Positions 1 to 64,000 of a stretch of 64,000 nucleotides of DNA are shown in pieces. The notes below the pieces were generated by a model, which was not told the DNA's origin, ran no database searches, and was given only the letters and a program-made list of their open reading frames with translations. The DNA comes from an uncultured Clostridia bacterium (GTDB taxonomy: Bacteria; Bacillota; Clostridia; Oscillospirales; Acutalibacteraceae), in the NCBI GenBank assembly GCA_947625785.1, contig CANQPS010000008.1, positions 1 to 64,000 of the forward strand, in the 5' to 3' direction. Positions within the stretch are counted from its first letter, which is position 1, and every line of letters starts with the position of its first letter. A program made the position numbers and the translations under genes.

Positions 1-1
1 T

Positions 2-77
2 GCGGATGTAGCTCATTTGGTAGAGTGTCACCTTGCCAAGGTGAATGTAGCGGGTTCGAACCCCGTCATCCGCTCCA
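2..77 (+). tRNA. tRNA-Gly (anticodon GCC)
   Basis: A complete cloverleaf is visible. The 7-bp acceptor stem pairs GCGGATG with CATCCGC, the anticodon stem TCACC/GGTGA encloses the loop TTGCCAA with anticodon GCC, and the T arm carries TTCGAAC. Discriminator T is followed by an encoded CCA. It decodes GGC/GGU glycine codons and is followed by a short hairpin and then tRNA-Cys. Confidence 0.96.
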
Positions 78-78
78 T

Positions 79-107
79 AATAACGCTTAATCTCTTTAAG
101 CGTTATT
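79..107 (+). terminator. Hairpin between the two tRNA genes
   Basis: A 12-bp perfect stem (AATAACGCTTAA with TTAAGCGTTATT) has a 5-nt loop and is followed by only a weak T-rich tail. It may be a terminator or a processing hairpin between tRNA-Gly and tRNA-Cys. Confidence 0.55.
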
Positions 108-115
108 TTATATTG

Positions 116-187
116 GGCGTCATAGCCAAGCGGTAAGGCACGAGTCTGCAAAACTCCGATTCCCCAGTTCGAATCTGGGTGACGCCT
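116..187 (+). tRNA. tRNA-Cys (anticodon GCA)
   Basis: The acceptor stem pairs GGCGTCA with TGACGCC, the D arm pairs GCC/GGC, the anticodon loop is CTGCAAA with anticodon GCA, and the T arm is CCCAG-TTCGAAT-CTGGG. The discriminator is T, as usual for cysteine tRNAs. CCA is not encoded, unlike the neighbouring tRNA-Gly. The outermost anticodon-stem pair (141/157) is a C-C mismatch; the other four pairs are regular. Confidence 0.94.
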
Positions 188-195
188 CTTTTCTT

Positions 196-227
196 AAAAA
201 AGTCGGGAATTATATCCCGACTTTTTT
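196..227 (+). terminator. Rho-independent terminator after tRNA-Cys
   Basis: A perfect 13-bp stem (AAAAAAGTCGGGA with TCCCGACTTTTTT) has a 6-nt loop and ends in a T-run. It closes the tRNA unit. Confidence 0.9.
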
Positions 228-331
228 ATATACAAACTGTCAAAAATTAAGATTTGTTTAAGAGTGCCTTGTATAATAGCATTTCCTTTAAAAATAGGTA
301 TTTAAGTAAATCTTAACCCAAATCATATCTG

Positions 332-360
332 TTGACACCAATTTATAATACTTGTATAAT
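332..360 (+). promoter_or_regulatory. Consensus sigma-A-type promoter
   Basis: TTGACA (332-337) and TATAAT (355-360) are both perfect consensus hexamers with a 17-bp spacer, upstream of the lipoprotein gene at 398. Confidence 0.85.
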
Positions 361-397
361 TAAAATATGGATTAGTAATATGTAGGAGTGGTATGGT

Positions 398-832
398 TTG
401 AAAAAAATAATATCATTTTTTGTTTTAGCAGTTACAATGTTAGCGTTTATGACTTTAAGTGGCTGTAAAGATAATGAAACGAGTGAAGAAATTACAGAAT
501 TAAATGGCGTATGGACATTTTCATATGCTACATATAACGATGATAACATAAAACTTAAATATGGTTCAGAAGTATCAATATATTTTAAAGGCGGTATATG
601 CAAGGTAAAAGAAAACGATAATATAATTTCCGGTAACTATAAGGTTAAAGGTAATGAGATTACATATACTTTTAATGATAAATTTTATACTATGACAAGT
701 AATGACGGCGGCAATACTATGCAATATGTAGAAAAAGATGATAATAATATATTATGCATATATTATAAAAGAACCGGCAATATTGACGAAAGTGAATGGA
801 TAATAGATGATACGAGTTCAGAAGAAACATAA
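398..832 (+). CDS. Putative small lipoprotein (unknown function)
   Basis: This 144-residue protein starts with a lysine-rich, hydrophobic signal peptide ending in a lipobox (LSGC, Cys about 23), so it is probably exported and lipid-anchored. The mature part is acidic and rich in Asn, Asp and Tyr, and looks like a small beta-rich domain (residues 33-115) of the kind in DUF-type lipocalin-like lipoproteins. No catalytic motif is visible. The start is TTG, because TAGGAGTGG sits 7-8 bases upstream and the nearby ATG at 392 stops at once. A consensus promoter precedes it and a hairpin follows, so it is probably monocistronic. Function unknown. Confidence 0.8.
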   Translation: MKKIISFFVLAVTMLAFMTLSGCKDNETSEEITELNGVWTFSYATYNDDNIKLKYGSEVSIYFKGGICKVKENDNIISGNYKVKGNEITYTFNDKFYTMTSNDGGNTMQYVEKDDNNILCIYYKRTGNIDESEWIIDDTSSEET

Positions 833-907
833 TACCCGTAAGTATTTGGCACACAAGTGTTGAAATTTATCTTGTAGTAAACTTTTGGCTAAAAGAAAAT
901 TACAAAA

Positions 908-931
908 AACGACTCTTATTAAAGAGCCGTT
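908..931 (+). terminator. Probable rho-independent terminator
   Basis: AACGACTCTT pairs with AAGAGCCGTT (one A-C mismatch) around a 4-nt loop, followed by CTTTTATTTT. It lies downstream of the lipoprotein at 398-832. Confidence 0.7.
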
Positions 932-973
932 CTTTTATTTTATTACAAATGATTACAAAATTTAATATCCTCT

Positions 974-1002
974 TTGCATATATATACTAAGTGTGATATA
1001 AT
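974..1002 (+). promoter_or_regulatory. Promoter of the lipoprotein-fol cluster
   Basis: TTGCAT (974-979) and TATAAT (997-1002) are 17 bp apart, 36 bp upstream of the gene at 1038. Because the following genes abut, this promoter may drive the whole lipoprotein-folPBK run. Confidence 0.75.
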
Positions 1003-1037
1003 TTAATGCAGATAAACTTTTACAAGGGAGGATAGAT

Positions 1038-2363
1038 ATGAAAAGATTTTTTTCATTATTTGTTGGCATAGTATTGTTATTCAGCCTGACCTCTTGTAGA
1101 TTAAGTAATGAAATAAAAAGTACAGTTTCAAATTACTTTAATATTACTGATAATAAAATAAACAGCGATGATAACAAGAAAGAATATAACCTTGTATCAC
1201 CAACGGTTTATATTAATAATAGTAATTATAATTCCGTAAATAGTACCGATTGTTACTCAATGCTTAATAATTACTATCAAAGAAATCTATACAATCAAAT
1301 GCAAAGAAATGTTTATTATATATGTGATACGATTACAAACGATAGAGATTATTATATAAAGCGAATTGTTATACAAGATGTTGAAATACCTGTACAGGAA
1401 ATAAGAATGACATTTTACGCTTTTATAAATGATAATGTAGACGTATTTTGGCTAAAAAGAAGTTTTGAGTATGATTATAGAGATGGCGATACAATAATAG
1501 AATTGAAATCTATATTAAACAGCACAGAATGTGCAGAAAATATTGATAAATTGAGATTGCATATAAATCAGTATTTAGACAGTATTCCAAGTGATTTAGG
1601 CGAATTTGAAAGAGAATTAGCCATTCACGATTTAATAGTTAATAATTGTCAGTATGATAATAATGCCTCTCAGATATCAGATAATTGGAGCAGCTTTACA
1701 GTGGTCGGAGCATTAGTAAATGGTATGGCAGTATGTGAAGGCTATGCGAAATCATTCAAATTATTACTGAATTTATGTGGTATAAATTCAAGATTAATTT
1801 TAGGATATGGTAATTCACAGCCTCATATGTGGAATATCGTTAAAATAAATGATAATTGGTATTATGCGGATATAACTTGGGACGATTCGCAACAGCATAT
1901 AAATCATAATTATTTAAACCTGAATTCTGATAAAATGCTTATCGACCATACATTAGATGAAGAATATCCATCTGATTTAAATTGTATAACAGAAAATAAA
2001 AGCTTTAATTTTAAAATACCTGAATGTTTTTCAATGGAGTATAATTATAATTACCAAATGACATATGTGCTGAATGAGTTTTCACAGACAACAGATAGTG
2101 AAATAATTAATGAAATTTGTCAGACTATATTATCAAACCAAGATTCATATTCTATTATAGTTGGCGACAATATGGACTATGAGGATACTGTAAATAAATT
2201 GTTATCGGAAGAACCATACAAATTATTTTATTATCTTATAAAGGCTAATGAATTTTTGGAACAGGGATATAATATAACTATTGACACATCATCTTTATCA
2301 TATTATAAGTTTGAAAGATTGAGATTGATAACAATTAACTTGAATTACAGTGAGGTTCAATAA
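1038..2363 (+). CDS. Transglutaminase-like domain lipoprotein
   Basis: This 441-residue protein has a signal peptide with lipobox LTSC (Cys20), then a low-complexity Asn/Tyr-rich stretch. A transglutaminase/protease-like core follows at residues about 190-285. The family triad is readable as Cys233 (in AVCEGYAKSF), His263 (PHMWN) and Asp278 (YYADITWDD), so the enzyme fold is probably active. Proteins of this type in Gram-positives are cell-surface peptidases or transglutaminases; the substrate here cannot be inferred. The C-terminal 130 residues match nothing I recognise. The start ATG has GGGAGGA upstream. The stop TAA directly abuts the folP start codon, so it is likely cotranscribed with the folate genes without an obvious functional link. 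Confidence 0.85.
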   Translation: MKRFFSLFVGIVLLFSLTSCRLSNEIKSTVSNYFNITDNKINSDDNKKEYNLVSPTVYINNSNYNSVNSTDCYSMLNNYYQRNLYNQMQRNVYYICDTITNDRDYYIKRIVIQDVEIPVQEIRMTFYAFINDNVDVFWLKRSFEYDYRDGDTIIELKSILNSTECAENIDKLRLHINQYLDSIPSDLGEFERELAIHDLIVNNCQYDNNASQISDNWSSFTVVGALVNGMAVCEGYAKSFKLLLNLCGINSRLILGYGNSQPHMWNIVKINDNWYYADITWDDSQQHINHNYLNLNSDKMLIDHTLDEEYPSDLNCITENKSFNFKIPECFSMEYNYNYQMTYVLNEFSQTTDSEIINEICQTILSNQDSYSIIVGDNMDYEDTVNKLLSEEPYKLFYYLIKANEFLEQGYNITIDTSSLSYYKFERLRLITINLNYSEVQ

Positions 2364-3158
2364 ATGAAAAAATTTTTCAAATGCGGCAAATATAATATAG
2401 AACTTGGTAAAAAAATCTATGTTATGGGGATTTTGAATATTACACCCGATTCTTTTTCGGACGGAGGTAAATGGAATAATCCGGAAAGTGCTTTAAAAAG
2501 GGCACTCGAAATGGTTGAATGTGGCGTAGATTTTATAGATATAGGTGCACAATCAACAAGACCGGGTTATATTGAGATTCCGCCAAAAGAAGAATTGAAA
2601 AGATTATTGCCTTTTTTGAAGATAATACAAGGTAAAATTAACATACCTTTATCTATTGATACATATTTTCCTGAAGTGGCGGAAACAGCTTTGAAATATG
2701 GAATTAATATAATAAATGATGTAAATGGATTTGAAAACGAAAAAATGTACGAAATAGCTTCAAAATCTGATTGCGGTTGTATAATTATGCACAATAAGTC
2801 CGATGGAATTAAAAAATTTTTTGAGAGCAGCCTTGAAAAAGCAAAAAGTTATAATATTTCTCCCGACAGAATTTGCTTTGACCCCGGCATTGGATTTGGT
2901 AAAACCTATGAGATGAATTTGCGGCTTTTGAAAAATTGTAACGATATGAGAATTGAAGATTGTGCATATTTAGTCGGTGCATCAAGAAAAAGAGTTATTG
3001 GTATGTCTTGCGGAAATCCGCCATTTGAGGAAAGAATGGCAGGAAGTATATCCGCACATATTATAGCGGCTATAAATGGTGCGGATATTTTGAGAGTACA
3101 CGATTTTAAAGAAACTATTCAAGCAGTAAAAGTGGCACAAGCAATTTTAAGGAGTTAA
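2364..3158 (+). CDS. folP: Dihydropteroate synthase
   Basis: The enzyme condenses 7,8-dihydropterin pyrophosphate with p-aminobenzoate to give dihydropteroate in the cytoplasm; it is the sulfonamide target. The 264-residue TIM barrel has the expected signatures in order: NITPDSFSDGG from residue 25, IDIGAQSTRPG at 58-68, DPGIGFGK from 173 and SRKR at 207-210. The length is normal. AGTGAGG lies upstream of the ATG, which begins immediately after the previous stop codon. folB follows after 6 bp and folK overlaps folB, giving three consecutive steps of folate synthesis. folE and folC are not in the window. Confidence 0.97.
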   Translation: MKKFFKCGKYNIELGKKIYVMGILNITPDSFSDGGKWNNPESALKRALEMVECGVDFIDIGAQSTRPGYIEIPPKEELKRLLPFLKIIQGKINIPLSIDTYFPEVAETALKYGINIINDVNGFENEKMYEIASKSDCGCIIMHNKSDGIKKFFESSLEKAKSYNISPDRICFDPGIGFGKTYEMNLRLLKNCNDMRIEDCAYLVGASRKRVIGMSCGNPPFEERMAGSISAHIIAAINGADILRVHDFKETIQAVKVAQAILRS

Positions 3159-3164
3159 TTACAT

Positions 3165-3539
3165 ATGGATAAAATAATAATAAAGGGATTAAAAATATTT
3201 GCATTTCACGGTGTTAATCCGGAGGAGAAAGATGATGGACAGGAATTTGAAGTTGATGTAACAATGTATATTGATATATCACAACCTTGTAAAAACGATG
3301 ATTTGTGTTGTACCGTAAATTATGCAAAGGCTACGAAAACTATCATAAGAGCGATGACAGAAAAAAAATTTGACCTTATTGAAAGAGCAAGTGAATATAT
3401 CGCTGAAACACTTATAAAGGAATTTAATATGATAGATAGCGTAACGGTTTTATTGAAAAAGCCTAATGCACCTATAAGGGCAGCATTTGAATATGTAGCT
3501 GTTGAAATTACAAGAAAAAGAAGTGATTATATTGAATAA
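3165..3539 (+). CDS. folB: Dihydroneopterin aldolase
   Basis: It cleaves 7,8-dihydroneopterin to 6-hydroxymethyl-dihydropterin and glycolaldehyde. The 124-residue length and tunnelling-fold pattern are typical: IKGLKIFAFHGVNPEEK near the N-terminus with the conserved Glu at about 22, and LLKKPNAPI with the catalytic Lys near residue 100. It sits between folP and folK, and the folK start overlaps its last codons, suggesting translational coupling. Confidence 0.95.
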   Translation: MDKIIIKGLKIFAFHGVNPEEKDDGQEFEVDVTMYIDISQPCKNDDLCCTVNYAKATKTIIRAMTEKKFDLIERASEYIAETLIKEFNMIDSVTVLLKKPNAPIRAAFEYVAVEITRKRSDYIE

Positions 3540-4023
3540 CTTATATAAAGCGGTTTTGTGCCTTGGTACTAATATAGGGGATAGAAAATTAAATTTACAA
3601 AAGGCTATATCATATATAAATAATTTATATGATACAAAAGTAATAAGAAAATCATTTATTTATGAAACATTACCTTTCGGGATTGAAGAAGAACAGCCTA
3701 ATTTTTATAATTGCTGCATAGAAATCGAAACCACTCTTATACCGGAAATCCTGATGGGGGCTTGTTTAGGAATAGAATCTGCAATGGGCAGAAATCGACC
3801 TTATCATTATGCACCACGCACGATTGATATTGATATTATTGCCTGTGAAAATTATAATTCTGACAAAGATTATCTGACAGTCCCTCATAAACTCTATAAA
3901 GAAAGGGCTTTTGTACTTATTCCGCTTATGGATTTATATCCTGATATGGATTTATATGGTGATAAATTTGATATATCAAATTTATCAAATATAAATGATG
4001 TTGTAAGAAAAGAAAATATATAA
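3532..4023 (+). CDS. folK: 6-hydroxymethyl-7,8-dihydropterin pyrophosphokinase
   Basis: It transfers pyrophosphate from ATP to hydroxymethyl-dihydropterin, making the FolP substrate. The family signature is clear: LCLGTNIGDR at the N-terminus, and MGRNRPYHYAPRTIDIDII with the two metal-binding aspartates. I chose the TTG at 3532, which overlaps the folB stop and gives the usual short N-terminus before LGTNIGDR; GTG 3523 and TTG 3502 are possible longer starts. A bidirectional terminator closes the operon. Confidence 0.93.
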   Translation: MNNLYKAVLCLGTNIGDRKLNLQKAISYINNLYDTKVIRKSFIYETLPFGIEEEQPNFYNCCIEIETTLIPEILMGACLGIESAMGRNRPYHYAPRTIDIDIIACENYNSDKDYLTVPHKLYKERAFVLIPLMDLYPDMDLYGDKFDISNLSNINDVVRKENI

Positions 4024-4034
4024 ATATAAAATAT

Positions 4035-4074
4035 CTCCCATTATAAGAAACTTAAAATTCTCTTATAATGGGAG
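4035..4074. terminator. Bidirectional terminator between folK and the PBP gene
   Basis: A 14-bp perfect inverted repeat (CTCCCATTATAAGA with TCTTATAATGGGAG) lies between convergent genes. T-rich sequence follows on the plus side (TTGTATTTTA), and AT-rich sequence on the other. Confidence 0.85.
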
Positions 4075-4081
4075 TTGTATT

Positions 4082-5437
4082 TTATGGTAAAAGTGCTTTC
4101 ATAGCGGTTACTGCAATAGGGCCTGCCGAACTTATGCCATATCCGCCTTCTTCAACGACTACTACAAAAGCATATGGAAAATCTTCATCTTTACTATATC
4201 CGACCATCCAAGCATTAGGCTGTTTACCTCCGCCAACTTCTGCCGTACCGGTTTTTGCACAAATGTCCATTCCTTCAAACATATCTTTACCATAATGAGA
4301 TAACATAGTATAATCAAGCATATCTGCAATTACAGAATTTGTACTTGGTGAAATCATTTGATTATAATATTCTGTTTTTGTTTTGTCATTCGTTAAAATA
4401 TTCCCGTCTGATATTTCACTTATAATATATGGCTTAACGGGTGTTCCGTTATTTGCGATAGCCCCGCATATAATAAGCATACTAATAGGATTAACAAGGT
4501 CAGTATATTGACCGATACCGGACCACGCAAGAGCATTATCATCTGCATTTGATACATTATAATTTCCTGATTTTGTAGGTATATCATTTATATAATATTT
4601 TGTATTAATACCCATTTTATTAGCCGTTTCGGTCATTATATCTTTACCGACTTCAACGGCCAGTTCTGCAAATGCTATATTGCACGATTTAGCCATAGCG
4701 GTTTTCATATCAATTTCACCGTGTTCCAACATACAAGTAATTAATTCGCCATTGATTAATTTTGAACCGTTACAAGTAAATGTTCTGTCCATAACATTTG
4801 GAATAGTATCTATTGCAGCAGCAGCGGTTACTATTTTAAATATTGAACCGGGTGCATAGGTAGAAGATATTGCACGATTTATATATGCACCATCATATTT
4901 TGCATTGGTGAGTAAATCGGACGGTATATTTTCGGGGTCATAGCTCGGGGTACTTACCAAACAAACTATCTCACCTGTTTTATAATTATAAACGATTGTG
5001 GTACCTTTAACATTTTCCATAGATTCATAAACTTTTCTGCAAACCTCACTGTCTAATGTTAAAGTAATATCGTGGCTGTTATTGCTGTATCCTGTTAAGG
5101 CATTAAAGCCTATTAATTGTTTTCTATAAAATACTTGGACTGATGTTGCTATATTGTTTGTACTGTCGCCAACGGTATGCAATATTGCCTTACGGATATT
5201 AACATTATTGCTATAATTTCTTGTACCGTTTGAAGATGATGCAACGACTATGCCGTTTCTGTCGTATATTGTACCGGCTCGGTCAAGTCCGCCGCTGCCG
5301 CTGACATATTGGTTCATAGGCTTTGATGCCCATTCTTCTTGATGTATTATAAGGTTGACAGCAAAATATATAAGTCCGATAAAGAATGTTACTGTTAATA
5401 TAAGCAATAAAATAGAACGGTTTCTTGTCCTTTTCAT
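4082..5437 (-). CDS. Class B penicillin-binding protein (transpeptidase)
   Basis: This membrane-anchored D,D-transpeptidase crosslinks peptidoglycan. One N-terminal membrane segment (about 10-32) is followed by a short dimerisation region containing AGTIYDRNGIVVA and then the transpeptidase domain. Its motifs are SIFK (catalytic Ser about 198), SCN and KTGTAE (about 402). At 451 residues it is short for class B PBPs, like mycobacterial PbpA. I chose the ATG at 5437 because AAGGTG precedes it by 6 bases; a GTG 9 bases upstream is less well placed. It lies 10 bp downstream of the FHA-SEDS gene, so the two probably form a dedicated glycosyltransferase/transpeptidase pair. Confidence 0.93.
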   Translation of the reverse strand: MKRTRNRSILLLILTVTFFIGLIYFAVNLIIHQEEWASKPMNQYVSGSGGLDRAGTIYDRNGIVVASSSNGTRNYSNNVNIRKAILHTVGDSTNNIATSVQVFYRKQLIGFNALTGYSNNSHDITLTLDSEVCRKVYESMENVKGTTIVYNYKTGEIVCLVSTPSYDPENIPSDLLTNAKYDGAYINRAISSTYAPGSIFKIVTAAAAIDTIPNVMDRTFTCNGSKLINGELITCMLEHGEIDMKTAMAKSCNIAFAELAVEVGKDIMTETANKMGINTKYYINDIPTKSGNYNVSNADDNALAWSGIGQYTDLVNPISMLIICGAIANNGTPVKPYIISEISDGNILTNDKTKTEYYNQMISPSTNSVIADMLDYTMLSHYGKDMFEGMDICAKTGTAEVGGGKQPNAWMVGYSKDEDFPYAFVVVVEEGGYGISSAGPIAVTAMKALLP

Positions 5438-5447
5438 ATTAAACACC

Positions 5448-7115
5448 TTACTTTCTTTTTACGCCGTAAGTCCTTTCGTCCGAGGCTTTCATAAACGAAA
5501 GAAGTCCCCAAACGGAAATTATACTTGAACCGCCTTGACTTATAAAAGGAAGTGTTACGCCTGTTAGAGGTAAAATATCGGTTGCACCAAATATGTTCAA
5601 AGCCGCCTGAAATAGCAGTAATCCTGCCGCTGTACAGGCAGATATTGAATAAAAGGTTGACCTGCTGCGTAAAATAGAACCTCTTGTATATAAAGCAAGT
5701 CCGGCTATTGCACAAACGATAATAATGGCGAGTACTACGCCTAATTCTTCACACATAACACCAAATGCAAGGTCACTTGTTGCGGCGAATATATACCTCA
5801 ATTCCCCGTTTCCTATACCTACACCAAATAGTCCGCCGCTTGCACTATATGTTAAGACATTAGCTTGTTGATATCCGGATGTTTGGGCATATTCCCAGAC
5901 GTGTCCCCAAGCCTCAAATCTTGTTGCTATATATGGTTTGAAGTTTAATATAACAATAACTCCTATTACCGCAGCAGCTATGCCAAGTATAAAGGCTGTT
6001 ATACTTCCTGACCTCATAAATGATATAAGTAAAAATGTTACATAAAATATACAAGCTGTTCCGAAGTCGCCCATTAGGCACAATGCACCTATGCAAATCA
6101 ATGAAAATAAAATAAATCCTGTAAGATTTTTACTTTTTTGCAATTGATTAAGCGTTGATGTGCCAACAAATATAAATGCTATTTTTACAAATTCAGATGG
6201 CTGTACAGATATAGAACCTATTTCTATCCAGTTTTGAGCACCGTTTTTAACATCTCCGAATATAAGATTTATGGCTAATAATAATATTGCAAGTATAGAT
6301 ATTGAAAATCTATATTTGGCAACAACATCTGTTTTTTCCATAAATTTTATTAGACAACAGTAACATATTATTCCAATACTCCCAGCGATAAGCTGTACAT
6401 ATGCCTGTCTTGTATTAGTTCCTGCGATAATTATAATACCAACACCCGTAAGCATTAACGCTATACTTTCAAGTTCAAAAGTAGCTCTTTTGAATACAAA
6501 TGTCGATATAATATAAAATAGCCACGATATTCCTACAAATATCCCAAATATTATAAATATATCTTTTTTATTGATATTATCACTTAAACTTGCATCAATC
6601 GTTAAAAACAACAAAAATAATGATACAGTAAGCATAAGTAAAAATGGGTGAACAGCTTTCTTATTTTTTTCGGCTGAGCTGTCTGAGGAAATATCATTTA
6701 TACAATCACTAACTCTTTTTAACATAAGATTTTTACTTCCTATGCTCAAAACGGCATTTACATATACAGGAACACTTCCTCTTACAAGTTTACCATTAAG
6801 ATAAACACCGCTTTTTGAACCCGTATCAGAAATAAACCAAGCCTTTTCTCGCCTAAATAATACAGCGTGTTCTCTCGAAACAGTCATATCTTTAATTTGT
6901 ATATCAGAGCTTTTTCTTCTTCCGATAGAATTTTCCCAATAGTAAACGGGATAAATATTGTTGCTGTCTACATCTGCTAACATTATAAGAGGGCGTTTTT
7001 CTCTCCTGCGATGACGAATAGATACATATCCCTCATATACTATAATAACCGCAAGTATAGGTAAAATAATTCTTACACTTATATCCGCAAAATTAAAAAT
7101 AAAAGACATTTTCAT
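5448..7115 (-). CDS. FHA domain fused to a SEDS-family (FtsW/RodA/SpoVE) glycosyltransferase
   Basis: SEDS proteins polymerise lipid II into glycan strands together with a class B PBP. This 555-residue protein has an N-terminal membrane segment (about 12-30), a forkhead-associated domain and then about 10 membrane segments (155-545). The FHA domain has GRR at 65-67, SREH at 80-83 and NG at 107-108. SEDS motifs include QPSEFVKI, DFGTACIF, SDLAFGVMCEELG and LPFISQGGSS. FHA domains bind phosphothreonine, so polymerisation may respond to a Ser/Thr kinase; none is encoded here. Actinobacteria keep FhaB, RodA and PbpA as separate neighbours, whereas here the first two are one polypeptide. GAGGTGAT precedes the ATG. 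Confidence 0.94.
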   Translation of the reverse strand: MKMSFIFNFADISVRIILPILAVIIVYEGYVSIRHRRREKRPLIMLADVDSNNIYPVYYWENSIGRRKSSDIQIKDMTVSREHAVLFRREKAWFISDTGSKSGVYLNGKLVRGSVPVYVNAVLSIGSKNLMLKRVSDCINDISSDSSAEKNKKAVHPFLLMLTVSLFLLFLTIDASLSDNINKKDIFIIFGIFVGISWLFYIISTFVFKRATFELESIALMLTGVGIIIIAGTNTRQAYVQLIAGSIGIICYCCLIKFMEKTDVVAKYRFSISILAILLLAINLIFGDVKNGAQNWIEIGSISVQPSEFVKIAFIFVGTSTLNQLQKSKNLTGFILFSLICIGALCLMGDFGTACIFYVTFLLISFMRSGSITAFILGIAAAVIGVIVILNFKPYIATRFEAWGHVWEYAQTSGYQQANVLTYSASGGLFGVGIGNGELRYIFAATSDLAFGVMCEELGVVLAIIIVCAIAGLALYTRGSILRSRSTFYSISACTAAGLLLFQAALNIFGATDILPLTGVTLPFISQGGSSIISVWGLLSFMKASDERTYGVKRK

Positions 7116-7147
7116 ATCACCTCTAATATAACTTTTTCTTACTTAAT

Positions 7148-7176
7148 ATCATATAATTAGTTCTATATTTTGTCAA
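7148..7176 (-). promoter_or_regulatory. Promoter of the FHA-SEDS/PBP operon
   Basis: On the minus strand, TTGACA (complement of 7171-7176) and TATGAT (complement of 7148-7153) are 17 bp apart, about 33 bp before the start codon at 7115. Confidence 0.8.
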
Positions 7177-7293
7177 ATTATAAATATGTAACTAATTGTA
7201 AAGAATATATAAATTTATAATTTATTTATTTTCTTATTGATTTTTAGCAAATATTATAAAATTGTAATAATTTGTATAATATATTATTCCATT

Positions 7294-7328
7294 TTTATAC
7301 TGTTATAATCACTTATTTATACTGTTAT
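7294..7328. repeat. Two 13-bp direct repeats, 22 bp apart
   Basis: TTTATACTGTTAT occurs at 7294-7306 and again at 7316-7328, a spacing of about two helical turns. The pair lies in the 323-bp AT-rich gap between the divergent FHA-SEDS and lipoprotein genes, just upstream of the rightward promoter. It may be a tandem regulator site. The rest of the gap holds only the two promoters. Confidence 0.5.
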
Positions 7329-7359
7329 CATTTGTAACCAAATATTAATAAAAGTATTG

Positions 7360-7388
7360 TTGAATTTATTTTGTAATAGTGTTATTAT
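7360..7388 (+). promoter_or_regulatory. Probable promoter of the lipoprotein at 7439
   Basis: TTGAAT (7360-7365) and TATTAT (7383-7388) are 17 bp apart. The region is very AT-rich, so a chance match cannot be excluded. Confidence 0.5.
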
Positions 7389-7438
7389 ATTATTAGTTAC
7401 TCAAATAACTAAATATATTGAATGGAGATGTACAATTT

Positions 7439-8566
7439 ATGAAAAAATGTTTTAAACCGATTGCATTAGTTATTACATTATGTATAACAATGATAATGTT
7501 TGCATCTTGTGGTAATAAAGCTGAACAAATTTCTTTTACAGACGCTATAAAAAAAGCTGCTGAAATTACAGAGGGAACTGAAACCATTGAAACAACATTT
7601 AATATTAAAGTCGATAACCTCGCAGATGATGTCCCGCAAGAAGCGGCTGATGTAATTAATCAGCTTGGTATTGACATTAATAATATTGTTGTAGGATTAA
7701 AGGCTGATGCTAAATTTAATAGTACTTCAAAACAATCTGTTGTAGATATATATTATAAGCTGGGTGTAAATGATTACAAGAAACTTACCGATATTATTGC
7801 AGCAGATGATGCAGTATATATTAATATTAAGTCTATTATAAAAGAAGCTATGGAAATAGCAAGCCTATTCTCAACACAACAAGGTGGTATGGCTAATAAT
7901 AATATTGATGATTATATCAAAGAAGATTATTTAAAATATGATGCTGAAACAATAAAGAGTATGATGGATGATTATGTTATATCATCAACTCTTTCGGAAT
8001 CAGTAATTGATAATGCGCAAATCTATCTTAAAGATATAGCAGATATTATATTGCCGTCATTACAAACAGCTATTGATAATCTTGGTTCAACGGTTATTAC
8101 TGAACAAGACGGACTTCAAACCTTAACAATTAATAATGCTAATCTTGCAAGTATCCTTACTGAATGTGCAAACGCTGTAACTGATAATATTTCAGAAATT
8201 ATCGATAAGTTAGTAGAGATGGATAATAGTATTGGAACAGAAGAATCCAAAAACACTGCAAATATGTTGGCTCAGCAAAAAGAAATTATTGTCGCAAATG
8301 TATCTACATATAAAGATAAAATTCAGGAAGGCATAAACGAACTTGTTAAAGAGATTAATGATGAGGGTGCAACATTTAATATCTCAGTTGGCACAGGTTT
8401 TAAAGATGATACATTTACTTTAAAAGGTATTGCCTCTATCAGCCAGACTAATGGCGGTGGTTCTGTATCATATACTATAACAAAAAAAGCTGAAACAATT
8501 AGTGGTATTACTGCTCCATCATCTTATGTTACAATAGATGAATTTTATCAAAATATGGCTATGTAA
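7439..8566 (+). CDS. Putative lipoprotein of unknown function
   Basis: This 375-residue protein has a signal peptide (MKKCFKPIALVITLCITMI) ending in FASC, a plausible but non-ideal lipobox. The mature part is acidic, rich in Asp, Ile, Asn and Thr, and alternates predicted strands with amphipathic helices, resembling the large LolA/LppX-like lipoproteins of clostridia. No enzyme motif is visible. I chose ATG 7439, which has GGAG upstream and keeps the signal peptide intact; a TTG at 7418 would add seven polar residues. It is monocistronic, bounded by a promoter and a strong terminator. Function unknown. Confidence 0.78.
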   Translation: MKKCFKPIALVITLCITMIMFASCGNKAEQISFTDAIKKAAEITEGTETIETTFNIKVDNLADDVPQEAADVINQLGIDINNIVVGLKADAKFNSTSKQSVVDIYYKLGVNDYKKLTDIIAADDAVYINIKSIIKEAMEIASLFSTQQGGMANNNIDDYIKEDYLKYDAETIKSMMDDYVISSTLSESVIDNAQIYLKDIADIILPSLQTAIDNLGSTVITEQDGLQTLTINNANLASILTECANAVTDNISEIIDKLVEMDNSIGTEESKNTANMLAQQKEIIVANVSTYKDKIQEGINELVKEINDEGATFNISVGTGFKDDTFTLKGIASISQTNGGGSVSYTITKKAETISGITAPSSYVTIDEFYQNMAM

Positions 8567-8608
8567 TATATAAATCACAATTTAGTTGTTGAGTAATTAA
8601 ATAAAATT

Positions 8609-8638
8609 CGGACAGGTTGGATTTTTCCAATCTGTCCG
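8609..8638 (+). terminator. Rho-independent terminator
   Basis: CGGACAGGTTGG pairs with CCAATCTGTCCG (one G-T pair) around ATTTTT, followed by CTTTGGTTTT. It ends the lipoprotein transcript. Confidence 0.85.
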
Positions 8639-8701
8639 CTTTGGTTTTATTGGTAAAAAATAAAAAAAGTCCAAAAAATATCTATTTTTCTTTAAACTAT
8701 A

Positions 8702-8730
8702 TTGCAAAAAAATTTAGTAATTATTAAAAT
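8702..8730 (+). promoter_or_regulatory. Probable promoter of the fumarase genes
   Basis: TTGCAA (8702-8707) and TAAAAT (8725-8730) are 17 bp apart, 38 bp before the start codon. Confidence 0.6.
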
Positions 8731-8767
8731 ATAAGTAAGTATGATTAGATTGAATGGAGAGTAGAAA

Positions 8768-9622
8768 ATGACAGTAAGAACGATTAAGGATACATTAATA
8801 ATACAAACAGTCAAAAAACTTTTTATGGACTGTAATTATTATATTGGTGACGATATAATGGCTTCTCTTAAAAATGCCAAAAATAATGAAAAATCTCCTG
8901 TTGGTCAAAGTGTCTTAAACCAGCTTATCCAAAATAATGAAATAGCAGGAAATGAAGATATTCCAATATGTCAGGATACAGGTATGGCGGTTCTATTTGT
9001 TGAATATGGCGATAAGGTTGTCATTGATGGGGAAATGTCATTTGCTGAGGCTGTCAATGAAGGTGTAAGACAGGCATATATCGAAGGATATTTGAGAAAA
9101 TCTGTTGTATCAGACCCTGTATTTGATAGAATTAATACAAAGGATAATACTCCCGCAATTATTTATACTGATATAGTCAGTGGAGATAAAATAAAATTTA
9201 CAGTAAGCTGTAAGGGCTTTGGAAGCGAAAATATGTCAGCTATAAAAATGCTTACGCCATCTGCCGGAATTGAAGGTGTAAAGTCTTTTATACTTGATAC
9301 TGTAAGATATGCCGGTCCTAATCCTTGCCCGCCTATAATAGTTGGTGTAGGCATAGGGGGAACTTTTGATAAGGCTGCCCAGCTCGCTAAAAAGGCTACT
9401 ATTCGTCCTATAAATATTAAAAATCCCGACAAACGATTTGCGGATTTGGAGAATGAATTGCTTGTCGCCATAAATAATATGGGATTTGGTCCTGCCGGAC
9501 TTGGCGGAAATACAACTGCTCTTGGAGTTAATATAGAAACATATCCTACTCATATAGCAGGTATGCCTGTTGCAGTTAATATTTGTTGTCACGCAGCAAG
9601 ACATAAGGAAACTGTAATATAA
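8768..9622 (+). CDS. Class I fumarate hydratase, alpha subunit
   Basis: With the next gene it forms the two-subunit, oxygen-sensitive [4Fe-4S] fumarase that interconverts fumarate and L-malate (tartrate dehydratase is a close relative). The 284-residue N-terminal type subunit shows three cysteines in the expected cluster contexts: Cys68 (PICQDTG), Cys187 (GPNPCPP) and Cys274 (NICCHAARH). It also has the GPAGLGGNTTALGVN motif (241-255). GGAGAG precedes the ATG. The beta subunit follows after 31 bp. An anaerobic lifestyle would fit this iron-sulfur class. Distinguishing fumarase from tartrate dehydratase is not certain from sequence alone. Confidence 0.93.
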   Translation: MTVRTIKDTLIIQTVKKLFMDCNYYIGDDIMASLKNAKNNEKSPVGQSVLNQLIQNNEIAGNEDIPICQDTGMAVLFVEYGDKVVIDGEMSFAEAVNEGVRQAYIEGYLRKSVVSDPVFDRINTKDNTPAIIYTDIVSGDKIKFTVSCKGFGSENMSAIKMLTPSAGIEGVKSFILDTVRYAGPNPCPPIIVGVGIGGTFDKAAQLAKKATIRPINIKNPDKRFADLENELLVAINNMGFGPAGLGGNTTALGVNIETYPTHIAGMPVAVNICCHAARHKETVI

Positions 9623-9653
9623 CTAAAATAAAAATTAAATAAGGTGATTTTAT

Positions 9654-10202
9654 ATGACATATAAATTAAATTTACCGCTTAAAGATGAAGATATAGCTAT
9701 GCTTAAAGCAGGAGATAATGTCTTGCTCAGCGGGGAACTTTTAACGGGGCGTGACGCCGCCCATAAAAGACTTTTTGAACTTATACAAGAAGGTAAAGAT
9801 TTACCGGTTAATATAAAAGGTCAGGTTATTTATTATGTTGGTCCTGCACCGGCAAAAAAAGGTCACGCAGTAGGACCGGCAGGCCCTACATCAAGTTACA
9901 GAATGGATAAATATTCACCGGCTTTGCTTGATTTAGGCTTAAAAGGTATGATTGGTAAGGGTGCAAGAAATAAAGAAGTTGTAGATGCTATGATTAGAAA
10001 TGGTGCTGTATATTTTGTAGCAATAGGTGGTGCGGCTGCACTTATTTCAAGAAGTATAAAAAGCACTGAGGTTATTTGTTATGATGATTTAGGAACAGAA
10101 GCTATACATAAGTTTATAGTAGAGGATTTTCCGGCTATTGTTGTTATAGATAAATATGGTAATAATATTTACGAAACAGAGTTTCTGAAATATAGAAAAT
10201 AA
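9654..10202 (+). CDS. Class I fumarate hydratase, beta subunit
   Basis: The 182-residue C-terminal-type subunit swivels over the alpha-subunit cluster and completes the active site. The family motif GPAPAKKGHAVGPAGPT (about 63-79), followed by SYRMDKYSP and GMIGKG, is intact. AAGGTGATTTT precedes the ATG. No hairpin with a T-run is seen after the stop; an independent promoter starts the next gene. Confidence 0.93.
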   Translation: MTYKLNLPLKDEDIAMLKAGDNVLLSGELLTGRDAAHKRLFELIQEGKDLPVNIKGQVIYYVGPAPAKKGHAVGPAGPTSSYRMDKYSPALLDLGLKGMIGKGARNKEVVDAMIRNGAVYFVAIGGAAALISRSIKSTEVICYDDLGTEAIHKFIVEDFPAIVVIDKYGNNIYETEFLKYRK

Positions 10203-10258
10203 TTTTTGTAACAGAATTATAAGTATAAAATATATTTGTAATATTTTTGTGAATTTAC

Positions 10259-10287
10259 TTGATATATCTACAATTTTATTATATAAT
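10259..10287 (+). promoter_or_regulatory. Promoter of the GNAT gene at 10344
   Basis: TTGATA (10259-10264) and TATAAT (10282-10287) have a 17-bp spacer. Confidence 0.75.
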
Positions 10288-10343
10288 ATGGATATAGTTT
10301 TAGAGTATATCTATGCTATTATGAAAAATTTTTAGGTAAGGGA

Positions 10344-10871
10344 ATGTTTATTATGAGAAAAGATCCAAGAATGATACCAATTAAAACAAGCTTGCAGTTA
10401 GCAATTATTGCAAAAATGGCCAAAGATATGTGGACAGAGTGTTACAGTGAAATTTATCCAAAAAAACAACTAACATATATGATTAAAAATCAACAATCTT
10501 ATGATGTTATTAAACATCAAATTGAAGATGGTTATTTCTACTATTCAACAAATGTTAAATGTCAGCCGGTAGGATACTTCTGTGCTAAACCGCAAGAAGA
10601 TGGTATGTTTTTAAATCATTTATATATTCAGCCTGAACATAGAAAAACAGGTATTGCAAAAGAGGTTATTAGTTTTGTGGAGGAGTTGGCAAGAAATAAT
10701 CAACAAAAGAAAATCTATTTGCGCTGCAATTCCGAAAATACAGATGCTATTGCGGCTTTTGAAGCACTTGGTTTTTCAGTCGAGGAAGATGTTAAAACAG
10801 ATTTGGGTTCGGGTTACATATCAAATGATGTTATAATGACAAAGCCCGTGGTTCCGAGAAAATTTAGATAA
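10344..10871 (+). CDS. GNAT-family N-acetyltransferase
   Basis: This 175-residue cytoplasmic acetyltransferase has motif A readable as LYIQPEHRKTGIAKEVI (about 92-108), with the acetyl-CoA pyrophosphate loop (R/H-R-K-T-G-I-A), and motif B around NTDAIAAFEALGFSVEED. These features are shared with small-molecule and protein acetyltransferases; the substrate is unknown. TAGG lies 7 bases before ATG 10344, while AAGGGA would suit ATG 10353, so the start is uncertain by three codons. It is monocistronic, with its own promoter and terminator. Confidence 0.88.
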   Translation: MFIMRKDPRMIPIKTSLQLAIIAKMAKDMWTECYSEIYPKKQLTYMIKNQQSYDVIKHQIEDGYFYYSTNVKCQPVGYFCAKPQEDGMFLNHLYIQPEHRKTGIAKEVISFVEELARNNQQKKIYLRCNSENTDAIAAFEALGFSVEEDVKTDLGSGYISNDVIMTKPVVPRKFR

Positions 10872-10888
10872 TTATTTTAATTTTAGTT

Positions 10889-10923
10889 CAAGGCAAGTAT
10901 AGAGGATTTCTGCACTTGCCTTG
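10889..10923 (+). terminator. Rho-independent terminator
   Basis: CAAGGCAAGT pairs perfectly with ACTTGCCTTG and is followed by TTCTTTTTATT. It ends the GNAT transcript. Confidence 0.85.
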
Positions 10924-10952
10924 TTCTTTTTATTACCATAAAAAATAAATAT

Positions 10953-10977
10953 ACTTCACATATCAAATATGTGAAGT
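10953..10977 (-). terminator. Terminator for the leftward GNAT gene
   Basis: ACTTCACATAT pairs with ATATGTGAAGT around 3 nt. On the minus strand it is followed by ATATTTATTTTTT, the T-rich tail expected for a gene ending at 10989. Confidence 0.8.
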
Positions 10978-10988
10978 AATATAAAAAA

Positions 10989-11819
10989 TTATTTATGTTC
11001 CAAAAGTTTAATTAAATAAATTTTGTCTTTGATAGAAAAACCACATTTTTGCCATAATTGCATAGCCGCTGTATTTCCGATGTGAGAATAGAATATTGGC
11101 GTATAATTGTTTCTCTTAAAATCAGACATTGCATACATCATATTTGCATAACCATAACCTTTGCGTCTGTATTTGTTTATAACCGCAACCGATTCAAGTG
11201 AAATATATTTATTATCAGTCAGACAACCTGTAACTATATTGGAAACAAGTTTGCCTTTATCAATTATGCCATACATCTGATGTTTTTCGTATTCGCCGAT
11301 TTGATTTTTTAGGCTTCTCCAATGAAATTCCATAGACAATGATTTATAAAAATCATCAAGCAGGCTTTTATGTTCGGGGTTTTTAATTGATAAAGCAACC
11401 GTATTGAAATTTTTGAAATCTTTTTCATTTACCATAATATTATCGCAAGTGAATAAACCCAAGGAAAATTCATCTTTTACAGAATAACTTATTTCAAATG
11501 ATACAAGTGCATATAAATCGGATAATTGTGTTGCTATATCATATTTAACATAAAGTCGTATATTCGGGATATTTAAATCTCTTAAAAAAAAACTTAAATC
11601 CATAAGAGATTTTGTATCATTTTTAACGGCATTTGATGTCCATATCCATACACGAGAGTTATTGTTATAATTCTGAATAATTATATTTTTGCCGTCTGAA
11701 TAAAAATTGGAAAAATTACTTTGTCTGGCATTCTCAATAGTATTAAAAAGCATAATATCTTTTAGATATTCCTCATTATTGAATACATCATCATTTGCAG
11801 ATATTTTTTTAAAATCCAT
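10989..11819 (-). CDS. GNAT-family N-acetyltransferase (two-part)
   Basis: The 276-residue protein has its recognisable GNAT fold in the C-terminal third: SLESVAVINKYRRKGYGYANM (about 205-225) holds the R-R-K-G-Y-G acetyl-CoA loop, and NTAAMQLWQKCGF is motif B. The N-terminal 180 residues look like a diverged first GNAT half, as in tandem mycothiol-synthase-like proteins. Substrate unknown. I chose the ATG at 11819, since GAGGTG precedes it by 7 bases; a longer reading frame upstream lacks a binding site. It converges with the GNAT gene at 10344, but the two are not close copies. Confidence 0.85.
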   Translation of the reverse strand: MDFKKISANDDVFNNEEYLKDIMLFNTIENARQSNFSNFYSDGKNIIIQNYNNNSRVWIWTSNAVKNDTKSLMDLSFFLRDLNIPNIRLYVKYDIATQLSDLYALVSFEISYSVKDEFSLGLFTCDNIMVNEKDFKNFNTVALSIKNPEHKSLLDDFYKSLSMEFHWRSLKNQIGEYEKHQMYGIIDKGKLVSNIVTGCLTDNKYISLESVAVINKYRRKGYGYANMMYAMSDFKRNNYTPIFYSHIGNTAAMQLWQKCGFSIKDKIYLIKLLEHK

Positions 11820-12022
11820 ATATGCACACACCTCGTGAAAAGTATTAATTTTACAGATTATATTATACACTTTATTATATAAAATTTCAATAAATTTTCA
11901 TAAGTTTGGATATTAATAATATATATTTACTTTTTGTGTCAGTATAGATATGTAAAAATTTAGTATTATAAAACTTTAATATGTTTATAATATAAATATA
12001 ATTTTTGATAGGAGTGTTTTTT

Positions 12023-12925
12023 ATGATTTATACCGTAACTTTTAATCCAGCGATTGATTACACCGTTTATATGGATATGCTCAAATTAGGGGAAATTAAC
12101 AGAACAAGTAAAGAAATTATTTATTTTGGGGGAAAAGGTATTACTGTATCAACAGTATTGCATAATCTTGGTATTGATAATATAGCTCTGGGATTTATAG
12201 CAGGTTTTACGGGGGATTATTTGCAAGAGAATATTAATAAATCAGGTATAAATACTGATTTTATTAAATTAAAAAATGGTATTACAAGAATTAATCTAAA
12301 AGTTAAAGCGGATTTGGAAACAGATATTAATACACAAGGACCAGTAGTTGGAGATGATGAAATAGAATTGTTTTTTGAAAAACTTGATGTCCTCAAAAAA
12401 GATGATATTCTTGTACTCGCCGGAAGTGTTCCATCTACTATGCCTGATAATATATATGAAAAGATTATGGAAAAATTACAAAATAGAGGAATAAAATTTA
12501 TTGTTGATGCTGCGAACGATTTATTGATAAAATCTCTAAAATATAAACCTTTTATGATAAAACCTAATAATAAAGAATTGGGTGAAATTTTTAATGTTTC
12601 AATAGAGAGCTATGAAGATGTTGTATTATATGCAAAAGAATTGCAGGAAAGAGGTGCTGTCAATGTTCTTGTATCAAGGGGAAAAGACGGAGCTGTATTA
12701 ATTGGCGAAAATGGTAAAATATATTCTGTCGGAAGTATTGACAGTAAACCAAAAAATACAACAGGTGCGGGAGATTCTATGGTTGCCGGATTTATTGCGG
12801 GATATATTCTTACAAATAATCTTGAATATGCCCTAAAACTTGGCAGTGCTTGTGGTAATGCTACTGCTTTGTCTGATGGCTTAGCCACAAAAGATTTAGT
12901 AGATAAATATATAAATTTACTTTGA
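12023..12925 (+). CDS. PfkB-family hexose-phosphate kinase (1-phosphofructokinase/LacC type)
   Basis: The protein is about 300 residues long with the ribokinase fold: TFNPAIDYTVY at the start, FGGKGITVSTVLHNLG (substrate-binding GGKG) at about 34-49, and NTTGAGDSMVAGFIAGY near the C-terminus carrying the catalytic Asp of GAGD. This subgroup phosphorylates fructose-1-phosphate or tagatose-6-phosphate. No fructose PTS or regulator gene is adjacent, so the substrate is unsettled. I chose ATG 12023 because AGGAGTG lies upstream. It is monocistronic, ending at a strong hairpin. Confidence 0.88.
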   Translation: MIYTVTFNPAIDYTVYMDMLKLGEINRTSKEIIYFGGKGITVSTVLHNLGIDNIALGFIAGFTGDYLQENINKSGINTDFIKLKNGITRINLKVKADLETDINTQGPVVGDDEIELFFEKLDVLKKDDILVLAGSVPSTMPDNIYEKIMEKLQNRGIKFIVDAANDLLIKSLKYKPFMIKPNNKELGEIFNVSIESYEDVVLYAKELQERGAVNVLVSRGKDGAVLIGENGKIYSVGSIDSKPKNTTGAGDSMVAGFIAGYILTNNLEYALKLGSACGNATALSDGLATKDLVDKYINLL

Positions 12926-12935
12926 TATGAAAATA

Positions 12936-12963
12936 ATATGCACACCATTTTAGGTGTGCATAT
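12936..12963 (+). terminator. Rho-independent terminator
   Basis: ATATGCACACC pairs with GGTGTGCATAT, followed by a short T-run (TTTG). It ends the PfkB gene. The following 210 bp hold only the agmatine-operon promoter. Confidence 0.75.
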
Positions 12964-13105
12964 TTGTCGGAATTATATAATATTTAGGCATATCAGTATT
13001 ATACTCATATTATGCGATTGACGACAGCAAATTCTCTACAAATTTTAGAAAAAATTTTTATGAATTTAAGAGTTTATCAGAAGGAAATGCTATATAAATG
13101 ATAGC

Positions 13106-13135
13106 TTGTATATTATATGTATATTATGATATAAT
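13106..13135 (+). promoter_or_regulatory. Probable promoter of the agmatine operon
   Basis: TTGTAT (13106-13111) and TATAAT (13130-13135) are 18 bp apart, 38 bp before the aguA start. Confidence 0.6.
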
Positions 13136-13173
13136 GTATTGAAAGAATACACATTATTTTGAAGGGATAGTAT

Positions 13174-14280
13174 ATGAAAATTTTATCGGGGTTTCCGAAA
13201 AATGACGGTTATAGAATGCCGGGGGAATTTGAAAATCATATTGGTTGTTTTATGATATGGCCGGAGCGTAGGGATTCTTGGCAATATGGAGGTATTGCCG
13301 CCCAAAATGCCTTTGCAAAGGTCGCCGCTGCTATTGCTAAAAGCGAAAAGGTTACAATGCTCGTCAGTCATAGTCAATATGATAATGCAAGAAGGCTTTT
13401 ACCCGAAAATATTAGAGTTGTTGAAATGTCAACAGATGACGCTTGGGCGAGAGATGTTGCACCCACATTTGTTGTAAATGATAATGGCAATATCAGAGGA
13501 ATAGATTGGGGATTTAATGCTTGGGGAGGATTAATAGACGGTCTTTACTTTCCTTGGGATAAAGATAACAAGGTGGCAAGAAAGGTTTGTGACCTTTTGG
13601 ATAAAGATGTTTACAACGCAAGAAATTTTATAATGGAGGGTGGTGCGATACATTCGGACGGCGAGGGGACAATTATGGTTACAGAGGCTTGTCTTTTAAG
13701 CAAGGGAAGAAATCCACAACTATCCAAAACCGAAATTGAAGAAAATCTTAAACTTTATTTGGGTGCAGATAAAGTTATATGGCTTAAAAACGGTATTTAT
13801 AATGATGAAACAAATGAACATATTGACAATATATGTGCTTTTACGTCACCTGCAAATGTTGTCCTTGCTTGGACAGATGATGAAAACGACCCACAATATG
13901 CTTTTTCAAAAAGTTGTTATGATATATTATCAAATTCTACGGACGCAAAAAATAGGCATATAACTATACATAAAATTCCTCAGCCATCACCTATTTATAT
14001 GACAGATGAGGAATGTAATGGACTTGATTATTTTGATGATGAGCCAACAAGGTCAAATAATTATAGATTGGCTGGTTCATATGTTAATTTTTATATATCG
14101 AATGGTGCGGTAATTATGCCGGGCTTTAATGATAAAAATGATATTATAGCAAAAAATATACTGCAAAATTTATTTCCTACAAGAGAAGTTATACAAATTT
14201 ATGCGAGAGATATATTAATTGGCGGAGGTAATATACATTGTATTACTCAACAGTATCCGTCCGGTATTAAAAATATTTAA
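13174..14280 (+). CDS. aguA: Agmatine deiminase
   Basis: It hydrolyses agmatine to N-carbamoylputrescine and ammonia. The 368-residue pentein-fold enzyme shows FENHIGCFMIWPERRDSW near the start, DDAWARDVAPTFVV (guanidine-binding Asp), an EGGAIHSDGEG segment, and GGGNIHCITQQYP with the nucleophile Cys356. GAAGGGATAG precedes the ATG. The amidase for the next step follows after 15 bp, so the pair converts agmatine to putrescine. This is the hydrolytic route; no putrescine carbamoyltransferase or agmatine/putrescine antiporter is near. Confidence 0.96.
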   Translation: MKILSGFPKNDGYRMPGEFENHIGCFMIWPERRDSWQYGGIAAQNAFAKVAAAIAKSEKVTMLVSHSQYDNARRLLPENIRVVEMSTDDAWARDVAPTFVVNDNGNIRGIDWGFNAWGGLIDGLYFPWDKDNKVARKVCDLLDKDVYNARNFIMEGGAIHSDGEGTIMVTEACLLSKGRNPQLSKTEIEENLKLYLGADKVIWLKNGIYNDETNEHIDNICAFTSPANVVLAWTDDENDPQYAFSKSCYDILSNSTDAKNRHITIHKIPQPSPIYMTDEECNGLDYFDDEPTRSNNYRLAGSYVNFYISNGAVIMPGFNDKNDIIAKNILQNLFPTREVIQIYARDILIGGGNIHCITQQYPSGIKNI

Positions 14281-14295
14281 GAAAGGTTATTCGTT

Positions 14296-15162
14296 ATGAG
14301 AAATGTTAAAGTTGCTGCTACTCAAATGAGTTGCAGTTGGAATAAACAAGAAAATTTACAGAAAGCTGAATCAATGGTCAGAGAAGCTGCTTTGCAAGGT
14401 GCAAATATTATACTTTTGCAGGAGCTTTTTGAAATGCCATATTTTTGTCAGCAGGAAAGGTATGAATATTATAATCTTGCTACAACATTAAATGAAAATC
14501 CTGCCGTTAATCATTTTAAGAAAATTGCAAAGGAACTTGATGTTGTTATACCTATTAGCTTTTATGAAAAAGCCGGTAATACTACTTTCAATACTGTTGC
14601 TATGATTGATAGTAATGGCGAAATTCTGGGAAAATATAGAAAAACTCATATTCCTTGTGGACACGCTTATGAAGAAAAGTTTTATTTTTCACCGGGGGAT
14701 ACAGGCTTCAAAGTTTGGAATACAAAATATGGCAAAATTGGTGTAGGTATTTGCTGGGACCAATGGTTTCCTGAAAGTGCAAGGTGTATGGCTCTAATGG
14801 GAGCAGAAATATTATTATATCCCACAGCAATAGGCTCTGAACCTGTTATGGATTGTGATAGTATGGAGCATTGGCAAAGAGTTATGCAGGGACACGCCGC
14901 TGCGAATATTATGCCCGTTGTTGCCTCCAATAGGATTGGTGTTGAAACTGACGAAACTTCTATGACTTTTTATGGTTCATCGTTTATAGCCGATGAAACA
15001 GGTAAAATTGTTGCAAGTGCTGACAGAGAAACTCAAACTGTATTGATTGCAGAATTTGACCTTGATAAAATCAGAGATTTAAGAATCGGTTGGGGAGTAT
15101 TTAGAGATAGACGCCCAGAGATGTACCAAGCATTATATAAACTGGACGCAAATCAAGATTAG
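14296..15162 (+). CDS. aguB: N-carbamoylputrescine amidase
   Basis: This 288-residue nitrilase-superfamily enzyme hydrolyses N-carbamoylputrescine to putrescine, CO2 and ammonia. The catalytic triad is visible as Glu43 (LLQELFE), Lys116 (KYRKTHIP) and Cys153 (GVGICWDQWFPE). The length and the C-terminal RDRRPEMYQ match the family. GAAAGG precedes the ATG. It is cotranscribed with aguA. The unit ends at a long palindrome facing the leftward 5S gene. Confidence 0.96.
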   Translation: MRNVKVAATQMSCSWNKQENLQKAESMVREAALQGANIILLQELFEMPYFCQQERYEYYNLATTLNENPAVNHFKKIAKELDVVIPISFYEKAGNTTFNTVAMIDSNGEILGKYRKTHIPCGHAYEEKFYFSPGDTGFKVWNTKYGKIGVGICWDQWFPESARCMALMGAEILLYPTAIGSEPVMDCDSMEHWQRVMQGHAAANIMPVVASNRIGVETDETSMTFYGSSFIADETGKIVASADRETQTVLIAEFDLDKIRDLRIGWGVFRDRRPEMYQALYKLDANQD

Positions 15163-15164
15163 TA

Positions 15165-15203
15165 TAATGGCTAATTAATTCTTGACGAATTAATTAGCCA
15201 TTA
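15165..15203. repeat. 16-bp perfect inverted repeat
   Basis: TAATGGCTAATTAATT pairs with AATTAATTAGCCATTA around a 7-nt loop, directly after aguB. No T-run follows on either strand, so it is an atypical terminator or a transcript-end stabiliser. Confidence 0.6.
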
Positions 15204-15219
15204 ATAAGTTATAAAAAAA

Positions 15220-15249
15220 TCTGATACACAACATATAGTGTGTATCAGA
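15220..15249 (-). terminator. Terminator of the 5S rRNA gene
   Basis: On the minus strand, TCTGATACACA pairs with TGTGTATCAGA and is followed by seven T residues. It lies 21 bp past the mature 3' end of the 5S gene. Confidence 0.9.
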
Positions 15250-15270
15250 CTAAAAAATAAAATAAAGAAC

Positions 15271-15386
15271 GTTGGCATTTTCCTAATTTCCCAAATCGTC
15301 ACCAATTAAGTATTTTCGGCACCACTGAGCTTAACTACTGTGTTCGGTATGGGAACAGGTGTACCCTCAGCGTCATCAACACCAAC
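15271..15386 (-). rRNA. rrf: 5S ribosomal RNA (solitary copy)
   Basis: The minus strand reads GTTGGTGTTGATGACGCTG, then TACACCTGTTCCCATACCG, AACACAGTAGTTAAGCTC and, near the end, AAAATGCCAAC. These are the hallmark 5S segments, including CCGAAC and AAGCTC, with the GTTGG/CCAAC terminal helix. The length of about 116 nt is normal. No 16S or 23S gene is beside it: the upstream side holds only about 340 bp before a response regulator. It has its own promoter and terminator, so it is transcribed alone. End positions are set from the terminal helix. Confidence 0.95.
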
Positions 15387-15420
15387 TTTTGCATTACAAT
15401 CACTTTCCGACTGCTTGTTT

Positions 15421-15449
15421 ATTGTAACATATAGTAGAATAAATTGCAA
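15421..15449 (-). promoter_or_regulatory. Promoter of the solitary 5S rRNA gene
   Basis: On the minus strand, TTGCAA (15444-15449) and TACAAT (15421-15426) are exactly 17 bp apart, about 35 bp before the mature 5S 5' end. A leader of roughly 28 nt would be removed by processing. Confidence 0.85.
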
Positions 15450-15733
15450 GTCTTTTTTTTAAAAAATTTATAATTTTTTTAATATTCATAGTTTTTGCAC
15501 ATAAAATTCATATTAATATCGTTTTTAATTGTTAAAATATGTACAATAGGGTTGTTTTAAAATAGTTGTAATATTTCAATCTTTATAATATAATAAAATT
15601 ATTAATAAGTTCGTAATTTGTTCACTATTTTAGAATATAATATATATTAAAGTTTTATATTTTACATATTTATAATACTATGGTGCAGAACTTTGCAATT
15701 AAAGTAATTATATAATGAAAGGATTTTTCAAAA

Positions 15734-16426
15734 ATGAGTATAGGTAAAGTGCTGATAGTTGATGATGATAGAAATATTTGTGAACTTCTAAGACTATATA
15801 TTGAAAAAGAGGATTATGATGTTGTTCTTGCCCATAACGGTCAAAGAGCTATTGAGGTGTTTTCTGAGGAAAATCCCAATATCGTTTTGCTTGATATTAT
15901 GCTTCCATTACTTGACGGTTGGCAGGTTTGCAGGGAAATAAGAAAAATTTCTGATTGCCCGATAATTATGTTGACTGCAAAAGGTGAAGTTTTTGATAAA
16001 GTATTAGGTCTGGAACTTGGTGCCGATGACTATATTGTTAAGCCTTTTGAAGCCAAAGAAGTTGTGGCAAGAATAAAAGCTGTTTTAAGGCGTACAGGTG
16101 CGGCAGAACAGACTAACGATGTAAAAGAAGTAAAGTATGATAAATTATTGATTAATTTGACAAATTATGAACTTAGAGTTGATGGTGTTCAAATTGATAC
16201 TCCGCCAAAGGAAATGGAACTGATATACCATCTTGCAAGTAATCCGAACAGGGTTTTTACAAGGGACCAATTACTTGACGAAGTTTGGGGATTTGATTAT
16301 TATGGGGATTCAAGAACAGTTGATGTCCACGTAAAGCGTCTAAGAGAAAAATTAGAGGGTGTATCTGATAAATGGGCATTAAAGACTGTTTGGGGAGTAG
16401 GTTATAAATTTGAGGTTAAAGAATAA
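15734..16426 (+). CDS. OmpR/PhoB-family response regulator
   Basis: This 230-residue DNA-binding regulator has a receiver domain with the acidic pocket VDDD (10-13), phospho-acceptor Asp54 (LLDIMLP), Thr81 and Lys103 (VKPFE). A winged-helix output domain follows at about 130-228, including NRVFTRDQLLDEVWG and SRTVDVHVKRLREKL. GAAAGGA lies upstream of the ATG. The kinase starts 11 bp downstream and an HtrA protease follows, so it probably controls envelope stress or cell-wall genes. The AT-rich 280 bp upstream show a TATAAT at 15636 without a clear -35. Confidence 0.96.
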   Translation: MSIGKVLIVDDDRNICELLRLYIEKEDYDVVLAHNGQRAIEVFSEENPNIVLLDIMLPLLDGWQVCREIRKISDCPIIMLTAKGEVFDKVLGLELGADDYIVKPFEAKEVVARIKAVLRRTGAAEQTNDVKEVKYDKLLINLTNYELRVDGVQIDTPPKEMELIYHLASNPNRVFTRDQLLDEVWGFDYYGDSRTVDVHVKRLREKLEGVSDKWALKTVWGVGYKFEVKE

Positions 16427-16437
16427 GGAATTAATTT

Positions 16438-17883
16438 ATGGTTAAAAGACAAAAAACCTTATTTAAGAAATATCTTAGAATAAGTTTAGTTATAGTTTTT
16501 GTAAGTATAGTAATATTAAGTTCATTATTCTTTTTATTTATGTCACAATACTGGAAAAACGACAGATACGATATGCTTGATAATACGGCAAGGTCTGTAT
16601 CGAATTTGGTAGCTCAAAACTCCCAAAAAATAAATAATACATTATATATAAGTTCAGGCGAACTTATACGCCAGATGCTTGAAATTTTTTCGGGTAATGT
16701 TAATGCGGATATTATGATTACTGATAATAATGGCAAAATTATGATTTGTACTTCACAGCTTGTACAATATGAAGGTAATTATATTTCGCAAACTATTATG
16801 AATGATGCTGTAAAAGGAAATTATTTCTCTACCGGAACTTTTGATGATATGTATAGCACAAGACACTATATTTCGGGTATGCCGATAATTATAGATATTG
16901 ACGGCGAGTATATGAGGGCTGGAATTGTATTTGCGACTGTTGACGCAAGCAGCTTTTATACATTTTCCTCTGATATGTTGAAATTAACCTTTTTTTCAGC
17001 AATCGCCGCACTGCTAATCTGCTTTTGTATAACAGGATTATTCACATATAATATGGTCAGACCTCTAAGACAAATGTCAGTAGCTGCAAAAAGTTTTGGT
17101 GACGGTGATTTTTCGAAGCGTGTTTCTGTTAAATCAGATGACGAGATTGGCGAACTTGCAATAGCCTTTAATAATATGGCGGAATCGCTGTCTTCGTCCG
17201 AAAATATCAGAAGGAGTTTTGTTGCGAATGTATCGCACGAACTTAAAACACCTATGACTACCATAGCAGGTTTTATTGATGGTATTCTTGATGGGACTAT
17301 TCCTCCTGATAAGGAAAAATATTACTTGCGTATAGTTTCTGATGAGGTGAAAAGATTATCAAGGCTTGTCAAATCAATGCTTGATTTATCAAGAATTGAT
17401 AGTGGTTCGTTAAATCTAATACCGAAGCGTTTCGATATGACCGAAACTATATTTACAACTTTAATTACTTTTGAGCAGCAAATCGAAAGAAAAAATATTG
17501 ATATTCTTGGCTTGGAAGATTCTAAAAGCGTATTTATAGAGGGTGACCCCGATATGCTGCATCAAGTGGTCTATAACTTGCTTGAAAATGCAGTTAAATT
17601 TGTTAATAATAACGGATATATAGAGATTAAAATTATAGATGAAAGTAATCGCTTAGTTGTATCTATTAAGAATAGCGGTGAGGGTATAAGCAGCGAAGAA
17701 GTGAAAAGAGTATTTGAACGATTTTATAAAACTGATAAATCACGCAGCCAAGATAAAAATGGTATGGGATTGGGGCTTTATATCGTAAAAACTATTATAA
17801 AATTACACGGCGGCGAAATTAAAGCTGAAAGTAAACTTGATGAATATTGCAAATTTGAATTCTGGATACCTAAAGGACATTAA
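16438..17883 (+). CDS. Sensor histidine kinase
   Basis: This 481-residue membrane kinase is the likely partner of the regulator at 15734. Two membrane segments (about 14-36 and 181-203) flank an extracellular sensor of about 140 residues. A HAMP linker (about 203-255), an H-box with His267 (NVSHELKTPM), an N-box (LLENAVKF) and G-boxes (GEGISSEE, GMGLGLYIVK) follow. The architecture resembles WalK/PhoR/ResE-type kinases. Its stop overlaps the possible upstream ATG of htrA, indicating cotranscription. The signal sensed is unknown. Confidence 0.95.
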   Translation: MVKRQKTLFKKYLRISLVIVFVSIVILSSLFFLFMSQYWKNDRYDMLDNTARSVSNLVAQNSQKINNTLYISSGELIRQMLEIFSGNVNADIMITDNNGKIMICTSQLVQYEGNYISQTIMNDAVKGNYFSTGTFDDMYSTRHYISGMPIIIDIDGEYMRAGIVFATVDASSFYTFSSDMLKLTFFSAIAALLICFCITGLFTYNMVRPLRQMSVAAKSFGDGDFSKRVSVKSDDEIGELAIAFNNMAESLSSSENIRRSFVANVSHELKTPMTTIAGFIDGILDGTIPPDKEKYYLRIVSDEVKRLSRLVKSMLDLSRIDSGSLNLIPKRFDMTETIFTTLITFEQQIERKNIDILGLEDSKSVFIEGDPDMLHQVVYNLLENAVKFVNNNGYIEIKIIDESNRLVVSIKNSGEGISSEEVKRVFERFYKTDKSRSQDKNGMGLGLYIVKTIIKLHGGEIKAESKLDEYCKFEFWIPKGH

Positions 17884-17897
17884 TGTGGGGTGCTTAT

Positions 17898-19265
17898 ATG
17901 AACGAAAATGATTTTAACAATATTAATAATAATCAAGAAGATAATGTTAATCAAGATAATACACAGCAAGAACCTTCTGCATCACAATTTATAATACAGC
18001 AACCGATTATGCAGAATGTACAGTCACAACAACAAACTATTTCCGATTATTATGATGATGAATTTGTGACTAAAACTATTAGTAATAATGAGTTTAATAA
18101 CAGTCAAAATATGGAAGTATCTGCCAAGAATATAAAAATTAAAAAGAAAAAAGGATTGTTTTGGAGTGTTTTACCTACTACTGCTGTATTATTAGGAATA
18201 TGTATAGGATATTCAATTTACAGTTGGAGGACTTTATCGGACAGCGATATTGTTCTTTCCGAGAATGATAAAGTTGGCAGTGAAGAAAATGCTGACAAAT
18301 ATGCAAATCCTAACGGACCACAAATTTCAACACAGGATACTCCTACAATTAATTCCGGCGAAAATAATGCTGAAACTGCTTATCAAAAAATAGCTGATTC
18401 TGTTGTGAGCGTTAAAGCATACACAACCGATACAAGCGGACATCTCGGCTCTGGAGTTATTATAGACGAAAGCGGATACATTGTTACAAACAGCCACGTT
18501 ATAGAGGACAGAAGAGATATTAATGTTAGTGTTGTTTTAAATAACGGTAAATCTTATGAAGCACAGGTTATTGGTTTTGACTCTGATGTTGATATTGCAA
18601 TTCTAAAAATAAGTGCTGATGACCTTTTACCGGCAACATTTGCCAATTCTGATAATATAAAAATCGGTCAAACTGCTTTGGCTATTGGCAGTCCTTATGG
18701 TTCGGGGTTTTCAAATTCTTTGACACAAGGTATTATATCAGCGGTTGACAGAAAATTAACTTTGTCAACTACCGTTAAATATATACAGACTGATGCAGCT
18801 ATAAATCCGGGTAATTCGGGAGGTCCTCTCATAAATATATATGGTCAGGTTATAGGAATAAATACTGCTAAAATTTCTAAATCAGGTTATGAGGGAATGG
18901 GTTTCTCGATACCAAGCAATACAGTCATAGAGTTTGCTAATCAGATTATTAAAAATGGTTATGTTATAGGAAGGGCAAGAATAGGTGCTACTATTGGCAT
19001 TTTAAAGGATAATAACCAATACGGTCTTGAATATGGGGTTGAAATAGTGGAATTTGCATCAACAAGTTCTTTTTCAGGTACAGGTGTTGAGGAGGGAGAT
19101 ATTATTCTTGAAATGGACGGTGTTAAACTAAAAACAGTAGATGATATTGATAGTGTTTTAAATAATCACGCACCGGGTGATGAAGTTCAAATTCTTGTTT
19201 ATAAACCATCAACAAAGCAAACCATTACTGAAACTATAAAATTTATTTCCTCGTCATTACTATAA
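17898..19265 (+). CDS. HtrA/DegP-type membrane serine protease with PDZ domain
   Basis: This envelope quality-control protease has 455 residues. An unusually long Asn/Gln-rich cytoplasmic N-terminus (about 75 residues) is followed by one membrane segment (about 87-110), a trypsin-like domain and a C-terminal PDZ domain. The triad is His200 (VTNSHVI), Asp232 (SDVDIAIL) and Ser307 (NPGNSGGPL). I chose ATG 17898, which has GGGGTG 6 bases upstream, over the ATG at 17883. It is the third gene of the two-component operon, suggesting that the kinase monitors secretion or wall stress and that HtrA is regulated with or by it. Confidence 0.94.
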   Translation: MNENDFNNINNNQEDNVNQDNTQQEPSASQFIIQQPIMQNVQSQQQTISDYYDDEFVTKTISNNEFNNSQNMEVSAKNIKIKKKKGLFWSVLPTTAVLLGICIGYSIYSWRTLSDSDIVLSENDKVGSEENADKYANPNGPQISTQDTPTINSGENNAETAYQKIADSVVSVKAYTTDTSGHLGSGVIIDESGYIVTNSHVIEDRRDINVSVVLNNGKSYEAQVIGFDSDVDIAILKISADDLLPATFANSDNIKIGQTALAIGSPYGSGFSNSLTQGIISAVDRKLTLSTTVKYIQTDAAINPGNSGGPLINIYGQVIGINTAKISKSGYEGMGFSIPSNTVIEFANQIIKNGYVIGRARIGATIGILKDNNQYGLEYGVEIVEFASTSSFSGTGVEEGDIILEMDGVKLKTVDDIDSVLNNHAPGDEVQILVYKPSTKQTITETIKFISSSLL

Positions 19266-19281
19266 TGGAACTGTAAACATT

Positions 19282-19320
19282 AAACGGGATTATTAAGATT
19301 TTATCTTAGTAATCCCGTTT
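19282..19320. terminator. Bidirectional terminator between htrA and PBP2
   Basis: AAACGGGATTA pairs with TAATCCCGTTT, with an inner AAGAT/ATCTT stem. T-rich sequence (TAAATTTTT) follows on the plus strand, and the genes converge here. Confidence 0.85.
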
Positions 19321-19327
19321 TAAATTT

Positions 19328-21277
19328 TTATAAATTAAAATAGCAGTCAAGTAATGATTTGGCGACATTCATAGAGTAAATTCCTTTTGCACCGTGTTCA
19401 ATTACTACGGCAATCGCAACTTGTGGATTTTCAGATGGTGCAAAACATATAAATGTTGTATGGTCAGAACCTGAATTTTCAGCAGTACCGGTTTTAGCGG
19501 AAATCTCTATCGGATAATTTCCAAATACATAACTTGCCGTTCCTGTTAATACACATTCACGCATACCGGATTTAACAATATTAATATTTTCTTGGTCAAT
19601 ATCCGTTTCATTTACAATAACGGATTTAGAAATATTATTTTTATAAATAGAACTACCGGTAGTATAGTCTGTAATATTATTTACTAAATGTGCCTGATAA
19701 CGAGTGCCGCCGTTGGCAATTGTAGCCGTATATACTGCTAATTGCAGCGGGGAAAAGGCATTGTCTGATTGACCAATAGATGCACATATTGTATCGCTTG
19801 AATACCATTCCTGACCATATTTTTGGCTGTTTTCTTTACCGGCAAGTATGCCCTTTGTTTCGCCAATCTCGACACCCGTATATACACCAAGACCAAATTG
19901 TTTTGCATACATATTCATCTTATCTATACCAAGACGATTGCCTACATCTGCAAAAAAATAATTGCAGGATTTAGCAAGAGCACTTTGGAGATTGATATAG
20001 CCGTGTATTCCCATACATCTTAAAGTAAAGCTGCCATTGTGATAATATTTGCTGCAACATACAATACTGTCCTTGTCGATAATATTTTCCTGTAATGATG
20101 ACATAGCAACAAGCGGCTTAAATATTGAGCCGGGTGCAAATTTTCCGGAAAATGCTCTGTTGAATATAGGCGTAGTATTATCATTCATAAGTTGTGAATA
20201 ATATTCCGAGTTTTTAGTATATAGTTCCAAGTCATAGGACGGATAACTTACAGCCGATAAAATCGAAAAATCGTTTACATCAAGCATAACTGCTGCTCCT
20301 GCAATACAATCCGAATAGCCGCTTTGTCTTGCGTTATTTATATTTTCTTCAAGACTTTTGAGGGCAGTGCTTTGTAATTCTGTATCTATTGTTAAATAAA
20401 TATTATTTCCGGCAACAGAATTTTCCGTATCTATGACTTCTATATTACCTTTTTTGTCACGAGTTATAATTTTTTTGCCGTTTGTGCCTCTGAGATATTC
20501 CTCCATAGCTTTTTCAATACCAAATTTACCGATTTTATCGTTAAGGGAATAACCATTGTCTTTTAAATTTGTATATTCTTCCTGCGAAATGCTGCCTATA
20601 TTACCAACAATATGAGGTGCGGCAATACCATTAGGATATTGTCGTGATAAAGTTCTCTCTATTCTAATTCCGTTAATGTTCTGAGTTTTCTCTGAGATGG
20701 CTGCAAGAAGTTCCTGCGATATATTTTCTGCAAATGTGTATGATGTTGACATAGAATATCCACGCTTTTCCATATTGTAGCGAACGGATATAATATTACG
20801 CTGTAAAATTTTATCGTTTTCATAACAGTTGTATCTGTCTGCGAGAATATCAATAAATTTATCTGCCGTATAATTGCCTGATATTCCTATATCTTCAAAA
20901 GAATAGAAATCTTCTGAAAATGTATATTTGTTGTTATTTATATTTATAGGTAATTTATCTATCCAAGTTTCGTTGTATGATTTGAATATATCCATAAGCA
21001 TTGCAATAACGGTATTTTCGGTATTAGGTGTGATATATAGTTTATCTATAACAACATTATAAACATTTTCATTTACTGCGAGAGGGATACCGTTTCGGTC
21101 AAATATTTCTCCTCTTATGGCAGGTGTTTTTATAGTATATTCGGAATACGAAGACATTTGGAGATAAATTTCTTTATCAGTAATCTGCCATTGAAATAAT
21201 CTTTTTGTAAATACTCCGAATATCATTACTATAATTAATATACATACAATAACTCTGATTTTGTGCAAATATATCAT
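19328..21277 (-). CDS. mrdA: Penicillin-binding protein 2 (elongation-specific class B PBP)
   Basis: This 649-residue transpeptidase crosslinks lateral wall peptidoglycan with the Mre/Rod complex. One N-terminal membrane segment (about 7-25), a dimerisation domain starting TPAIRGEIFDRNG, and the transpeptidase domain are present. Motifs are SIFKP (catalytic Ser), SCNYFF and KTGTAE. GGTGAG precedes the ATG, which overlaps the mreD stop by 4 bp. It is the last gene of mreB-mreC-mreD-mrdA. A RodA partner is not adjacent; the only SEDS gene here is the FHA fusion at 5448. Confidence 0.94.
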   Translation of the reverse strand: MIYLHKIRVIVCILIIVMIFGVFTKRLFQWQITDKEIYLQMSSYSEYTIKTPAIRGEIFDRNGIPLAVNENVYNVVIDKLYITPNTENTVIAMLMDIFKSYNETWIDKLPININNNKYTFSEDFYSFEDIGISGNYTADKFIDILADRYNCYENDKILQRNIISVRYNMEKRGYSMSTSYTFAENISQELLAAISEKTQNINGIRIERTLSRQYPNGIAAPHIVGNIGSISQEEYTNLKDNGYSLNDKIGKFGIEKAMEEYLRGTNGKKIITRDKKGNIEVIDTENSVAGNNIYLTIDTELQSTALKSLEENINNARQSGYSDCIAGAAVMLDVNDFSILSAVSYPSYDLELYTKNSEYYSQLMNDNTTPIFNRAFSGKFAPGSIFKPLVAMSSLQENIIDKDSIVCCSKYYHNGSFTLRCMGIHGYINLQSALAKSCNYFFADVGNRLGIDKMNMYAKQFGLGVYTGVEIGETKGILAGKENSQKYGQEWYSSDTICASIGQSDNAFSPLQLAVYTATIANGGTRYQAHLVNNITDYTTGSSIYKNNISKSVIVNETDIDQENINIVKSGMRECVLTGTASYVFGNYPIEISAKTGTAENSGSDHTTFICFAPSENPQVAIAVVIEHGAKGIYSMNVAKSLLDCYFNL

Positions 21278-21750
21278 CTCACCTTTAAATATATTTTTTT
21301 ATTAATGATATAAAATAGTGGTGATACTATAATTGTATATATAATATTTGGTATATATAGGCTTTTAAAATTATAAAAGTTAAGTTCATAAGGAGATAAC
21401 ACAAATGTTATATACAACATAAATGTCACACTGAAAGCGGTGTATATTATATATATAATAAAAGAGTGGATTTTTATTTTTGATATTATAAAGCAAATTA
21501 TACATAAGATAAGTGCATTAATACCCATAATATTTCCTATTGATATATCGACAAGCAATCCGCATATTGCGCCTAATATAATATTTATACCGTTTCTTTC
21601 GTATATAGCTATGCTTATTGCAATAGATATTGTTACTATTGGTTTAGCGTTATAGTATGCTATAACAATAAACTCTATATCGTGTATAATAAAAAATAAG
21701 ATTATTTCTAATATATATATAATAAGTCTTTTTATAGATATAACAGTCAC
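21274..21750 (-). CDS. mreD: Rod shape-determining protein MreD
   Basis: This 158-residue integral membrane protein has about five hydrophobic segments, low sequence conservation and the position typical of MreD, between mreC and the PBP2 gene. It connects MreC to the elongation complex. The GTG start overlaps the mreC stop by 4 bp (GTGA). AAAGGA directly touches that GTG with no spacing, so initiation probably depends on coupling to mreC. Confidence 0.88.
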   Translation of the reverse strand: MTVISIKRLIIYILEIILFFIIHDIEFIVIAYYNAKPIVTISIAISIAIYERNGINIILGAICGLLVDISIGNIMGINALILCIICFIISKIKIHSFIIYIIYTAFSVTFMLYITFVLSPYELNFYNFKSLYIPNIIYTIIVSPLFYIINKKIYLKVR

Positions 21751-22586
21751 TCCTTTGAAAAATTTTTTAAGACAGCAACTTTTTCAACTTTTTGAATATC
21801 TTCGTAAATATCAACAACTGCATATATAGATGTATCATATTCATCATAACAAATATTTGTAATTATGCCAATCTTGATATTTTCCGGATAGATATCACCT
21901 ATTCCGGATGTTGTTATAATATCACCAATATTAATATCATCTTTTGATTTTGTGTAAATTAATTTTACTTTATTGTCTTTTGATAATTCAAAATCGCCGT
22001 TAAGAACTCCTGTTTTATCTGTAACAATATTTTTAACTGCAACCTTAGTCAGCGGTGACATTATAGTCTGAACTGTTGAGGTGGTATATGATACTTTGCT
22101 TATAAATCCGACAAGGCCATTTTCTGTTAAGACTGTATCTCCGATTTCAACTCCGTTTCGAGAGCCTTTATTTATCGTGAGATTGTACCTGTCATTTCTT
22201 AAAATAATTGTTGCATTAGTAAGAACAGCGTCATCTACTTGTTCGGTAATACCAAAATATTTTTTAAGCTGTTCATTTTCGGCATAGATTTTATAGTAAT
22301 TAACTAATTTGTTTGATAAATCAATATTATTTGCTGTAATACTTTGATTTTCATAGTAGAGTTTATTTTTTTCGTTTCCATAAACTGTTATAGAATAAAC
22401 ATTATTTATAGTATTAGTAATAATCTGCTTTAATGGACTTAAACTATTAGCAAAAAAATCCTTAATAATACTTTTATTTGTTATAAGGTCGGTTACTGCT
22501 ATTGATATTGTACATATAACAGTGAGTATTAATATTTTTGTATCATATTGTAATCCTTTTTTTCTTTTATAAATGTAATTTTTCAT
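21747..22586 (-). CDS. mreC: Rod shape-determining protein MreC
   Basis: This 279-residue bitopic protein has a cytoplasmic basic N-terminus, one membrane segment (about 18-37), a coiled coil (about 70-105) and the extracellular two-barrel domain with ILRNDRYNLTINKGSRNGVEIGD. It links MreB and MreD to PBP2. Its ATG overlaps the mreB stop by 4 bp (ATGA). Length and layout are normal. Confidence 0.94.
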   Translation of the reverse strand: MKNYIYKRKKGLQYDTKILILTVICTISIAVTDLITNKSIIKDFFANSLSPLKQIITNTINNVYSITVYGNEKNKLYYENQSITANNIDLSNKLVNYYKIYAENEQLKKYFGITEQVDDAVLTNATIILRNDRYNLTINKGSRNGVEIGDTVLTENGLVGFISKVSYTTSTVQTIMSPLTKVAVKNIVTDKTGVLNGDFELSKDNKVKLIYTKSKDDINIGDIITTSGIGDIYPENIKIGIITNICYDEYDTSIYAVVDIYEDIQKVEKVAVLKNFSKE

Positions 22587-23548
22587 AATACTCTGCCTGT
22601 ACCTTCAACTACACAGTCAAGCGGTTTGTTTGCCATATGGACAGGCATATTTGTAGCTTCTCCTATTAGAGTGTCAAGACCTCGCAATAATGCACCTCCT
22701 CCCGTCAAGGTTATACCATAATCAATTATATCTGCTGAAATTTCGGGAGGCGTTGCCTCTAATGTTCCTTTAATTGCCTCTATTATTAATTCTATGGAAG
22801 GTTTGAGAGCCTTTCGTACTTCTTCCGATGTTATAATAATATTTCTTGGCAAACCGTCAGATAGATTTTTACCTTTAATTTCAATATCGTTCTCATTCTC
22901 GTAAGGATACGCCGAACCAATAGATATTTTTATTTTTTCAGCAGTTGTTTCACCAATCAGTAAACCATACTTTTTTTTAATGTACTGGATTATACTATCA
23001 TCAAATCTATTTCCTGCAACTCTAATTGAATTATCCGTAACTATTCCACCTTGTGATATAACAGCCATTTCAGATGTTCCTCCGCCGATATCAACCACCA
23101 TACTTCCCTGTGCCTTAGTAACAGGTAAATTAGCTCCCATAGCTGCCGCCATAGGTTCAACTATTAGTTTTACTTCGCCTGCACCGGCTTGTTTAGAGGC
23201 ATCTTCAACGGCTCGTTTTTCTACCGTTGTTACACCGGACGGAATACATATAACTATCTTTGGTTTGAAAAATATATTATTTTTAGTTGCTTTTTTAATA
23301 AAATACTTTATCATAATAGCAGTTATATCGAAGTCGGAAATAACACCATCTTTCAGCGGTTTAACAACACTGATATTATCGGGTGTGCGGCCAACCATAT
23401 CTTTTGCTCGGTTGCCAACAGCAACAACAGTATTGTTTCTGATATCAACGGCAACTACCGAAGGTTCTCGCAATACAATTCCTCGATTTTTTATATAGAC
23501 AAGAGTATTTGTTGTACCTAAATCTATACCTATACTTTTAGTAAACAT
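22583..23548 (-). CDS. mreB: Rod shape-determining actin homologue MreB
   Basis: This actin-like ATPase forms membrane filaments that guide lateral wall synthesis. The phosphate and connect motifs are intact: IGIDLGTTNTLVY at the N-terminus, VDIGGGTSEMAVIS, and TGGGALLRGLD near the C-terminus. The protein ends at PLDCVVEGTGRVL, giving 321 residues; family members usually run about 15 residues further (a SLE-type terminal helix). AAAGGAG precedes the ATG. It is the first gene of mreBCD-mrdA with a strong promoter. Confidence 0.96.
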   Translation of the reverse strand: MFTKSIGIDLGTTNTLVYIKNRGIVLREPSVVAVDIRNNTVVAVGNRAKDMVGRTPDNISVVKPLKDGVISDFDITAIMIKYFIKKATKNNIFFKPKIVICIPSGVTTVEKRAVEDASKQAGAGEVKLIVEPMAAAMGANLPVTKAQGSMVVDIGGGTSEMAVISQGGIVTDNSIRVAGNRFDDSIIQYIKKKYGLLIGETTAEKIKISIGSAYPYENENDIEIKGKNLSDGLPRNIIITSEEVRKALKPSIELIIEAIKGTLEATPPEISADIIDYGITLTGGGALLRGLDTLIGEATNMPVHMANKPLDCVVEGTGRVL

Positions 23549-23587
23549 TTTTGCAGCACTCCTTTGTTTAATTCTCTATGTAATGGC

Positions 23588-23616
23588 ATTATATCACCAT
23601 TTTTAACCTTTCTCAA
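23588..23616 (-). promoter_or_regulatory. Promoter of the mreBCD-mrdA operon
   Basis: On the minus strand, TTGAGA (complement of 23611-23616) and TATAAT (complement of 23588-23593) are 17 bp apart, 40 bp before mreB. Confidence 0.82.
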
Positions 23617-23649
23617 ACAATTAATTAAATATCTCCGTTTAGACGGCAA

Positions 23650-23690
23650 AATGGTAATTTATGGTAATTAAGTTTGGTTACTTTACCATT
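23650..23690. repeat. Cluster of ATGGTAA-type motifs between mreB and zapA
   Basis: ATGGTAATT occurs twice in tandem at a 10-bp step (23651-23659 and 23661-23669), and an inverted TTTACCATT lies at 23682-23690. A variant (AATGGTGAT on the minus strand) overlaps the mreB -10. The cluster sits in the 326-bp divergent region; a TATAAT at 23830 may serve zapA. It is possibly an operator, function unknown. Confidence 0.45.
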
Positions 23691-23874
23691 ATTCTATCGA
23701 CAAATTTTCCTTGACATTTATCAACTTAATATAATAAGTTTAATAACACTAAATCAAATATAAAATATGTTTCTTTGACTTGTAAAATAAAAATTTACAA
23801 AAATGTCTTTAATCATAAGTTCGTTTGTAATATAATTAAATAATGAAAAACTAACTAAGAAAGGATTTTTTACT

Positions 23875-24366
23875 ATGGCTGATAATAAAATTAAATTGAA
23901 TATATGTGGTAATGAATTTACTATTATTACTGATGAAGATGTTGCTTATACTCTGGAACTCGCTAATGATGTTAATGTTAAAATGAAAGATCTCCAAAAT
24001 AACGATAATTTATCCATTGTGAAGTCTGCAATTATTACCGCCCTTGAATATTGTAACGACTGCTGCAAGGCTAAAATGGAAACTGATGATTTAAAAAATA
24101 AAATGAAAGTTTACTTTAAAGAGGCTAAAAAATTAAGAGATGACTATGATAGTAAAATAAAAGAAATTGAACAGCTAAAAGAAGAAAATACTTCCTTAAA
24201 AGAAAGAATTGTCGAATTAGAGGCTAATGGTTTTGCACAAACTCAAAAAGAACCTATTTCTCGACCTGTAAAAAACAGCAATCCAATAATTGTAACTGAG
24301 GGTAGTACTTCCGAGAGTGCTGATGATGACGACAGCGAATTCTTTGTTGATGGTAATAAGGAATGA
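23875..24366 (+). CDS. zapA: Cell division protein ZapA, extended
   Basis: ZapA crosslinks FtsZ filaments at the division site. Residues 1-90 match the family (KLNICGNEFTIITDEDVAY, then IVKSAIITALEYCND). A coiled coil (about 70-130) and an acidic, disordered tail make the protein 163 residues, longer than the usual 85-110. AGAAAGGA precedes the ATG by about 9 bases. Its stop overlaps the next start by 4 bp (ATGA), so the U32 gene is coupled to it, an arrangement common in clostridia. Confidence 0.88.
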   Translation: MADNKIKLNICGNEFTIITDEDVAYTLELANDVNVKMKDLQNNDNLSIVKSAIITALEYCNDCCKAKMETDDLKNKMKVYFKEAKKLRDDYDSKIKEIEQLKEENTSLKERIVELEANGFAQTQKEPISRPVKNSNPIIVTEGSTSESADDDDSEFFVDGNKE

Positions 24367-26441
24367 ATAATTTAGAAATACTTGCTCCTGCCGGTTCAAT
24401 GGAATCTTTGATTGCAGGTGTTAGAAATGGTGCTAACGCTGTTTACTTAGGAGCACAGTTATTTAGTGCAAGGAGCAGTGCCAAAAATTTTAATAAAGAT
24501 GAATTGAAGGAGGCAATCAGATATTGCCATATACGAGATGTAAAAGTATATCTTACCGTTAATACTCTTATACACGATGATGAACTTGAAAATGCCATAA
24601 ATCTTATTAAATATGCCGCTAATATAGGTATTGATGCCATTATAATACAAGATGTTGGTCTTGCTAAGCTTGTGCGTAAGGCAATTCCAAGCATTAACCT
24701 TAATGCCTCGACTCAAATGTCTGTTCATACTCCTATGGGTGCAAAATTTCTTTATGATATGGGATATAAAAGAGTTGTATTATCAAGGGAAATGTCTGAA
24801 AGTGAAATAAAAGAAGTTTCTGATTTTTGCCGTAAAAATTCATCTGATATAGAATTAGAAGTATTTGTACACGGTGCGTTGTGTATGTGTGTTTCAGGTC
24901 AGTGTTATTTAAGTGCTATGCTCGGCTCAAGAAGCGGCAATAGAGGAGCTTGTGCACAACCTTGCAGATTGCCGTTTGCAGTACAAGGTGGAACAGGTTA
25001 CGATTTAAGTTTAAAAGATTTGTCGTTGATACATCATTTGAACGAGCTTAAACAGATTGGAGTTACTTCAATAAAAATTGAAGGTCGTATGAAAAGACCT
25101 GAATATGTTGCTGCCGCTGTTGATTGTATTAATGATGCCTGTAAAAATGGTTTTGTTGATAATAATAAGTTTTCTGATTTAAATGCTGTTTTTTCAAGGC
25201 AAGGTTTTACTGATGGCTATTTTATAAATAAAACCGGTCGTGATATGTTCGGAAAAAGAACCAAGGAAGATGTTATTTCTGCAACAAATAATGTTTTTTC
25301 AAAAATAAAACAAACCTATTTATCAGAAAACCCTTCTATACCTCTAAAATTAATTTTTACTGCTAAAAATAAAAAGCCATTGCAATTAACTGTAATAGAT
25401 GATAAAAATAATAGTGCTGTTGTTGCCGGAAATATTCCTGAAACAGCAATAAAAGTCGCTTTATCACAGGAGCGTTGTATTGCCCAATTATCAAAAACAG
25501 GCGGTACACCATTTTTTGCAAAAGAAATTATATGCGATATAGACGATAATTTATCTGTACCTATATCTGAAATAAATCAACTTCGCAAATCTGCTATTGA
25601 AATTATTGAAGATAAAAGAGCCTATGTTCCGCAAATTCAAGTTAATGATATATATTTACCTATCTCAAATCCAAAGCCAAAGAGTAAAACTATTAAAAAT
25701 CGTGCAGTATTTTCAAATAGTGATATTCCGAAATATTTTAAAAATTTTGAATTTGTATTTGTGCCATTAACCACAAGCCAAAGGGAATTACAAAGACTTA
25801 TAAATGAAGGTTTTAATATTGCTTTGGATATACCTCGATGTATGTTTGGCAGAGAAAAATTGGTTGATAATCTTTTAGAAAAAGCTAAAAGCTATGGTAT
25901 TAATGATATTTTGGTATCAAATATAGGTGCTGTTCCTATTGCTAAAAAATATGGATTTAATATGCACGGAGGTTTTGGTCTTAATATAACTAATACTGCA
26001 TCATTATTATGGGCAGAAGATGTTGGCTTTAAAGATATTGAATTATCTTTTGAACTTACGGTTTCACAAATAAATGATATGGGTGCGGATATTCCAAGAG
26101 GTGTAATCGTTTATGGGCATTTGCCATTGATGATAACCAGAAATTGTCCTGTTATAAATAATGGCAATATATGTCATAATTGTAAAACACCACAATTTAT
26201 CACTGACCGTAAAGGTATTAAATTCCCTATAAAATGTAATTTTGGCTGCAGTGAATTATTCAATTCTGTGCCTCTGCGAATGATTGACAGAATAAACGAA
26301 TTTAGTAATATTGATTTTGTTATATATAGATACACTGTTGAAAACTCTGTTGAAATTCTTGAAAAGTCAAAAGTTTTCAACATAAATAATAAATCGGAAA
26401 ATAACTTTACTCGTGGTTTATATTATAGAGGTGTTGAATAA
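24363..26441 (+). CDS. Peptidase U32-family protein (RlhA-like)
   Basis: This 692-residue protein has the U32 signature LEVFVHGALCMCVSGQCYLS with conserved cysteines (about 165-190), and a second Cys-rich segment near the C-terminus (CPV, ICHNCK, KCNFGC). Large U32 proteins with a DUF3656-type middle region include the E. coli 23S rRNA cytidine hydroxylase RlhA; others modify tRNA. A true protease role is unproven for the family. It is translationally coupled to zapA and ends at a hairpin. Confidence 0.88.
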   Translation: MNNLEILAPAGSMESLIAGVRNGANAVYLGAQLFSARSSAKNFNKDELKEAIRYCHIRDVKVYLTVNTLIHDDELENAINLIKYAANIGIDAIIIQDVGLAKLVRKAIPSINLNASTQMSVHTPMGAKFLYDMGYKRVVLSREMSESEIKEVSDFCRKNSSDIELEVFVHGALCMCVSGQCYLSAMLGSRSGNRGACAQPCRLPFAVQGGTGYDLSLKDLSLIHHLNELKQIGVTSIKIEGRMKRPEYVAAAVDCINDACKNGFVDNNKFSDLNAVFSRQGFTDGYFINKTGRDMFGKRTKEDVISATNNVFSKIKQTYLSENPSIPLKLIFTAKNKKPLQLTVIDDKNNSAVVAGNIPETAIKVALSQERCIAQLSKTGGTPFFAKEIICDIDDNLSVPISEINQLRKSAIEIIEDKRAYVPQIQVNDIYLPISNPKPKSKTIKNRAVFSNSDIPKYFKNFEFVFVPLTTSQRELQRLINEGFNIALDIPRCMFGREKLVDNLLEKAKSYGINDILVSNIGAVPIAKKYGFNMHGGFGLNITNTASLLWAEDVGFKDIELSFELTVSQINDMGADIPRGVIVYGHLPLMITRNCPVINNGNICHNCKTPQFITDRKGIKFPIKCNFGCSELFNSVPLRMIDRINEFSNIDFVIYRYTVENSVEILEKSKVFNINNKSENNFTRGLYYRGVE

Positions 26442-26474
26442 TCTATATAAGAAATAGTATCTTTGCTGAAAAAG

Positions 26475-26498
26475 TGGAAAACTTTTTAAAGTTTTCCA
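26475..26498 (+). terminator. Rho-independent terminator
   Basis: TGGAAAACTTT pairs with AAAGTTTTCCA around 2 nt, followed by TTTTTATATTT. It ends the zapA-U32 transcript. Confidence 0.8.
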
Positions 26499-26520
26499 TT
26501 TTTATATTTAACAAAGATGA

Positions 26521-26592
26521 AATTTTTGAGGGTTTTAAGAGAACTTTTTCCAAAAAAATTCTCTTAATGTGTCGAAGGCAAAATTTCGCCTT
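26521..26592. repeat. Dispersed palindromic repeat, copy 1
   Basis: TTTTTGAGGGTTTTAAG is followed by a long imperfect hairpin (TTAAGAGAACTTTTT with AAAAAAATTCTCTTAA) and a GGCAAAATTTCGCC segment. The same order of elements recurs at 38921-38988 and, more diverged, at 62301-62360. It fills much of the 315-bp gap before the minD-like gene. Confidence 0.55.
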
Positions 26593-26704
26593 AAATATAT
26601 TTTTGCAATTATCTTATCAATGTGATATAATACTATTGATAAAAAGTTTATTATTTATTATATTAAATATGTGTTTTTTTGATTAAAAAATAACAAAAAT
26701 CCCT

Positions 26705-26733
26705 TTGACTTATAGTAAATATTATGGTAATAT
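26705..26733 (+). promoter_or_regulatory. Probable promoter of the minD-like gene
   Basis: TTGACT (26705-26710) and TAATAT (26728-26733) have a 17-bp spacer, 24 bp before the start codon. Confidence 0.6.
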
Positions 26734-26756
26734 GTTAAATGAGGTAGTTATAAAGT

Positions 26757-27485
26757 ATGGGCAGAATAACAGTGGTAACATCAGGCAAAGGTGGTACAGG
26801 TAAATCAACCGTTACTTCCGGATTGTGTACGGCATTGGCCAGACAAGGTAAAAAAGTTCTTATAATGGATTGTGATACAGGTATGCGAGGAGTGGACTTG
26901 CTTTTAGGAATAAACTCGGAGTTGGTTTTTGATATTTCTGATGTTGTAAACGGCAACTGCAATATACTAAATGCTATTTATCCTTGTAAATCTATAAGTG
27001 GTTTGTATGTATTGGCTTCACCGCTGAATGAACAAAATAAAATCAGTCCGTCTGTATTTAGTCAGATTGTACGGGCTTTATCAAAATTTTATGACTATAT
27101 ATTTATTGATTGTCCTGCCGGTATAGGTGCGGGTTTTAAAACTTCAATATCGGGAGCTGACAGTGCTGTCGTTGTTGCAAATGCAGAACCTTTATCTTTA
27201 AGATGCGGCAGCAAAGTTCGTGAATTGCTCAATAATTCCAATATTAATAATATTCGTCTTGTGATAAATCGTTTTTCAAAGTCGGCTTTTAAAAAGTTAA
27301 AAGTTTTTTCGGATTTAGATGATGTTATTGATGAAGTTGGTATAAGATTATTGGGAATTGTTCCGGAGGATTTTAAAGCGGTTTCTCTTGCCCAAAGAGG
27401 CTTGCCTATATCAGGCAAAATTCCCGCCGCAAAAGCATTCGATAATATAGCGTTAAGATATATAAAAGATTATCCTTGTAATTAA
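26757..27485 (+). CDS. MinD/ParA-like ATPase
   Basis: This 242-residue P-loop ATPase has a deviant Walker A (KGGTGKST, 11-18), the DCDTGMRGVDLLLG switch segment and FIDCPAGIG (Walker B-like). The sequence pattern is closest to MinD, the membrane-cycling division-site regulator. It ends at YIKDYPCN without the C-terminal amphipathic membrane-binding helix of typical MinD. No minC, minE or divIVA gene is adjacent; mgsA follows after 38 bp. GAGG lies 12 bases before the ATG. Function in division is inferred, not certain; another MRP/ParA role is possible. Confidence 0.85.
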   Translation: MGRITVVTSGKGGTGKSTVTSGLCTALARQGKKVLIMDCDTGMRGVDLLLGINSELVFDISDVVNGNCNILNAIYPCKSISGLYVLASPLNEQNKISPSVFSQIVRALSKFYDYIFIDCPAGIGAGFKTSISGADSAVVVANAEPLSLRCGSKVRELLNNSNINNIRLVINRFSKSAFKKLKVFSDLDDVIDEVGIRLLGIVPEDFKAVSLAQRGLPISGKIPAAKAFDNIALRYIKDYPCN

Positions 27486-27523
27486 TTAATTTTTAAATAT
27501 ATATAATAGGAGGTTAAAACTAT

Positions 27524-27931
27524 ATGAACATAGCTTTTATAGCTCACGATGCTAAAAAAGAATTAATGGTACAATTCTGTATAGCATATTGTGGTATTTT
27601 AAGCCGTCATAATCTATGTGCAACAGGTACAACGGGAAAAATGGTTTCTGAGGCAACAGGCTTGGAAATACAAAGATTTTTAGGAGGTTCGCAGGGTGGT
27701 GACCAACAAATAGCTGCAAGAATTGCTTGTAATGAAATTGATATGCTATTATTTTTTAGAGACCCGCTTAATCCTAAACCGCACGAACCTAATGATATTA
27801 ATTTGCTTAGATTATGCGATATGCATAATATTCCTGTTGCAACAAATATAGCAACAGGAGAGGTGCTTATTCACGGTCTTGAAAGAGGCGACCTTGATTG
27901 GAGAGATATTATAAGACCTAAGATTAATTAG
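27524..27931 (+). CDS. mgsA: Methylglyoxal synthase
   Basis: It converts dihydroxyacetone phosphate to methylglyoxal plus phosphate, a bypass of lower glycolysis used when phosphate runs low. The 135-residue protein carries the family motifs [28 protein letters not shown] with the catalytic Asp, [14 protein letters not shown]-like, and [17 protein letters not shown] precedes the ATG. It is likely cotranscribed with the minD-like gene. Length is normal. Confidence 0.96.
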
Positions 27932-27950
27932 AGTGTTTTTATTATGTTCA

Positions 27951-27975
27951 TAAGGGCGGTTTAATACCGCCCTTA
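27951..27975. terminator. GC-rich hairpin between mgsA and hisS
   Basis: TAAGGGCGGT pairs perfectly with ACCGCCCTTA around a 5-nt loop. No T-run follows, so it may be a weak terminator or an RNA stability element. Confidence 0.5.
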
Positions 27976-28021
27976 CAACATATATTAATAAAATAATATA
28001 AATATTTGGGGGATTTTTTAG

Positions 28022-29317
28022 ATGGCAATTATTACACAAAGAGTTAAAGGTACAGAAGATATTTTGCCCAAAGACAGCTATAAATGGCAATTTATAGAAG
28101 AGATTTTGCGTAAAGAGGCTAAGTACTATGGCTTTAAGGAAATTAGAACACCTGTTTTTGAACATACGGAACTTTTTTGTCGTTCGGTAGGCGATACAAC
28201 AGATGTTGTCCAAAAAGAAATGTACACATTTGTTACAAAAGGCGATGTTTCCATAACGCTAAGACCGGAGGGAACTGCCGGTGCTGCAAGGGCTTTATTG
28301 GAAAATGCTTTGCATAATGATGGGTTGCCTGTAAAAGTTGATTATATAACATCTTGTTATAGATATGAGAAAGCCGAAAAAGGCAGATTAAGGGAATTTC
28401 ATCAGTTTGGTATGGAAGTATATGGTGCTGCTTTGCCTGTGGCAGATGCAGAACTGATTTGTTGTGTTGATTCTATTTTTAAAAGATTAGGTATTAAAAA
28501 TATTAAACTTGAACTTAATTCTATTGGCTGTCCTACTTGTCGTGCAAAATATCAAGAGGCTTTAAGAGAATACTTTGGGGCTTATAAATCACAATTATGC
28601 GGCACTTGTCTGTCAAGACTTCAAAAAAATCCTATGAGATTATTAGATTGTAAAAGTGAAGTTTGCTCAAAAATTGCCGAAAAAGCTCCCACTGTTCTTG
28701 AATATCTCTGCGAAGAATGTAAAGAACATTTTGATAGCGTAAAATCAATGCTTGACAGTGCAGGAATAGAATATAATGTAAATCCAAATATTGTCAGAGG
28801 TCTTGATTATTATACAAAAACCGTCTTTGAGTTTGTATCAACGGATTTGGACTCAAAGGTTACCGTTTGCGGCGGTGGTCGTTATGATGGTCTTATAGAA
28901 GAATTGGGAGGACCACATCTGCCATCTCTGGGTTATGCAATAGGTCTTGAAAGGTTACTTATGATTATGGAAGCACAAGGAATTGAAATTCCTAAACCAT
29001 CATCTTGTGATATTTATATTGTAGGTCTGGGAGATAAGGCTCAATTAAAGGCATTTGAACTTGTTAAAAGCGTAAGAGCAGCGTCATTGACTGCCGAAAG
29101 TGATATTGTTGGCAGAGGTTTAAAGGCACAAATGAAATATGCTAATAAAATCGGTGCTAAATATACTATGGTTATTGGCGACGATGAAATATCTAATAAT
29201 AAGGCAAAGCTGCGTAATATGCTAAGCGGCGAAGAAAAAGAAATTTCTATAAATGATAATTTTTTAGAGGAATTTGACAATATCTATATTAATGAGTATA
29301 TTGATGTTTTAGTTTGA
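28022..29317 (+). CDS. hisS: Histidyl-tRNA synthetase
   Basis: This class II synthetase charges tRNA-His. The 431-residue protein has motif 2 and histidine signatures: LRPEGTAGAARALLE, YRYEKAEKGRLREFHQFG, VRGLDYYTKTVFEF and GGGRYDGL. A C-terminal anticodon-binding domain covers about 330-425. GGGGGA precedes the ATG. The aspS gene follows after 22 bp, an arrangement common in Firmicutes. No T-box is seen in the 90 bp upstream. Confidence 0.97.
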   Translation: MAIITQRVKGTEDILPKDSYKWQFIEEILRKEAKYYGFKEIRTPVFEHTELFCRSVGDTTDVVQKEMYTFVTKGDVSITLRPEGTAGAARALLENALHNDGLPVKVDYITSCYRYEKAEKGRLREFHQFGMEVYGAALPVADAELICCVDSIFKRLGIKNIKLELNSIGCPTCRAKYQEALREYFGAYKSQLCGTCLSRLQKNPMRLLDCKSEVCSKIAEKAPTVLEYLCEECKEHFDSVKSMLDSAGIEYNVNPNIVRGLDYYTKTVFEFVSTDLDSKVTVCGGGRYDGLIEELGGPHLPSLGYAIGLERLLMIMEAQGIEIPKPSSCDIYIVGLGDKAQLKAFELVKSVRAASLTAESDIVGRGLKAQMKYANKIGAKYTMVIGDDEISNNKAKLRNMLSGEEKEISINDNFLEEFDNIYINEYIDVLV

Positions 29318-29339
29318 AAAATTCAGGAGGATACAAAAA

Positions 29340-31118
29340 ATGGCAGAATTTATGACAGGTTTAAAAAGAACTCATTATTGTGGCGATTTAAGAATTGAGA
29401 ATATTGGTAATGAGGTTACCGTATGTGGTTGGGTACAGCGACAAAGAAATTTAGGTCAGCTTATATTTATAGATTTAAGAGATACAAGAGGAATGGTTCA
29501 ACTTGCCTTTGATGATACTACGGATAGAACTATTTTCGATAAGGCTTTTACGGTAAGGTCGGAGTATGTTCTCGCCGTAAAGGGTATTGTTAGAGAGAGA
29601 ACCTCTAAAAACAAGGATATCCCAACGGGTGATATTGAAATAGCCGTAAAAGATTTAAGAATATTATCAAAAGCAGAAACACCTCCGTTTGAAATAGTCG
29701 ATAATTCAAACGCTAATGAGGAACTTAGATTAAAATATCGTTATCTTGATTTGAGAAGAAAAGATCTTCACGAAAACATAAAAAAACGAAGTGAAATTGC
29801 TAAATGTGCGAGGGATTATTTTTATGAGAATAATTTTGTTGAGATAGAAACTCCTATGATGATTAAATCCACTCCTGAGGGTGCAAGAGATTATCTCGTG
29901 CCGTCAAGAATTCATAAAGGAAAGTTCTATGCTTTGCCGCAATCTCCTCAAATTTATAAACAGCTTTTGATGTTGTCGGGTTTTGACAGATATATTCAAC
30001 TTGCAAGATGTTTCAGAGATGAAGATTTAAGAGCCGACCGTCAGCCTGAATTTACCCAGATTGACCTTGAAATGTCATTTGTCGATATGGAAGATATTAT
30101 GCAGATTGCAGAAGGGCTTGTTAAAAGACTTTTTTCTCAGATAATGAATATTGATATAACTACACCATTGCCTCGTTTGACCTATACCGAGGCTATGGAA
30201 CGCTATGGTTCTGATAAACCTGATACCCGTTTTGGTATGGAAATTATTAATATTTCCGATTGCGTGAAAAATTGTGAATTTGCTGTATTTAATTCGGCTT
30301 TATCCGAGGGAGGTTCGGTAAGGGCTATTGTTGCTAAGAATCTTGCCGCTAAGCTCACAAGAAAAGAAATAGATAAACTTATAGAGTATTCGAAAGGTAT
30401 AGGTGCAAAAGGTATAGCTTTTGTGCGTTGGATTGATGATACACCTAACTGTTCATTCTCAAAATTTATGAAACAAGAAGAATTAGAGGCTATTTATAAT
30501 AAAGTGGGTATTGAAAAAGGTGATGTAGTTCTTATAGCTGCTGATAAAAATAAAATTGTTTTGCCTGTACTCGGTGCATTAAGATTGAAGATTGCAAAGC
30601 AATTTGATTTAATTCCGAAAGGTTTATTTAATTTCTTATGGATAACGGATTTTCCTTTCTTTGAATTTGACGAGGAAACAGGTACTTGGGTTGCTATGCA
30701 CCACCCATTTACGATGCCAAAAGAGGAATGTCTTCAATATCTTGATACGGCTCCCGAAAAAGTCTTTGCAAAGGCATATGACCTTGTACTTAATGGTACA
30801 GAATTGAGCAGTGGCTCCATCAGAATTACTGATTATGAGTTACAACAGAAAATGTTCAAAGCTCTAAACCTTACCGAAGAAGAAATAAAAGCTAAATTCG
30901 GATTTTTGGTAGATGCTTATAAATATGGTGCTCCTCCTCACGGTGGAATGGGAATCGGTTTAGACCGTCTTTCAATGATTATGTGTAATGCACAAAGTTT
31001 AAGAGATGTAACTGCCTTTCCTAAGGTACAAAATGCCTCGGAATTAATGTCTGATTGCCCTTCCGTTGTTGATACGAAGCAACTCGAAGAATTAGGGTTA
31101 AAACTCATTGAAAAATAA
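29340..31118 (+). CDS. aspS: Aspartyl-tRNA synthetase
   Basis: This class II synthetase has 592 residues, the bacterial type with an N-terminal OB fold (VTVCGWVQRQRNLGQLIFIDLRD), a catalytic core with ARCFRDEDLRADRQPEFTQ, a GAD insertion domain (about 290-420) and the motif 3 GIGLDRLSMI. The GAD-bearing length is normal. AGGAGG precedes the ATG. It is cotranscribed with hisS. Whether it is discriminating or also charges tRNA-Asn cannot be told from the sequence alone. Confidence 0.97.
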   Translation: MAEFMTGLKRTHYCGDLRIENIGNEVTVCGWVQRQRNLGQLIFIDLRDTRGMVQLAFDDTTDRTIFDKAFTVRSEYVLAVKGIVRERTSKNKDIPTGDIEIAVKDLRILSKAETPPFEIVDNSNANEELRLKYRYLDLRRKDLHENIKKRSEIAKCARDYFYENNFVEIETPMMIKSTPEGARDYLVPSRIHKGKFYALPQSPQIYKQLLMLSGFDRYIQLARCFRDEDLRADRQPEFTQIDLEMSFVDMEDIMQIAEGLVKRLFSQIMNIDITTPLPRLTYTEAMERYGSDKPDTRFGMEIINISDCVKNCEFAVFNSALSEGGSVRAIVAKNLAAKLTRKEIDKLIEYSKGIGAKGIAFVRWIDDTPNCSFSKFMKQEELEAIYNKVGIEKGDVVLIAADKNKIVLPVLGALRLKIAKQFDLIPKGLFNFLWITDFPFFEFDEETGTWVAMHHPFTMPKEECLQYLDTAPEKVFAKAYDLVLNGTELSSGSIRITDYELQQKMFKALNLTEEEIKAKFGFLVDAYKYGAPPHGGMGIGLDRLSMIMCNAQSLRDVTAFPKVQNASELMSDCPSVVDTKQLEELGLKLIEK

Positions 31119-31145
31119 TTGGTATATATTTTAAATATAAAAAAG

Positions 31146-31177
31146 ACGAGCTAAGTATTTTTAAATACTTAGCTCGT
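31146..31177. terminator. Bidirectional terminator between aspS and the zinc-ribbon gene
   Basis: A 15-bp perfect stem (ACGAGCTAAGTATTT with AAATACTTAGCTCGT) has a 2-nt loop. On the minus strand it is followed by CTTTTTTATATTT. Confidence 0.88.
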
Positions 31178-31194
31178 TATGTTATATATTATTT

Positions 31195-31614
31195 TTATTC
31201 GTTTATTTTTACACCACAATTATCGCAGAAAGTACTGTCTGCTCTTAATAATATGCCGCAATTTTTGCAATATTTAAGTGGATCTTTACGAACATTAACA
31301 GCATTACCCCTACTATACTGGGTAGGAGGTGGTGGAGGAGGGGTATATCGTCCGTTATTCGGATAGTTATTGTAATTATTATTTGGTCCATAATTATTAT
31401 AGTTATTATTATAAGGAGGATAGTTATTGATAGGAGGCGGAATTAGTGCTGTAACAATTATTCCTAAAATTCCTAATAGACCAAACCACATATAATGTTT
31501 TGACAAACCTCTGTTTATAGCTATCCTATAACATATAAATACAAATAATGCCGGTATTCCAACAATTACTGAAATATAAAACGCAAGTATAAACAACATA
31601 ATGATTGCTTCCAT
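31195..31614 (-). CDS. Small membrane protein with C-terminal zinc ribbon
   Basis: The 139-residue protein has two membrane segments (about 5-30 and 43-60), a low-complexity Pro/Asn/Tyr linker (about 60-95) with a run of six prolines, and a C-terminal zinc ribbon (YCKNCG and FCDNCG). Such ribbon-tailed membrane proteins are common in Gram-positive gut bacteria; their roles are unknown. AAAGGAGG precedes the ATG. It lies 44 bp downstream of the amylase gene and may be cotranscribed with it. No function is assigned. Confidence 0.82.
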   Translation of the reverse strand: MEAIIMLFILAFYISVIVGIPALFVFICYRIAINRGLSKHYMWFGLLGILGIIVTALIPPPINNYPPYNNNYNNYGPNNNYNNYPNNGRYTPPPPPPTQYSRGNAVNVRKDPLKYCKNCGILLRADSTFCDNCGVKINE

Positions 31615-31658
31615 TTAAATTCCTCCTTTTTATATGAATATTTGCCTTATTTATAGAT

Positions 31659-33683
31659 TTATTCGCCGTATGTCATACCGTCTTGTAATTGATAGCCCGG
31701 CTCCATAGCGGCAGGTAATTGATTAGAACCATCATTGAATATTACAAGTGCTGAACTCCAACCTTCCGTAAATTCATAGCTATAAAGTCCGTTGCCTTCA
31801 TCTTTCATAGCTACGCCGGGCCAGTTTGCAACAGTTAGTGTTGTTGAACCACTTTCATCATATATATAAGCGTTGACTGTATTACTCCAATTACTTGGCT
31901 TTTTGAAGTAAATTTTTGCACCATTAGCAACAGATACTTTCTTTGTGAAATAATATGTCATAGTAGTTGTTGCACCGGCAGAGTTTTTGGCTTTGAGTGT
32001 TACCGTTATGGTGTCGTTTGCGGCTGAGCCGTTGCCAATAGTTATTTTAGTTCCGTCTGTGTATGATGTTTCCGTGCCGCCGTTTATGCTGTATGTTGCA
32101 GAAGAACTATCTTTACAATGAATTATAAAATCGTAGGTATCTGTATAGAAAACATTAGTTTCAAAGTCAGCCGATACAGCTGCAGATTTTGTCAACTCGT
32201 TGTATCCATCGTTATATAGCACTATGACAGACTGTGCCGGAATAGTTCCTGAAAGCGTGCCATTGGTAACGGTATATGAAGAAGTATTATCAACTCTGTT
32301 TGTATAAGAACCGTTAGCAAGTGATACTTTTACATCAGATAAAGAAACTGAGGTCGTACTTGAATTAATAATTACACAGCCTTTTGTGCCTCTTTCTATC
32401 ATAAGAACACTTTTATTATTATTAGGATTTGAAAAACTTTCATTTTCACCGACCATAGCATTTCTAAATCTGTTTACTGCTACAACAGTAGGATTTTTGT
32501 ATAAGTCGCTGCCTGCTGCACCTATTCTATTGATTGTGCCCCACATATTGTTTGATGTACTGCCATAAGGTCTGTCAAAAAATAATGGTGTACCTTCTGC
32601 ACGAGCACAGATTATTGCCCAGCCAAGTATTATATCTTTATCTGATAGTGATTGGTTTGTGCCATCACCCGTATAGTTATCGTGTGACTCAACCCAAGTT
32701 ACAACGCTGTCTGAACCGCCTGCTGAAAAATCTTCCATTTTTGAAGCAGTAAGATTTTTACCTTTAATGCCTTCTCTTATTATGTAACCGTAGGAGCTTG
32801 CGGTTGCGTGACCAATTGCAGATATGTAATCAGAAATTCTCTCGTTATCACCTTGCAGAATTTCGCCGTAATTAAAGATTTTATCAGCATTAGTAATTTC
32901 TGTTGTTACACGCTCCCAGAAGTTATTTTCGAGAGAACTGTCAGCTTTTGGGTCATCGCTTAATGCTATATGTTTAGCAGTATCATATCTAAAACCATCT
33001 GCACCGCAGGCTATACATTCATTTAAGTAAGATATAAAATAATCTTGAAATTTAGGATTTTCGGTGTTAACATCATACAAACTGTTCATAGCATAAGATG
33101 TGCATTGTAATCTATCGCTATATGAACTTATATTTTTAGTGCCGTTCGGGTGATATAAGTTGTCTATGCCGCCAACAGCATTTATGAGATTTTCGGAAAC
33201 TTCATCTTTATTGCCGACCGTATGATTTGGCACAACATCGACTATTATTTTAATGCCATATTCGTGAGCTTTGGTACACATTTCTGTAAATTCATCTTTT
33301 GTGCCAAGCTGATAATTACCTATTGTCCAATCAATAGGCTGATAGTGATAATACCATTTGCCTTCGCCATAAAGCTGCATACCGCCGTTACCGCCTACAT
33401 AGCAAGCGTTTATTGGTGATGTTTGTATAGTTGTATAGCCTGCTGCTGCAATATCTTCAAGACTTTCTGTTATTGTTTTAAACGACCACGACCAAGCGTG
33501 TAAGATTGCACCATCTTCAATATTATCAGCGAGTTTATAATCTATTTTAGTAGGTGTGTTATTGGTGTTGTTATTAGAATTATTATTTTTATCCTTATCT
33601 GTTCCTGAGCAGCCTGATGCTGCACTTGCTGCAAGTAAAGATGCCATTATTAAAGATAAAATCTTATTGTTTTTTATACGCAT
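31659..33683 (-). CDS. Secreted alpha-amylase (GH13) with C-terminal starch-binding domain
   Basis: This 674-residue extracellular glycoside hydrolase probably cuts starch alpha-1,4 bonds. A signal peptide ending SGC25 suggests a lipid anchor, followed by an Asn-rich linker. The TIM barrel shows the four GH13 regions: DVVPNH (149-154), GFRYDTAKH with nucleophile Asp234, the acid/base Glu274 (NYGEI), and ESHD with His334/Asp335. A beta-sandwich C-domain, an Ig-like repeat and a C-terminal CBM26-like segment (about 590-674) follow. I chose ATG 33683, which has AAGGAG upstream; a longer frame would bury the signal peptide. It suggests starch use at the cell surface. Confidence 0.94.
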   Translation of the reverse strand: MRIKNNKILSLIMASLLAASAASGCSGTDKDKNNNSNNNTNNTPTKIDYKLADNIEDGAILHAWSWSFKTITESLEDIAAAGYTTIQTSPINACYVGGNGGMQLYGEGKWYYHYQPIDWTIGNYQLGTKDEFTEMCTKAHEYGIKIIVDVVPNHTVGNKDEVSENLINAVGGIDNLYHPNGTKNISSYSDRLQCTSYAMNSLYDVNTENPKFQDYFISYLNECIACGADGFRYDTAKHIALSDDPKADSSLENNFWERVTTEITNADKIFNYGEILQGDNERISDYISAIGHATASSYGYIIREGIKGKNLTASKMEDFSAGGSDSVVTWVESHDNYTGDGTNQSLSDKDIILGWAIICARAEGTPLFFDRPYGSTSNNMWGTINRIGAAGSDLYKNPTVVAVNRFRNAMVGENESFSNPNNNKSVLMIERGTKGCVIINSSTTSVSLSDVKVSLANGSYTNRVDNTSSYTVTNGTLSGTIPAQSVIVLYNDGYNELTKSAAVSADFETNVFYTDTYDFIIHCKDSSSATYSINGGTETSYTDGTKITIGNGSAANDTITVTLKAKNSAGATTTMTYYFTKKVSVANGAKIYFKKPSNWSNTVNAYIYDESGSTTLTVANWPGVAMKDEGNGLYSYEFTEGWSSALVIFNDGSNQLPAAMEPGYQLQDGMTYGE

Positions 33684-33720
33684 AATTTTAAGCTCCTTTT
33701 TTTGATATATTTTTACTTTT

Positions 33721-33749
33721 ATTTTAATGTTTATAAAACTCAATGTCAA
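33721..33749 (-). promoter_or_regulatory. Promoter of the amylase gene
   Basis: On the minus strand, TTGACA (complement of 33744-33749) and TAAAAT (complement of 33721-33726) have a 17-bp spacer, 37 bp before the start codon. Confidence 0.75.
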
Positions 33750-33776
33750 CTACTATTAAATGCATAATTTCTAATT

Positions 33777-34325
33777 TTATAATAGTTGAGATAAATTGTT
33801 ATAAAGCAATATATATTCCTTTTCGACATTTTGAAAATCAATAAATTTGGTTGGTATATGATACATTATTTTTGGTTCTTCATCACTTAAAATATCGCCG
33901 TGAAATATTTTAAATTCGTGATATAACATAGCATTATCTATTTCTTTTACAAGGGAATATTCGTATTCAGTAGGTAACCTTTTAAGAAATTTATTATAAA
34001 TGATATTTTCTAATTGAGTTTCGTATAAATTATAGTCATCTAATTGGCGTTTAAGCGGTCGGATAATGTCACTTATATATGCCTCTGAGGCATCGTGCAA
34101 TAAACAAGTTAATTGTATAAAACTGTTGTATCCAAGTAATTTTGCCTCTTTACAGCAGGCTATACAGTGTTGTGCTACTGAATAAAATATTTTAAAATGA
34201 CCATTTGCTCTTACCATAAGTGATAATGCGTGTGCTATATCTTCAATAATTATATTATCCGGTGTTGGTGTTGTAGGATTAAAGCGTATTTTTGAATAAG
34301 TTGACATAAAATTTTTATTTATCAT
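33777..34325 (-). CDS. HD-domain phosphohydrolase (YfbR-like)
   Basis: The 182-residue protein has the HD metal-binding pattern: VAQHCIACCKE (first His), LLHDASEAYISD (His-Asp) and a later conserved Asp. It is related to YfbR/5'-deoxynucleotidase-type and phage-type HD hydrolases that act on nucleotides. Substrate unknown. I chose ATG 34325 because AAGGAG lies about 9 bases upstream; a TTG two codons earlier is less likely. Nothing adjacent clarifies its pathway. Confidence 0.85.
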   Translation of the reverse strand: MINKNFMSTYSKIRFNPTTPTPDNIIIEDIAHALSLMVRANGHFKIFYSVAQHCIACCKEAKLLGYNSFIQLTCLLHDASEAYISDIIRPLKRQLDDYNLYETQLENIIYNKFLKRLPTEYEYSLVKEIDNAMLYHEFKIFHGDILSDEEPKIMYHIPTKFIDFQNVEKEYILLYNNLSQLL

Positions 34326-34511
34326 AAACAATAACTCCTTTTCTGATGAATTTATATGAATATATTATATCATATCACATTAAAAGTTTATAGTAATTAT
34401 ATTATATTATAGAACTTTTCAACATATAAAATTTTTATGGTAACTATTCATAAGCGAAATTTGTAGTTTTTATGCAAAAAATAGAAATAGATTAAAATAT
34501 CTTTGTTATTA

Positions 34512-34540
34512 TTTACATATTAAGATAAATATGTTATAAT
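34512..34540 (+). promoter_or_regulatory. Promoter of the membrane protein at 34573
   Basis: TTTACA (34512-34517) and TATAAT (34535-34540) are 17 bp apart, 33 bp before the start codon. Confidence 0.75.
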
Positions 34541-34572
34541 CAATTCAAATTATGAATAATAGGAGTGTCAAT

Positions 34573-35004
34573 ATGGAAAAAAATATTAAAAAGATTTTAT
34601 GTATATATATTTCTTTTATTGTGTTATTAAGCGTTGTAACATTTGTATTTTTTGATTTTTCTATTAATGTCGTAGCCTGTATATACATAAGTAATATGGT
34701 GTCTGCCACTATAACATTAGTTGGTGCGATTATACTTTTTATAATGGGAAAATCAAAAAATGAATTCGCTAAAAAATCGCCTTTTGCCAATATGTTTAAA
34801 AAATTTGAATTAAGTGAAGTTATATTATCAGTGATTTATGGATTAATTTCATTTTTTATGATAAAAAATGGTTCAAATCCCATAAATCCTATTTTGTATG
34901 TTATAGTCCAATTAGCCGTTTTAGTTATATTATTTATGCAATTCAATGCCTATCCATTGGAACGCAGATTTGTTGACCCTGTTGATTATGTAAGCAGATA
35001 TTAA
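34573..35004 (+). CDS. Small four-helix membrane protein, unknown
   Basis: A 143-residue protein with about four hydrophobic segments (9-28, 36-60, 82-101, 106-125) and short charged loops. No conserved motif is recognisable. AGGAGTG precedes ATG 34573, preferred over an in-frame start 21 bases upstream. A terminator after it and the separate gntR promoter show that it is monocistronic, although it precedes the ABC operon. Function unknown. Confidence 0.7.
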   Translation: MEKNIKKILCIYISFIVLLSVVTFVFFDFSINVVACIYISNMVSATITLVGAIILFIMGKSKNEFAKKSPFANMFKKFELSEVILSVIYGLISFFMIKNGSNPINPILYVIVQLAVLVILFMQFNAYPLERRFVDPVDYVSRY

Positions 35005-35091
35005 CTTATTTTATTCTTATGTATTTAGTAAAATTTTATTGTGATTAATACCTATTTTTGTTTTTGGTCTCCTTTGAAATAATTTGTTGCG

Positions 35092-35128
35092 AACACCTGT
35101 AATCATCCCTGAAATGATTACAGGTGTT
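35092..35128 (+). terminator. Rho-independent terminator
   Basis: AACACCTGTAATCAT pairs with ATGATTACAGGTGTT around a short loop, followed by TCGTTTTT. It separates the membrane protein gene from the gntR operon. Confidence 0.88.
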
Positions 35129-35146
35129 TCGTTTTTAAAAAAACTA

Positions 35147-35175
35147 TTGACAAAAATATACAACAGTGATATGAT
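35147..35175 (+). promoter_or_regulatory. Promoter of the gntR-ABC operon
   Basis: TTGACA (35147-35152) and TATGAT (35170-35175) have a 17-bp spacer. The expected start site lies only a few bases before the palindrome at 35186. Confidence 0.85.
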
Positions 35176-35185
35176 AGTCTTATCG

Positions 35186-35201
35186 TTAGTTACTTAACTA
35201 A
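35186..35201. promoter_or_regulatory. Palindromic operator, probable GntR/YtrA binding site
   Basis: TTAGTTA-CT-TAACTAA is a perfect 7+7 inverted repeat with the GT...AC core typical of GntR operators. It sits about 10 bases past the -10, where a bound repressor would block the promoter. Autoregulation by the product of the next gene is likely. Confidence 0.65.
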
Positions 35202-35245
35202 TTAACCATTTAACAAAGGCGATGGTTTATAAAGGGGGTGAATAT

Positions 35246-35623
35246 TTGAATATAAGGGACGATATAGATAAGCCTATTTTTGTTCAGATAGCAGAAGGTA
35301 TTGAAGAAGCTATTTTATCAAAAACTTTTGCTGAAGAAAGTCAGATTCCATCTATAACAGAATTTTCTGTTATGTATAAAATTAATCCGGCAACCGCATT
35401 AAAAGGTATCAATATTCTTGTTGATAATGGAATAATTTATAAAAAAAGAGGTATAGGTATGTTTGTTTGTCAGGGAGCTGTTCACAAGTTAAAAGAAAAA
35501 CGAAAAAATCAGTTTTTTGATAATTTTATAAGCAATATGGTTTCTGAGGCTAAAAAAATCGGAATAACTAAGGAAGATATTATTAATATGATAAAAAAGG
35601 AGTATGACAATGGGAAAAATTGA
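35246..35623 (+). CDS. GntR/YtrA-family transcriptional regulator
   Basis: The 125-residue protein has the GntR winged helix (about 8-75: PIFVQIAEGIEEAIL, IPSITEFSVMYKINPATALKGINIL, GIGMFV) and a short helical tail instead of a large effector domain. This is the YtrA subfamily, whose members repress adjacent ABC transporter operons. I chose the TTG at 35246, which has GGGGGTG 6 bases upstream. Its end overlaps the start of the ABC ATPase gene. The upstream palindrome is the likely operator. The inducer may be an antimicrobial, as for YtrA, but this is inference. Confidence 0.9.
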   Translation: MNIRDDIDKPIFVQIAEGIEEAILSKTFAEESQIPSITEFSVMYKINPATALKGINILVDNGIIYKKRGIGMFVCQGAVHKLKEKRKNQFFDNFISNMVSEAKKIGITKEDIINMIKKEYDNGKN

Positions 35624-36455
35624 GTTAAGAGGCATTAGTAAAACTTTTAAAAATACTGTTGCTTTAAAAGATGTTAACCTTACTTTTGAAGAAAACAAAA
35701 TTTATGGTCTTTTAGGAAGAAATGGTGCCGGTAAATCTACTATGATTAACATTATTACAAATTGCTGTTTTGCAGATGTTGGGAAAGTGCTTATTGACGG
35801 AGAAACCGCTGTTGAAAATGATAATGCTTTAAGTAAAGTTTATTGTATGAGTGAAAAAAAATTATATCCTTATTATATGAAAATTAAAGATATTTTTAAG
35901 TGGAGTAAAAATTTCTACAAGGATTTTGATATGGAATATGCTTTAAACTTGAGTAAGGATTTTGAACTCAATATAAATAAAAAGGTAATTGAAGTTTCAA
36001 CAGGTCAAAGTTCATTATACAAATTAATTATTGCATTGTCGGTGAATACGCCTTATTTAATTTTTGATGAACCTGTTTTAGGTCTTGATGCAAATAACAG
36101 AGATTTATTTTACAAAAAATTATTGGAAAAATATATCAAGAAACCTTGTACTATGATAATATCAACTCATCTTATAGAGGAAGTTTCAAATATAGTGGAG
36201 GATATAATAATCATTAAAGATGGAATTATTATCGAAAATAAATCAACAGAAGAACTATTAAATTCGGGGTATACGGCAACAGGCTCATATGAAAAAATTG
36301 ATAAATTTGCAAATGGTAAAAATATAATAGGTGAGGATAAAATAGGCAGTATGAAGTCTGTATATATATTAGGTAAACCGGAAAAAGTGCCGGATGGTAT
36401 AGAAATTACAAAATTAGATTTACAAAAATTATTTATTAAGTTGACAAACTCATAA
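35610..36455 (+). CDS. ABC transporter ATP-binding protein
   Basis: This 281-residue ATPase has Walker A GRNGAGKST (36-44), Walker B YLIFDEPVLGLD and the H-loop STHLIEE. The signature motif is VSTGQSS rather than the usual LSGGQ, a degenerate form seen in YtrB-type ATPases. The C-terminal 60 residues form an accessory domain. I chose ATG 35610 with AAGGAG 7 bases upstream; its start lies inside the end of gntR. With the permease at 36474 it forms a transporter of unknown substrate, regulated by the GntR protein. Confidence 0.92.
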   Translation: MGKIELRGISKTFKNTVALKDVNLTFEENKIYGLLGRNGAGKSTMINIITNCCFADVGKVLIDGETAVENDNALSKVYCMSEKKLYPYYMKIKDIFKWSKNFYKDFDMEYALNLSKDFELNINKKVIEVSTGQSSLYKLIIALSVNTPYLIFDEPVLGLDANNRDLFYKKLLEKYIKKPCTMIISTHLIEEVSNIVEDIIIIKDGIIIENKSTEELLNSGYTATGSYEKIDKFANGKNIIGEDKIGSMKSVYILGKPEKVPDGIEITKLDLQKLFIKLTNS

Positions 36456-36473
36456 TCGGCAGGGGGTGAATTT

Positions 36474-37178
36474 ATGAGATTTAAAGAAACATTTAAGTAT
36501 ATTTCTATCAGTTGCAGAAAAAATTTAATAATATTTTATATTTCATCATTAATTTTTTCATTTATTATTACATTATTAGCAGTCTTAGATGGAGAAGAAT
36601 TTTATTTAAGAACAGATGTTTTTTCATTTATGATGGTATCCATAGTCTATAATTCATCTTATAGACAGAATAAACTAATGTTATTACAAAATGGAATATC
36701 AAGAAAAACATATTTTTGGGCTGAATTATCATTTATAGGAGTAATATCTGTTATTTTTGCATTTTTAGAAAATATTATATTTTTGATTGGAAATCTTTTT
36801 ATTAAAAATATTAATATTCAAATAACATATAATTTTATATGCAAAATTGATAATTCTAATTTAGGAGTAAAAGATTATGCCATTTCTTTATTAGTGGAGT
36901 TGGGAATGTTATTATTATTAATATCTTTATTTTCTGTGTTATGTAAGTTGTTAGATAGATTTGGAAATATTGTTGTATTTATATTTTTTATTTTAATTTT
37001 TAACGCAGCTCTGATTATTGGATTATTTGGCAAGGATTTAATTTTTATAGGTGATATATTAGGTATAACAAATAATAAAATATATAGATTAGGAATATCA
37101 ACAGTGATAGTAATTTTATTATTGAATACTGCTTCTTATTTAGTAATGAGAAAGTCAGCAATTCGTTTAAGTTTATAG
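36474..37178 (+). CDS. ABC transporter permease-type membrane protein
   Basis: The 234-residue protein has about six hydrophobic segments (18-38, 48-66, 82-101, 140-160, 170-190, 205-225), matching the ABC-2-type permeases paired with YtrB-like ATPases. No residue motif identifies a substrate. GGGGGTG precedes the ATG. It is 18 bp downstream of the ATPase gene and ends the operon before a strong terminator. Confidence 0.8.
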   Translation: MRFKETFKYISISCRKNLIIFYISSLIFSFIITLLAVLDGEEFYLRTDVFSFMMVSIVYNSSYRQNKLMLLQNGISRKTYFWAELSFIGVISVIFAFLENIIFLIGNLFIKNINIQITYNFICKIDNSNLGVKDYAISLLVELGMLLLLISLFSVLCKLLDRFGNIVVFIFFILIFNAALIIGLFGKDLIFIGDILGITNNKIYRLGISTVIVILLLNTASYLVMRKSAIRLSL

Positions 37179-37218
37179 AGTAAAAATATTTACATATACA
37201 AGTGAAAACACCAAAAAA

Positions 37219-37252
37219 TAAAATCTACGATATATTTATATCGTAGATTTTA
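37219..37252. terminator. Bidirectional terminator between the permease and proS
   Basis: TAAAATCTACGATATA pairs perfectly with TATATCGTAGATTTTA in a 16-bp stem, with T-rich sequence on both flanks. Confidence 0.82.
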
Positions 37253-37272
37253 TTATATAATTTTATTTAATA

Positions 37273-38712
37273 TTAGTATTGTCTGCCCCAGTATACCATA
37301 TGTTTTGCAGGTTTTCCGCAGCATACGCAAGTATCAGACAGGTGTTCCTCATTAAATGGAATACAACGGGATTTAACACCGTTTGTTTCATCTTTGAGTT
37401 TTTCTTCGCAGGCTGTTTCGCCGCACCACATTGCTTTAATAAATCCCGGTTTATTTTTGGCTATATCAAGAAATTCCTCGTGTGTATTTGCAACAAATGT
37501 TTTTTCCTGCATATTTTTTAAGGCTTTTTCGTACATACCATTGTGTACGGACTGTAAGGCATCTGCAACTGCTTTTTCTATATTGTCAATAGATACAAAT
37601 AATTTTTCTCTTGTATCTCGTCTTACAATAACACATTGATTATTCTCAATATCCTTAGGACCTAACTCTATTCTTATAGGCACACCTTTCATTTCGTATT
37701 GACTGAATTTCCAACCCGGTGAATTATCGCTGTCATCAAGTTTAACTCTGTAATTTTCTGAAAGTTTGTCGGCTAATTCATTAGCCTTATCGAGTACACC
37801 CGGTTTGTGTTGGGCAACAGGAATAACTGCAACTTGTATAGGTGAAATTTTTGGTGGTAAAACCAATCCGTCATCATCGCTATGTACCATAATTATAGCA
37901 CCTATCATTCTTGTGGATACTCCCCAAGATGTCTGATAAGGATTATGAATTTTATTATCTCTGCCTGTAAATGTTATATCAAATGCTTTTGCAAAGCCGT
38001 CACCAAAATAATGTGATGTACCTCCTTGAAGTGCAACACCATTGTGCATCATAGGCTCTATTGTATAAGTAGCTTTTGCACCTGCAAAGCGTTCTTTTTC
38101 GGTTTTTTCACCTGTAACGGCAGGGATAGCAAGAGTTTCTTTATAAAAATCGGTATATACTTGAAGCATACGCATAGTTTCTTCTTTTGCTTCCTCGGCA
38201 GTTTCGTGCATTGTATGACCTTCCTGCCATAAAAATTCAGATGTTCTAAGAAATGGTCTTGTAGTTTTTTCCCAGCGTACTACCGAACACCACTGATTAT
38301 ATAATTTTGGTAAATCTCTGTATGAATTTATTATTTTAGCATAATGTTCACAGAATAATGTTTCAGAAGTTGGACGAACACAAAGTCTTTCAGCTAATTT
38401 TTCATTTCCACCATAAGTTACCCAAGCAACTTCCGGTGCAAAGCCTTCAACGTGGTCTTTTTCTTTTTGCAAAAGGCTTTCAGGAATAAACATTGGCATA
38501 TATATATTTTCGTGACCTGTTTTCTTAAATCTTGCGTCTAAATCTTTTTGGATATTTTCCCATATAGCATACCCATAAGGTCTTATAATCATACAGCCTT
38601 TTATACCTGAATAATCTACAAGTTCGGCTTTTTTAACAATATCCGTATACCATTTAGCAAAGTCAACATCTCTTGATGTAATAGCCTCGACCATTTTCTT
38701 TTGTTGTGCCAT
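37273..38712 (-). CDS. proS: Prolyl-tRNA synthetase (short, type 3)
   Basis: This class II synthetase charges tRNA-Pro. The 479-residue protein lacks the bacterial insertion domain and carries the archaeal/eukaryote-like C-terminal zinc-binding extension; [32 protein letters not shown] and [15 protein letters not shown] are clear. The C-terminus holds [10 protein letters not shown] and CVCCGK. I chose ATG 38712, which gives the family N-terminus [15 protein letters not shown]; a GTG three codons upstream is also possible. It stands alone with its own promoter. Confidence 0.96.
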
Positions 38713-38753
38713 TTTAAACACTCTACCCTTTCATACTTATAAATTTAATGATT

Positions 38754-38782
38754 ATTTTAGCATAATAGTACAAATTTTTCAA
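38754..38782 (-). promoter_or_regulatory. Promoter of proS
   Basis: On the minus strand, TTGAAA (complement of 38777-38782) and TAAAAT (complement of 38754-38759) have a 17-bp spacer, about 41 bp before the start. Confidence 0.75.
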
Positions 38783-38856
38783 GTGTTTTGTAATTGTCTA
38801 TAAAAAGTGAGTTTTTCCATACTGGGGATTACCTGCGGGAAAAAGCAAAGGGTTCT

Positions 38857-38990
38857 CTCTTAATTTAAGAGCCTTTTGAAAAAGGCTTGACCGAAAACTT
38901 TTGCTAAAAAAAAATTAAAAGTTTTTGAGGATTTTAATGGAGCTTTTTTTAAAAAAGTCATAATTGTTGTGTGGGGCAAAACCGCCTAAT
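38857..38990. repeat. Dispersed palindromic repeat, copy 2 with flanking hairpins
   Basis: CTCTTAA-T-TTAAGAG (38857-38871) and GCCTTT-AAAGGC (38871-38886) are followed by TTTTTGAGGATTTTAATGG, AGCTTTTTT-AAAAAAG and GGCAAAACCGCC. Segment order matches the copy at 26521. It occupies the gap between proS and acpP (38713-39084); the rest of that gap holds the proS promoter and the acpP terminator. Confidence 0.55.
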
Positions 38991-39013
38991 CATAAATATT
39001 TAGAGATAAAAAT

Positions 39014-39054
39014 AAATCGTTATATCGTATTAATTATATACGATATAACGATTT
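39014..39054 (-). terminator. Terminator of acpP
   Basis: AAATCGTTATATCGTAT pairs perfectly with ATACGATATAACGATTT. On the minus strand it is followed by ATTTATTTTTATC. Confidence 0.82.
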
Positions 39055-39084
39055 AAAACACAAAGAATAAAAGTTTTGAAAAAA

Positions 39085-39312
39085 TTATTGATTATCTTCG
39101 ATATACTTAACAAGGTCGCTAACGAGTTTGATATTTTCAACCTCGCTGTCAGGAATTTCGATTTCAAATTCATCTTCAATAGCCATAATAAGGTCTACAA
39201 CATCAAGAGAATCTGCATCTAAGTCCTCAGCAATTTTTGTGTCAAGAGTAATCTTTTCCTCATCAACATCAAATTGTTCACTAAGCATAGCTTTTACTTT
39301 TTCAAATACCAT
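39085..39312 (-). CDS. acpP: Acyl carrier protein
   Basis: This 75-residue carrier holds growing fatty acyl chains on 4'-phosphopantetheine attached to the Ser of DADSLD (about residue 36). It has the usual four-helix, strongly acidic make-up. GGAGG precedes ATG 39312; an earlier in-frame ATG lacks spacing. It is isolated from other fab genes and lies in its own transcription unit between a hairpin and a promoter with inverted repeats. Confidence 0.95.
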   Translation of the reverse strand: MVFEKVKAMLSEQFDVDEEKITLDTKIAEDLDADSLDVVDLIMAIEDEFEIEIPDSEVENIKLVSDLVKYIEDNQ

Positions 39313-39352
39313 AAGTAATTCCTCCATAAAAAATCTTTACTTTTTCTATTGT

Positions 39353-39380
39353 ATTATAGACAGAACACATAATTTGTGTT
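39353..39380 (-). promoter_or_regulatory. acpP promoter with overlapping inverted repeat
   Basis: On the minus strand, TATAAT (complement of 39353-39358) has no good -35. In its place AACACA-TAATT-TGTGTT (39364-39380) forms a perfect 6+6 inverted repeat. Copies of AAATCTTTACTTT at 39331-39343 and 39423-39435 flank the site. The combination suggests a regulated promoter. Confidence 0.55.
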
Positions 39381-39609
39381 ACAATCCAAATTACAAAGAT
39401 CTTATATCCCCATATTATTAGTAAATCTTTACTTTGTCAATAAGATTTTTAAATTTTATGAAATTTTTTTATTTTTTTTCTTTTTTGACCATATATATAT
39501 TGCTTTGGGGTAGTTTTTATATAAATCATTAACTATAAATTAAATAAAAAAGGTGTTAATAATAATTGCATCTGAAAATATAATGTTTTAAAAAGAGGAG
39601 TTATCTAAT

Positions 39610-40455
39610 ATGAGTAAAAAACAATTTGCGGTAATCGGTCACCCTATCGGACATACTATGTCACCATTTATTCATAAGCGTTTATTTGAAATAGCAAATA
39701 TAGATGCTGAGTATTCTGTATTTGATATTGCTCCAAATGAAATTGCCGGTAAGTATAGTTTTCTCCGAAAACTTGATGGTTATAATATCACTATTCCACA
39801 TAAACAGGCAATTATTCCGTATCTTGACAAACTGGATAAAAAAGCTAAAATGTATGGTTCTGTAAATACCGTTAAAAATGGTGAAATTGCACAGGGTTAT
39901 ACCACAGACCCGATTGGCTTTTTAAAAGCCTTGGAAAATGCCAATATTGATTTGCAAGGTAATGTATTGATTATAGGCACAGGGGGTGTTGCAAGAACTA
40001 TGGCATATGAAGCAGCACTTGCAGGCTGTCACACAACGATAGCAGTAAGATTTGAAGATATATCAATGGTAGCCTCTTTGGCGGGTGAATTATTAAGTAA
40101 TATTCGTAATGCACAGATTGATACTTGCTTTATAGACAGAATACCTGATGAGCATTATGATTTGCTTGTAAATGCCACACCTCTTGGAATGTATCCGAAT
40201 ATAGACAGTATGCCTGTATCAGAAAAAGTCATTTCAAGATGTTCAAGTGTATTTGACGCTGTATATAATCCTCTTGAAACTAAGCTATTGAAAATTGCTA
40301 AGGCTAATGGCTCAAAGGCTCTTGGAGGAATGTCGATGCTTGTATGGCAGGCCGCCGCCTCACAGGAAATATGGAATGGTACTAAATATAATTCTGACGA
40401 TATAGCACAGCTTTGTGAAGATAGTTCCGAGGAATTAAAGAAGATTTTTGGTTGA
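39610..40455 (+). CDS. aroE: Shikimate dehydrogenase
   Basis: It reduces 3-dehydroshikimate to shikimate with NADPH. The 281-residue protein has the substrate motif VIGHPIGHTMSPFIH, KQAIIPYLD with the catalytic Lys, the nucleotide fold IGTGGVARTMAYEA and GMSMLVWQAA near the end. AGAGGAG precedes the ATG. aroK follows after 17 bp, then tyrA and aroB, so this is an aromatic amino acid cluster. The 296-bp gap upstream holds the divergent acpP promoter region. Confidence 0.96.
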   Translation: MSKKQFAVIGHPIGHTMSPFIHKRLFEIANIDAEYSVFDIAPNEIAGKYSFLRKLDGYNITIPHKQAIIPYLDKLDKKAKMYGSVNTVKNGEIAQGYTTDPIGFLKALENANIDLQGNVLIIGTGGVARTMAYEAALAGCHTTIAVRFEDISMVASLAGELLSNIRNAQIDTCFIDRIPDEHYDLLVNATPLGMYPNIDSMPVSEKVISRCSSVFDAVYNPLETKLLKIAKANGSKALGGMSMLVWQAAASQEIWNGTKYNSDDIAQLCEDSSEELKKIFG

Positions 40456-40472
40456 TAGGCAGTGTAATTATT

Positions 40473-40982
40473 ATGGTTAATAAAAATATAATTTTATGCG
40501 GTTTTATGGGCTGCGGCAAAACTACAATAGGAAAACTTGTAGCAAAAAAAATAAATATGGATTTTGTTGACTTGGATATATATATCGAACAAAAACAAGA
40601 TATGACTGTATCCGATATTTTTGCAAAGTATGGAGAAGCGTATTTCAGACAGCTTGAAAGACAGGCAACCGTTGAGCTGTCGCAAATGAATAACAAAGTT
40701 ATTGCGGCAGGTGGCGGAACTTTGATATTTAAGGAAAATGTTGATGTGTTTAAAAATAGTGGTGTAATAATACTGATTGATGCAAGTCTTAAGGCTATAT
40801 CAGAAAGACTTAAATATGATAACACAAGACCATTACTCGCAAGACCGGATAAAGAAAAAGCTATGAAAGAACTTTACGAAAAACGATTGCCTATATATAA
40901 ATCTGCTGCGGATTTAATCATTAACGGCAATAATTCTCCGGAATATGTATGTATGGATATAATAAACTCTATTCAAAATTAA
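40473..40982 (+). CDS. aroK: Shikimate kinase
   Basis: It phosphorylates shikimate with ATP. The 169-residue P-loop protein has Walker A GFMGCGKTT (about 9-17), DLDIYIEQ (shikimate-binding Asp), AGGGTL and a C-terminal Arg-rich segment (TRPLLARPD). I chose ATG 40473, since GGCAGTG lies upstream and the fold starts just after; an in-frame TTG at 40452 overlaps the aroE stop. A promoter and an attenuator separate it from tyrA. Confidence 0.94.
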   Translation: MVNKNIILCGFMGCGKTTIGKLVAKKINMDFVDLDIYIEQKQDMTVSDIFAKYGEAYFRQLERQATVELSQMNNKVIAAGGGTLIFKENVDVFKNSGVIILIDASLKAISERLKYDNTRPLLARPDKEKAMKELYEKRLPIYKSAADLIINGNNSPEYVCMDIINSIQN

Positions 40983-41025
40983 ATTGTTATTTTTAACAGT
41001 ATTTATTACAAATATGTACTAACTC

Positions 41026-41055
41026 TTGACAAAGAATACAGTTTTGTATTATTAT
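41026..41055 (+). promoter_or_regulatory. Promoter of tyrA-aroB
   Basis: TTGACA (41026-41031) and TATTAT (41050-41055) are 18 bp apart. The transcript would have a leader of about 165 nt before tyrA. Confidence 0.7.
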
Positions 41056-41075
41056 CGTTGTAGTAGGTTTGTATT

Positions 41076-41183
41076 CGGAAATGAGTTTATTGGCTTTACT
41101 ATGAGATACAATCTTTTATTTGTATTTATAATTATAGATTGAAACATAGAATTAACGGAACTCAAAACCGAGTTCCGTTTTTT
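41076..41183 (+). promoter_or_regulatory. Attenuator in the tyrA leader
   Basis: AACGGAACTC (41154-41163) pairs with GAGTTCCGTT (41170-41179) and is followed by TTTTTT, an intrinsic terminator 43 bp before tyrA. Upstream, CGG-aaat-GAGTT (41076-41087) is complementary to AACTC-aaaa-CCG (41159-41170), giving an alternative anti-terminator. A possible leader peptide (ATG 41081 to TGA 41104) reads MSLLALL, rich in leucine, but it has no clear ribosome binding site. The controlling signal is unknown; T-box sequences are absent. Confidence 0.6.
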
Positions 41184-41225
41184 GCTGTATCGGAGAAAAT
41201 ATTTTTTGAAAAAGAGGCGTTAATT

Positions 41226-42056
41226 ATGAATATAGTTATAGTGGGATTAGGTATAATAGGAGGTTCTTATGCTAAGGCTCTGATGAAATATACTGACCAT
41301 CGTGTAATAGGAATAAACAGAAGTTCTGCTCCGCTTGAAATGGCTTTAAAAAGTGGTGCTATTCACGAGGCCGGTACAATTCATTCCCTTGAAACAGCCG
41401 ATATGGTTATATTAGCTACATATCCTGCCGCTGCGGTTAAATTTATTCAAAATAACGGTTCCAATATACCGCCGAATTGTATTGTTACAGACGCTGCCGG
41501 TATTAAGGGCAGTATTTGTCCGGAACTAAAAGATTTAGCCGGAAAATTTGGATTTTCTTTTGTGGGCTGTCACCCTATGGCCGGTAAAGAAAAAAGTGGT
41601 TTTTCAGCATCTGATGCCGATTTATTCCAAAAGGCAAGTCTTATAATAACGCCTTGCGGTGCAAGTGAAAAAGCTGTTAATAAAGTTATAGAATTATCAA
41701 AAGTTTTAGGCTTTGGAAAAATTACGATATCTACACCAAGAGAACACGACAGAATGATAGCTTTTACATCACAATTACCGCATATTCTGGCATCTGCCTA
41801 TGTTTTAAGTCCTCAATGTCCAAATCATAAGGGCTTTTCTGCAGGAAGTTATAGAGATGTGTCAAGGGTTGCATCTATAAACGAAAAATTATGGTCTGAA
41901 TTGTTTTTAGAAAATAAAGAAATGCTTTTATCCGAAATAGATATGTTTATGGATAATATGAATAATATACGAAAAGCTATTGACAAGAATGATAAAGAAG
42001 AAATTGAAAGATTGCTTAAAAAAAGCAGAGAAGTAAAGGAGGCTCTCGGAGAATGA
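41226..42056 (+). CDS. tyrA: Prephenate dehydrogenase
   Basis: It oxidatively decarboxylates prephenate to 4-hydroxyphenylpyruvate for tyrosine synthesis. The 276-residue protein opens with the NAD motif GLGIIGGSYAKAL, then DAAGIKGSICPEL, FVGCHPMAGKEKSG and the helical dimer domain. No ACT or chorismate mutase domain is fused. AGAGGCG lies upstream of the ATG; a TTG frame beginning at 41139 would run through the leader hairpin and is rejected. Its stop overlaps the aroB start by 4 bp (ATGA). Confidence 0.94.
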   Translation: MNIVIVGLGIIGGSYAKALMKYTDHRVIGINRSSAPLEMALKSGAIHEAGTIHSLETADMVILATYPAAAVKFIQNNGSNIPPNCIVTDAAGIKGSICPELKDLAGKFGFSFVGCHPMAGKEKSGFSASDADLFQKASLIITPCGASEKAVNKVIELSKVLGFGKITISTPREHDRMIAFTSQLPHILASAYVLSPQCPNHKGFSAGSYRDVSRVASINEKLWSELFLENKEMLLSEIDMFMDNMNNIRKAIDKNDKEEIERLLKKSREVKEALGE

Positions 42057-43114
42057 GAACTGTTCAGGTACAAGTAGGAAAAAATTATGATATACTTATA
42101 GATAGAAATATTTTAAAAGATAGCGGAACATTTATAAAAAATGTTTTTAAAAGAGATAATGTTCGTGCAGCAATAGTGAGTGATAGTAATGTCGCACCAT
42201 TATACAGTGAAATTGTTATTAATTCTCTTAAATCAGTAGGATATGAAACTTCATTATTTGTATTTCCTGCCGGTGAACAATCCAAAAAACTTAGTACCAT
42301 TGAAAAAATGTATCAGCATTTTTCGGAAAATTCTTTGACGAGAAAAGATATTGTGGTTGCATTGGGCGGAGGTGTTACAGGTGATATGGCGGGTTTCGCC
42401 GCCGCAACATATTTAAGAGGTATTGATTTTGTTCAAATTCCTACAACTTTATTGTCACAAGTTGATTCATCAGTAGGAGGCAAAACAGGTGTTGATACAG
42501 ATTTCGGTAAAAATCTTGTCGGAGCATTCTGGCAGCCAAGACTTGTTATTATTGATATAAATACACTTGATACTCTCAGCAATAGAGTTTTTTGCGATGG
42601 TATGGGTGAGGTTATTAAATATGGCTGTATAAAGAGCAAATCACTTTTTGAAAAACTTGAAAATAATAATATTAAAGATATTATTGAAGATGTTATAGAG
42701 GAATGTGTTTCGATTAAAAAAGATGTCGTTGAGGCTGACGAAAAAGAAACAACAGGTGAAAGAGCTTTATTGAATTTTGGTCATACATTCGGTCATTCCA
42801 TAGAAAAATTATATAATTTCTCAACTATAAGTCACGGCGAAGCTATAAGTATAGGTTCCTGTATAATAACAAGAGCCTCTGAAAAGGCTAATCTTACAAA
42901 ATCGGGTTGTCTTGACAGAATAGAAAATCTTCTAAAAAAATATAATTTGCCTACTACAACAGATAAGAGTATTTTAGATATTGCTAATGCCTCGAAAAAT
43001 GATAAGAAAAGTGTCGGTACATCTATTGGTCTGGTGCTTATAGATGATATAGGAAGCAGTTTTATTTATAAAATAAAATTGGAAGATATCTATAATTTTA
43101 TAAATTGCTTATAG
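42053..43114 (+). CDS. aroB: 3-dehydroquinate synthase
   Basis: It cyclises DAHP to 3-dehydroquinate, using NAD and a divalent metal. The 353-residue protein has PAGEQSK, ALGGGVTGDMAGFAAATYLRG, PTTLLSQVDSSVGGKTGVD and the metal-binding His region FGHTFGHSIE. GGAG precedes the ATG, which overlaps the tyrA stop. The 142-bp gap after it contains no clear gene (see findings). Confidence 0.96.
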   Translation: MRTVQVQVGKNYDILIDRNILKDSGTFIKNVFKRDNVRAAIVSDSNVAPLYSEIVINSLKSVGYETSLFVFPAGEQSKKLSTIEKMYQHFSENSLTRKDIVVALGGGVTGDMAGFAAATYLRGIDFVQIPTTLLSQVDSSVGGKTGVDTDFGKNLVGAFWQPRLVIIDINTLDTLSNRVFCDGMGEVIKYGCIKSKSLFEKLENNNIKDIIEDVIEECVSIKKDVVEADEKETTGERALLNFGHTFGHSIEKLYNFSTISHGEAISIGSCIITRASEKANLTKSGCLDRIENLLKKYNLPTTTDKSILDIANASKNDKKSVGTSIGLVLIDDIGSSFIYKIKLEDIYNFINCL

Positions 43115-43257
43115 TAATTTTAAATCGCAGAGGAAATAATAATATATGTCTAAGAGGGATAGGCTTAAAATTATATTGGCAGTTTGACGGCTTTGCTCCA
43201 CAAAGATGGCAAACCGATTGTCAGTGAATTTATAAAATGGGATTAGAGGGATAAGTT

Positions 43258-44049
43258 TTGGCAAGATTATGTCCGTTGTTTAGCGGCAGCAGGGGAAACT
43301 GCTATTATTTAGGTTCGGCTAAAAAAGGTATATTGGTTGATGCCGGCAGAAGTGCTAAACAGATAGAAAATTCTTTGTTATATAATGGTCTTGATATTAA
43401 AAATATTGAGGCTATTTTTATAACACACGAACATAGCGACCATATTAAGGGATTAAGGGTTCTTGCATCAAAATATAAAATACCTGTTTATGCGTCAGAG
43501 GGAACTATCAGTCAGCTTGAATATAACGGGACTTTAACACAAGCATTTCCATATGAAATTATAGATAAATCCGGTGCGGCTGTTGCAGATATGTTTATTG
43601 AGCCTTTTCGTATATCACACGATTGTGCGGAGGGATATGGATATAAAATTAATACATACGATGACAGAAAGGTCGCCGTTGCTACCGATTTGGGATATAT
43701 TTCAAAAGAAGTAAAGAATAGCTTAACAGGTTGTGATACCATTGTAATTGAGGCTAATCACGATATTGGTATGCTGCAAAACGGTCGCTATCCCTATGAT
43801 TTAAAACGCAGAATACTATCCGATAAAGGTCATTTGTCCAATATGGCTTGTGCTGATTTATTGCCTTATTTTACGGAAAATGGTACTACAAGATTTGTGC
43901 TTGCACATTTAAGTGCTGAAAATAATATTCCTGAGCTTGCATACCAGACGGCTGTATGTAGTTTATCTATGGCAGGAATAAAGGAAAATTCGGATTATAT
44001 ATTATCTGTTGCCCCCGCCGAAAATAAAAACGGAAGCATTATCTTTTAG
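43258..44049 (+). CDS. MBL-fold metal-dependent hydrolase (YycJ/WalJ-like)
   Basis: The 263-residue protein has the metallo-beta-lactamase metal site THEHSDH (His57, His59, Asp61, His62), with later His residues in SHDCAEGYGY and LAHLSAENN. The N-terminal LFSGSRGNCYYLG pattern matches the YycJ group, linked in Bacillus to the WalKR system and DNA-end metabolism. It is probably a nuclease or nucleotide hydrolase. The TTG start follows AGAGGG. No walKR genes are adjacent. Confidence 0.9.
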   Translation: MARLCPLFSGSRGNCYYLGSAKKGILVDAGRSAKQIENSLLYNGLDIKNIEAIFITHEHSDHIKGLRVLASKYKIPVYASEGTISQLEYNGTLTQAFPYEIIDKSGAAVADMFIEPFRISHDCAEGYGYKINTYDDRKVAVATDLGYISKEVKNSLTGCDTIVIEANHDIGMLQNGRYPYDLKRRILSDKGHLSNMACADLLPYFTENGTTRFVLAHLSAENNIPELAYQTAVCSLSMAGIKENSDYILSVAPAENKNGSIIF

Positions 44050-44085
44050 AGGATTATTTTGATAAAATAATTGGAGGAAAAATTG

Positions 44086-44901
44086 ATGTTAAATTATATG
44101 AAATTAATTGATATATTTAAAGATACTGTTAGTATGTTTAATGATAATGAAGATTTAAAAGCTGCTGCAAATATATTAAAAGAAAATACAGAGGTTTTTC
44201 CGGAAAATTTTATTTCTCCCATAAGAAATATTGCTAATGACAGAAAAAATATTGTTGTTGAAGAAAATACTACTTTCAAATCTGCCAAGGAACATATTAA
44301 TCATAATAACAAGATTGCTGTACTTAACTTTGCAAATCCTCATACGGCAGGTGGTGGTGTAACTAATGGTGCTATGGCACAAGAAGAATGTTTATGCAGA
44401 AGCAGTAATTTGTATTTGAGTCTAACTACCGAAAAAGCTAAATCTGATTATTATTTATACAATCGCAAGAAGGTTGGTAAAGTTTTTACAGACAGAATAG
44501 TATATTCGCCAAATGTTACGGTTATAAAATCTGATGATACATATCCCGAATTAATGAAGGAATATTTTAGTGTTGATGTTATAACCTGTGCTGCCCCTAT
44601 AACAACAATTTTATTAACGAATAATCAAAAGAAATCTCTCGAACAAATTTTTTATAACAGAATAAAAAATATTTTTGAAGTTGCTTTATCGAAACAAGTT
44701 AATATATTAATATTAGGTGCATTTGGCTGTGGAGCATTTAACAATCCTCCGGAATTGGTAGCAAAAGTTTTCAAAACTTTATTAGTCAATGAAGAATATC
44801 AAAAATATTTTAAACAAGTAGTATTTGCTATTAAGCCAAAAAATAATAGCAGTAATTGTCCGAATGTTTCTGCATTTAGAGAAGTATTCAAGAATATCTA
44901 A
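44086..44901 (+). CDS. Microbial-type PARG (TIGR02452-like ADP-ribosyl hydrolase)
   Basis: The 271-residue protein matches the bacterial poly(ADP-ribose) glycohydrolase family. Its signature GGG (89-91) followed by QEE (99-101), in the context NFANPHTAGGGVTNGAMAQEECLC, is the catalytic loop with the two Glu residues. A macrodomain-like core continues to LILGAFGCGAFNNPPELVA. Such enzymes strip ADP-ribose from targets. No ADP-ribosyltransferase or DarT gene is adjacent. GGAGG precedes ATG 44086; an earlier in-frame ATG-like start at 44071 is less well placed. Confidence 0.88.
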   Translation: MLNYMKLIDIFKDTVSMFNDNEDLKAAANILKENTEVFPENFISPIRNIANDRKNIVVEENTTFKSAKEHINHNNKIAVLNFANPHTAGGGVTNGAMAQEECLCRSSNLYLSLTTEKAKSDYYLYNRKKVGKVFTDRIVYSPNVTVIKSDDTYPELMKEYFSVDVITCAAPITTILLTNNQKKSLEQIFYNRIKNIFEVALSKQVNILILGAFGCGAFNNPPELVAKVFKTLLVNEEYQKYFKQVVFAIKPKNNSSNCPNVSAFREVFKNI

Positions 44902-44923
44902 ATTTCGCATAAGGTAATGATGT

Positions 44924-45406
44924 ATGATAACAATTAATATAATTTGTGTGGGTAATTTAAAGGAAAGGTATTGGCGTGATGCGTGCGGCGAATACTCGAA
45001 AAGATTATCGTCTTTTTGTAAATTTAATATTATAGAAATTCCTGAGTGCAGATTGCCCGAAAATCCATCTCAATCTCAAATAGAAAATACTCTTGATGAT
45101 GAAGGAAAACGCATATTGGATAAAATTCCAAGAGGCAGCAAAGTATATGCTATGTGTATTGAGGCAAAAGAAAAATCATCTGAGGAACTCGCTGCCGATT
45201 TTGCGAATATTGCTGTCAGTGGTTATAGCAGTATTTCATTTGTGATAGGCGGTTCTTGGGGATTATCTAAAATAGTTAAAGATAATGCCGATTACAAGAT
45301 TTCAATGTCTAAAATGACTTTCCCTCATCAACTTGCAAGAGTTATGCTTTGTGAGCAGATTTACAGAGCATTTCAAATAAACAACGGCGGAAAATACCAT
45401 AAGTAA
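44924..45406 (+). CDS. rlmH: 23S rRNA pseudouridine-1915 N3-methyltransferase
   Basis: This SPOUT methyltransferase modifies helix 69 of 23S rRNA on the assembled ribosome. At 160 residues it has normal length, with INIICVGNLKERYW at the N-terminus, the SAM knot SFVIGGSWGLSK and the conserved C-terminus HQLARVMLCEQIYRAFQINNGGKYHK split by charged turns. It has short spacing to the PARG gene and to the SDR gene. AAGGTAATG precedes the ATG. Confidence 0.95.
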   Translation: MITINIICVGNLKERYWRDACGEYSKRLSSFCKFNIIEIPECRLPENPSQSQIENTLDDEGKRILDKIPRGSKVYAMCIEAKEKSSEELAADFANIAVSGYSSISFVIGGSWGLSKIVKDNADYKISMSKMTFPHQLARVMLCEQIYRAFQINNGGKYHK

Positions 45407-45431
45407 ATTTATTAAATAGGAGGTAAATATT

Positions 45432-46181
45432 ATGATAGCAATAGTAACAGGTGCATCATCAGGTATAGGAAAAGAATTTGTAAGACAAATTACATCTCAT
45501 TATAAAAATATTAATGAAATATGGGTAATTGCAAGAAGAACAGAACGATTAAAAACCTTACAAAAAATGGTTAATGTTAAACTTGTGCCTATAACACTTG
45601 ATTTAATAAATCCTGACAGCATTAAGGTATTAAAGAAAATGTTGAAAGAACGCAGTCCAAAGGTTAAGTTATTGGTAAATAGTGCCGGATTTGGTCAGGT
45701 TGGCGGATTTACAGATATGGATTGTAAGTACAGTACCGATATGATAGCTGTAAATTGTACGGCATTGACAGCTATAACTCATACCGTATTGCCATATATT
45801 ACATATAATGGCAGGATAATTCAGATTGCTTCATCAGCAGCATTTTTACCTCAGCCTGATTTTGCGGTTTATGCGGCAACTAAATCTTATGTTTTAAGTT
45901 TTTCAAGAGCGTTGAATATAGAACTTAAACGCAGAAAAATAAAAGTAACCGCTGTTTGTCCCGGACCTGTTAAAACTGAATTTTTTGACCTTGCCGAAAA
46001 AACAGGTAAACTTGCAGAATATAAAAAATATTTTTTTGTAGATGCGGTTAAAGTTGTTCGCAAGGCACTTATTGATAGTGTTGATGGTAAAGAATTATCT
46101 ATTTACAGCATACCTATGAAGGCTTTTTATATTCTGACTAAAACAGTACCACACAGAATTATATTGAAAATTTATAAGTGA
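45432..46181 (+). CDS. Short-chain dehydrogenase/reductase
   Basis: The 249-residue Rossmann protein has the NAD(P) motif TGASSGIG (6-13), the NSAG motif, Ser (ASSAAF) and the YAATK catalytic Tyr/Lys pair. TAGGAGG precedes the ATG. The residue pattern resembles the DltE/YqjQ type of SDR; substrate unknown. It is the last gene of the run with rlmH and ends before a hairpin. Confidence 0.9.
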   Translation: MIAIVTGASSGIGKEFVRQITSHYKNINEIWVIARRTERLKTLQKMVNVKLVPITLDLINPDSIKVLKKMLKERSPKVKLLVNSAGFGQVGGFTDMDCKYSTDMIAVNCTALTAITHTVLPYITYNGRIIQIASSAAFLPQPDFAVYAATKSYVLSFSRALNIELKRRKIKVTAVCPGPVKTEFFDLAEKTGKLAEYKKYFFVDAVKVVRKALIDSVDGKELSIYSIPMKAFYILTKTVPHRIILKIYK

Positions 46182-46347
46182 TAAAATTGCATCATTTTGA
46201 ATTGCCTTCTGAATATGAAAAAAGTATCTGTTATTAATATCAAAGCAGTTAATGTATAAAACAATTTGATTTTGTTGTTAAGACATATAAATGATTTGGA
46301 AAGCAGCATTGTTAATAAAGTATTTATTTAATAAAATATTATTTTAG

Positions 46348-46385
46348 ATATTATACTATATTCCGAGTAGTATAATATAGTTTTT
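46348..46385 (+). terminator. Probable terminator of the SDR transcript
   Basis: ATATTATACTA pairs with TAGTATAATAT around a 9-nt loop, followed two bases later by TTTTT. It lies 167 bp after the SDR stop. Confidence 0.65.
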
Positions 46386-46433
46386 GGATTGTGCAAATTA
46401 TATAAAAAATATTTTAAATGTTGTGAAAAATTC

Positions 46434-46477
46434 TATCCCCCTATATTTTTCAAATACTTGCAAAATATAGGGGGATA
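46434..46477. repeat. 16-bp inverted repeat inside the S10-operon promoter
   Basis: TATCCCCCTATATTTT (46434-46449) pairs perfectly with AAAATATAGGGGGATA (46462-46477) around a 12-nt loop. The right arm covers the last bases of the -35 and the promoter spacer of the ribosomal operon. No T-run follows, so it looks like an operator rather than a terminator. Confidence 0.7.
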
Positions 46478-46486
46478 TGCTATTAT
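46458..46486 (+). promoter_or_regulatory. Main promoter of the S10-spc-alpha operon
   Basis: TTGCAA (46458-46463) and TATTAT (46481-46486) are 17 bp apart; a TATAAT at 46484 gives a 20-bp alternative. The expected start near 46493 gives a leader of about 305 nt. Confidence 0.7.
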
Positions 46487-46492
46487 AATAGA

Positions 46493-46797
46493 GCGTGACT
46501 GCAATAGATATGCGATGAAGCGGGAGGTTGCGACTGAAATATGTCGGTTTTTCCGTGGAGTATGTCCGATTTTAAACCGGGCGAAAGAATATAAGAAGAT
46601 TTGTTCTTGATATATGATTTGTTTGCACTTGTAAGAGTTGCTGTGTAAAAAATCATTGTATCAGACTTCTGTGCTTGAACTATGCTCGGATTTATGAAAT
46701 TCTAAATCCGTTTTTTTAATAAATGCGTAGGGAACACCCGGAGGGGTGTTTTAAATCAAGCGAAACGCCCGCCAACTACAATAAGGAGGCGACGACA
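46493..46797 (+). promoter_or_regulatory. Structured leader of the S10 operon
   Basis: About 305 nt separate the promoter from rpsJ. The leader holds GAAGCGGGAGGTTGCGAC, several internal complementary segments, an intrinsic terminator at 46687-46717, and a small hairpin AACACCC-ggag-GGGTGTT (46733-46750). AAGGAGG before rpsJ is at 46783-46789. The layout suggests control by attenuation, probably by a ribosomal protein such as L4 as in other bacteria, though the ligand is not shown. Confidence 0.6.
46687..46717 (+). terminator. Attenuator terminator in the S10 leader
   Basis: CGGATTTA pairs with TAAATCCG around an 8-nt loop and is followed by seven T residues, 81 bp before rpsJ. Confidence 0.8.
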
Positions 46798-47109
46798 ATG
46801 GCAGTTAAGGAAAAAATCAGAATAAGACTTAAAGGTTATGATCATCAAATTGTTGACCAATCTGCTGAGAAGATTGTTGCTACTGCTAAGAAGACAGGTG
46901 CAAGAGTTTCAGGACCTATTCCTCTTCCAACAGAAAAGCAAGTTATAACTATCCTTCGTGCTGTTCATAAGGACAAGGACAGCAGAGAACAATTTGAAAT
47001 GAGAACTCACAAAAGACTTATCGACATTCTTAGACCATCTAACAAAACTGTTGATGCTCTTATGAATATGGAACTCCCTGCAGGTGTTGAAATCGAAATC
47101 AAATTATAA
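46798..47109 (+). CDS. rpsJ: 30S ribosomal protein S10
   Basis: The first gene of the ribosomal superoperon; S10 joins the 30S head and also serves the NusB antitermination complex. The 103-residue protein matches the family ([21 protein letters not shown], then the RTHKRLIDI motif). AAGGAGG is 8 bases before ATG 46798. An upstream in-frame start at 46723 would translate the leader hairpin and is rejected. Confidence 0.98.
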
Positions 47110-47198
47110 TATTTGAAATTTATCTTCAACCAACCTATCGGTGAGGTCAAGTTGGTGAAAAATCCAACCAATAACCTTGTATTTAGGAGGAATAAACA

Positions 47199-47831
47199 AT
47201 GCAAAAAGCAATCATCGGTAAAAAAATCGGTATGACACAGATTTTCGATGAAAAAGGTAACGTTGTACCTGTTACTGTTGTAGAAGCCGGCCCTTGTGCA
47301 GTTTCTCAGGTTAAAACAGTAGAAAACGACGGCTATGCTGCTGTTCAAATGGGTTTTGACGATTTGAAGGCTAAAAGAGTTAATAAGCCTATGAACGGCC
47401 ATTTTAAAAAAGCTAATGTTGCTCCAAAGAGAACATTGCGTGAATTCCGCTTTGATGATGTTACTGCTTATAATGTGGGAGATTTAATCAAGGCTGATGT
47501 ATTTGCTGAGGGCGATAAAGTTGATGTTACAGGTACAAGCAAAGGTAAAGGCTATGCCGGTGTAATTAAGCGTTGGAATTTCCAAAGACTTAAAGAAACT
47601 CACGGTTCGGGTCCTGTTGCTCGTCACGGCGGTTCAATGGGTGCTTGTTCTACACCTTCAAGAGTTTGGAAGGGTAAGAAAATGGCAGGTCATTTGGGTG
47701 CTGAAAAGGTAACAGTCCAAAATCTCAAGATTGTTAAGGTTGACGCCGAAAATAATCTTATCGCCATAAAAGGTGCTATACCGGGTCCTAACAACGGTAC
47801 AGTAATAATTCGCGAAAGCGTTAAGGCGTAA
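47199..47831 (+). CDS. rplC: 50S ribosomal protein L3
   Basis: An assembly-initiating 50S protein near the peptidyl transferase centre. At 210 residues it has the family core [17 protein letters not shown] and the arginine-rich loop around [11 protein letters not shown]. It is preceded by an 89-bp gap in which ACCAAC...GTTGGT forms a small hairpin, then TTAGGAGG. Confidence 0.98.
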
Positions 47832-47848
47832 GGGAAGGAGGAATTTAA

Positions 47849-48472
47849 ATGCCAAGTTTAGCAGTACTCGATATGACAGGCAAGGAAGTTGGCTCGGTCG
47901 AACTTGCAGAAAGTATTTTTGGTATTGAACCAAATACCACCGCTGTTCACCAAATGGTAGTTAATTACCTCGCTAATCAAAGACAAGGTACACAATCCGC
48001 TCTTACTCGTTCTGAGGTATCCGGCGGCGGCAGAAAGCCTTGGAGACAAAAGGGAACAGGCCACGCAAGACAAGGTTCTACTCGTTCACCTCAATGGAGA
48101 CACGGTGGTGTTGTATTTGCTCCAAAGCCTCGCAGCTATGGCTTTTCTGTAAATAAAAAGGTAAAAAGACTTGCTATGAAGTCAGCCTTATCAAGCAAGG
48201 TTGTTGACAATGATTTAATCGTTCTTGATGCTATCAAAGTTGACAGCTACAAAACTAAAACTATCGTTAATATGCTCACAGCAATAGGTTCTGAAAAGAA
48301 GGCTCTTATTGTATTGCCTGAGGTAAACGATATGATAATTAAGTCTGCAAGAAATATTCCTGGTGTTAAAACAGCACAAGTAAACACAATCAATGTTTAC
48401 GATATAGTAAATGCAGACAAACTTATAATAGTTAAAGATGCATTAAGCAAAATTGAGGAGGTGTACGCATAA
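47849..48472 (+). CDS. rplD: 50S ribosomal protein L4
   Basis: It lines the peptide exit tunnel; in enterobacteria it also represses its own operon. The 207-residue protein contains the tunnel loop [28 protein letters not shown] precedes the ATG. Its stop overlaps the rplW start by 1 nt (TAATG). Confidence 0.98.
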
Positions 48473-48762
48473 TGACAGCTCGTGATATTATTTTAAAACC
48501 TGTTATCTCTGAAAAAAGTATGGCAGGTATCGCTGATAAAAAGTACACCTTTAAGGTTGCTAAAACAGCTAATAAAATAGAAATCGCTAAGGCCGTTGAA
48601 GAAATTTTCGGTGTTAAGGTTGCAAAGGTTAATACCGTAAGCGTTAAAGGTCATTTGCGTCGTCAAGGAAGATTTGAGGGCTATACTCCTTCTTGGAAGA
48701 AAGCTATCGTAACACTTGATGAAAATAGTAAAACAATAGAGTTTTTTGAAGGTATGATGTAA
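48472..48762 (+). CDS. rplW: 50S ribosomal protein L23
   Basis: It sits at the tunnel exit and docks trigger factor and SRP. The 96-residue length and core ([29 protein letters not shown]) are typical. It is coupled to rplD by a 1-nt overlap, with GGAGGTG upstream. Confidence 0.97.
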
Positions 48763-48846
48763 GCCTGCTCTAAAAAATAAAACAGGCGGAATGAATGGAG
48801 AAATGCCATTTTCTCCGCAAAGCCATCATATAGGAGTGTGAATTTT

Positions 48847-49680
48847 ATGGCAATCAAAAATTATAAGCCGACCACACCTTCCAGACGAAATATGTCCGTA
48901 ACAGATTATTCAATGCTTTCAAAGTGTGAACCGGAAAAAAGTCTTTTAGCTCCTCTTGCTAAAAAATCCGGTCGTAACAGCTACGGAAGAATTACGGTTC
49001 GTCACAGAGGCGGCGGCAATAGAAGAAAGTATCGTATTATTGACTTTAAGCGTCAAAAGTCCGATATGCCGGCAACCGTCCTTACATTGGAATATGACCC
49101 GAATCGTTCAGCTCATATCGCTTTAATTCAATATGAGGACGGAACAAAGAGTTATATAATTGCTCCAAACGGTCTTAGTGTAGGTGATAAGGTTGTTTCC
49201 GGTGCATCAGCAGATATCAAGCCTGGTAACGCTTTACCGCTTGTAAATATACCAACAGGTACATTTATCCATAATGTGGAACTTTATCCGGGTAAGGGTG
49301 CACAACTCGCTCGTGCAGCCGGTATTATGGCTCAGCTTATGGCTAAGGAAGGCAATATGGCTCTGCTCAGATTACCGTCAGGTGAATTAAGAAATGTACC
49401 AAATACTTGTATGGCTACTATCGGTCAGGTAGGTAACATAGACCACGAAAATGTTAAGATCGGTAAGGCTGGTCGTAAGCGTAATATGGGCTGGAGACCT
49501 ACTGTAAGAGGTTCTGTAATGAACCCTAATGACCACCCACACGGTGGTGGTGAAGGTAAAAGCCCTGTTGGTCGTCCGGGACCTGTTACTCCTTGGGGTA
49601 AACCGGCTCTTGGCTATAAGACCAGAAAGAAACACAAGGCTTCAGATAAATATATCATTAAACGCAGAAACGGTAAGTAA
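48847..49680 (+). CDS. rplB: 50S ribosomal protein L2
   Basis: It binds the 23S core and is needed for peptidyl transferase activity and subunit joining. The 277-residue protein has the conserved GRNNRGRIT-like [17 protein letters not shown] and the C-terminal [14 protein letters not shown]-like loop with the functional His. The 84-bp gap upstream has two small hairpins (GCCTG/CAGGC and GGAGAAA/TTTCTCC). I chose ATG 48847, with AGGAGTG upstream. Confidence 0.98.
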
Positions 49681-49704
49681 GGTACAGAAAGGAGCTTATA
49701 AACT

Positions 49705-49980
49705 ATGGGTAGAAGCGTAAAAAAAGGCCCTTATGTACAACCTGTGCTAATGAAAAGGGTTCTTGAAATGAATGCTGCCGGTGAGAAAAAAATCCTCAAA
49801 ACTTGGAGCAGATCCTCAACAATTTTTCCTGAATTTGTTGGACACACATTTGCAGTACACGATGGCCGTAAGCACGTGCCTGTATATGTTACAGAGGATA
49901 TGGTAGGTCATAAGCTTGGTGAGTTTGCACCTACAAGAACCTTTAAGGGTCACGCCGGTGCAAAAACTACTAAGAAATAA
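49705..49980 (+). CDS. rpsS: 30S ribosomal protein S19
   Basis: It forms a complex with S13 in the 30S head. The 91-residue protein begins [14 protein letters not shown] and has the basic C-terminal tail. GAAAGGAG precedes the ATG. Spacing to both neighbours is about 25 bp. Confidence 0.98.
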
Positions 49981-50005
49981 TTCAGCCGAAAGGAGTTTAT
50001 AAAAA

Positions 50006-50344
50006 ATGGAAGCAAAGGCAGTATTGAAATACACTCGTATTTCACCGCGCAAGGTTTCTATTGTTTTGGATTTAATCCGCAATAAACCTGCTGATTATGC
50101 AATGGCTATCCTCAAGCATACTCCAAAGGCTGCTTGTGAGGATTTACAAAAATTACTCAAATCAGCAATGGCAAATGCAGAGAATAACCACAATATGGAC
50201 AAATCAAAATTATATATATCAGAATGTTATGTTTGTCCCGGTCCGATTTTAAAGCGTATGCGTCCAAGAGCACAAGGCCGTGCGTTTAGAATAGATAAAA
50301 GAACATCACACATCACTCTTGTTCTCAAAGAAAAAGCAGAATAA
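50006..50344 (+). CDS. rplV: 50S ribosomal protein L22
   Basis: It reaches into the peptide exit tunnel by a beta hairpin (macrolide-resistance site). The 112-residue sequence has [15 protein letters not shown] and the hairpin [22 protein letters not shown] lies upstream. Confidence 0.98.
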
Positions 50345-50362
50345 GTGTTAAGGAGGTAAACT

Positions 50363-51028
50363 ATGGGTCAAAAAGTAAATCCACACGGCTATCGTGTTGG
50401 TATAATTAAAAACTGGGATTCACGCTGGTTTGCAAAAGACAGTGACTTTGGTGATACTCTTGTAGAAGACTATAATCTTCGTAAAACACTTAAAGCTCAG
50501 CTTTATAGTGCGGGTGTTCCAAAGATTGAAATTGAGCGTGACGCATCAAAGGTTAGAGTACACATTCATTGTGCAAAACCGGGTATGGTAATTGGTAAGG
50601 GTGGCAGCGAAATTGATAAATTAAAGGCTAAATGTGAAGCTATGGTTAAAAAGCCTGTTGTTATCAATATAGTAGAAGTTAAGTCTCCTGATTTAAATGC
50701 ACAGCTCGTTGCAGAAAATATTGCTCAACAACTTGAAAAGAGAATTTCTTTCCGCAGAGCAATGAAACAATGTATCGGCAGAGCTATGAAACTCGGTGCA
50801 AAAGGTATAAAAACTCAATGTTCAGGTCGTCTTGGTGGTGCAGAAATCGCAAGAACTGAACAATATCACGAGGGTACTATCCCTCTACAAACAATCAGAG
50901 CAGACATTGACTACGGTTTTGCAGAGGCTGCAACAACTTATGGTCGTATAGGTGTTAAAGTTTGGCTCTATAAAGGTGAGGTTCTTCAAGATAATCGTAA
51001 ACCTCGCAAGGAAGGAGGCAGTAAATAA
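50363..51028 (+). CDS. rpsC: 30S ribosomal protein S3
   Basis: It guards the mRNA entry channel and has helicase activity. The 221-residue protein has the KH domain with [18 protein letters not shown] precedes the ATG. The stop overlaps the rplP start by 1 nt (TAATG). Confidence 0.98.
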
Positions 51029-51447
51029 TGCTGTTACCAAAACGTGTTAAATACCGTAGAGTTCACAGAGGCCGTTTAACAGGTAAGGCTTCAAGAGGTA
51101 ACAAAGTTACTTACGGCGATTTCGGTCTTCAAGCCCTTGAACCGTCTTGGATTACTTCAAGACAAATAGAGGCTGCCCGTATTGCTATGACTCGTTATTG
51201 CAAAAGATTCGGTAAAGTATGGATAAAGATTTTCCCGGACAAGCCAATTACAGAAAAACCTGCCGAAACTCGAATGGGTTCAGGTAAAGGTTCACCGGAG
51301 TATTGGGTTGCTGTTGTTAAGCCGGGCAGAGTAATGTTTGAAATCGCCGGTGTTCCGGAAGAAACAGCAAGAGAGGCTTTCCGCCTCGCTGCTAACAAGC
51401 TGCCAATTAAATGCAAGTTCGTTAAGAAAGAGGAGGTTGAGCAATAA
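51028..51447 (+). CDS. rplP: 50S ribosomal protein L16
   Basis: It helps position A-site tRNA on the 50S. The 139-residue protein begins [16 protein letters not shown] and keeps [18 protein letters not shown]. It overlaps rpsC and rpmC by 1 nt each, so the three are tightly coupled. Confidence 0.98.
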
Positions 51448-51647
51448 TGAAGGCTTCGGAATTAAGAGATTTGTCAGTTGAAGAACTTGAAACTAAGCTC
51501 AAAGCCCTCAAAGAAGAGCTTTTCAACCTTCGTTTTCAACTTGCTATAAATCAACTGGATAACCCTATGCGTATAAGTGCCGTTAAAAAGGATATTGCAA
51601 GAGTTCAAACAATATTACGCCAATATGAACTCCAAGCTAACGCATAA
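51447..51647 (+). CDS. rpmC: 50S ribosomal protein L29
   Basis: A small tunnel-exit protein next to L23. At 66 residues it is all helical, with [27 protein letters not shown] split across two helices. Its ATG overlaps the rplP stop. Confidence 0.96.
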
Positions 51648-51667
51648 TTGAAAGGGAGGAATATTCA

Positions 51668-51925
51668 GTGAGCGATAGAAATATGCGTAAAGTAAAAGTA
51701 GGTAGAGTTATAAGCGATAAGATGGATAAAACCGTTGTAGTCGCTATTGAAGACAGTGTAAGGCACAAGCTCTACAATAAAATCGTTAAGCGTACTATTA
51801 AATTAAAAGTACACGATGAAAACAACGAATGTTCAATAGGCGATAGCGTTCGCATTATGGAGACCCGTCCCCTCTCAAAAGATAAGAGATGGCGTCTTGT
51901 AGAAATTATAGAGAAAGCTAAATAA
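51668..51925 (+). CDS. rpsQ: 30S ribosomal protein S17
   Basis: An early-assembling 30S protein. The 85-residue OB fold has [19 protein letters not shown] and the [15 protein letters not shown] end. The start is GTG, with GGGAGGA upstream; no ATG lies in a suitable place. Confidence 0.97.
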
Positions 51926-51958
51926 TTTGGCTTTGTTTGTGCAAAGGAGGAACACACT

Positions 51959-52327
51959 GTGATACAACAACAGACTTACCTCAAGGTTGCCGACAATACC
52001 GGTGCAAAAGAACTTATGTGTATTCGTGTTCTTGGCGGTACAGGCAGGAGGTACGCTAATATAGGCGACGTTGTGGTTGCTTCCGTTAAAAAAGCAGCAC
52101 CCGGCGGCGTTGTAAAAAAAGGCGATGTAGTAAAGGCAGTTATAGTTCGTTCTGCTAAGGGTGTTCGTCGTGACGACGGAACATATATCAGATTTGACGA
52201 AAATGCTGCCGTAATTATAAGAGAAGACAAAAATCCAAAGGGTACTCGTATTTTTGGACCTGTGGCAAGAGAACTTCGTGACAAGGATTATCTCAAAATC
52301 TTGAGCCTTGCACCGGAAGTACTTTAA
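51959..52327 (+). CDS. rplN: 50S ribosomal protein L14
   Basis: It lies at the subunit interface and binds the silencing factor RsfS. The 122-residue protein begins [19 protein letters not shown], near universal in the family. The start is GTG, with AAGGAGG upstream. Confidence 0.98.
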
Positions 52328-52341
52328 TGGAGGGCTTATTT

Positions 52342-52668
52342 ATGAGTAAAATGCATATTAAGACAGGCGATAATGTCGTAATTTTAAGCGGCAGAGATCG
52401 TGGCGAAAAGGGCAAGGTTCTCGCTGTAAGCCCAAAGGAAGGTAAGGTAATCGTTGAGAAACTCAATATCGTTTCAAAACACGTTAAACCACGCAAAATG
52501 GGCGAACAGGGCGGAATAGTTAAGGCTGAAAGTGCTATTTATGCTTGTAAAGTTCAAGTAGTTTGTCCAAACTGCGGCAAACCAACGAGAATCGCTCACA
52601 ATGTAAATAATGATGGTACAAAAACTCGCAGAGAACGCATTTGTAAAAAGTGCGGAGCTGCTCTATAA
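52342..52668 (+). CDS. rplX: 50S ribosomal protein L24
   Basis: An assembly-initiating protein with a KOW fold. The 108-residue sequence has HIKTGDNVVILSGRDRGEKGKV. Unusually for the family it ends with a zinc-ribbon-like CPNCGKPTRI...CKKCG pair, as in many Gram-positives. I chose ATG 52342, which has GGAGGG upstream, over the ATG at 52327 that adds five residues. Confidence 0.96.
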   Translation: MSKMHIKTGDNVVILSGRDRGEKGKVLAVSPKEGKVIVEKLNIVSKHVKPRKMGEQGGIVKAESAIYACKVQVVCPNCGKPTRIAHNVNNDGTKTRRERICKKCGAAL

Positions 52669-52680
52669 GGAGGATATAAA

Positions 52681-53220
52681 ATGGCTAGATTAAGAGAATT
52701 TTATAACCAAGATGCAGCACCTGCTCTTATGAAAAAGTTTTCATACAAAAGCGTTATGCAAATACCAAAACTCGATAAAATTGTTATCAATGTAGGTGCT
52801 GGTGAAGCAAGAGATAATTCTAAGGCGATTGATGCTATAATGAGAGATCTTGCTGCTATAACAGGTCAAAAACCGGTTGTATGCCGTGCAAGAAAATCAG
52901 TAGCTAACTTTAAACTTCGTGAGGGTATGCCAATCGGTGTTAAAGTAACGCTTAGAGGCGACAGAATGTATGAATTTATGGATAGATTTTTCAATGTGGC
53001 TCTTCCAAGAGTTCGTGACTTCAGAGGAATTAATCCAAACGCATTTGATGGTCGTGGAAATTATAATATGGGTGTTAAAGAGCAACTCATCTTCCCGGAA
53101 ATTGAGTACGATAAGATTGATAAAGTTCGTGGTATGGATATTTGCTTTGTAACTACTGCAAAAACTGATGAAGAGGCTCGTGAGTTGTTAACACTTATGG
53201 GTGCTCCGTTTGCGAAATAA
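52681..53220 (+). CDS. rplE: 50S ribosomal protein L5
   Basis: It binds 5S rRNA and the P-site tRNA. The 179-residue protein has [19 protein letters not shown] and [25 protein letters not shown] precedes the ATG. Its RNA partner, 5S rRNA, is encoded separately at 15271-15386. Confidence 0.98.
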
Positions 53221-53232
53221 GGAGGGATTATC

Positions 53233-53418
53233 GTGGCAAAAACTGCAATGAAAGTAAAACAACAAAGAACTCAAAAGTTTTCAACTCGTGAGTATAACAG
53301 ATGTAAAATTTGTGGCAGACCACACGCTTATCTTCGTAAATTCGGAATTTGTCGTATTTGTTTCAGAGAACTTGCCTATAAAGGCGAAATCCCTGGTGTA
53401 AAGAAAGCTAGTTGGTAA
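53233..53418 (+). CDS. rpsN: 30S ribosomal protein S14, zinc-ribbon type (Z)
   Basis: The 61-residue form carries the four zinc ligands CKIC and CRIC (residues 24-27 and 40-43). This is the short, zinc-dependent type, distinct from the longer zinc-free form. GTG start with GGAGGG upstream. No zinc-free paralogue is in the window. Confidence 0.96.
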
Positions 53419-53432
53419 GGAGGTAAAACAGT

Positions 53433-53831
53433 ATGCAAATTACAGATACAATCGCAGATTTACTTACAAGAATTCGTAATGCAAGTACTGCAAAACACGA
53501 TACTGTGGAGATACCTGCTTCAAATATGAAGAAAGCAATAGTACAAATTCTTGCAGATGAAGGTTATATAAAGAACTTCACAGTAGTAGAAGACGGTAAG
53601 CAAGGTATAATTAAAGTTGTGCTCAAATACGGTGAGGGCAAAACTCCTGTAATCTCAGGATTAAAGAGAGTTTCTAAGCCGGGTTTGCGTATATATAGCA
53701 ATGTAGAGGATATGCCTAAGGTTATGAAGGGCTTAGGTATCGCAATAATATCTACTTCAAAGGGCGTTATGACAGACCGTGAAGCCCGTAAACAAAATGT
53801 AGGTGGCGAAGTCCTCGCATATATCTGGTAA
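53433..53831 (+). CDS. rpsH: 30S ribosomal protein S8
   Basis: A central-domain organiser of 16S rRNA. The 132-residue protein begins [18 protein letters not shown] and ends GGEVLAYIW, both typical. In E. coli it represses the spc genes; no such site was sought here. AAGGAGG precedes the ATG. Confidence 0.98.
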
Positions 53832-53846
53832 TAGGAGGTGCGATAA

Positions 53847-54395
53847 ATGTCTCGAATTGGAAGAAAGCCTATAAATATTCCCGCAGGTGTTACAGTTACT
53901 GTTGACAACTGTGTAGTAACAGTAAAAGGTCCAAAGGCTACCTTAACTCAAAGTTTTCACCCAAATATGAAAATTGCCGTTGAGGATAATCATATAGTTG
54001 TTACAAGACCTGATGACGAAAAAGAAAATCGTTCATTACACGGTTTAACCCGCACACTTATCGCTAATATGGTTGAGGGTGTTACAAACGGTTTCAAAAA
54101 GGAACTCGATGTAAACGGTGTAGGTTATCGTGTGCAAAAACAAGGTAAGGACCTCGTTATGAATCTTGGTTATTCACATCAAGTAATAATGTCTGATACA
54201 GATGACATTAAAATTGAAGTGCCAAATCCAAACAAAATTATTATATTAGGTGCTGATAAACAAAAGGTTGGTCAGTTTGCCGCCGAGGTTCGTGAGAAGC
54301 GTCCGCCGGAGCCATATAAGGGCAAAGGTATTAAGTACGCTGATGAAGTTATCCGCCGTAAGGAAGGTAAGACCGGTAAGGGCGGTAAGAAATAA
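53847..54395 (+). CDS. rplF: 50S ribosomal protein L6
   Basis: It lies near the factor-binding centre. The 182-residue protein has two related domains and the motif [26 protein letters not shown] precedes the ATG. Confidence 0.98.
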
Positions 54396-54413
54396 TTAAG
54401 GAGTGAATAAGCT

Positions 54414-54773
54414 ATGGTAAGCAAGGCCGATACAAATAAGGCCAGACTTAGCCGCCATAAAAGAGTTCGCGGCAAGGTTAATGGTACACAAGAGCGTCCT
54501 CGCCTTAATGTTTTCCGCTCCGCAAAGAATATCTATGCACAAGTTATTGATGATGTTAAGGGTACAACTCTTGTATCAGCATCATCACTTGATAAGGAAA
54601 TAGATTGTTATGGCGGAAACAAGGATGCTGCTCGTAAAGTAGGTAAGCTCGTTGCAGAAAGAGCTTTAAAAATGGGTATTACAGAGGTCGTATTTGACCG
54701 CGGTGGTTATATATTCCACGGTCGTGTCAAGGAATTGGCCGAAGGCGCTCGTGAAGGCGGACTCAAATTCTAA
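54414..54773 (+). CDS. rplR: 50S ribosomal protein L18
   Basis: It binds 5S rRNA with L5. The 119-residue protein has [20 protein letters not shown] and [25 protein letters not shown], both conserved. TAAGGAGTG precedes the ATG. Confidence 0.97.
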
Positions 54774-54789
54774 TTAAGGAGGAGTAACT

Positions 54790-55287
54790 TTGGCTATTAT
54801 TGACGCATCAACATTGGAACTTAAAGAACGCGTAGTTGCTATAAACCGTGTTTCTAAGACAGTAAAGGGCGGTCGTATTTTTAAGTTTGCTGCTCTTGTA
54901 GTGGTAGGCGATGGAAACGGTATCGTAGGTTTCGGTATTGGTAAGGCCGGTGAAGTGCCGGACGCAATCCGCAAGGGTATCGAAGACGCTAAAAAGAATT
55001 TAATTAAAGTTGCTTTAAAGGGTACTACAATTCCTCACGAGGTAACAGGCATATATGGTGCAGGTAAGGTGCTTATGAAGCCTGCAGCAGCCGGTACAGG
55101 TGTTATTGCCGGAGGTCCTGTTCGTACAGTGGTAGAGGCAGTTGGTATCAAAGATATAAGAACAAAGGCTTTGCGTTCAAACAATCCTTGTAATGTAGTA
55201 AGAGCTACACTTGCAGGTTTGGCAAGTCTTAGAACGGCAGAAGAAGTTGCTGCTATTCGTGGCAAGTCTGTTAAAGAAATATTATAA
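54790..55287 (+). CDS. rpsE: 30S ribosomal protein S5
   Basis: It acts in decoding fidelity; spectinomycin-resistance changes map here. The 165-residue protein has [18 protein letters not shown] and [16 protein letters not shown]. The start is TTG with AAGGAGGAG upstream, used instead of an ATG. Confidence 0.97.
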
Positions 55288-55301
55288 TGGAGGCAGCAAT
55301 T

Positions 55302-55481
55302 ATGGCACAACTTAAAGTAACACTTAAAAAAAGTCTTATTGGTTGTAAGAAAAACCAAATTGCTACCGCTAAGGCTCTCGGTTTGCACAAGATTGGCGAT
55401 GTAACTGTTCAACCAGATAACGCTGCCACTCAAGGCAAGGTGGCTAAAATAAGTCATCTTATCGAAGTTAGCGAAGCGTAA
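55302..55481 (+). CDS. rpmD: 50S ribosomal protein L30
   Basis: A short two-stranded 50S protein of 59 residues, [21 protein letters not shown]...LHKIGD. I chose ATG 55302, with GGAGG upstream; an ATG at 55287 overlapping the rpsE end would add five residues. Confidence 0.96.
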
Positions 55482-55501
55482 GCAAGAGGAGGTGCAGTAA
55501 A

Positions 55502-55942
55502 ATGAAGTTGCACGAACTTAGTCCTGCTGAAGGCTCTAAAAAAGAGCCTAAAAGAATAGGCAGAGGTCACGGTTCAGGTCAAGGAAAAACAGCCGGTAAA
55601 GGTCATAAAGGTCAGAAAGCAAGAGCTGGCAGAGGTATGCGTGTAGGTTTCGAGGGCGGTCAAATGCCTTTGGCAAGACGAATTCCAAAAAGAGGCTTCA
55701 ACAACATATTTGCTAAGAATATCGTTGCTATAAATGTAGGTAAGCTTGAAACCTTTGAAAATGGTGCAGTTGTTGATACAGAAGCATTAGCAGCTGCTGG
55801 TATTGTAAAAAATTCTTTCGATGGAATTAAGATTTTAGGCAACGGTAAACTTACAAAGAACCTCACAGTTAAGGTTTCTGCTTTCTCTAAGTCAGCTAAG
55901 GAAAAGATTGAGGCTGTAGGTGGGAAGGTAGAGGTGATCTGA
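55502..55942 (+). CDS. rplO: 50S ribosomal protein L15
   Basis: A late-assembling 50S protein. The 146-residue protein has the Gly-rich, basic N-terminus [22 protein letters not shown] and the globular C-terminal domain. AGGAGGTG precedes the ATG. secY starts 1 bp after its stop. Confidence 0.98.
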
Positions 55943-55943
55943 G

Positions 55944-57269
55944 TTGTTTAAGACAATCAAGAACGCCTTTTTATTACCGGATCTTAGAAAGAAGATTTTA
56001 TTTACTTTATTAATAATAATTATATTTAGAGTAGGTTCAGTTATTCCTGTACCTTTTCTAAATATAGAAGCCCTCAGGGGCGTAATGGGTGCAGTAGATG
56101 ATTCAGGCTCAATGCTTTCATACTTGAATACATTGTCAGGTGGTGCGTTCTCTAACGCAACAATATTTGCAATGTCTATTACACCGTATATTAATGCGTC
56201 AATTATTATGCAGCTTTTGACGGTAGCTATTCCGCCGCTTGAAAGGCTGGCGAAAGAGGGAGAGTCCGGCCGCAAAAAGCTTGGTGCATTAACTCGTTAT
56301 GCAACTGTTATTCTTGGTTTGATACAAGGTACAGCTTACTATTTGTATTTGAGAGGAAGCTCTTATAACGGTGATTCAATCGTTAAATATACAAGCGGAT
56401 TTACAGGTGTATTTGTAGGAGCAGTTATTATACTTGCGTTTACAGCAGGTACTGCTTTGATGATGTGGCTTGGTGAACAAATTAATGTTAAAGGTATAGG
56501 AAATGGTATTTCCATATTGCTTTTTGCAGGTATCGTTTCGAGAATGCCGCTTTTAATTGCTCAATTATATCAATATATCAAATTGGGTGTAGCTGATTCA
56601 TCAAACTATGGAAAATATTTTATAACAGTTCCATTATTTGTAGTACTCTTTATAGCTATTATATGGTTAATCTGCTTTATGAATGATGCAGAACGCAGAA
56701 TCCCTATTCAATATGCTAAGAGAGTCGTTGGCAGAAAAATGTATGGCGGTCAAAGCAGTCATTTACCGATTAAAGTTGGCTTGACAGGCGTTATGCCTAT
56801 TATCTTTGCATCGTCAATACTTTCGATACCAAGTACAATTCAGTTGTTTGTAACACCAACCGGCTTCTGGAAAAGTGTACTTGATACACTTGCAATAGGT
56901 GGTTGGGTATATATGGTTCTTTACTTCTTGTTAATTATTGGTTTTGCTTATTTCTATGTAACAATACAATATAATCCAATCGAAATGGCAAATAATCTTA
57001 AACAAAATAATGGTACAATTCCGGGTATAAGACCGGGTAAGCCTACTATTGAATTTATTTCAAAGATTATCTCAAAAATTACATTTATTGGTGCTATATT
57101 CCTTGCGGTTATTGCTTTAGTTCCGCTTATTTATGGTAAAATTACGGGTATGGGTTCATTAACAATGGGCGGTACTTCGATTATCATTTTAGTTGGTGTT
57201 TCACTTGAAACAGTTAAGCAGTTAGAATCACAAATAATGATGCGTCATTATAAGGGATTTCTTGATTAA
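55944..57269 (+). CDS. secY: Protein translocase channel subunit SecY
   Basis: The SecYEG channel passes or inserts pre-proteins across the cytoplasmic membrane. The 441-residue protein has ten membrane segments, the plug region and conserved SITPYINASIIMQLL and RRIPIQYAKR motifs. The start is TTG, preceded by AGAGGTGATCT. It lies in the usual place between rplO and adk. Confidence 0.97.
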   Translation: MFKTIKNAFLLPDLRKKILFTLLIIIIFRVGSVIPVPFLNIEALRGVMGAVDDSGSMLSYLNTLSGGAFSNATIFAMSITPYINASIIMQLLTVAIPPLERLAKEGESGRKKLGALTRYATVILGLIQGTAYYLYLRGSSYNGDSIVKYTSGFTGVFVGAVIILAFTAGTALMMWLGEQINVKGIGNGISILLFAGIVSRMPLLIAQLYQYIKLGVADSSNYGKYFITVPLFVVLFIAIIWLICFMNDAERRIPIQYAKRVVGRKMYGGQSSHLPIKVGLTGVMPIIFASSILSIPSTIQLFVTPTGFWKSVLDTLAIGGWVYMVLYFLLIIGFAYFYVTIQYNPIEMANNLKQNNGTIPGIRPGKPTIEFISKIISKITFIGAIFLAVIALVPLIYGKITGMGSLTMGGTSIIILVGVSLETVKQLESQIMMRHYKGFLD

Positions 57270-57293
57270 TAATTAAAGATAGGAGTTTAAATT

Positions 57294-57926
57294 ATGAATA
57301 TAATTCTTTTAGGTGCTCCTGGGGCAGGAAAAGGTACGCAAGCAGAAATTATTTGTGAGCGTTTATCTATTCCTACAATTTCAACAGGTAATATAATTCG
57401 CGAAGCGTTGAAAAGCGGTACTGAGATGGGATTAAAAGCAAAGTCTTTTATTGAGGCAGGCAGTCTTGTTCCTGACGAGGTTGTTATTGGCATAATTAAA
57501 GAAAGACTTGCTAAGGGTGACTGTGAAAACGGATTTATTCTTGATGGTTTCCCAAGAACCATTCCTCAGGCTGAGGCTCTGGATAAAATGGGCGTTGTTA
57601 TCGATAAGGTAATAGATATAGAAGTTACCGACGAAAGCATAGTTAAAAGATTATCCGGACGCCGTGTGTGTGAAGATTGCGGTGCAAGTTATCACTTGGA
57701 ATATAAAGCTCCAAAGGTTGATGGCAAGTGCGACAAATGTAACGGCACCCTTGTTCAACGCAAAGATGACCACCCAGATACAGTCTTATCTCGTCTTGAA
57801 GTTTATCATAAAGAAACAGAACCATTAAAAGCATACTATGAAAAACAAAATAAATTAGTAATAGTATATGGTCAAGATGAAGTTCAAGATACTACAAAGT
57901 TAGTATTACAAGCATTAGAGGCGTAA
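57294..57926 (+). CDS. adk: Adenylate kinase
   Basis: It interconverts ATP plus AMP with two ADP. The 210-residue protein has P-loop GAPGAGKGTQ (7-16), FILDGFPRT and a lid with a zinc-binding Cys pattern (CEDCGASYH, CDKCNG), the Gram-positive type. AGGAG precedes the ATG. Confidence 0.97.
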   Translation: MNIILLGAPGAGKGTQAEIICERLSIPTISTGNIIREALKSGTEMGLKAKSFIEAGSLVPDEVVIGIIKERLAKGDCENGFILDGFPRTIPQAEALDKMGVVIDKVIDIEVTDESIVKRLSGRRVCEDCGASYHLEYKAPKVDGKCDKCNGTLVQRKDDHPDTVLSRLEVYHKETEPLKAYYEKQNKLVIVYGQDEVQDTTKLVLQALEA

Positions 57927-57930
57927 AATT

Positions 57931-58683
57931 ATGATAGTATTAAAAACTGCTCGTGAAATTTCAGCAATGAGAGATGCAGGTAGAATATCTGCGAGAGCAT
58001 TACGCTTAGCAGGTCAGGCAGTTGAACCGGGTGTTTCAACATATGAAATCGATACTATTGTCCGTAAGTATATAGAGGGGGAAGGTGCAAAGCCTTCCTT
58101 CCTTGGATACGGCGGTTTTCCTGCAAGTGCTTGTATTTCCGTAAATAATGTGGTCATACACGGCATACCAAGCAAAAAAATTATACTAAAAGAAGGCGAC
58201 ATAGTCAGCATAGATGTAGGGGCTTATTATAATGGATTTCACGGGGATAACGCTTGGACATTCCCTTGCGGAAAAGTCAGTGATGAGGCTCAGGCTCTTA
58301 TGGACGCTACAAAAGAAAGCCTTTTTGAAGGTATAAAGGCTGCCGTTGTCGGTGCAAGAATTGGCGACATAGGCAGTACAGTTCAAAGGTATGTTGAAGA
58401 ACGCGGTTACGCGGTGGTACGAGATTTTACAGGCCACGGCGTAGGGGCGAAACTTCACGAAGACCCTGCTGTTCCAAACTATGGTACGGCGGGCAGGGGT
58501 ACAAGACTTTTACCGGGTATGGTAATCGCAATAGAACCTATGGTAAATGCCGGTACTCATAAAGTAAATATTTTAAAAGATGAATGGACTACTGTAACAG
58601 CAGATGGTAAGCTCGCTGCTCATTTTGAGCATACGATTGCAATAACCCAAAATGGTCCGATAATTCTTACACTTTGCGACTAA
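57931..58683 (+). CDS. map: Methionine aminopeptidase, type I
   Basis: It removes the initiator Met from nascent proteins. The 250-residue pita-bread fold shows the metal ligands VSIDVGAYYNGFHGDNAWTF region (two Asp), FTGHGVG (His), AIEPMV (Glu) and FEHTI (Glu). It starts 4 bp after adk, with GAGGCG upstream. Confidence 0.97.
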   Translation: MIVLKTAREISAMRDAGRISARALRLAGQAVEPGVSTYEIDTIVRKYIEGEGAKPSFLGYGGFPASACISVNNVVIHGIPSKKIILKEGDIVSIDVGAYYNGFHGDNAWTFPCGKVSDEAQALMDATKESLFEGIKAAVVGARIGDIGSTVQRYVEERGYAVVRDFTGHGVGAKLHEDPAVPNYGTAGRGTRLLPGMVIAIEPMVNAGTHKVNILKDEWTTVTADGKLAAHFEHTIAITQNGPIILTLCD

Positions 58684-58711
58684 AAAGTGTATAGTTAAAA
58701 AGGTAGATTTT

Positions 58712-58951
58712 ATGGATTTTATGAGAGGACAAGTGGTAAAATCACTTGCAGGCAGAGATAAAAGAAATTTTTTTGTAGTATTGCATTGTGATGAAAAATA
58801 TGTTACAATAGCAGATGGTGTATTGCATAAATTGGAAAAACCTAAGAAAAAAAATTCCAGACATCTTGCAGTAACCAATACTGTATTATCTGATGACATA
58901 TTAGAAAATAACAAAAGAATTCACAATGCTCTAAGGCAGTACTCTGCTTAG
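58712..58951 (+). CDS. KOW-domain RNA-binding protein
   Basis: The 79-residue protein begins with a KOW-like segment (GQVVKSLAGRDKRNFFVVL) resembling the eukaryotic L14e/L27e start, followed by a basic KKKNSRH stretch. Such proteins lie between map and infA in many Firmicutes and are thought to touch rRNA or help assembly; the role is not established. AAAGGTAG lies upstream of the ATG. Confidence 0.85.
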   Translation: MDFMRGQVVKSLAGRDKRNFFVVLHCDEKYVTIADGVLHKLEKPKKKNSRHLAVTNTVLSDDILENNKRIHNALRQYSA

Positions 58952-58981
58952 GAGTCTTCTTCCGTTTAAGGAGGTATTGTT

Positions 58982-59200
58982 TTGTCTAAACAAGATGTAA
59001 TTGAAATCGAAGGTACAGTTACAGAGGCTTTGCCAAATGCTCAGTTTATGGTAGAGTTACAAAATGGACATACCATTTTAGCTCATATATCAGGTAAGTT
59101 AAGAATGAATTACATTAGAATTTTGCCTGGTGATAAGGTTACGGTCGAAATGTCACCTTATGATTTAACTCGTGGGCGTATAACGTGGCGAAGTAAATAA
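58982..59200 (+). CDS. infA: Translation initiation factor IF-1
   Basis: It blocks the A site during initiation. The 72-residue OB fold begins [19 protein letters not shown] and has the loop [17 protein letters not shown]. The start is TTG, with AAGGAGG upstream. Confidence 0.97.
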
Positions 59201-59238
59201 GAAAGCCATAAGGCATTTTAAGTTAGGAGGCATATATA

Positions 59239-59352
59239 ATGAAAGTGAGACCTTCTGTCAAGAAAATTTGCGAAAAGTGTAAGGTTATTAAGCGTAAGGG
59301 TAAGATTATGGTTATCTGCGAAAACCCTAAGCATAAGCAACGCCAAGGTTAA
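59239..59352 (+). CDS. rpmJ: 50S ribosomal protein L36
   Basis: A 37-residue protein read directly from the sequence. It begins [19 protein letters not shown] and ends PKHKQRQG. The zinc site is Cys11, Cys14, Cys27 and a His. TTAGGAGG lies 8 bases before the ATG. This is the zinc-binding form, in keeping with the zinc-type S14 in the same operon. Confidence 0.96.
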
Positions 59353-59382
59353 TGGCGTAAATCAAATAGGAGGTGCGATTAA

Positions 59383-59751
59383 ATGGCACGTATAGCAGGT
59401 GTTGACCTACCAAGAGATAAAAGAATAGAAATCGGTTTGACTTATATCTATGGTATTGGTCGTAAAACAGCTACTGATATTATTGCGGCAACAGGTTTAA
59501 ATCCTGATACCCGTGTAAGAGATTTAACAGAAGATGATGTAGCTAAATTAAGAGATTATATAGACCATAACTGTCGTGTTGAGGGTGACCTTAAACGTGA
59601 TATAGCTATGGATATAAAGAGACTTATCGAAATCGGTTGTTACAGAGGTGTTCGTCACCGTAAGAGTCTTCCGGTAAGAGGACAAAGGTCAAAGACTAAT
59701 GCCCGTACTCGTAAAGGTCCTAGAAAGACTATGGCTAATAAGAAGAAATAA
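59383..59751 (+). CDS. rpsM: 30S ribosomal protein S13
   Basis: It contacts the P-site tRNA and the 50S. The 122-residue protein begins [24 protein letters not shown] and ends with a lysine/arginine tail (RTRKGPRKT). AGGAGGTG lies upstream. Confidence 0.98.
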
Positions 59752-59768
59752 TCAAGGAGGGGTATTTG

Positions 59769-60176
59769 ATGGCAGCACCAAAGGGCGGTAAGAAAACTAC
59801 CGCAGTGCGTAGACGCCGTGAGCGTAAAAATATAGAACGTGGAGCAGCTCATATTCAATCCACATTTAATAATACAATAGTTACTATTACAGATGTACAG
59901 GGTAACGCTGTTTCTTGGGCAAGTGCCGGTGAACTCGGATTTAGAGGTTCAAGAAAATCAACTCCTTTTGCAGCACAATCAGCGGCAGAAACAGCCGCTA
60001 AGGCAGCAATGGAGCACGGTATGAAATCAGTTGAAGTTTATGTAAAAGGACCGGGAGCAGGTCGTGAAGCAGCAATTCGTGCTTTGCAGTCAGCAGGTCT
60101 TGAAGTGAATATGATTAAAGATGTTACTCCTATTCCACATAACGGATGCCGTCCTCCAAAGAGAAGGCGTGTATAG
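59769..60176 (+). CDS. rpsK: 30S ribosomal protein S11
   Basis: It forms part of the platform. The 135-residue protein has [19 protein letters not shown] and [13 protein letters not shown], both hallmark. AAGGAGGGG precedes the ATG at 59769; a TTG one codon earlier is less likely. Confidence 0.98.
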
Positions 60177-60203
60177 TCATAATTATAAGGAGGGAAATTT
60201 CTA

Positions 60204-60800
60204 ATGGCTAAAAATATGCAACCTATTGCTAAACGTTGCAGAACTCTTGGCATATCACCAGCAGTAATGGGTTATTCAAAGAAAACTTCTGTAAAAGACC
60301 CAGGCAACGGTGCAAAAAGAAAAAAGAGTGAGTATGCTATGCAGCTCACAGAAAAACAAAAAGTAAAATTTATCTATGGTATAATGGAAAAACAATTCAG
60401 AATGTATTACGATAAGGCTGCTAAGGCTGAAGGTAAAACAGGTGAGGTTCTCCTTACAACAATAGAAAGAAGACTCGATAATGTAGTATTTAGACTCGGT
60501 CTTGCCAATACAAGAAGAGAAGCAAGACAACTCGTTAGTCATTCGCATTTTACAGTAAATGGTAAGAAGGTAAATATTCCTTCATACTTAATTAAACTTG
60601 GTGATGTTATTGAAGTTAGCGAAAAGAGCCGTTCAACTACAAGATTTAAATCTCTTACAGATGCTCCGGCAGTTATATTGCCAAAGTGGCTCGAAAAAAC
60701 ACCTGATGCTTTTGGAGGTAAAGTAATAGCTATGCCAACAAGAGAAGACATAGACTTTCCGGTTGAAGAGCATCTCATCGTCGAGTTGTACTCCAAGTAA
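60204..60800 (+). CDS. rpsD: 30S ribosomal protein S4
   Basis: A primary 16S-binding protein and, in E. coli, the repressor of the alpha genes. The 198-residue protein has RRLDNVVFRLGLANTRREARQ, with the S4 RNA-binding domain beyond it. AAGGAGGG precedes the ATG. The N-terminus lacks the zinc cysteines seen in some S4 forms. Confidence 0.97.
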   Translation: MAKNMQPIAKRCRTLGISPAVMGYSKKTSVKDPGNGAKRKKSEYAMQLTEKQKVKFIYGIMEKQFRMYYDKAAKAEGKTGEVLLTTIERRLDNVVFRLGLANTRREARQLVSHSHFTVNGKKVNIPSYLIKLGDVIEVSEKSRSTTRFKSLTDAPAVILPKWLEKTPDAFGGKVIAMPTREDIDFPVEEHLIVELYSK

Positions 60801-60876
60801 TCCACGTTTTAAAGGCAGGATACGAATATTGTTACACTTAGTCAAGTGTTTTCAATTCATACAGGAGGTTTGCTGA

Positions 60877-61830
60877 ATGAACGAAATAGAAAGACCAAGA
60901 ATAGAAACTGTTGAGCTATCAGAAGACAGTAGATATGGTAAGTTTGTTGTTGAGCCACTCGAGCGTGGCTTTGGCAATACCTTAGGCAACAGCCTCAGGA
61001 GAGTTTTACTCTCATCATTAGAGGGTGTTGCGGTTACTTCTGTTAAAATAGACGGTGTAGTACACGAGTTTTCTACAATTGCGGGTGTTAAAGAAGATGT
61101 AACAGAAATTATACTTAATATGAAGCGTTTAACAGCGAAATTACATTGTTCCGGACCTAAAACAGTAGAAATTCACGCAGAAGGACCTTGTAAAGTTACC
61201 GCAAAATCTATAAAATGTGATAGCGAAGTAGAGATACTTGATCCAGATCTTCATATTGCTACGCTGGGTGAGAACGCTAAGTTGAATATGGAAATTACTC
61301 TTGACAGGGGCAGAGGATATGTTTCTGCTGAACGCAACAAGAGTGAAAAATTAAATGGAGTAATCGGTGTATTGCCTGTTGACTCTATTTATACTCCTGT
61401 TAAAAAAGTCAACTATACAGTAGAAAATACCCGTGTTGGTCAAATTACCGACTATGACAAACTTACACTCGATGTGTGGACAAATGGTGTAATCAATGCT
61501 CAAGAGGCTACCTCTCTTGCTGCCAAAGTTCTTACCGAACATCTCAATCTTTTTGTAAATTTATCCGATAAGGGTATGAGTGCTGAGGTTATGGTTGAAA
61601 AGGACGATAAGGGCAAAGAAAAGGTACTTGAAATGACAATAGAGGATTTAGACTTATCAGTCCGTTCCTTTAATTGTCTGAAAAGAGCAGGTATTAATAC
61701 TGTTGAAGACCTTATCAATAAGTCAGAAGACGAAATGATGAAGGTGCGTAATTTAGGTCGTAAGTCATTAGAGGAAGTAGCATATAAGCTACAAACTTTA
61801 GGATTTAGTTTACAAAAAGAGGAAGAATAA
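60877..61830 (+). CDS. rpoA: RNA polymerase alpha subunit
   Basis: The alpha dimer nucleates RNA polymerase assembly and its C-terminal domain binds UP elements and activators. At 317 residues the N-terminal domain holds [20 protein letters not shown], and the C-terminal domain has [14 protein letters not shown] and [17 protein letters not shown] precedes the ATG. rplQ follows after 44 bp. Confidence 0.98.
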
Positions 61831-61874
61831 AACCTCTTTATACTTTAATCAAGGTAAAAAGGAGTGAATTTTCG

Positions 61875-62222
61875 ATGCCAGGAACAAGAAAGCTCGGCAG
61901 AGATACTGCTCATAGAAATGCTATGCTCAGAGGTATGGTTACTTTTCTATTAGAGAACGGTAAAATAGAAACAACAGTAACTCGTGCCAAAGAAGTTAGT
62001 GCTTTGACAGAAAAATTTATAACAATCGCCAAAGAAGACAATGTTTATAATAAGCGTTTAGCACTTGGCTTTATTACTAAAAAAGATGTTGTCTACAAGC
62101 TCTTCAAGGAGATAGCACCTAAATATGCTGAAAGCGGTAAAACAAGTGGTTATACTCGCATTACAAAGCTCGGACCACGCCGTGGTGATGCTGCTGAAAT
62201 GGCTGTTATTGAATTAATTTAA
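61875..62222 (+). CDS. rplQ: 50S ribosomal protein L17
   Basis: The last gene of the superoperon. The 115-residue protein begins [20 protein letters not shown] and has [27 protein letters not shown] lies upstream. In many Firmicutes the ECF transporter ATPases follow; here a terminator and a DUF1015 gene do. Confidence 0.98.
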
Positions 62223-62236
62223 TATATAATAATTAT

Positions 62237-62270
62237 TAGGGTGATAAGTTATCTTATCACCCTATTTTTA
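62237..62270 (+). terminator. Terminator of the ribosomal superoperon
   Basis: TAGGGTGATAAG pairs perfectly with CTTATCACCCTA around a 4-nt loop, followed by TTTTTATA. Confidence 0.9.
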
Positions 62271-62300
62271 TAAATTATAAATGGGGGCTGCTATGGGACT

Positions 62301-62360
62301 GTTAAGAGGAACTTTTTTGAGAAAAGGTTCTTTTAACGGGGTGCGAGCAATGCCGCAAAC
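62301..62360. repeat. Dispersed palindromic repeat, copy 3 (diverged)
   Basis: GTTAAGAGGAACTTTTTT is followed by an imperfect complement (AAAAGGTTCTTTTAAC) and GTGCGAGCAATGCCGC. It resembles the copies at 26521 and 38921 in order but is not identical. It lies in the 246-bp gap after rplQ; the remainder of the gap has no recognised element. Confidence 0.45.
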
Positions 62361-62468
62361 CAATAAAAACACACATTTAAGTCACTCCCTTAAAGGCTAA
62401 AATGGTTGAAAAAATGGATATAATATTGTATAATAGGTTAAATAAATGAATTTTAGGGGTGAAAGTCA

Positions 62469-63716
62469 ATGAATTTATGTTTTAAATCCGGTGAGATATG
62501 GCTGCCCAATAAAGATATTGAAGCGGATAAATGGTCGGTTGTAGCCTGTGACCAATATACAAGCCAACCTGAATACTGGCATACGGTGGAAAATATAGTT
62601 GGAGATAAACCGTCTACCCTCAATATTATTTATCCGGAAGTGTACTTAGGTGAAGGTGATAAGCGTATTGCAAAAATACAGGAATATATGAAAAAATATA
62701 TCTCTGAGAATATCTTACAGCCAAGAATAAAAGATGGCTTTGTTTTGGTTGAAAGAACAACATCATCAGGAAAACGCTTGGGACTTGTAGGAATTTTAGA
62801 TTTGGAAAGCTATGATTTTAAGATTGGGACAAAAGCGTTGGTTAGAGCTACTGAGGGAACTATACAATCGAGAATACCTCCAAGAGTTCATATCAGAGAA
62901 GGTGCAATTCTTGAAAGTCCACATATTATGCTTCTGATTGATGACGCAAAAAGAGAATTGATTGAACCGTTGTATGAAAGAAAAAAAGAATTTGAGTTAT
63001 TGTATGATATAGAATTAATGATGAATGGCGGTACCTTGAAGGGCTATGCAATATGCGGAGAAAATGCACAAAAGTTGAATGATTTAATTGCCCAAATGCA
63101 AGAGGACAGAATACAAAATAATGATGGATTTTTCTTAGCGGTTGGTGACGGCAATCATTCTTTGGCAACTGCAAAAACTTGTTGGAATAATATAAAATCA
63201 ACTTTATCTGTTGAAGAACAGGAAAACCACCCGTCAAGATATGCATTGGTTGAACTTGTTAATTTGCATAGCGATGCACTGATTTTTGAACCTATACATC
63301 GTGTAATATTTAATGTCGACAGTAAAGATATGATTGATAAGTTTAAAAAATATGTAAAAGAAAATGGTATGGATTACAATAATGGTAATGATATAACATT
63401 TGTTCATAGTGGTGAAGAATTTGCTATGGGATTAACGGGGACAAACGGTCGTTTGCCGCTTGATGTTTTACAGAAATTTCTGGATATATATATTGAGAAT
63501 AATAAAGATGTTAAAATTGATTATGTGCACGGCGATAGTGCCATAAAATCACTGGCTAATAATACTAATAATTGCGGTATAAAATTAGGTTCAATAGATA
63601 AAAATACATTATTTCCGGCGATAGCTGCGGGTGGTGTTTTACCAAGGAAAACATTTTCTATGGGCGAGGCATACGAAAAGCGTTATTATATGGAATGCAG
63701 GAAAATTGTGCCTTAA
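62469..63716 (+). CDS. DUF1015-family protein
   Basis: The 415-residue protein matches the DUF1015 family (WSVVACDQYTSQPEYWHTVE, ERTTSSGKRLGLVG, AVGDGNHSLATAKTCW near 225-240, and EPIHRVIFN). The GDGNHS segment is strongly conserved, suggesting an enzyme site, but no biochemical role is established that I can rely on; family members sit near amino-acid and phosphate-type metabolism genes. GGGGTGAAAG precedes the ATG. Monocistronic here or followed by the acyltransferase. Confidence 0.9.
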   Translation: MNLCFKSGEIWLPNKDIEADKWSVVACDQYTSQPEYWHTVENIVGDKPSTLNIIYPEVYLGEGDKRIAKIQEYMKKYISENILQPRIKDGFVLVERTTSSGKRLGLVGILDLESYDFKIGTKALVRATEGTIQSRIPPRVHIREGAILESPHIMLLIDDAKRELIEPLYERKKEFELLYDIELMMNGGTLKGYAICGENAQKLNDLIAQMQEDRIQNNDGFFLAVGDGNHSLATAKTCWNNIKSTLSVEEQENHPSRYALVELVNLHSDALIFEPIHRVIFNVDSKDMIDKFKKYVKENGMDYNNGNDITFVHSGEEFAMGLTGTNGRLPLDVLQKFLDIYIENNKDVKIDYVHGDSAIKSLANNTNNCGIKLGSIDKNTLFPAIAAGGVLPRKTFSMGEAYEKRYYMECRKIVP

Positions 63717-63752
63717 TAATATGAGTATAAAGTAAGGCGGGGTGTTTGGGGT

Positions 63753-64000
63753 TTGAAAGATGATAATAAAACTTCTTGGATTAACGGTTTTAAAGGAATT
63801 ATTGGAATATTGTTATTTTCCTATTTTTTTCTGAAAGTTTTTTATCCTGCAATGTATAATGGTGACATAGATTTTTCACATTCAAAATCTGAAATAGATG
63901 TAGCTTTATCAAAGTCGTTTTTTAATGTTTTTTTTAACGGACATTTTTTGCAATGTATATTTTGTATATTGACGGGAATATCGTTAAGTTATAAAATATT
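63753..64000 (+). CDS. Acyltransferase-3 family membrane protein (partial, runs off the window)
   Basis: A reading frame from TTG 63753 stays open to the window end. It reads KDDNKTSWINGFKGIIGILLF and, near the end, FFNGHFLQCIFCILTGISLS. These match the N-terminus of OafA/YrhL-type O-acyltransferases, where the FNG...F.LSG pattern forms the second membrane segment. GGCGGGGTG lies upstream. The C-terminus is outside the window, so the substrate cannot be judged. A surface-polymer acetylation role is likely for the family. Confidence 0.75.
   Translation, partial: MKDDNKTSWINGFKGIIGILLFSYFFLKVFYPAMYNGDIDFSHSKSEIDVALSKSFFNVFFNGHFLQCIFCILTGISLSYKI

Follow-up and report, generated by a model that had tools for sequence, protein, structure and literature searches.

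An FHA domain and a SEDS glycosyltransferase in one chain beside a class B PBP gene in several lineages of Clostridia

The window, that is, the whole 64,000-nt stretch of contig CANQPS010000008.1 of an uncultured Clostridia bacterium that was analysed here, encodes on its minus strand (5448..7115, stop codon included) a protein of 555 amino acids in which a membrane segment, an FHA domain, and a SEDS glycosyltransferase follow one another within a single uninterrupted frame. This FHA–SEDS fusion is real; it is the known FHA–SEDS–PBP module in a one-chain form, and it occurs in several lineages of Clostridia. That the two domains share one protein had been claimed in the original prediction, and the domain search bore this out: Pfam FHA (PF00498) matched residues 63–126 (E 6.3e-16, 59 bits against a cut-off of 20.7), and FTSW_RODA_SPOVE (PF01098) matched residues 238–540 (E 1.6e-53, 182 bits against a cut-off of 26.4). 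Because both scores are far above the curated cut-offs, a chance match is excluded.

An AlphaFold2 model of the fusion, built from a 46-row alignment (the window protein and 45 fused relatives), had a mean pLDDT of 86.8 and a pTM of 0.87. The modelled order is a helix (residues 2–34; 7014..7112, minus strand, as for all features of the fusion), a beta fold (residues 44–134), and twelve membrane helices, as counted from the helix list. Residues 37–136 matched known FHA structures (VIA-align, best Z 16.5), and the FHA domain was delimited at residues 42–136 (6708..6992). According to the positive-inside rule, basic residues mark the cytoplasmic side of a membrane helix; because the first helix is followed by the basic stretch HRRREKR and then by the FHA fold, the model has the FHA domain facing the cytoplasm after one membrane segment, as had been predicted. 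The SEDS polymerase core (residues 207–552; 5460..6497) aligned with FtsW (8p1u; VIA-align Z 35.4 over 330 residues of the model) and RodA (6bar; Z 27.8 over about 291–292 residues, model residues 207–552 on chain residues 6–358). The seven listed solved RodA and FtsW chains align only from model residue 203–211, up to residue 551–554; the helices at residues 157–176 and 183–207 (157–207 together; 6495..6647) therefore lie N-terminal to and outside the ten-helix core. In other words, the fusion model has two helices more than the solved SEDS proteins. D448 (5772..5774) is the equivalent of Asp255 of Thermus RodA, the residue in which the altered form 6bas (D255A) differs from 6bar, and this catalytic-site Asp was present in 129 of 130 aligned rows, among them FtsW and RodA of the window's genome; the one exception (L102) has a gap in a broken frame, which was left as is. 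Judging from the helix count in the model, the long loop ending at D448 would be outside the cell, as in RodA. The SEDS half does not have the FtsW-type LPE just before this Asp, a position at which Thermus RodA also differs.

The GRR, SREH, and NG motifs named in the original prediction are all present, as R66 (6918..6920), S80 (6876..6878) with H83, and N107 (6795..6797). In the FHA fold, these Arg, Ser, and Asn residues contact phosphothreonine, and R66 and S80 are predicted to bind the phosphate and N107 the peptide. Loss of the three residues in relatives had been named as the observation that would count against the prediction; it was found that Arg is kept in 85, Ser in 85, and Asn in 83 of the 86 fused FHA domains surveyed below, and that the triad is complete in 81 of 86 (64 of 69 after the removal of sequences more than 80% alike), each of the remaining five proteins being without one residue. 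This outcome is in favour of the prediction. Separate genes were less strict than the fused ones when they carried two FHA domains, with the triad in 10 of 16 first and 11 of 16 second domains (counts that include the duplicate pair L106 and L059 twice), and separate one-FHA genes kept it in 13 of 16 cases. The FHA domains of L155 and L156 are identical. FHA domains can also bind without phosphate, and the domain might act as a mere tether, making a phosphorylation-independent contact in a complex and throwing no switch. The loss of one key residue in 5 of the 86 fused proteins and the absence of genetic linkage to a kinase would both agree with a tether; however, a plain tether needs none of the three residues, and these rank 4th, 5th, and 10th in conservation among the 95 FHA columns of 69 divergent sequences (H83 ranks 8th), so we regard this explanation as unlikely.

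The next gene (4082..5446, minus strand) was predicted to be a short class B PBP, and it does encode a 454-amino-acid transpeptidase (PF00905, E 1.3e-53) with the class B motifs SxxK at 201, SxN at 254, and KTG at 398. Translation probably begins at the ATG at 5437, which lies behind AAGGTG and 10 nt past the fusion stop. A PBP gene follows on the same strand, at most 800 nt downstream, in 79 of the 81 fused loci and 38 of the 40 non-fused loci with enough flank. Among solved structures, the window PBP scored best with 4mnr (106.2 bits), followed by a small margin by 3un7 (104.6 bits) and SpoVD (7rcz, 100.1 bits); the nearby structures 3un7 and 3lo7 are named penicillin-binding protein A and are presumably from M. 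tuberculosis. Divergent from the fusion gene is a gene for a putative lipoprotein of 382 residues with no confident family (7418..8566, plus strand).

A survey of the fusion across Clostridia, which had been proposed along with the original prediction, showed that it is present in several lineages. Among 128 loci, the window included, 86 were fused, 17 had a separate gene with two FHA domains, 16 had a separate one-FHA gene, and 9 had no FHA nearby, in a sample biased towards the query; the 17 two-FHA rows include one broken row and one duplicate (L106, still counted there), and L157, L160, and L032 were dropped as second copies of loci already counted. An assembly artefact was rejected because 86 loci share the fusion, isolates among them. 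In a set of 40 relatives that includes the window's genome, 21 had a close match (>340 bits), of which 8 were fused, 11 had the FHA part in a gene of its own immediately before the SEDS gene (11 of the 13 non-fused orthologues), and 2 had their only FHA match on a different contig. Nine of the 11 separate upstream genes carry two FHA domains (L059, L060, L062, L063, L066, L067, L069, L071, and L072). The separate one-FHA gene of G007 (L065) overlaps its SEDS gene by 8 nt, an arrangement that is likely to represent a step before fusion. In a scan of named genomes, the loci taken (L074–L153) were the 80 top-scoring ones among at least 584 relatives, found with a partly fused query alignment, and hence the fused share among them is not a prevalence; the fused loci among these best 80 of at least 584 include those of Ruminococcus bromii ATCC 27255 (L085), Flavonifractor sp. 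An306 (L144), [Eubacterium] infirmum NCTC12940 (L108), and Sinanaerobacter chloroacetimidivorans BAD-6 (L133). Of 291 genomes drawn from across the class, 83 had a match at E ≤ 1e-60, and a close (>500 bits) fused copy was found in 11 genomes, the window's own included. FHA domains in separate genes were sought throughout with a narrow profile derived from 8 of the fused proteins. Among the 19 of the 72 weaker class-wide matches that were examined in this way, 14 had FHA, SEDS, and PBP as adjoining separate genes, with the FHA gene just upstream, and no FHA was found in 5, whose upstream frames were also read by eye and one of which has masked bases and cannot be judged. In several of these five distant SEDS–PBP pairs (L174, L176, L178, L179, and L183), the SEDS protein starts with a membrane segment that by eye resembles the helix preceding the FHA fold in the fusion, which may reflect FHA loss.

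A maximum-likelihood tree was computed from the SEDS part of 129 rows, with L106 left out as identical to L059. In it, the 19 distant loci fell outside a clade of 108 rows (support 100/100) that contains all fused rows. The fused rows formed a group of 37 that includes the window (99/94) and a group of 48 (97/97), and L143 stood alone inside the two-FHA clade. A single origin of all 86 fused rows was rejected (p-AU 0.0137), with the single-origin group defined after inspection of the tree and L143 being one metagenome-assembled contig, whereas a single origin of the 85 fused rows without L143 was not rejected (p-AU 0.39). Taken together, these two values indicate at least two events: either fusion occurred two or more times, or it occurred once and was followed by fission, possibly in the two-FHA lineage, and a second fusion. 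The separate FHA–SEDS–PBP operon is probably the older state; the root of the tree, however, is set by FtsW and RodA of the window's genome, both of which are long-branched, and the program flagged a meeting of long branches at this point and at two distant rows.

Besides the fusion gene, the genome contains two SEDS genes. One belongs to the division cluster and has neighbours that we take from sequence features to be mraZ, mraW, mraY, murG, and ftsZ; the other lies elsewhere, on contig C3. There is also an mre cluster with its own PBP (19328–23548), in which MreC was identified by a search and the other genes were named from sequence features. The fusion scored below the NCBIfam equivalog cut-offs for FtsW (TIGR02614, 188.5 bits against 337.5), RodA (TIGR02210, 142.4 against 336.7), and SpoVE (TIGR02615, 126.6 against 448.8). 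The comparison covered at most 34 distinct genomes that carry an FHA–SEDS gene. Of these, 29 have MreC and no fewer than three SEDS matches over the cut-off, and the five without MreC have two, the FHA–SEDS and one other, which we infer to be FtsW. The 34 comprise the 21 of the relatives set and 13 more from 15 hand-chosen additions (ten other fused genomes of the class-wide draw and five named loci of the best 80 of at least 584), since G269 and G332 share the same coordinates and G036 is also one of the 21. The five carriers without MreC are G019 (only 59% complete), G020, G024, which has a further SEDS match just under the cut-off, G040, and G328. Because these five have neither MreC nor a third SEDS and yet retain the FHA–SEDS, the third SEDS goes with MreC and the FHA–SEDS does not; and because G040 belongs to family f19, unlike G019, G020, and G024, this pattern arose more than once. 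The FHA–SEDS and its PBP are thus a third SEDS–PBP set that is independent of MreC.

These data also bear on two more familiar assignments. If the protein were simply the RodA of Mre-dependent elongation, extended by one domain, its SEDS fold and Pfam family would be as observed, and PMC11898655 gives a precedent in which RodA and PbpA of Mycobacteriales share an operon with FHA genes; however, a further SEDS gene lies on C3, away from the division cluster, the mre cluster of the genome includes a PBP, the five genomes without MreC and the third SEDS keep the FHA–SEDS, and the RodA score is far below its cut-off, which makes this assignment very improbable. A sporulation-specific pair like SpoVE–SpoVD would agree with the presence of SpoIVA over the cut-off in 16 of the 21 carriers of the relatives set. 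SpoIVA is not over the cut-off in the other five, three of which (G005, G015, and G022) are at least 92% complete, so the FHA–SEDS is not simply a sporulation set; furthermore, G001, G016, and G023 have SpoIVA but no close FHA–SEDS, and the SpoVE score falls far short, so that a sporulation pair is improbable. Both assignments are weakened by these results.

The original prediction compared the locus with actinobacterial FhaB, RodA, and PbpA, and as an operon comparison this is right for Mycobacteriales: PMC11898655 places FhaA, FhaB, RodA, PbpA, PknA, PknB, and a phosphatase in one operon, and FHA, SEDS, and PBP are likewise encoded side by side in the window. The FhaB model aligns with residues 38–130 of the fusion, including the stretch before the FHA domain, and the window's PBP lies near penicillin-binding protein A among solved structures. 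In contrast to that operon, FHA and SEDS form one chain in the window and the kinase and phosphatase are elsewhere in the genome; moreover, the FHA half falls below the FhaB equivalog cut-off (NF049868, 46.4 bits against 125). Compared with RodA and FtsW, the window SEDS shares the fold, the catalytic-site Asp, and a PBP partner gene, but has the FHA domain and two extra helices in front; it differs from FtsW in the stretch before the Asp and scores under all three family cut-offs. A parallel in regulation is found in M. tuberculosis, where, according to PMC3989709, FhaA negatively regulates MviN (MurJ) after PknB action, that is, an FHA domain reads a kinase product to control wall synthesis; there, however, FhaA is a separate protein that acts on MviN and not on a polymerase chain. 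The same source describes FipA (Rv0019c, FhaB) as a PknA substrate. In Streptomyces, suppressors of DivIVA loss map to pknB and rodA of one cluster (PMC13432765). Among solved FHA domains, GarA is second by sequence, after the chlamydial 3gqs, and its fold matches the window FHA model with Z 15.8, just under EmbR (16.5). GarA and OdhI are soluble metabolic regulators, not membrane enzymes. A literature search conducted mostly without subscription journals found no report of an FHA–SEDS fusion, and domain databases may already list the architecture.

The original prediction had proposed a search of the genome for PknB/PrkC kinases and PP2C phosphatases and would have been contradicted by the lack of any Ser/Thr kinase; a kinase and a phosphatase were both found, which is in its favour. 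A profile search of the contigs gave five Pkinase matches, one of which is a PASTA kinase of 729 residues directly behind a PP2C phosphatase gene. None of the five is on the window's contig (C8), so that a Ser/Thr kinase in the same cluster, a trait of the actinobacterial pkn operon, is absent there. Of 131 loci, with median flanks of 3.4 and 3.9 kb, only one had a kinase gene nearby. That one is a small Ser/Thr kinase-like gene (L056:3087-4253), membrane-anchored as judged by eye, two genes before a fused FHA–SEDS. Kinase co-occurrence is uninformative, because all 40 relatives have PASTA domains, with or without the fusion, and some PBPs carry them too. A link between the FHA–SEDS and a kinase is thus plausible, but genome context does not show it. 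The only other FHA match in the genome is at the C-terminus of a protein of 1004 residues (L018:8938-11952, contig C19) that also carries DUF6382, zinc ribbons, and a long acidic repeat.

The C-terminal tail of the fusion (5448..5492) carries a motif of the D-x-R-T-Y type, predicted to be cytoplasmic and a candidate phosphorylation site. A self-contained latch, in which the FHA domain would read a phosphothreonine on its own C-terminal tail or on the short cytoplasmic tail of the PBP, would account for the occurrence of [RK]T[YFWH] in the cytoplasmic C-tail of 34 of the 37 fused proteins of the window's clade and for the fact that several partner PBPs start with MKRT or similar. The motif is found in just 1 of the 48 fused proteins of the other large clade, however, and conservation beside a membrane helix has other causes, leaving this arrangement only a slight chance; the C-tail Thr as a general FHA ligand was rejected on the former count. 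The motif also occurs in 10 of the 17 two-FHA rows.

The explanation that we favour, and consider moderately probable from the sequences compared here, is that a third SEDS–PBP synthase is recruited or allosterically tuned through its FHA domain by a phosphothreonine partner. The gene pair would encode a peptidoglycan synthase apart from the division FtsW set and the Mre/RodA/PBP2 elongation set, in which the SEDS half would polymerise lipid II on the outer side of the membrane and the short PBP encoded next to it would crosslink the product. The FHA domain, anchored by its helix at the inner face of the membrane, would bind phosphothreonine that the PASTA kinase makes, either in its own chain or in a membrane protein; this binding would recruit or allosterically tune the synthase, affecting perhaps its activity rather than its location, and the PP2C phosphatase would reset the state. 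The fusion gene would descend by gene fusion from the older FHA–SEDS–PBP operon. Gene neighbours that later fuse usually act together, and a joint function is favoured because FHA and SEDS are adjoining genes in relatives and were later fused. Against a phosphothreonine-gated synthase, the 9 surveyed loci with no FHA nearby have a related SEDS–PBP pair; the unlinked kinase, the five fused FHA domains without one key residue, the less strict triad of the two-FHA relatives, and the missing LPE also count against it. The interpretation given in the original prediction, namely, that glycan polymerisation can be switched by a phosphothreonine partner, is therefore partly supported.

It is, to our knowledge, an open question how PASTA-type kinases steer wall synthesis in Gram-positive bacteria. 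In the FHA–SEDS protein, a predicted phosphothreonine reader and a wall polymerase are one polypeptide, and the fusion, which is found in several gut genera, Ruminococcus bromii included, marks a third SEDS–PBP set. A bolder proposal, which we put forward tentatively, is that the polymerase itself is the phosphothreonine receptor, such that binding of the kinase product by the FHA domain would directly alter polymerisation within one chain, and that gut Clostridia may possess a third, Mre-independent, kinase-controlled synthase that several lineages kept after the loss of RodA and MreC. The arrangement of the two domains suggests that kinase signals may act directly on wall synthesis through the FHA–SEDS protein.
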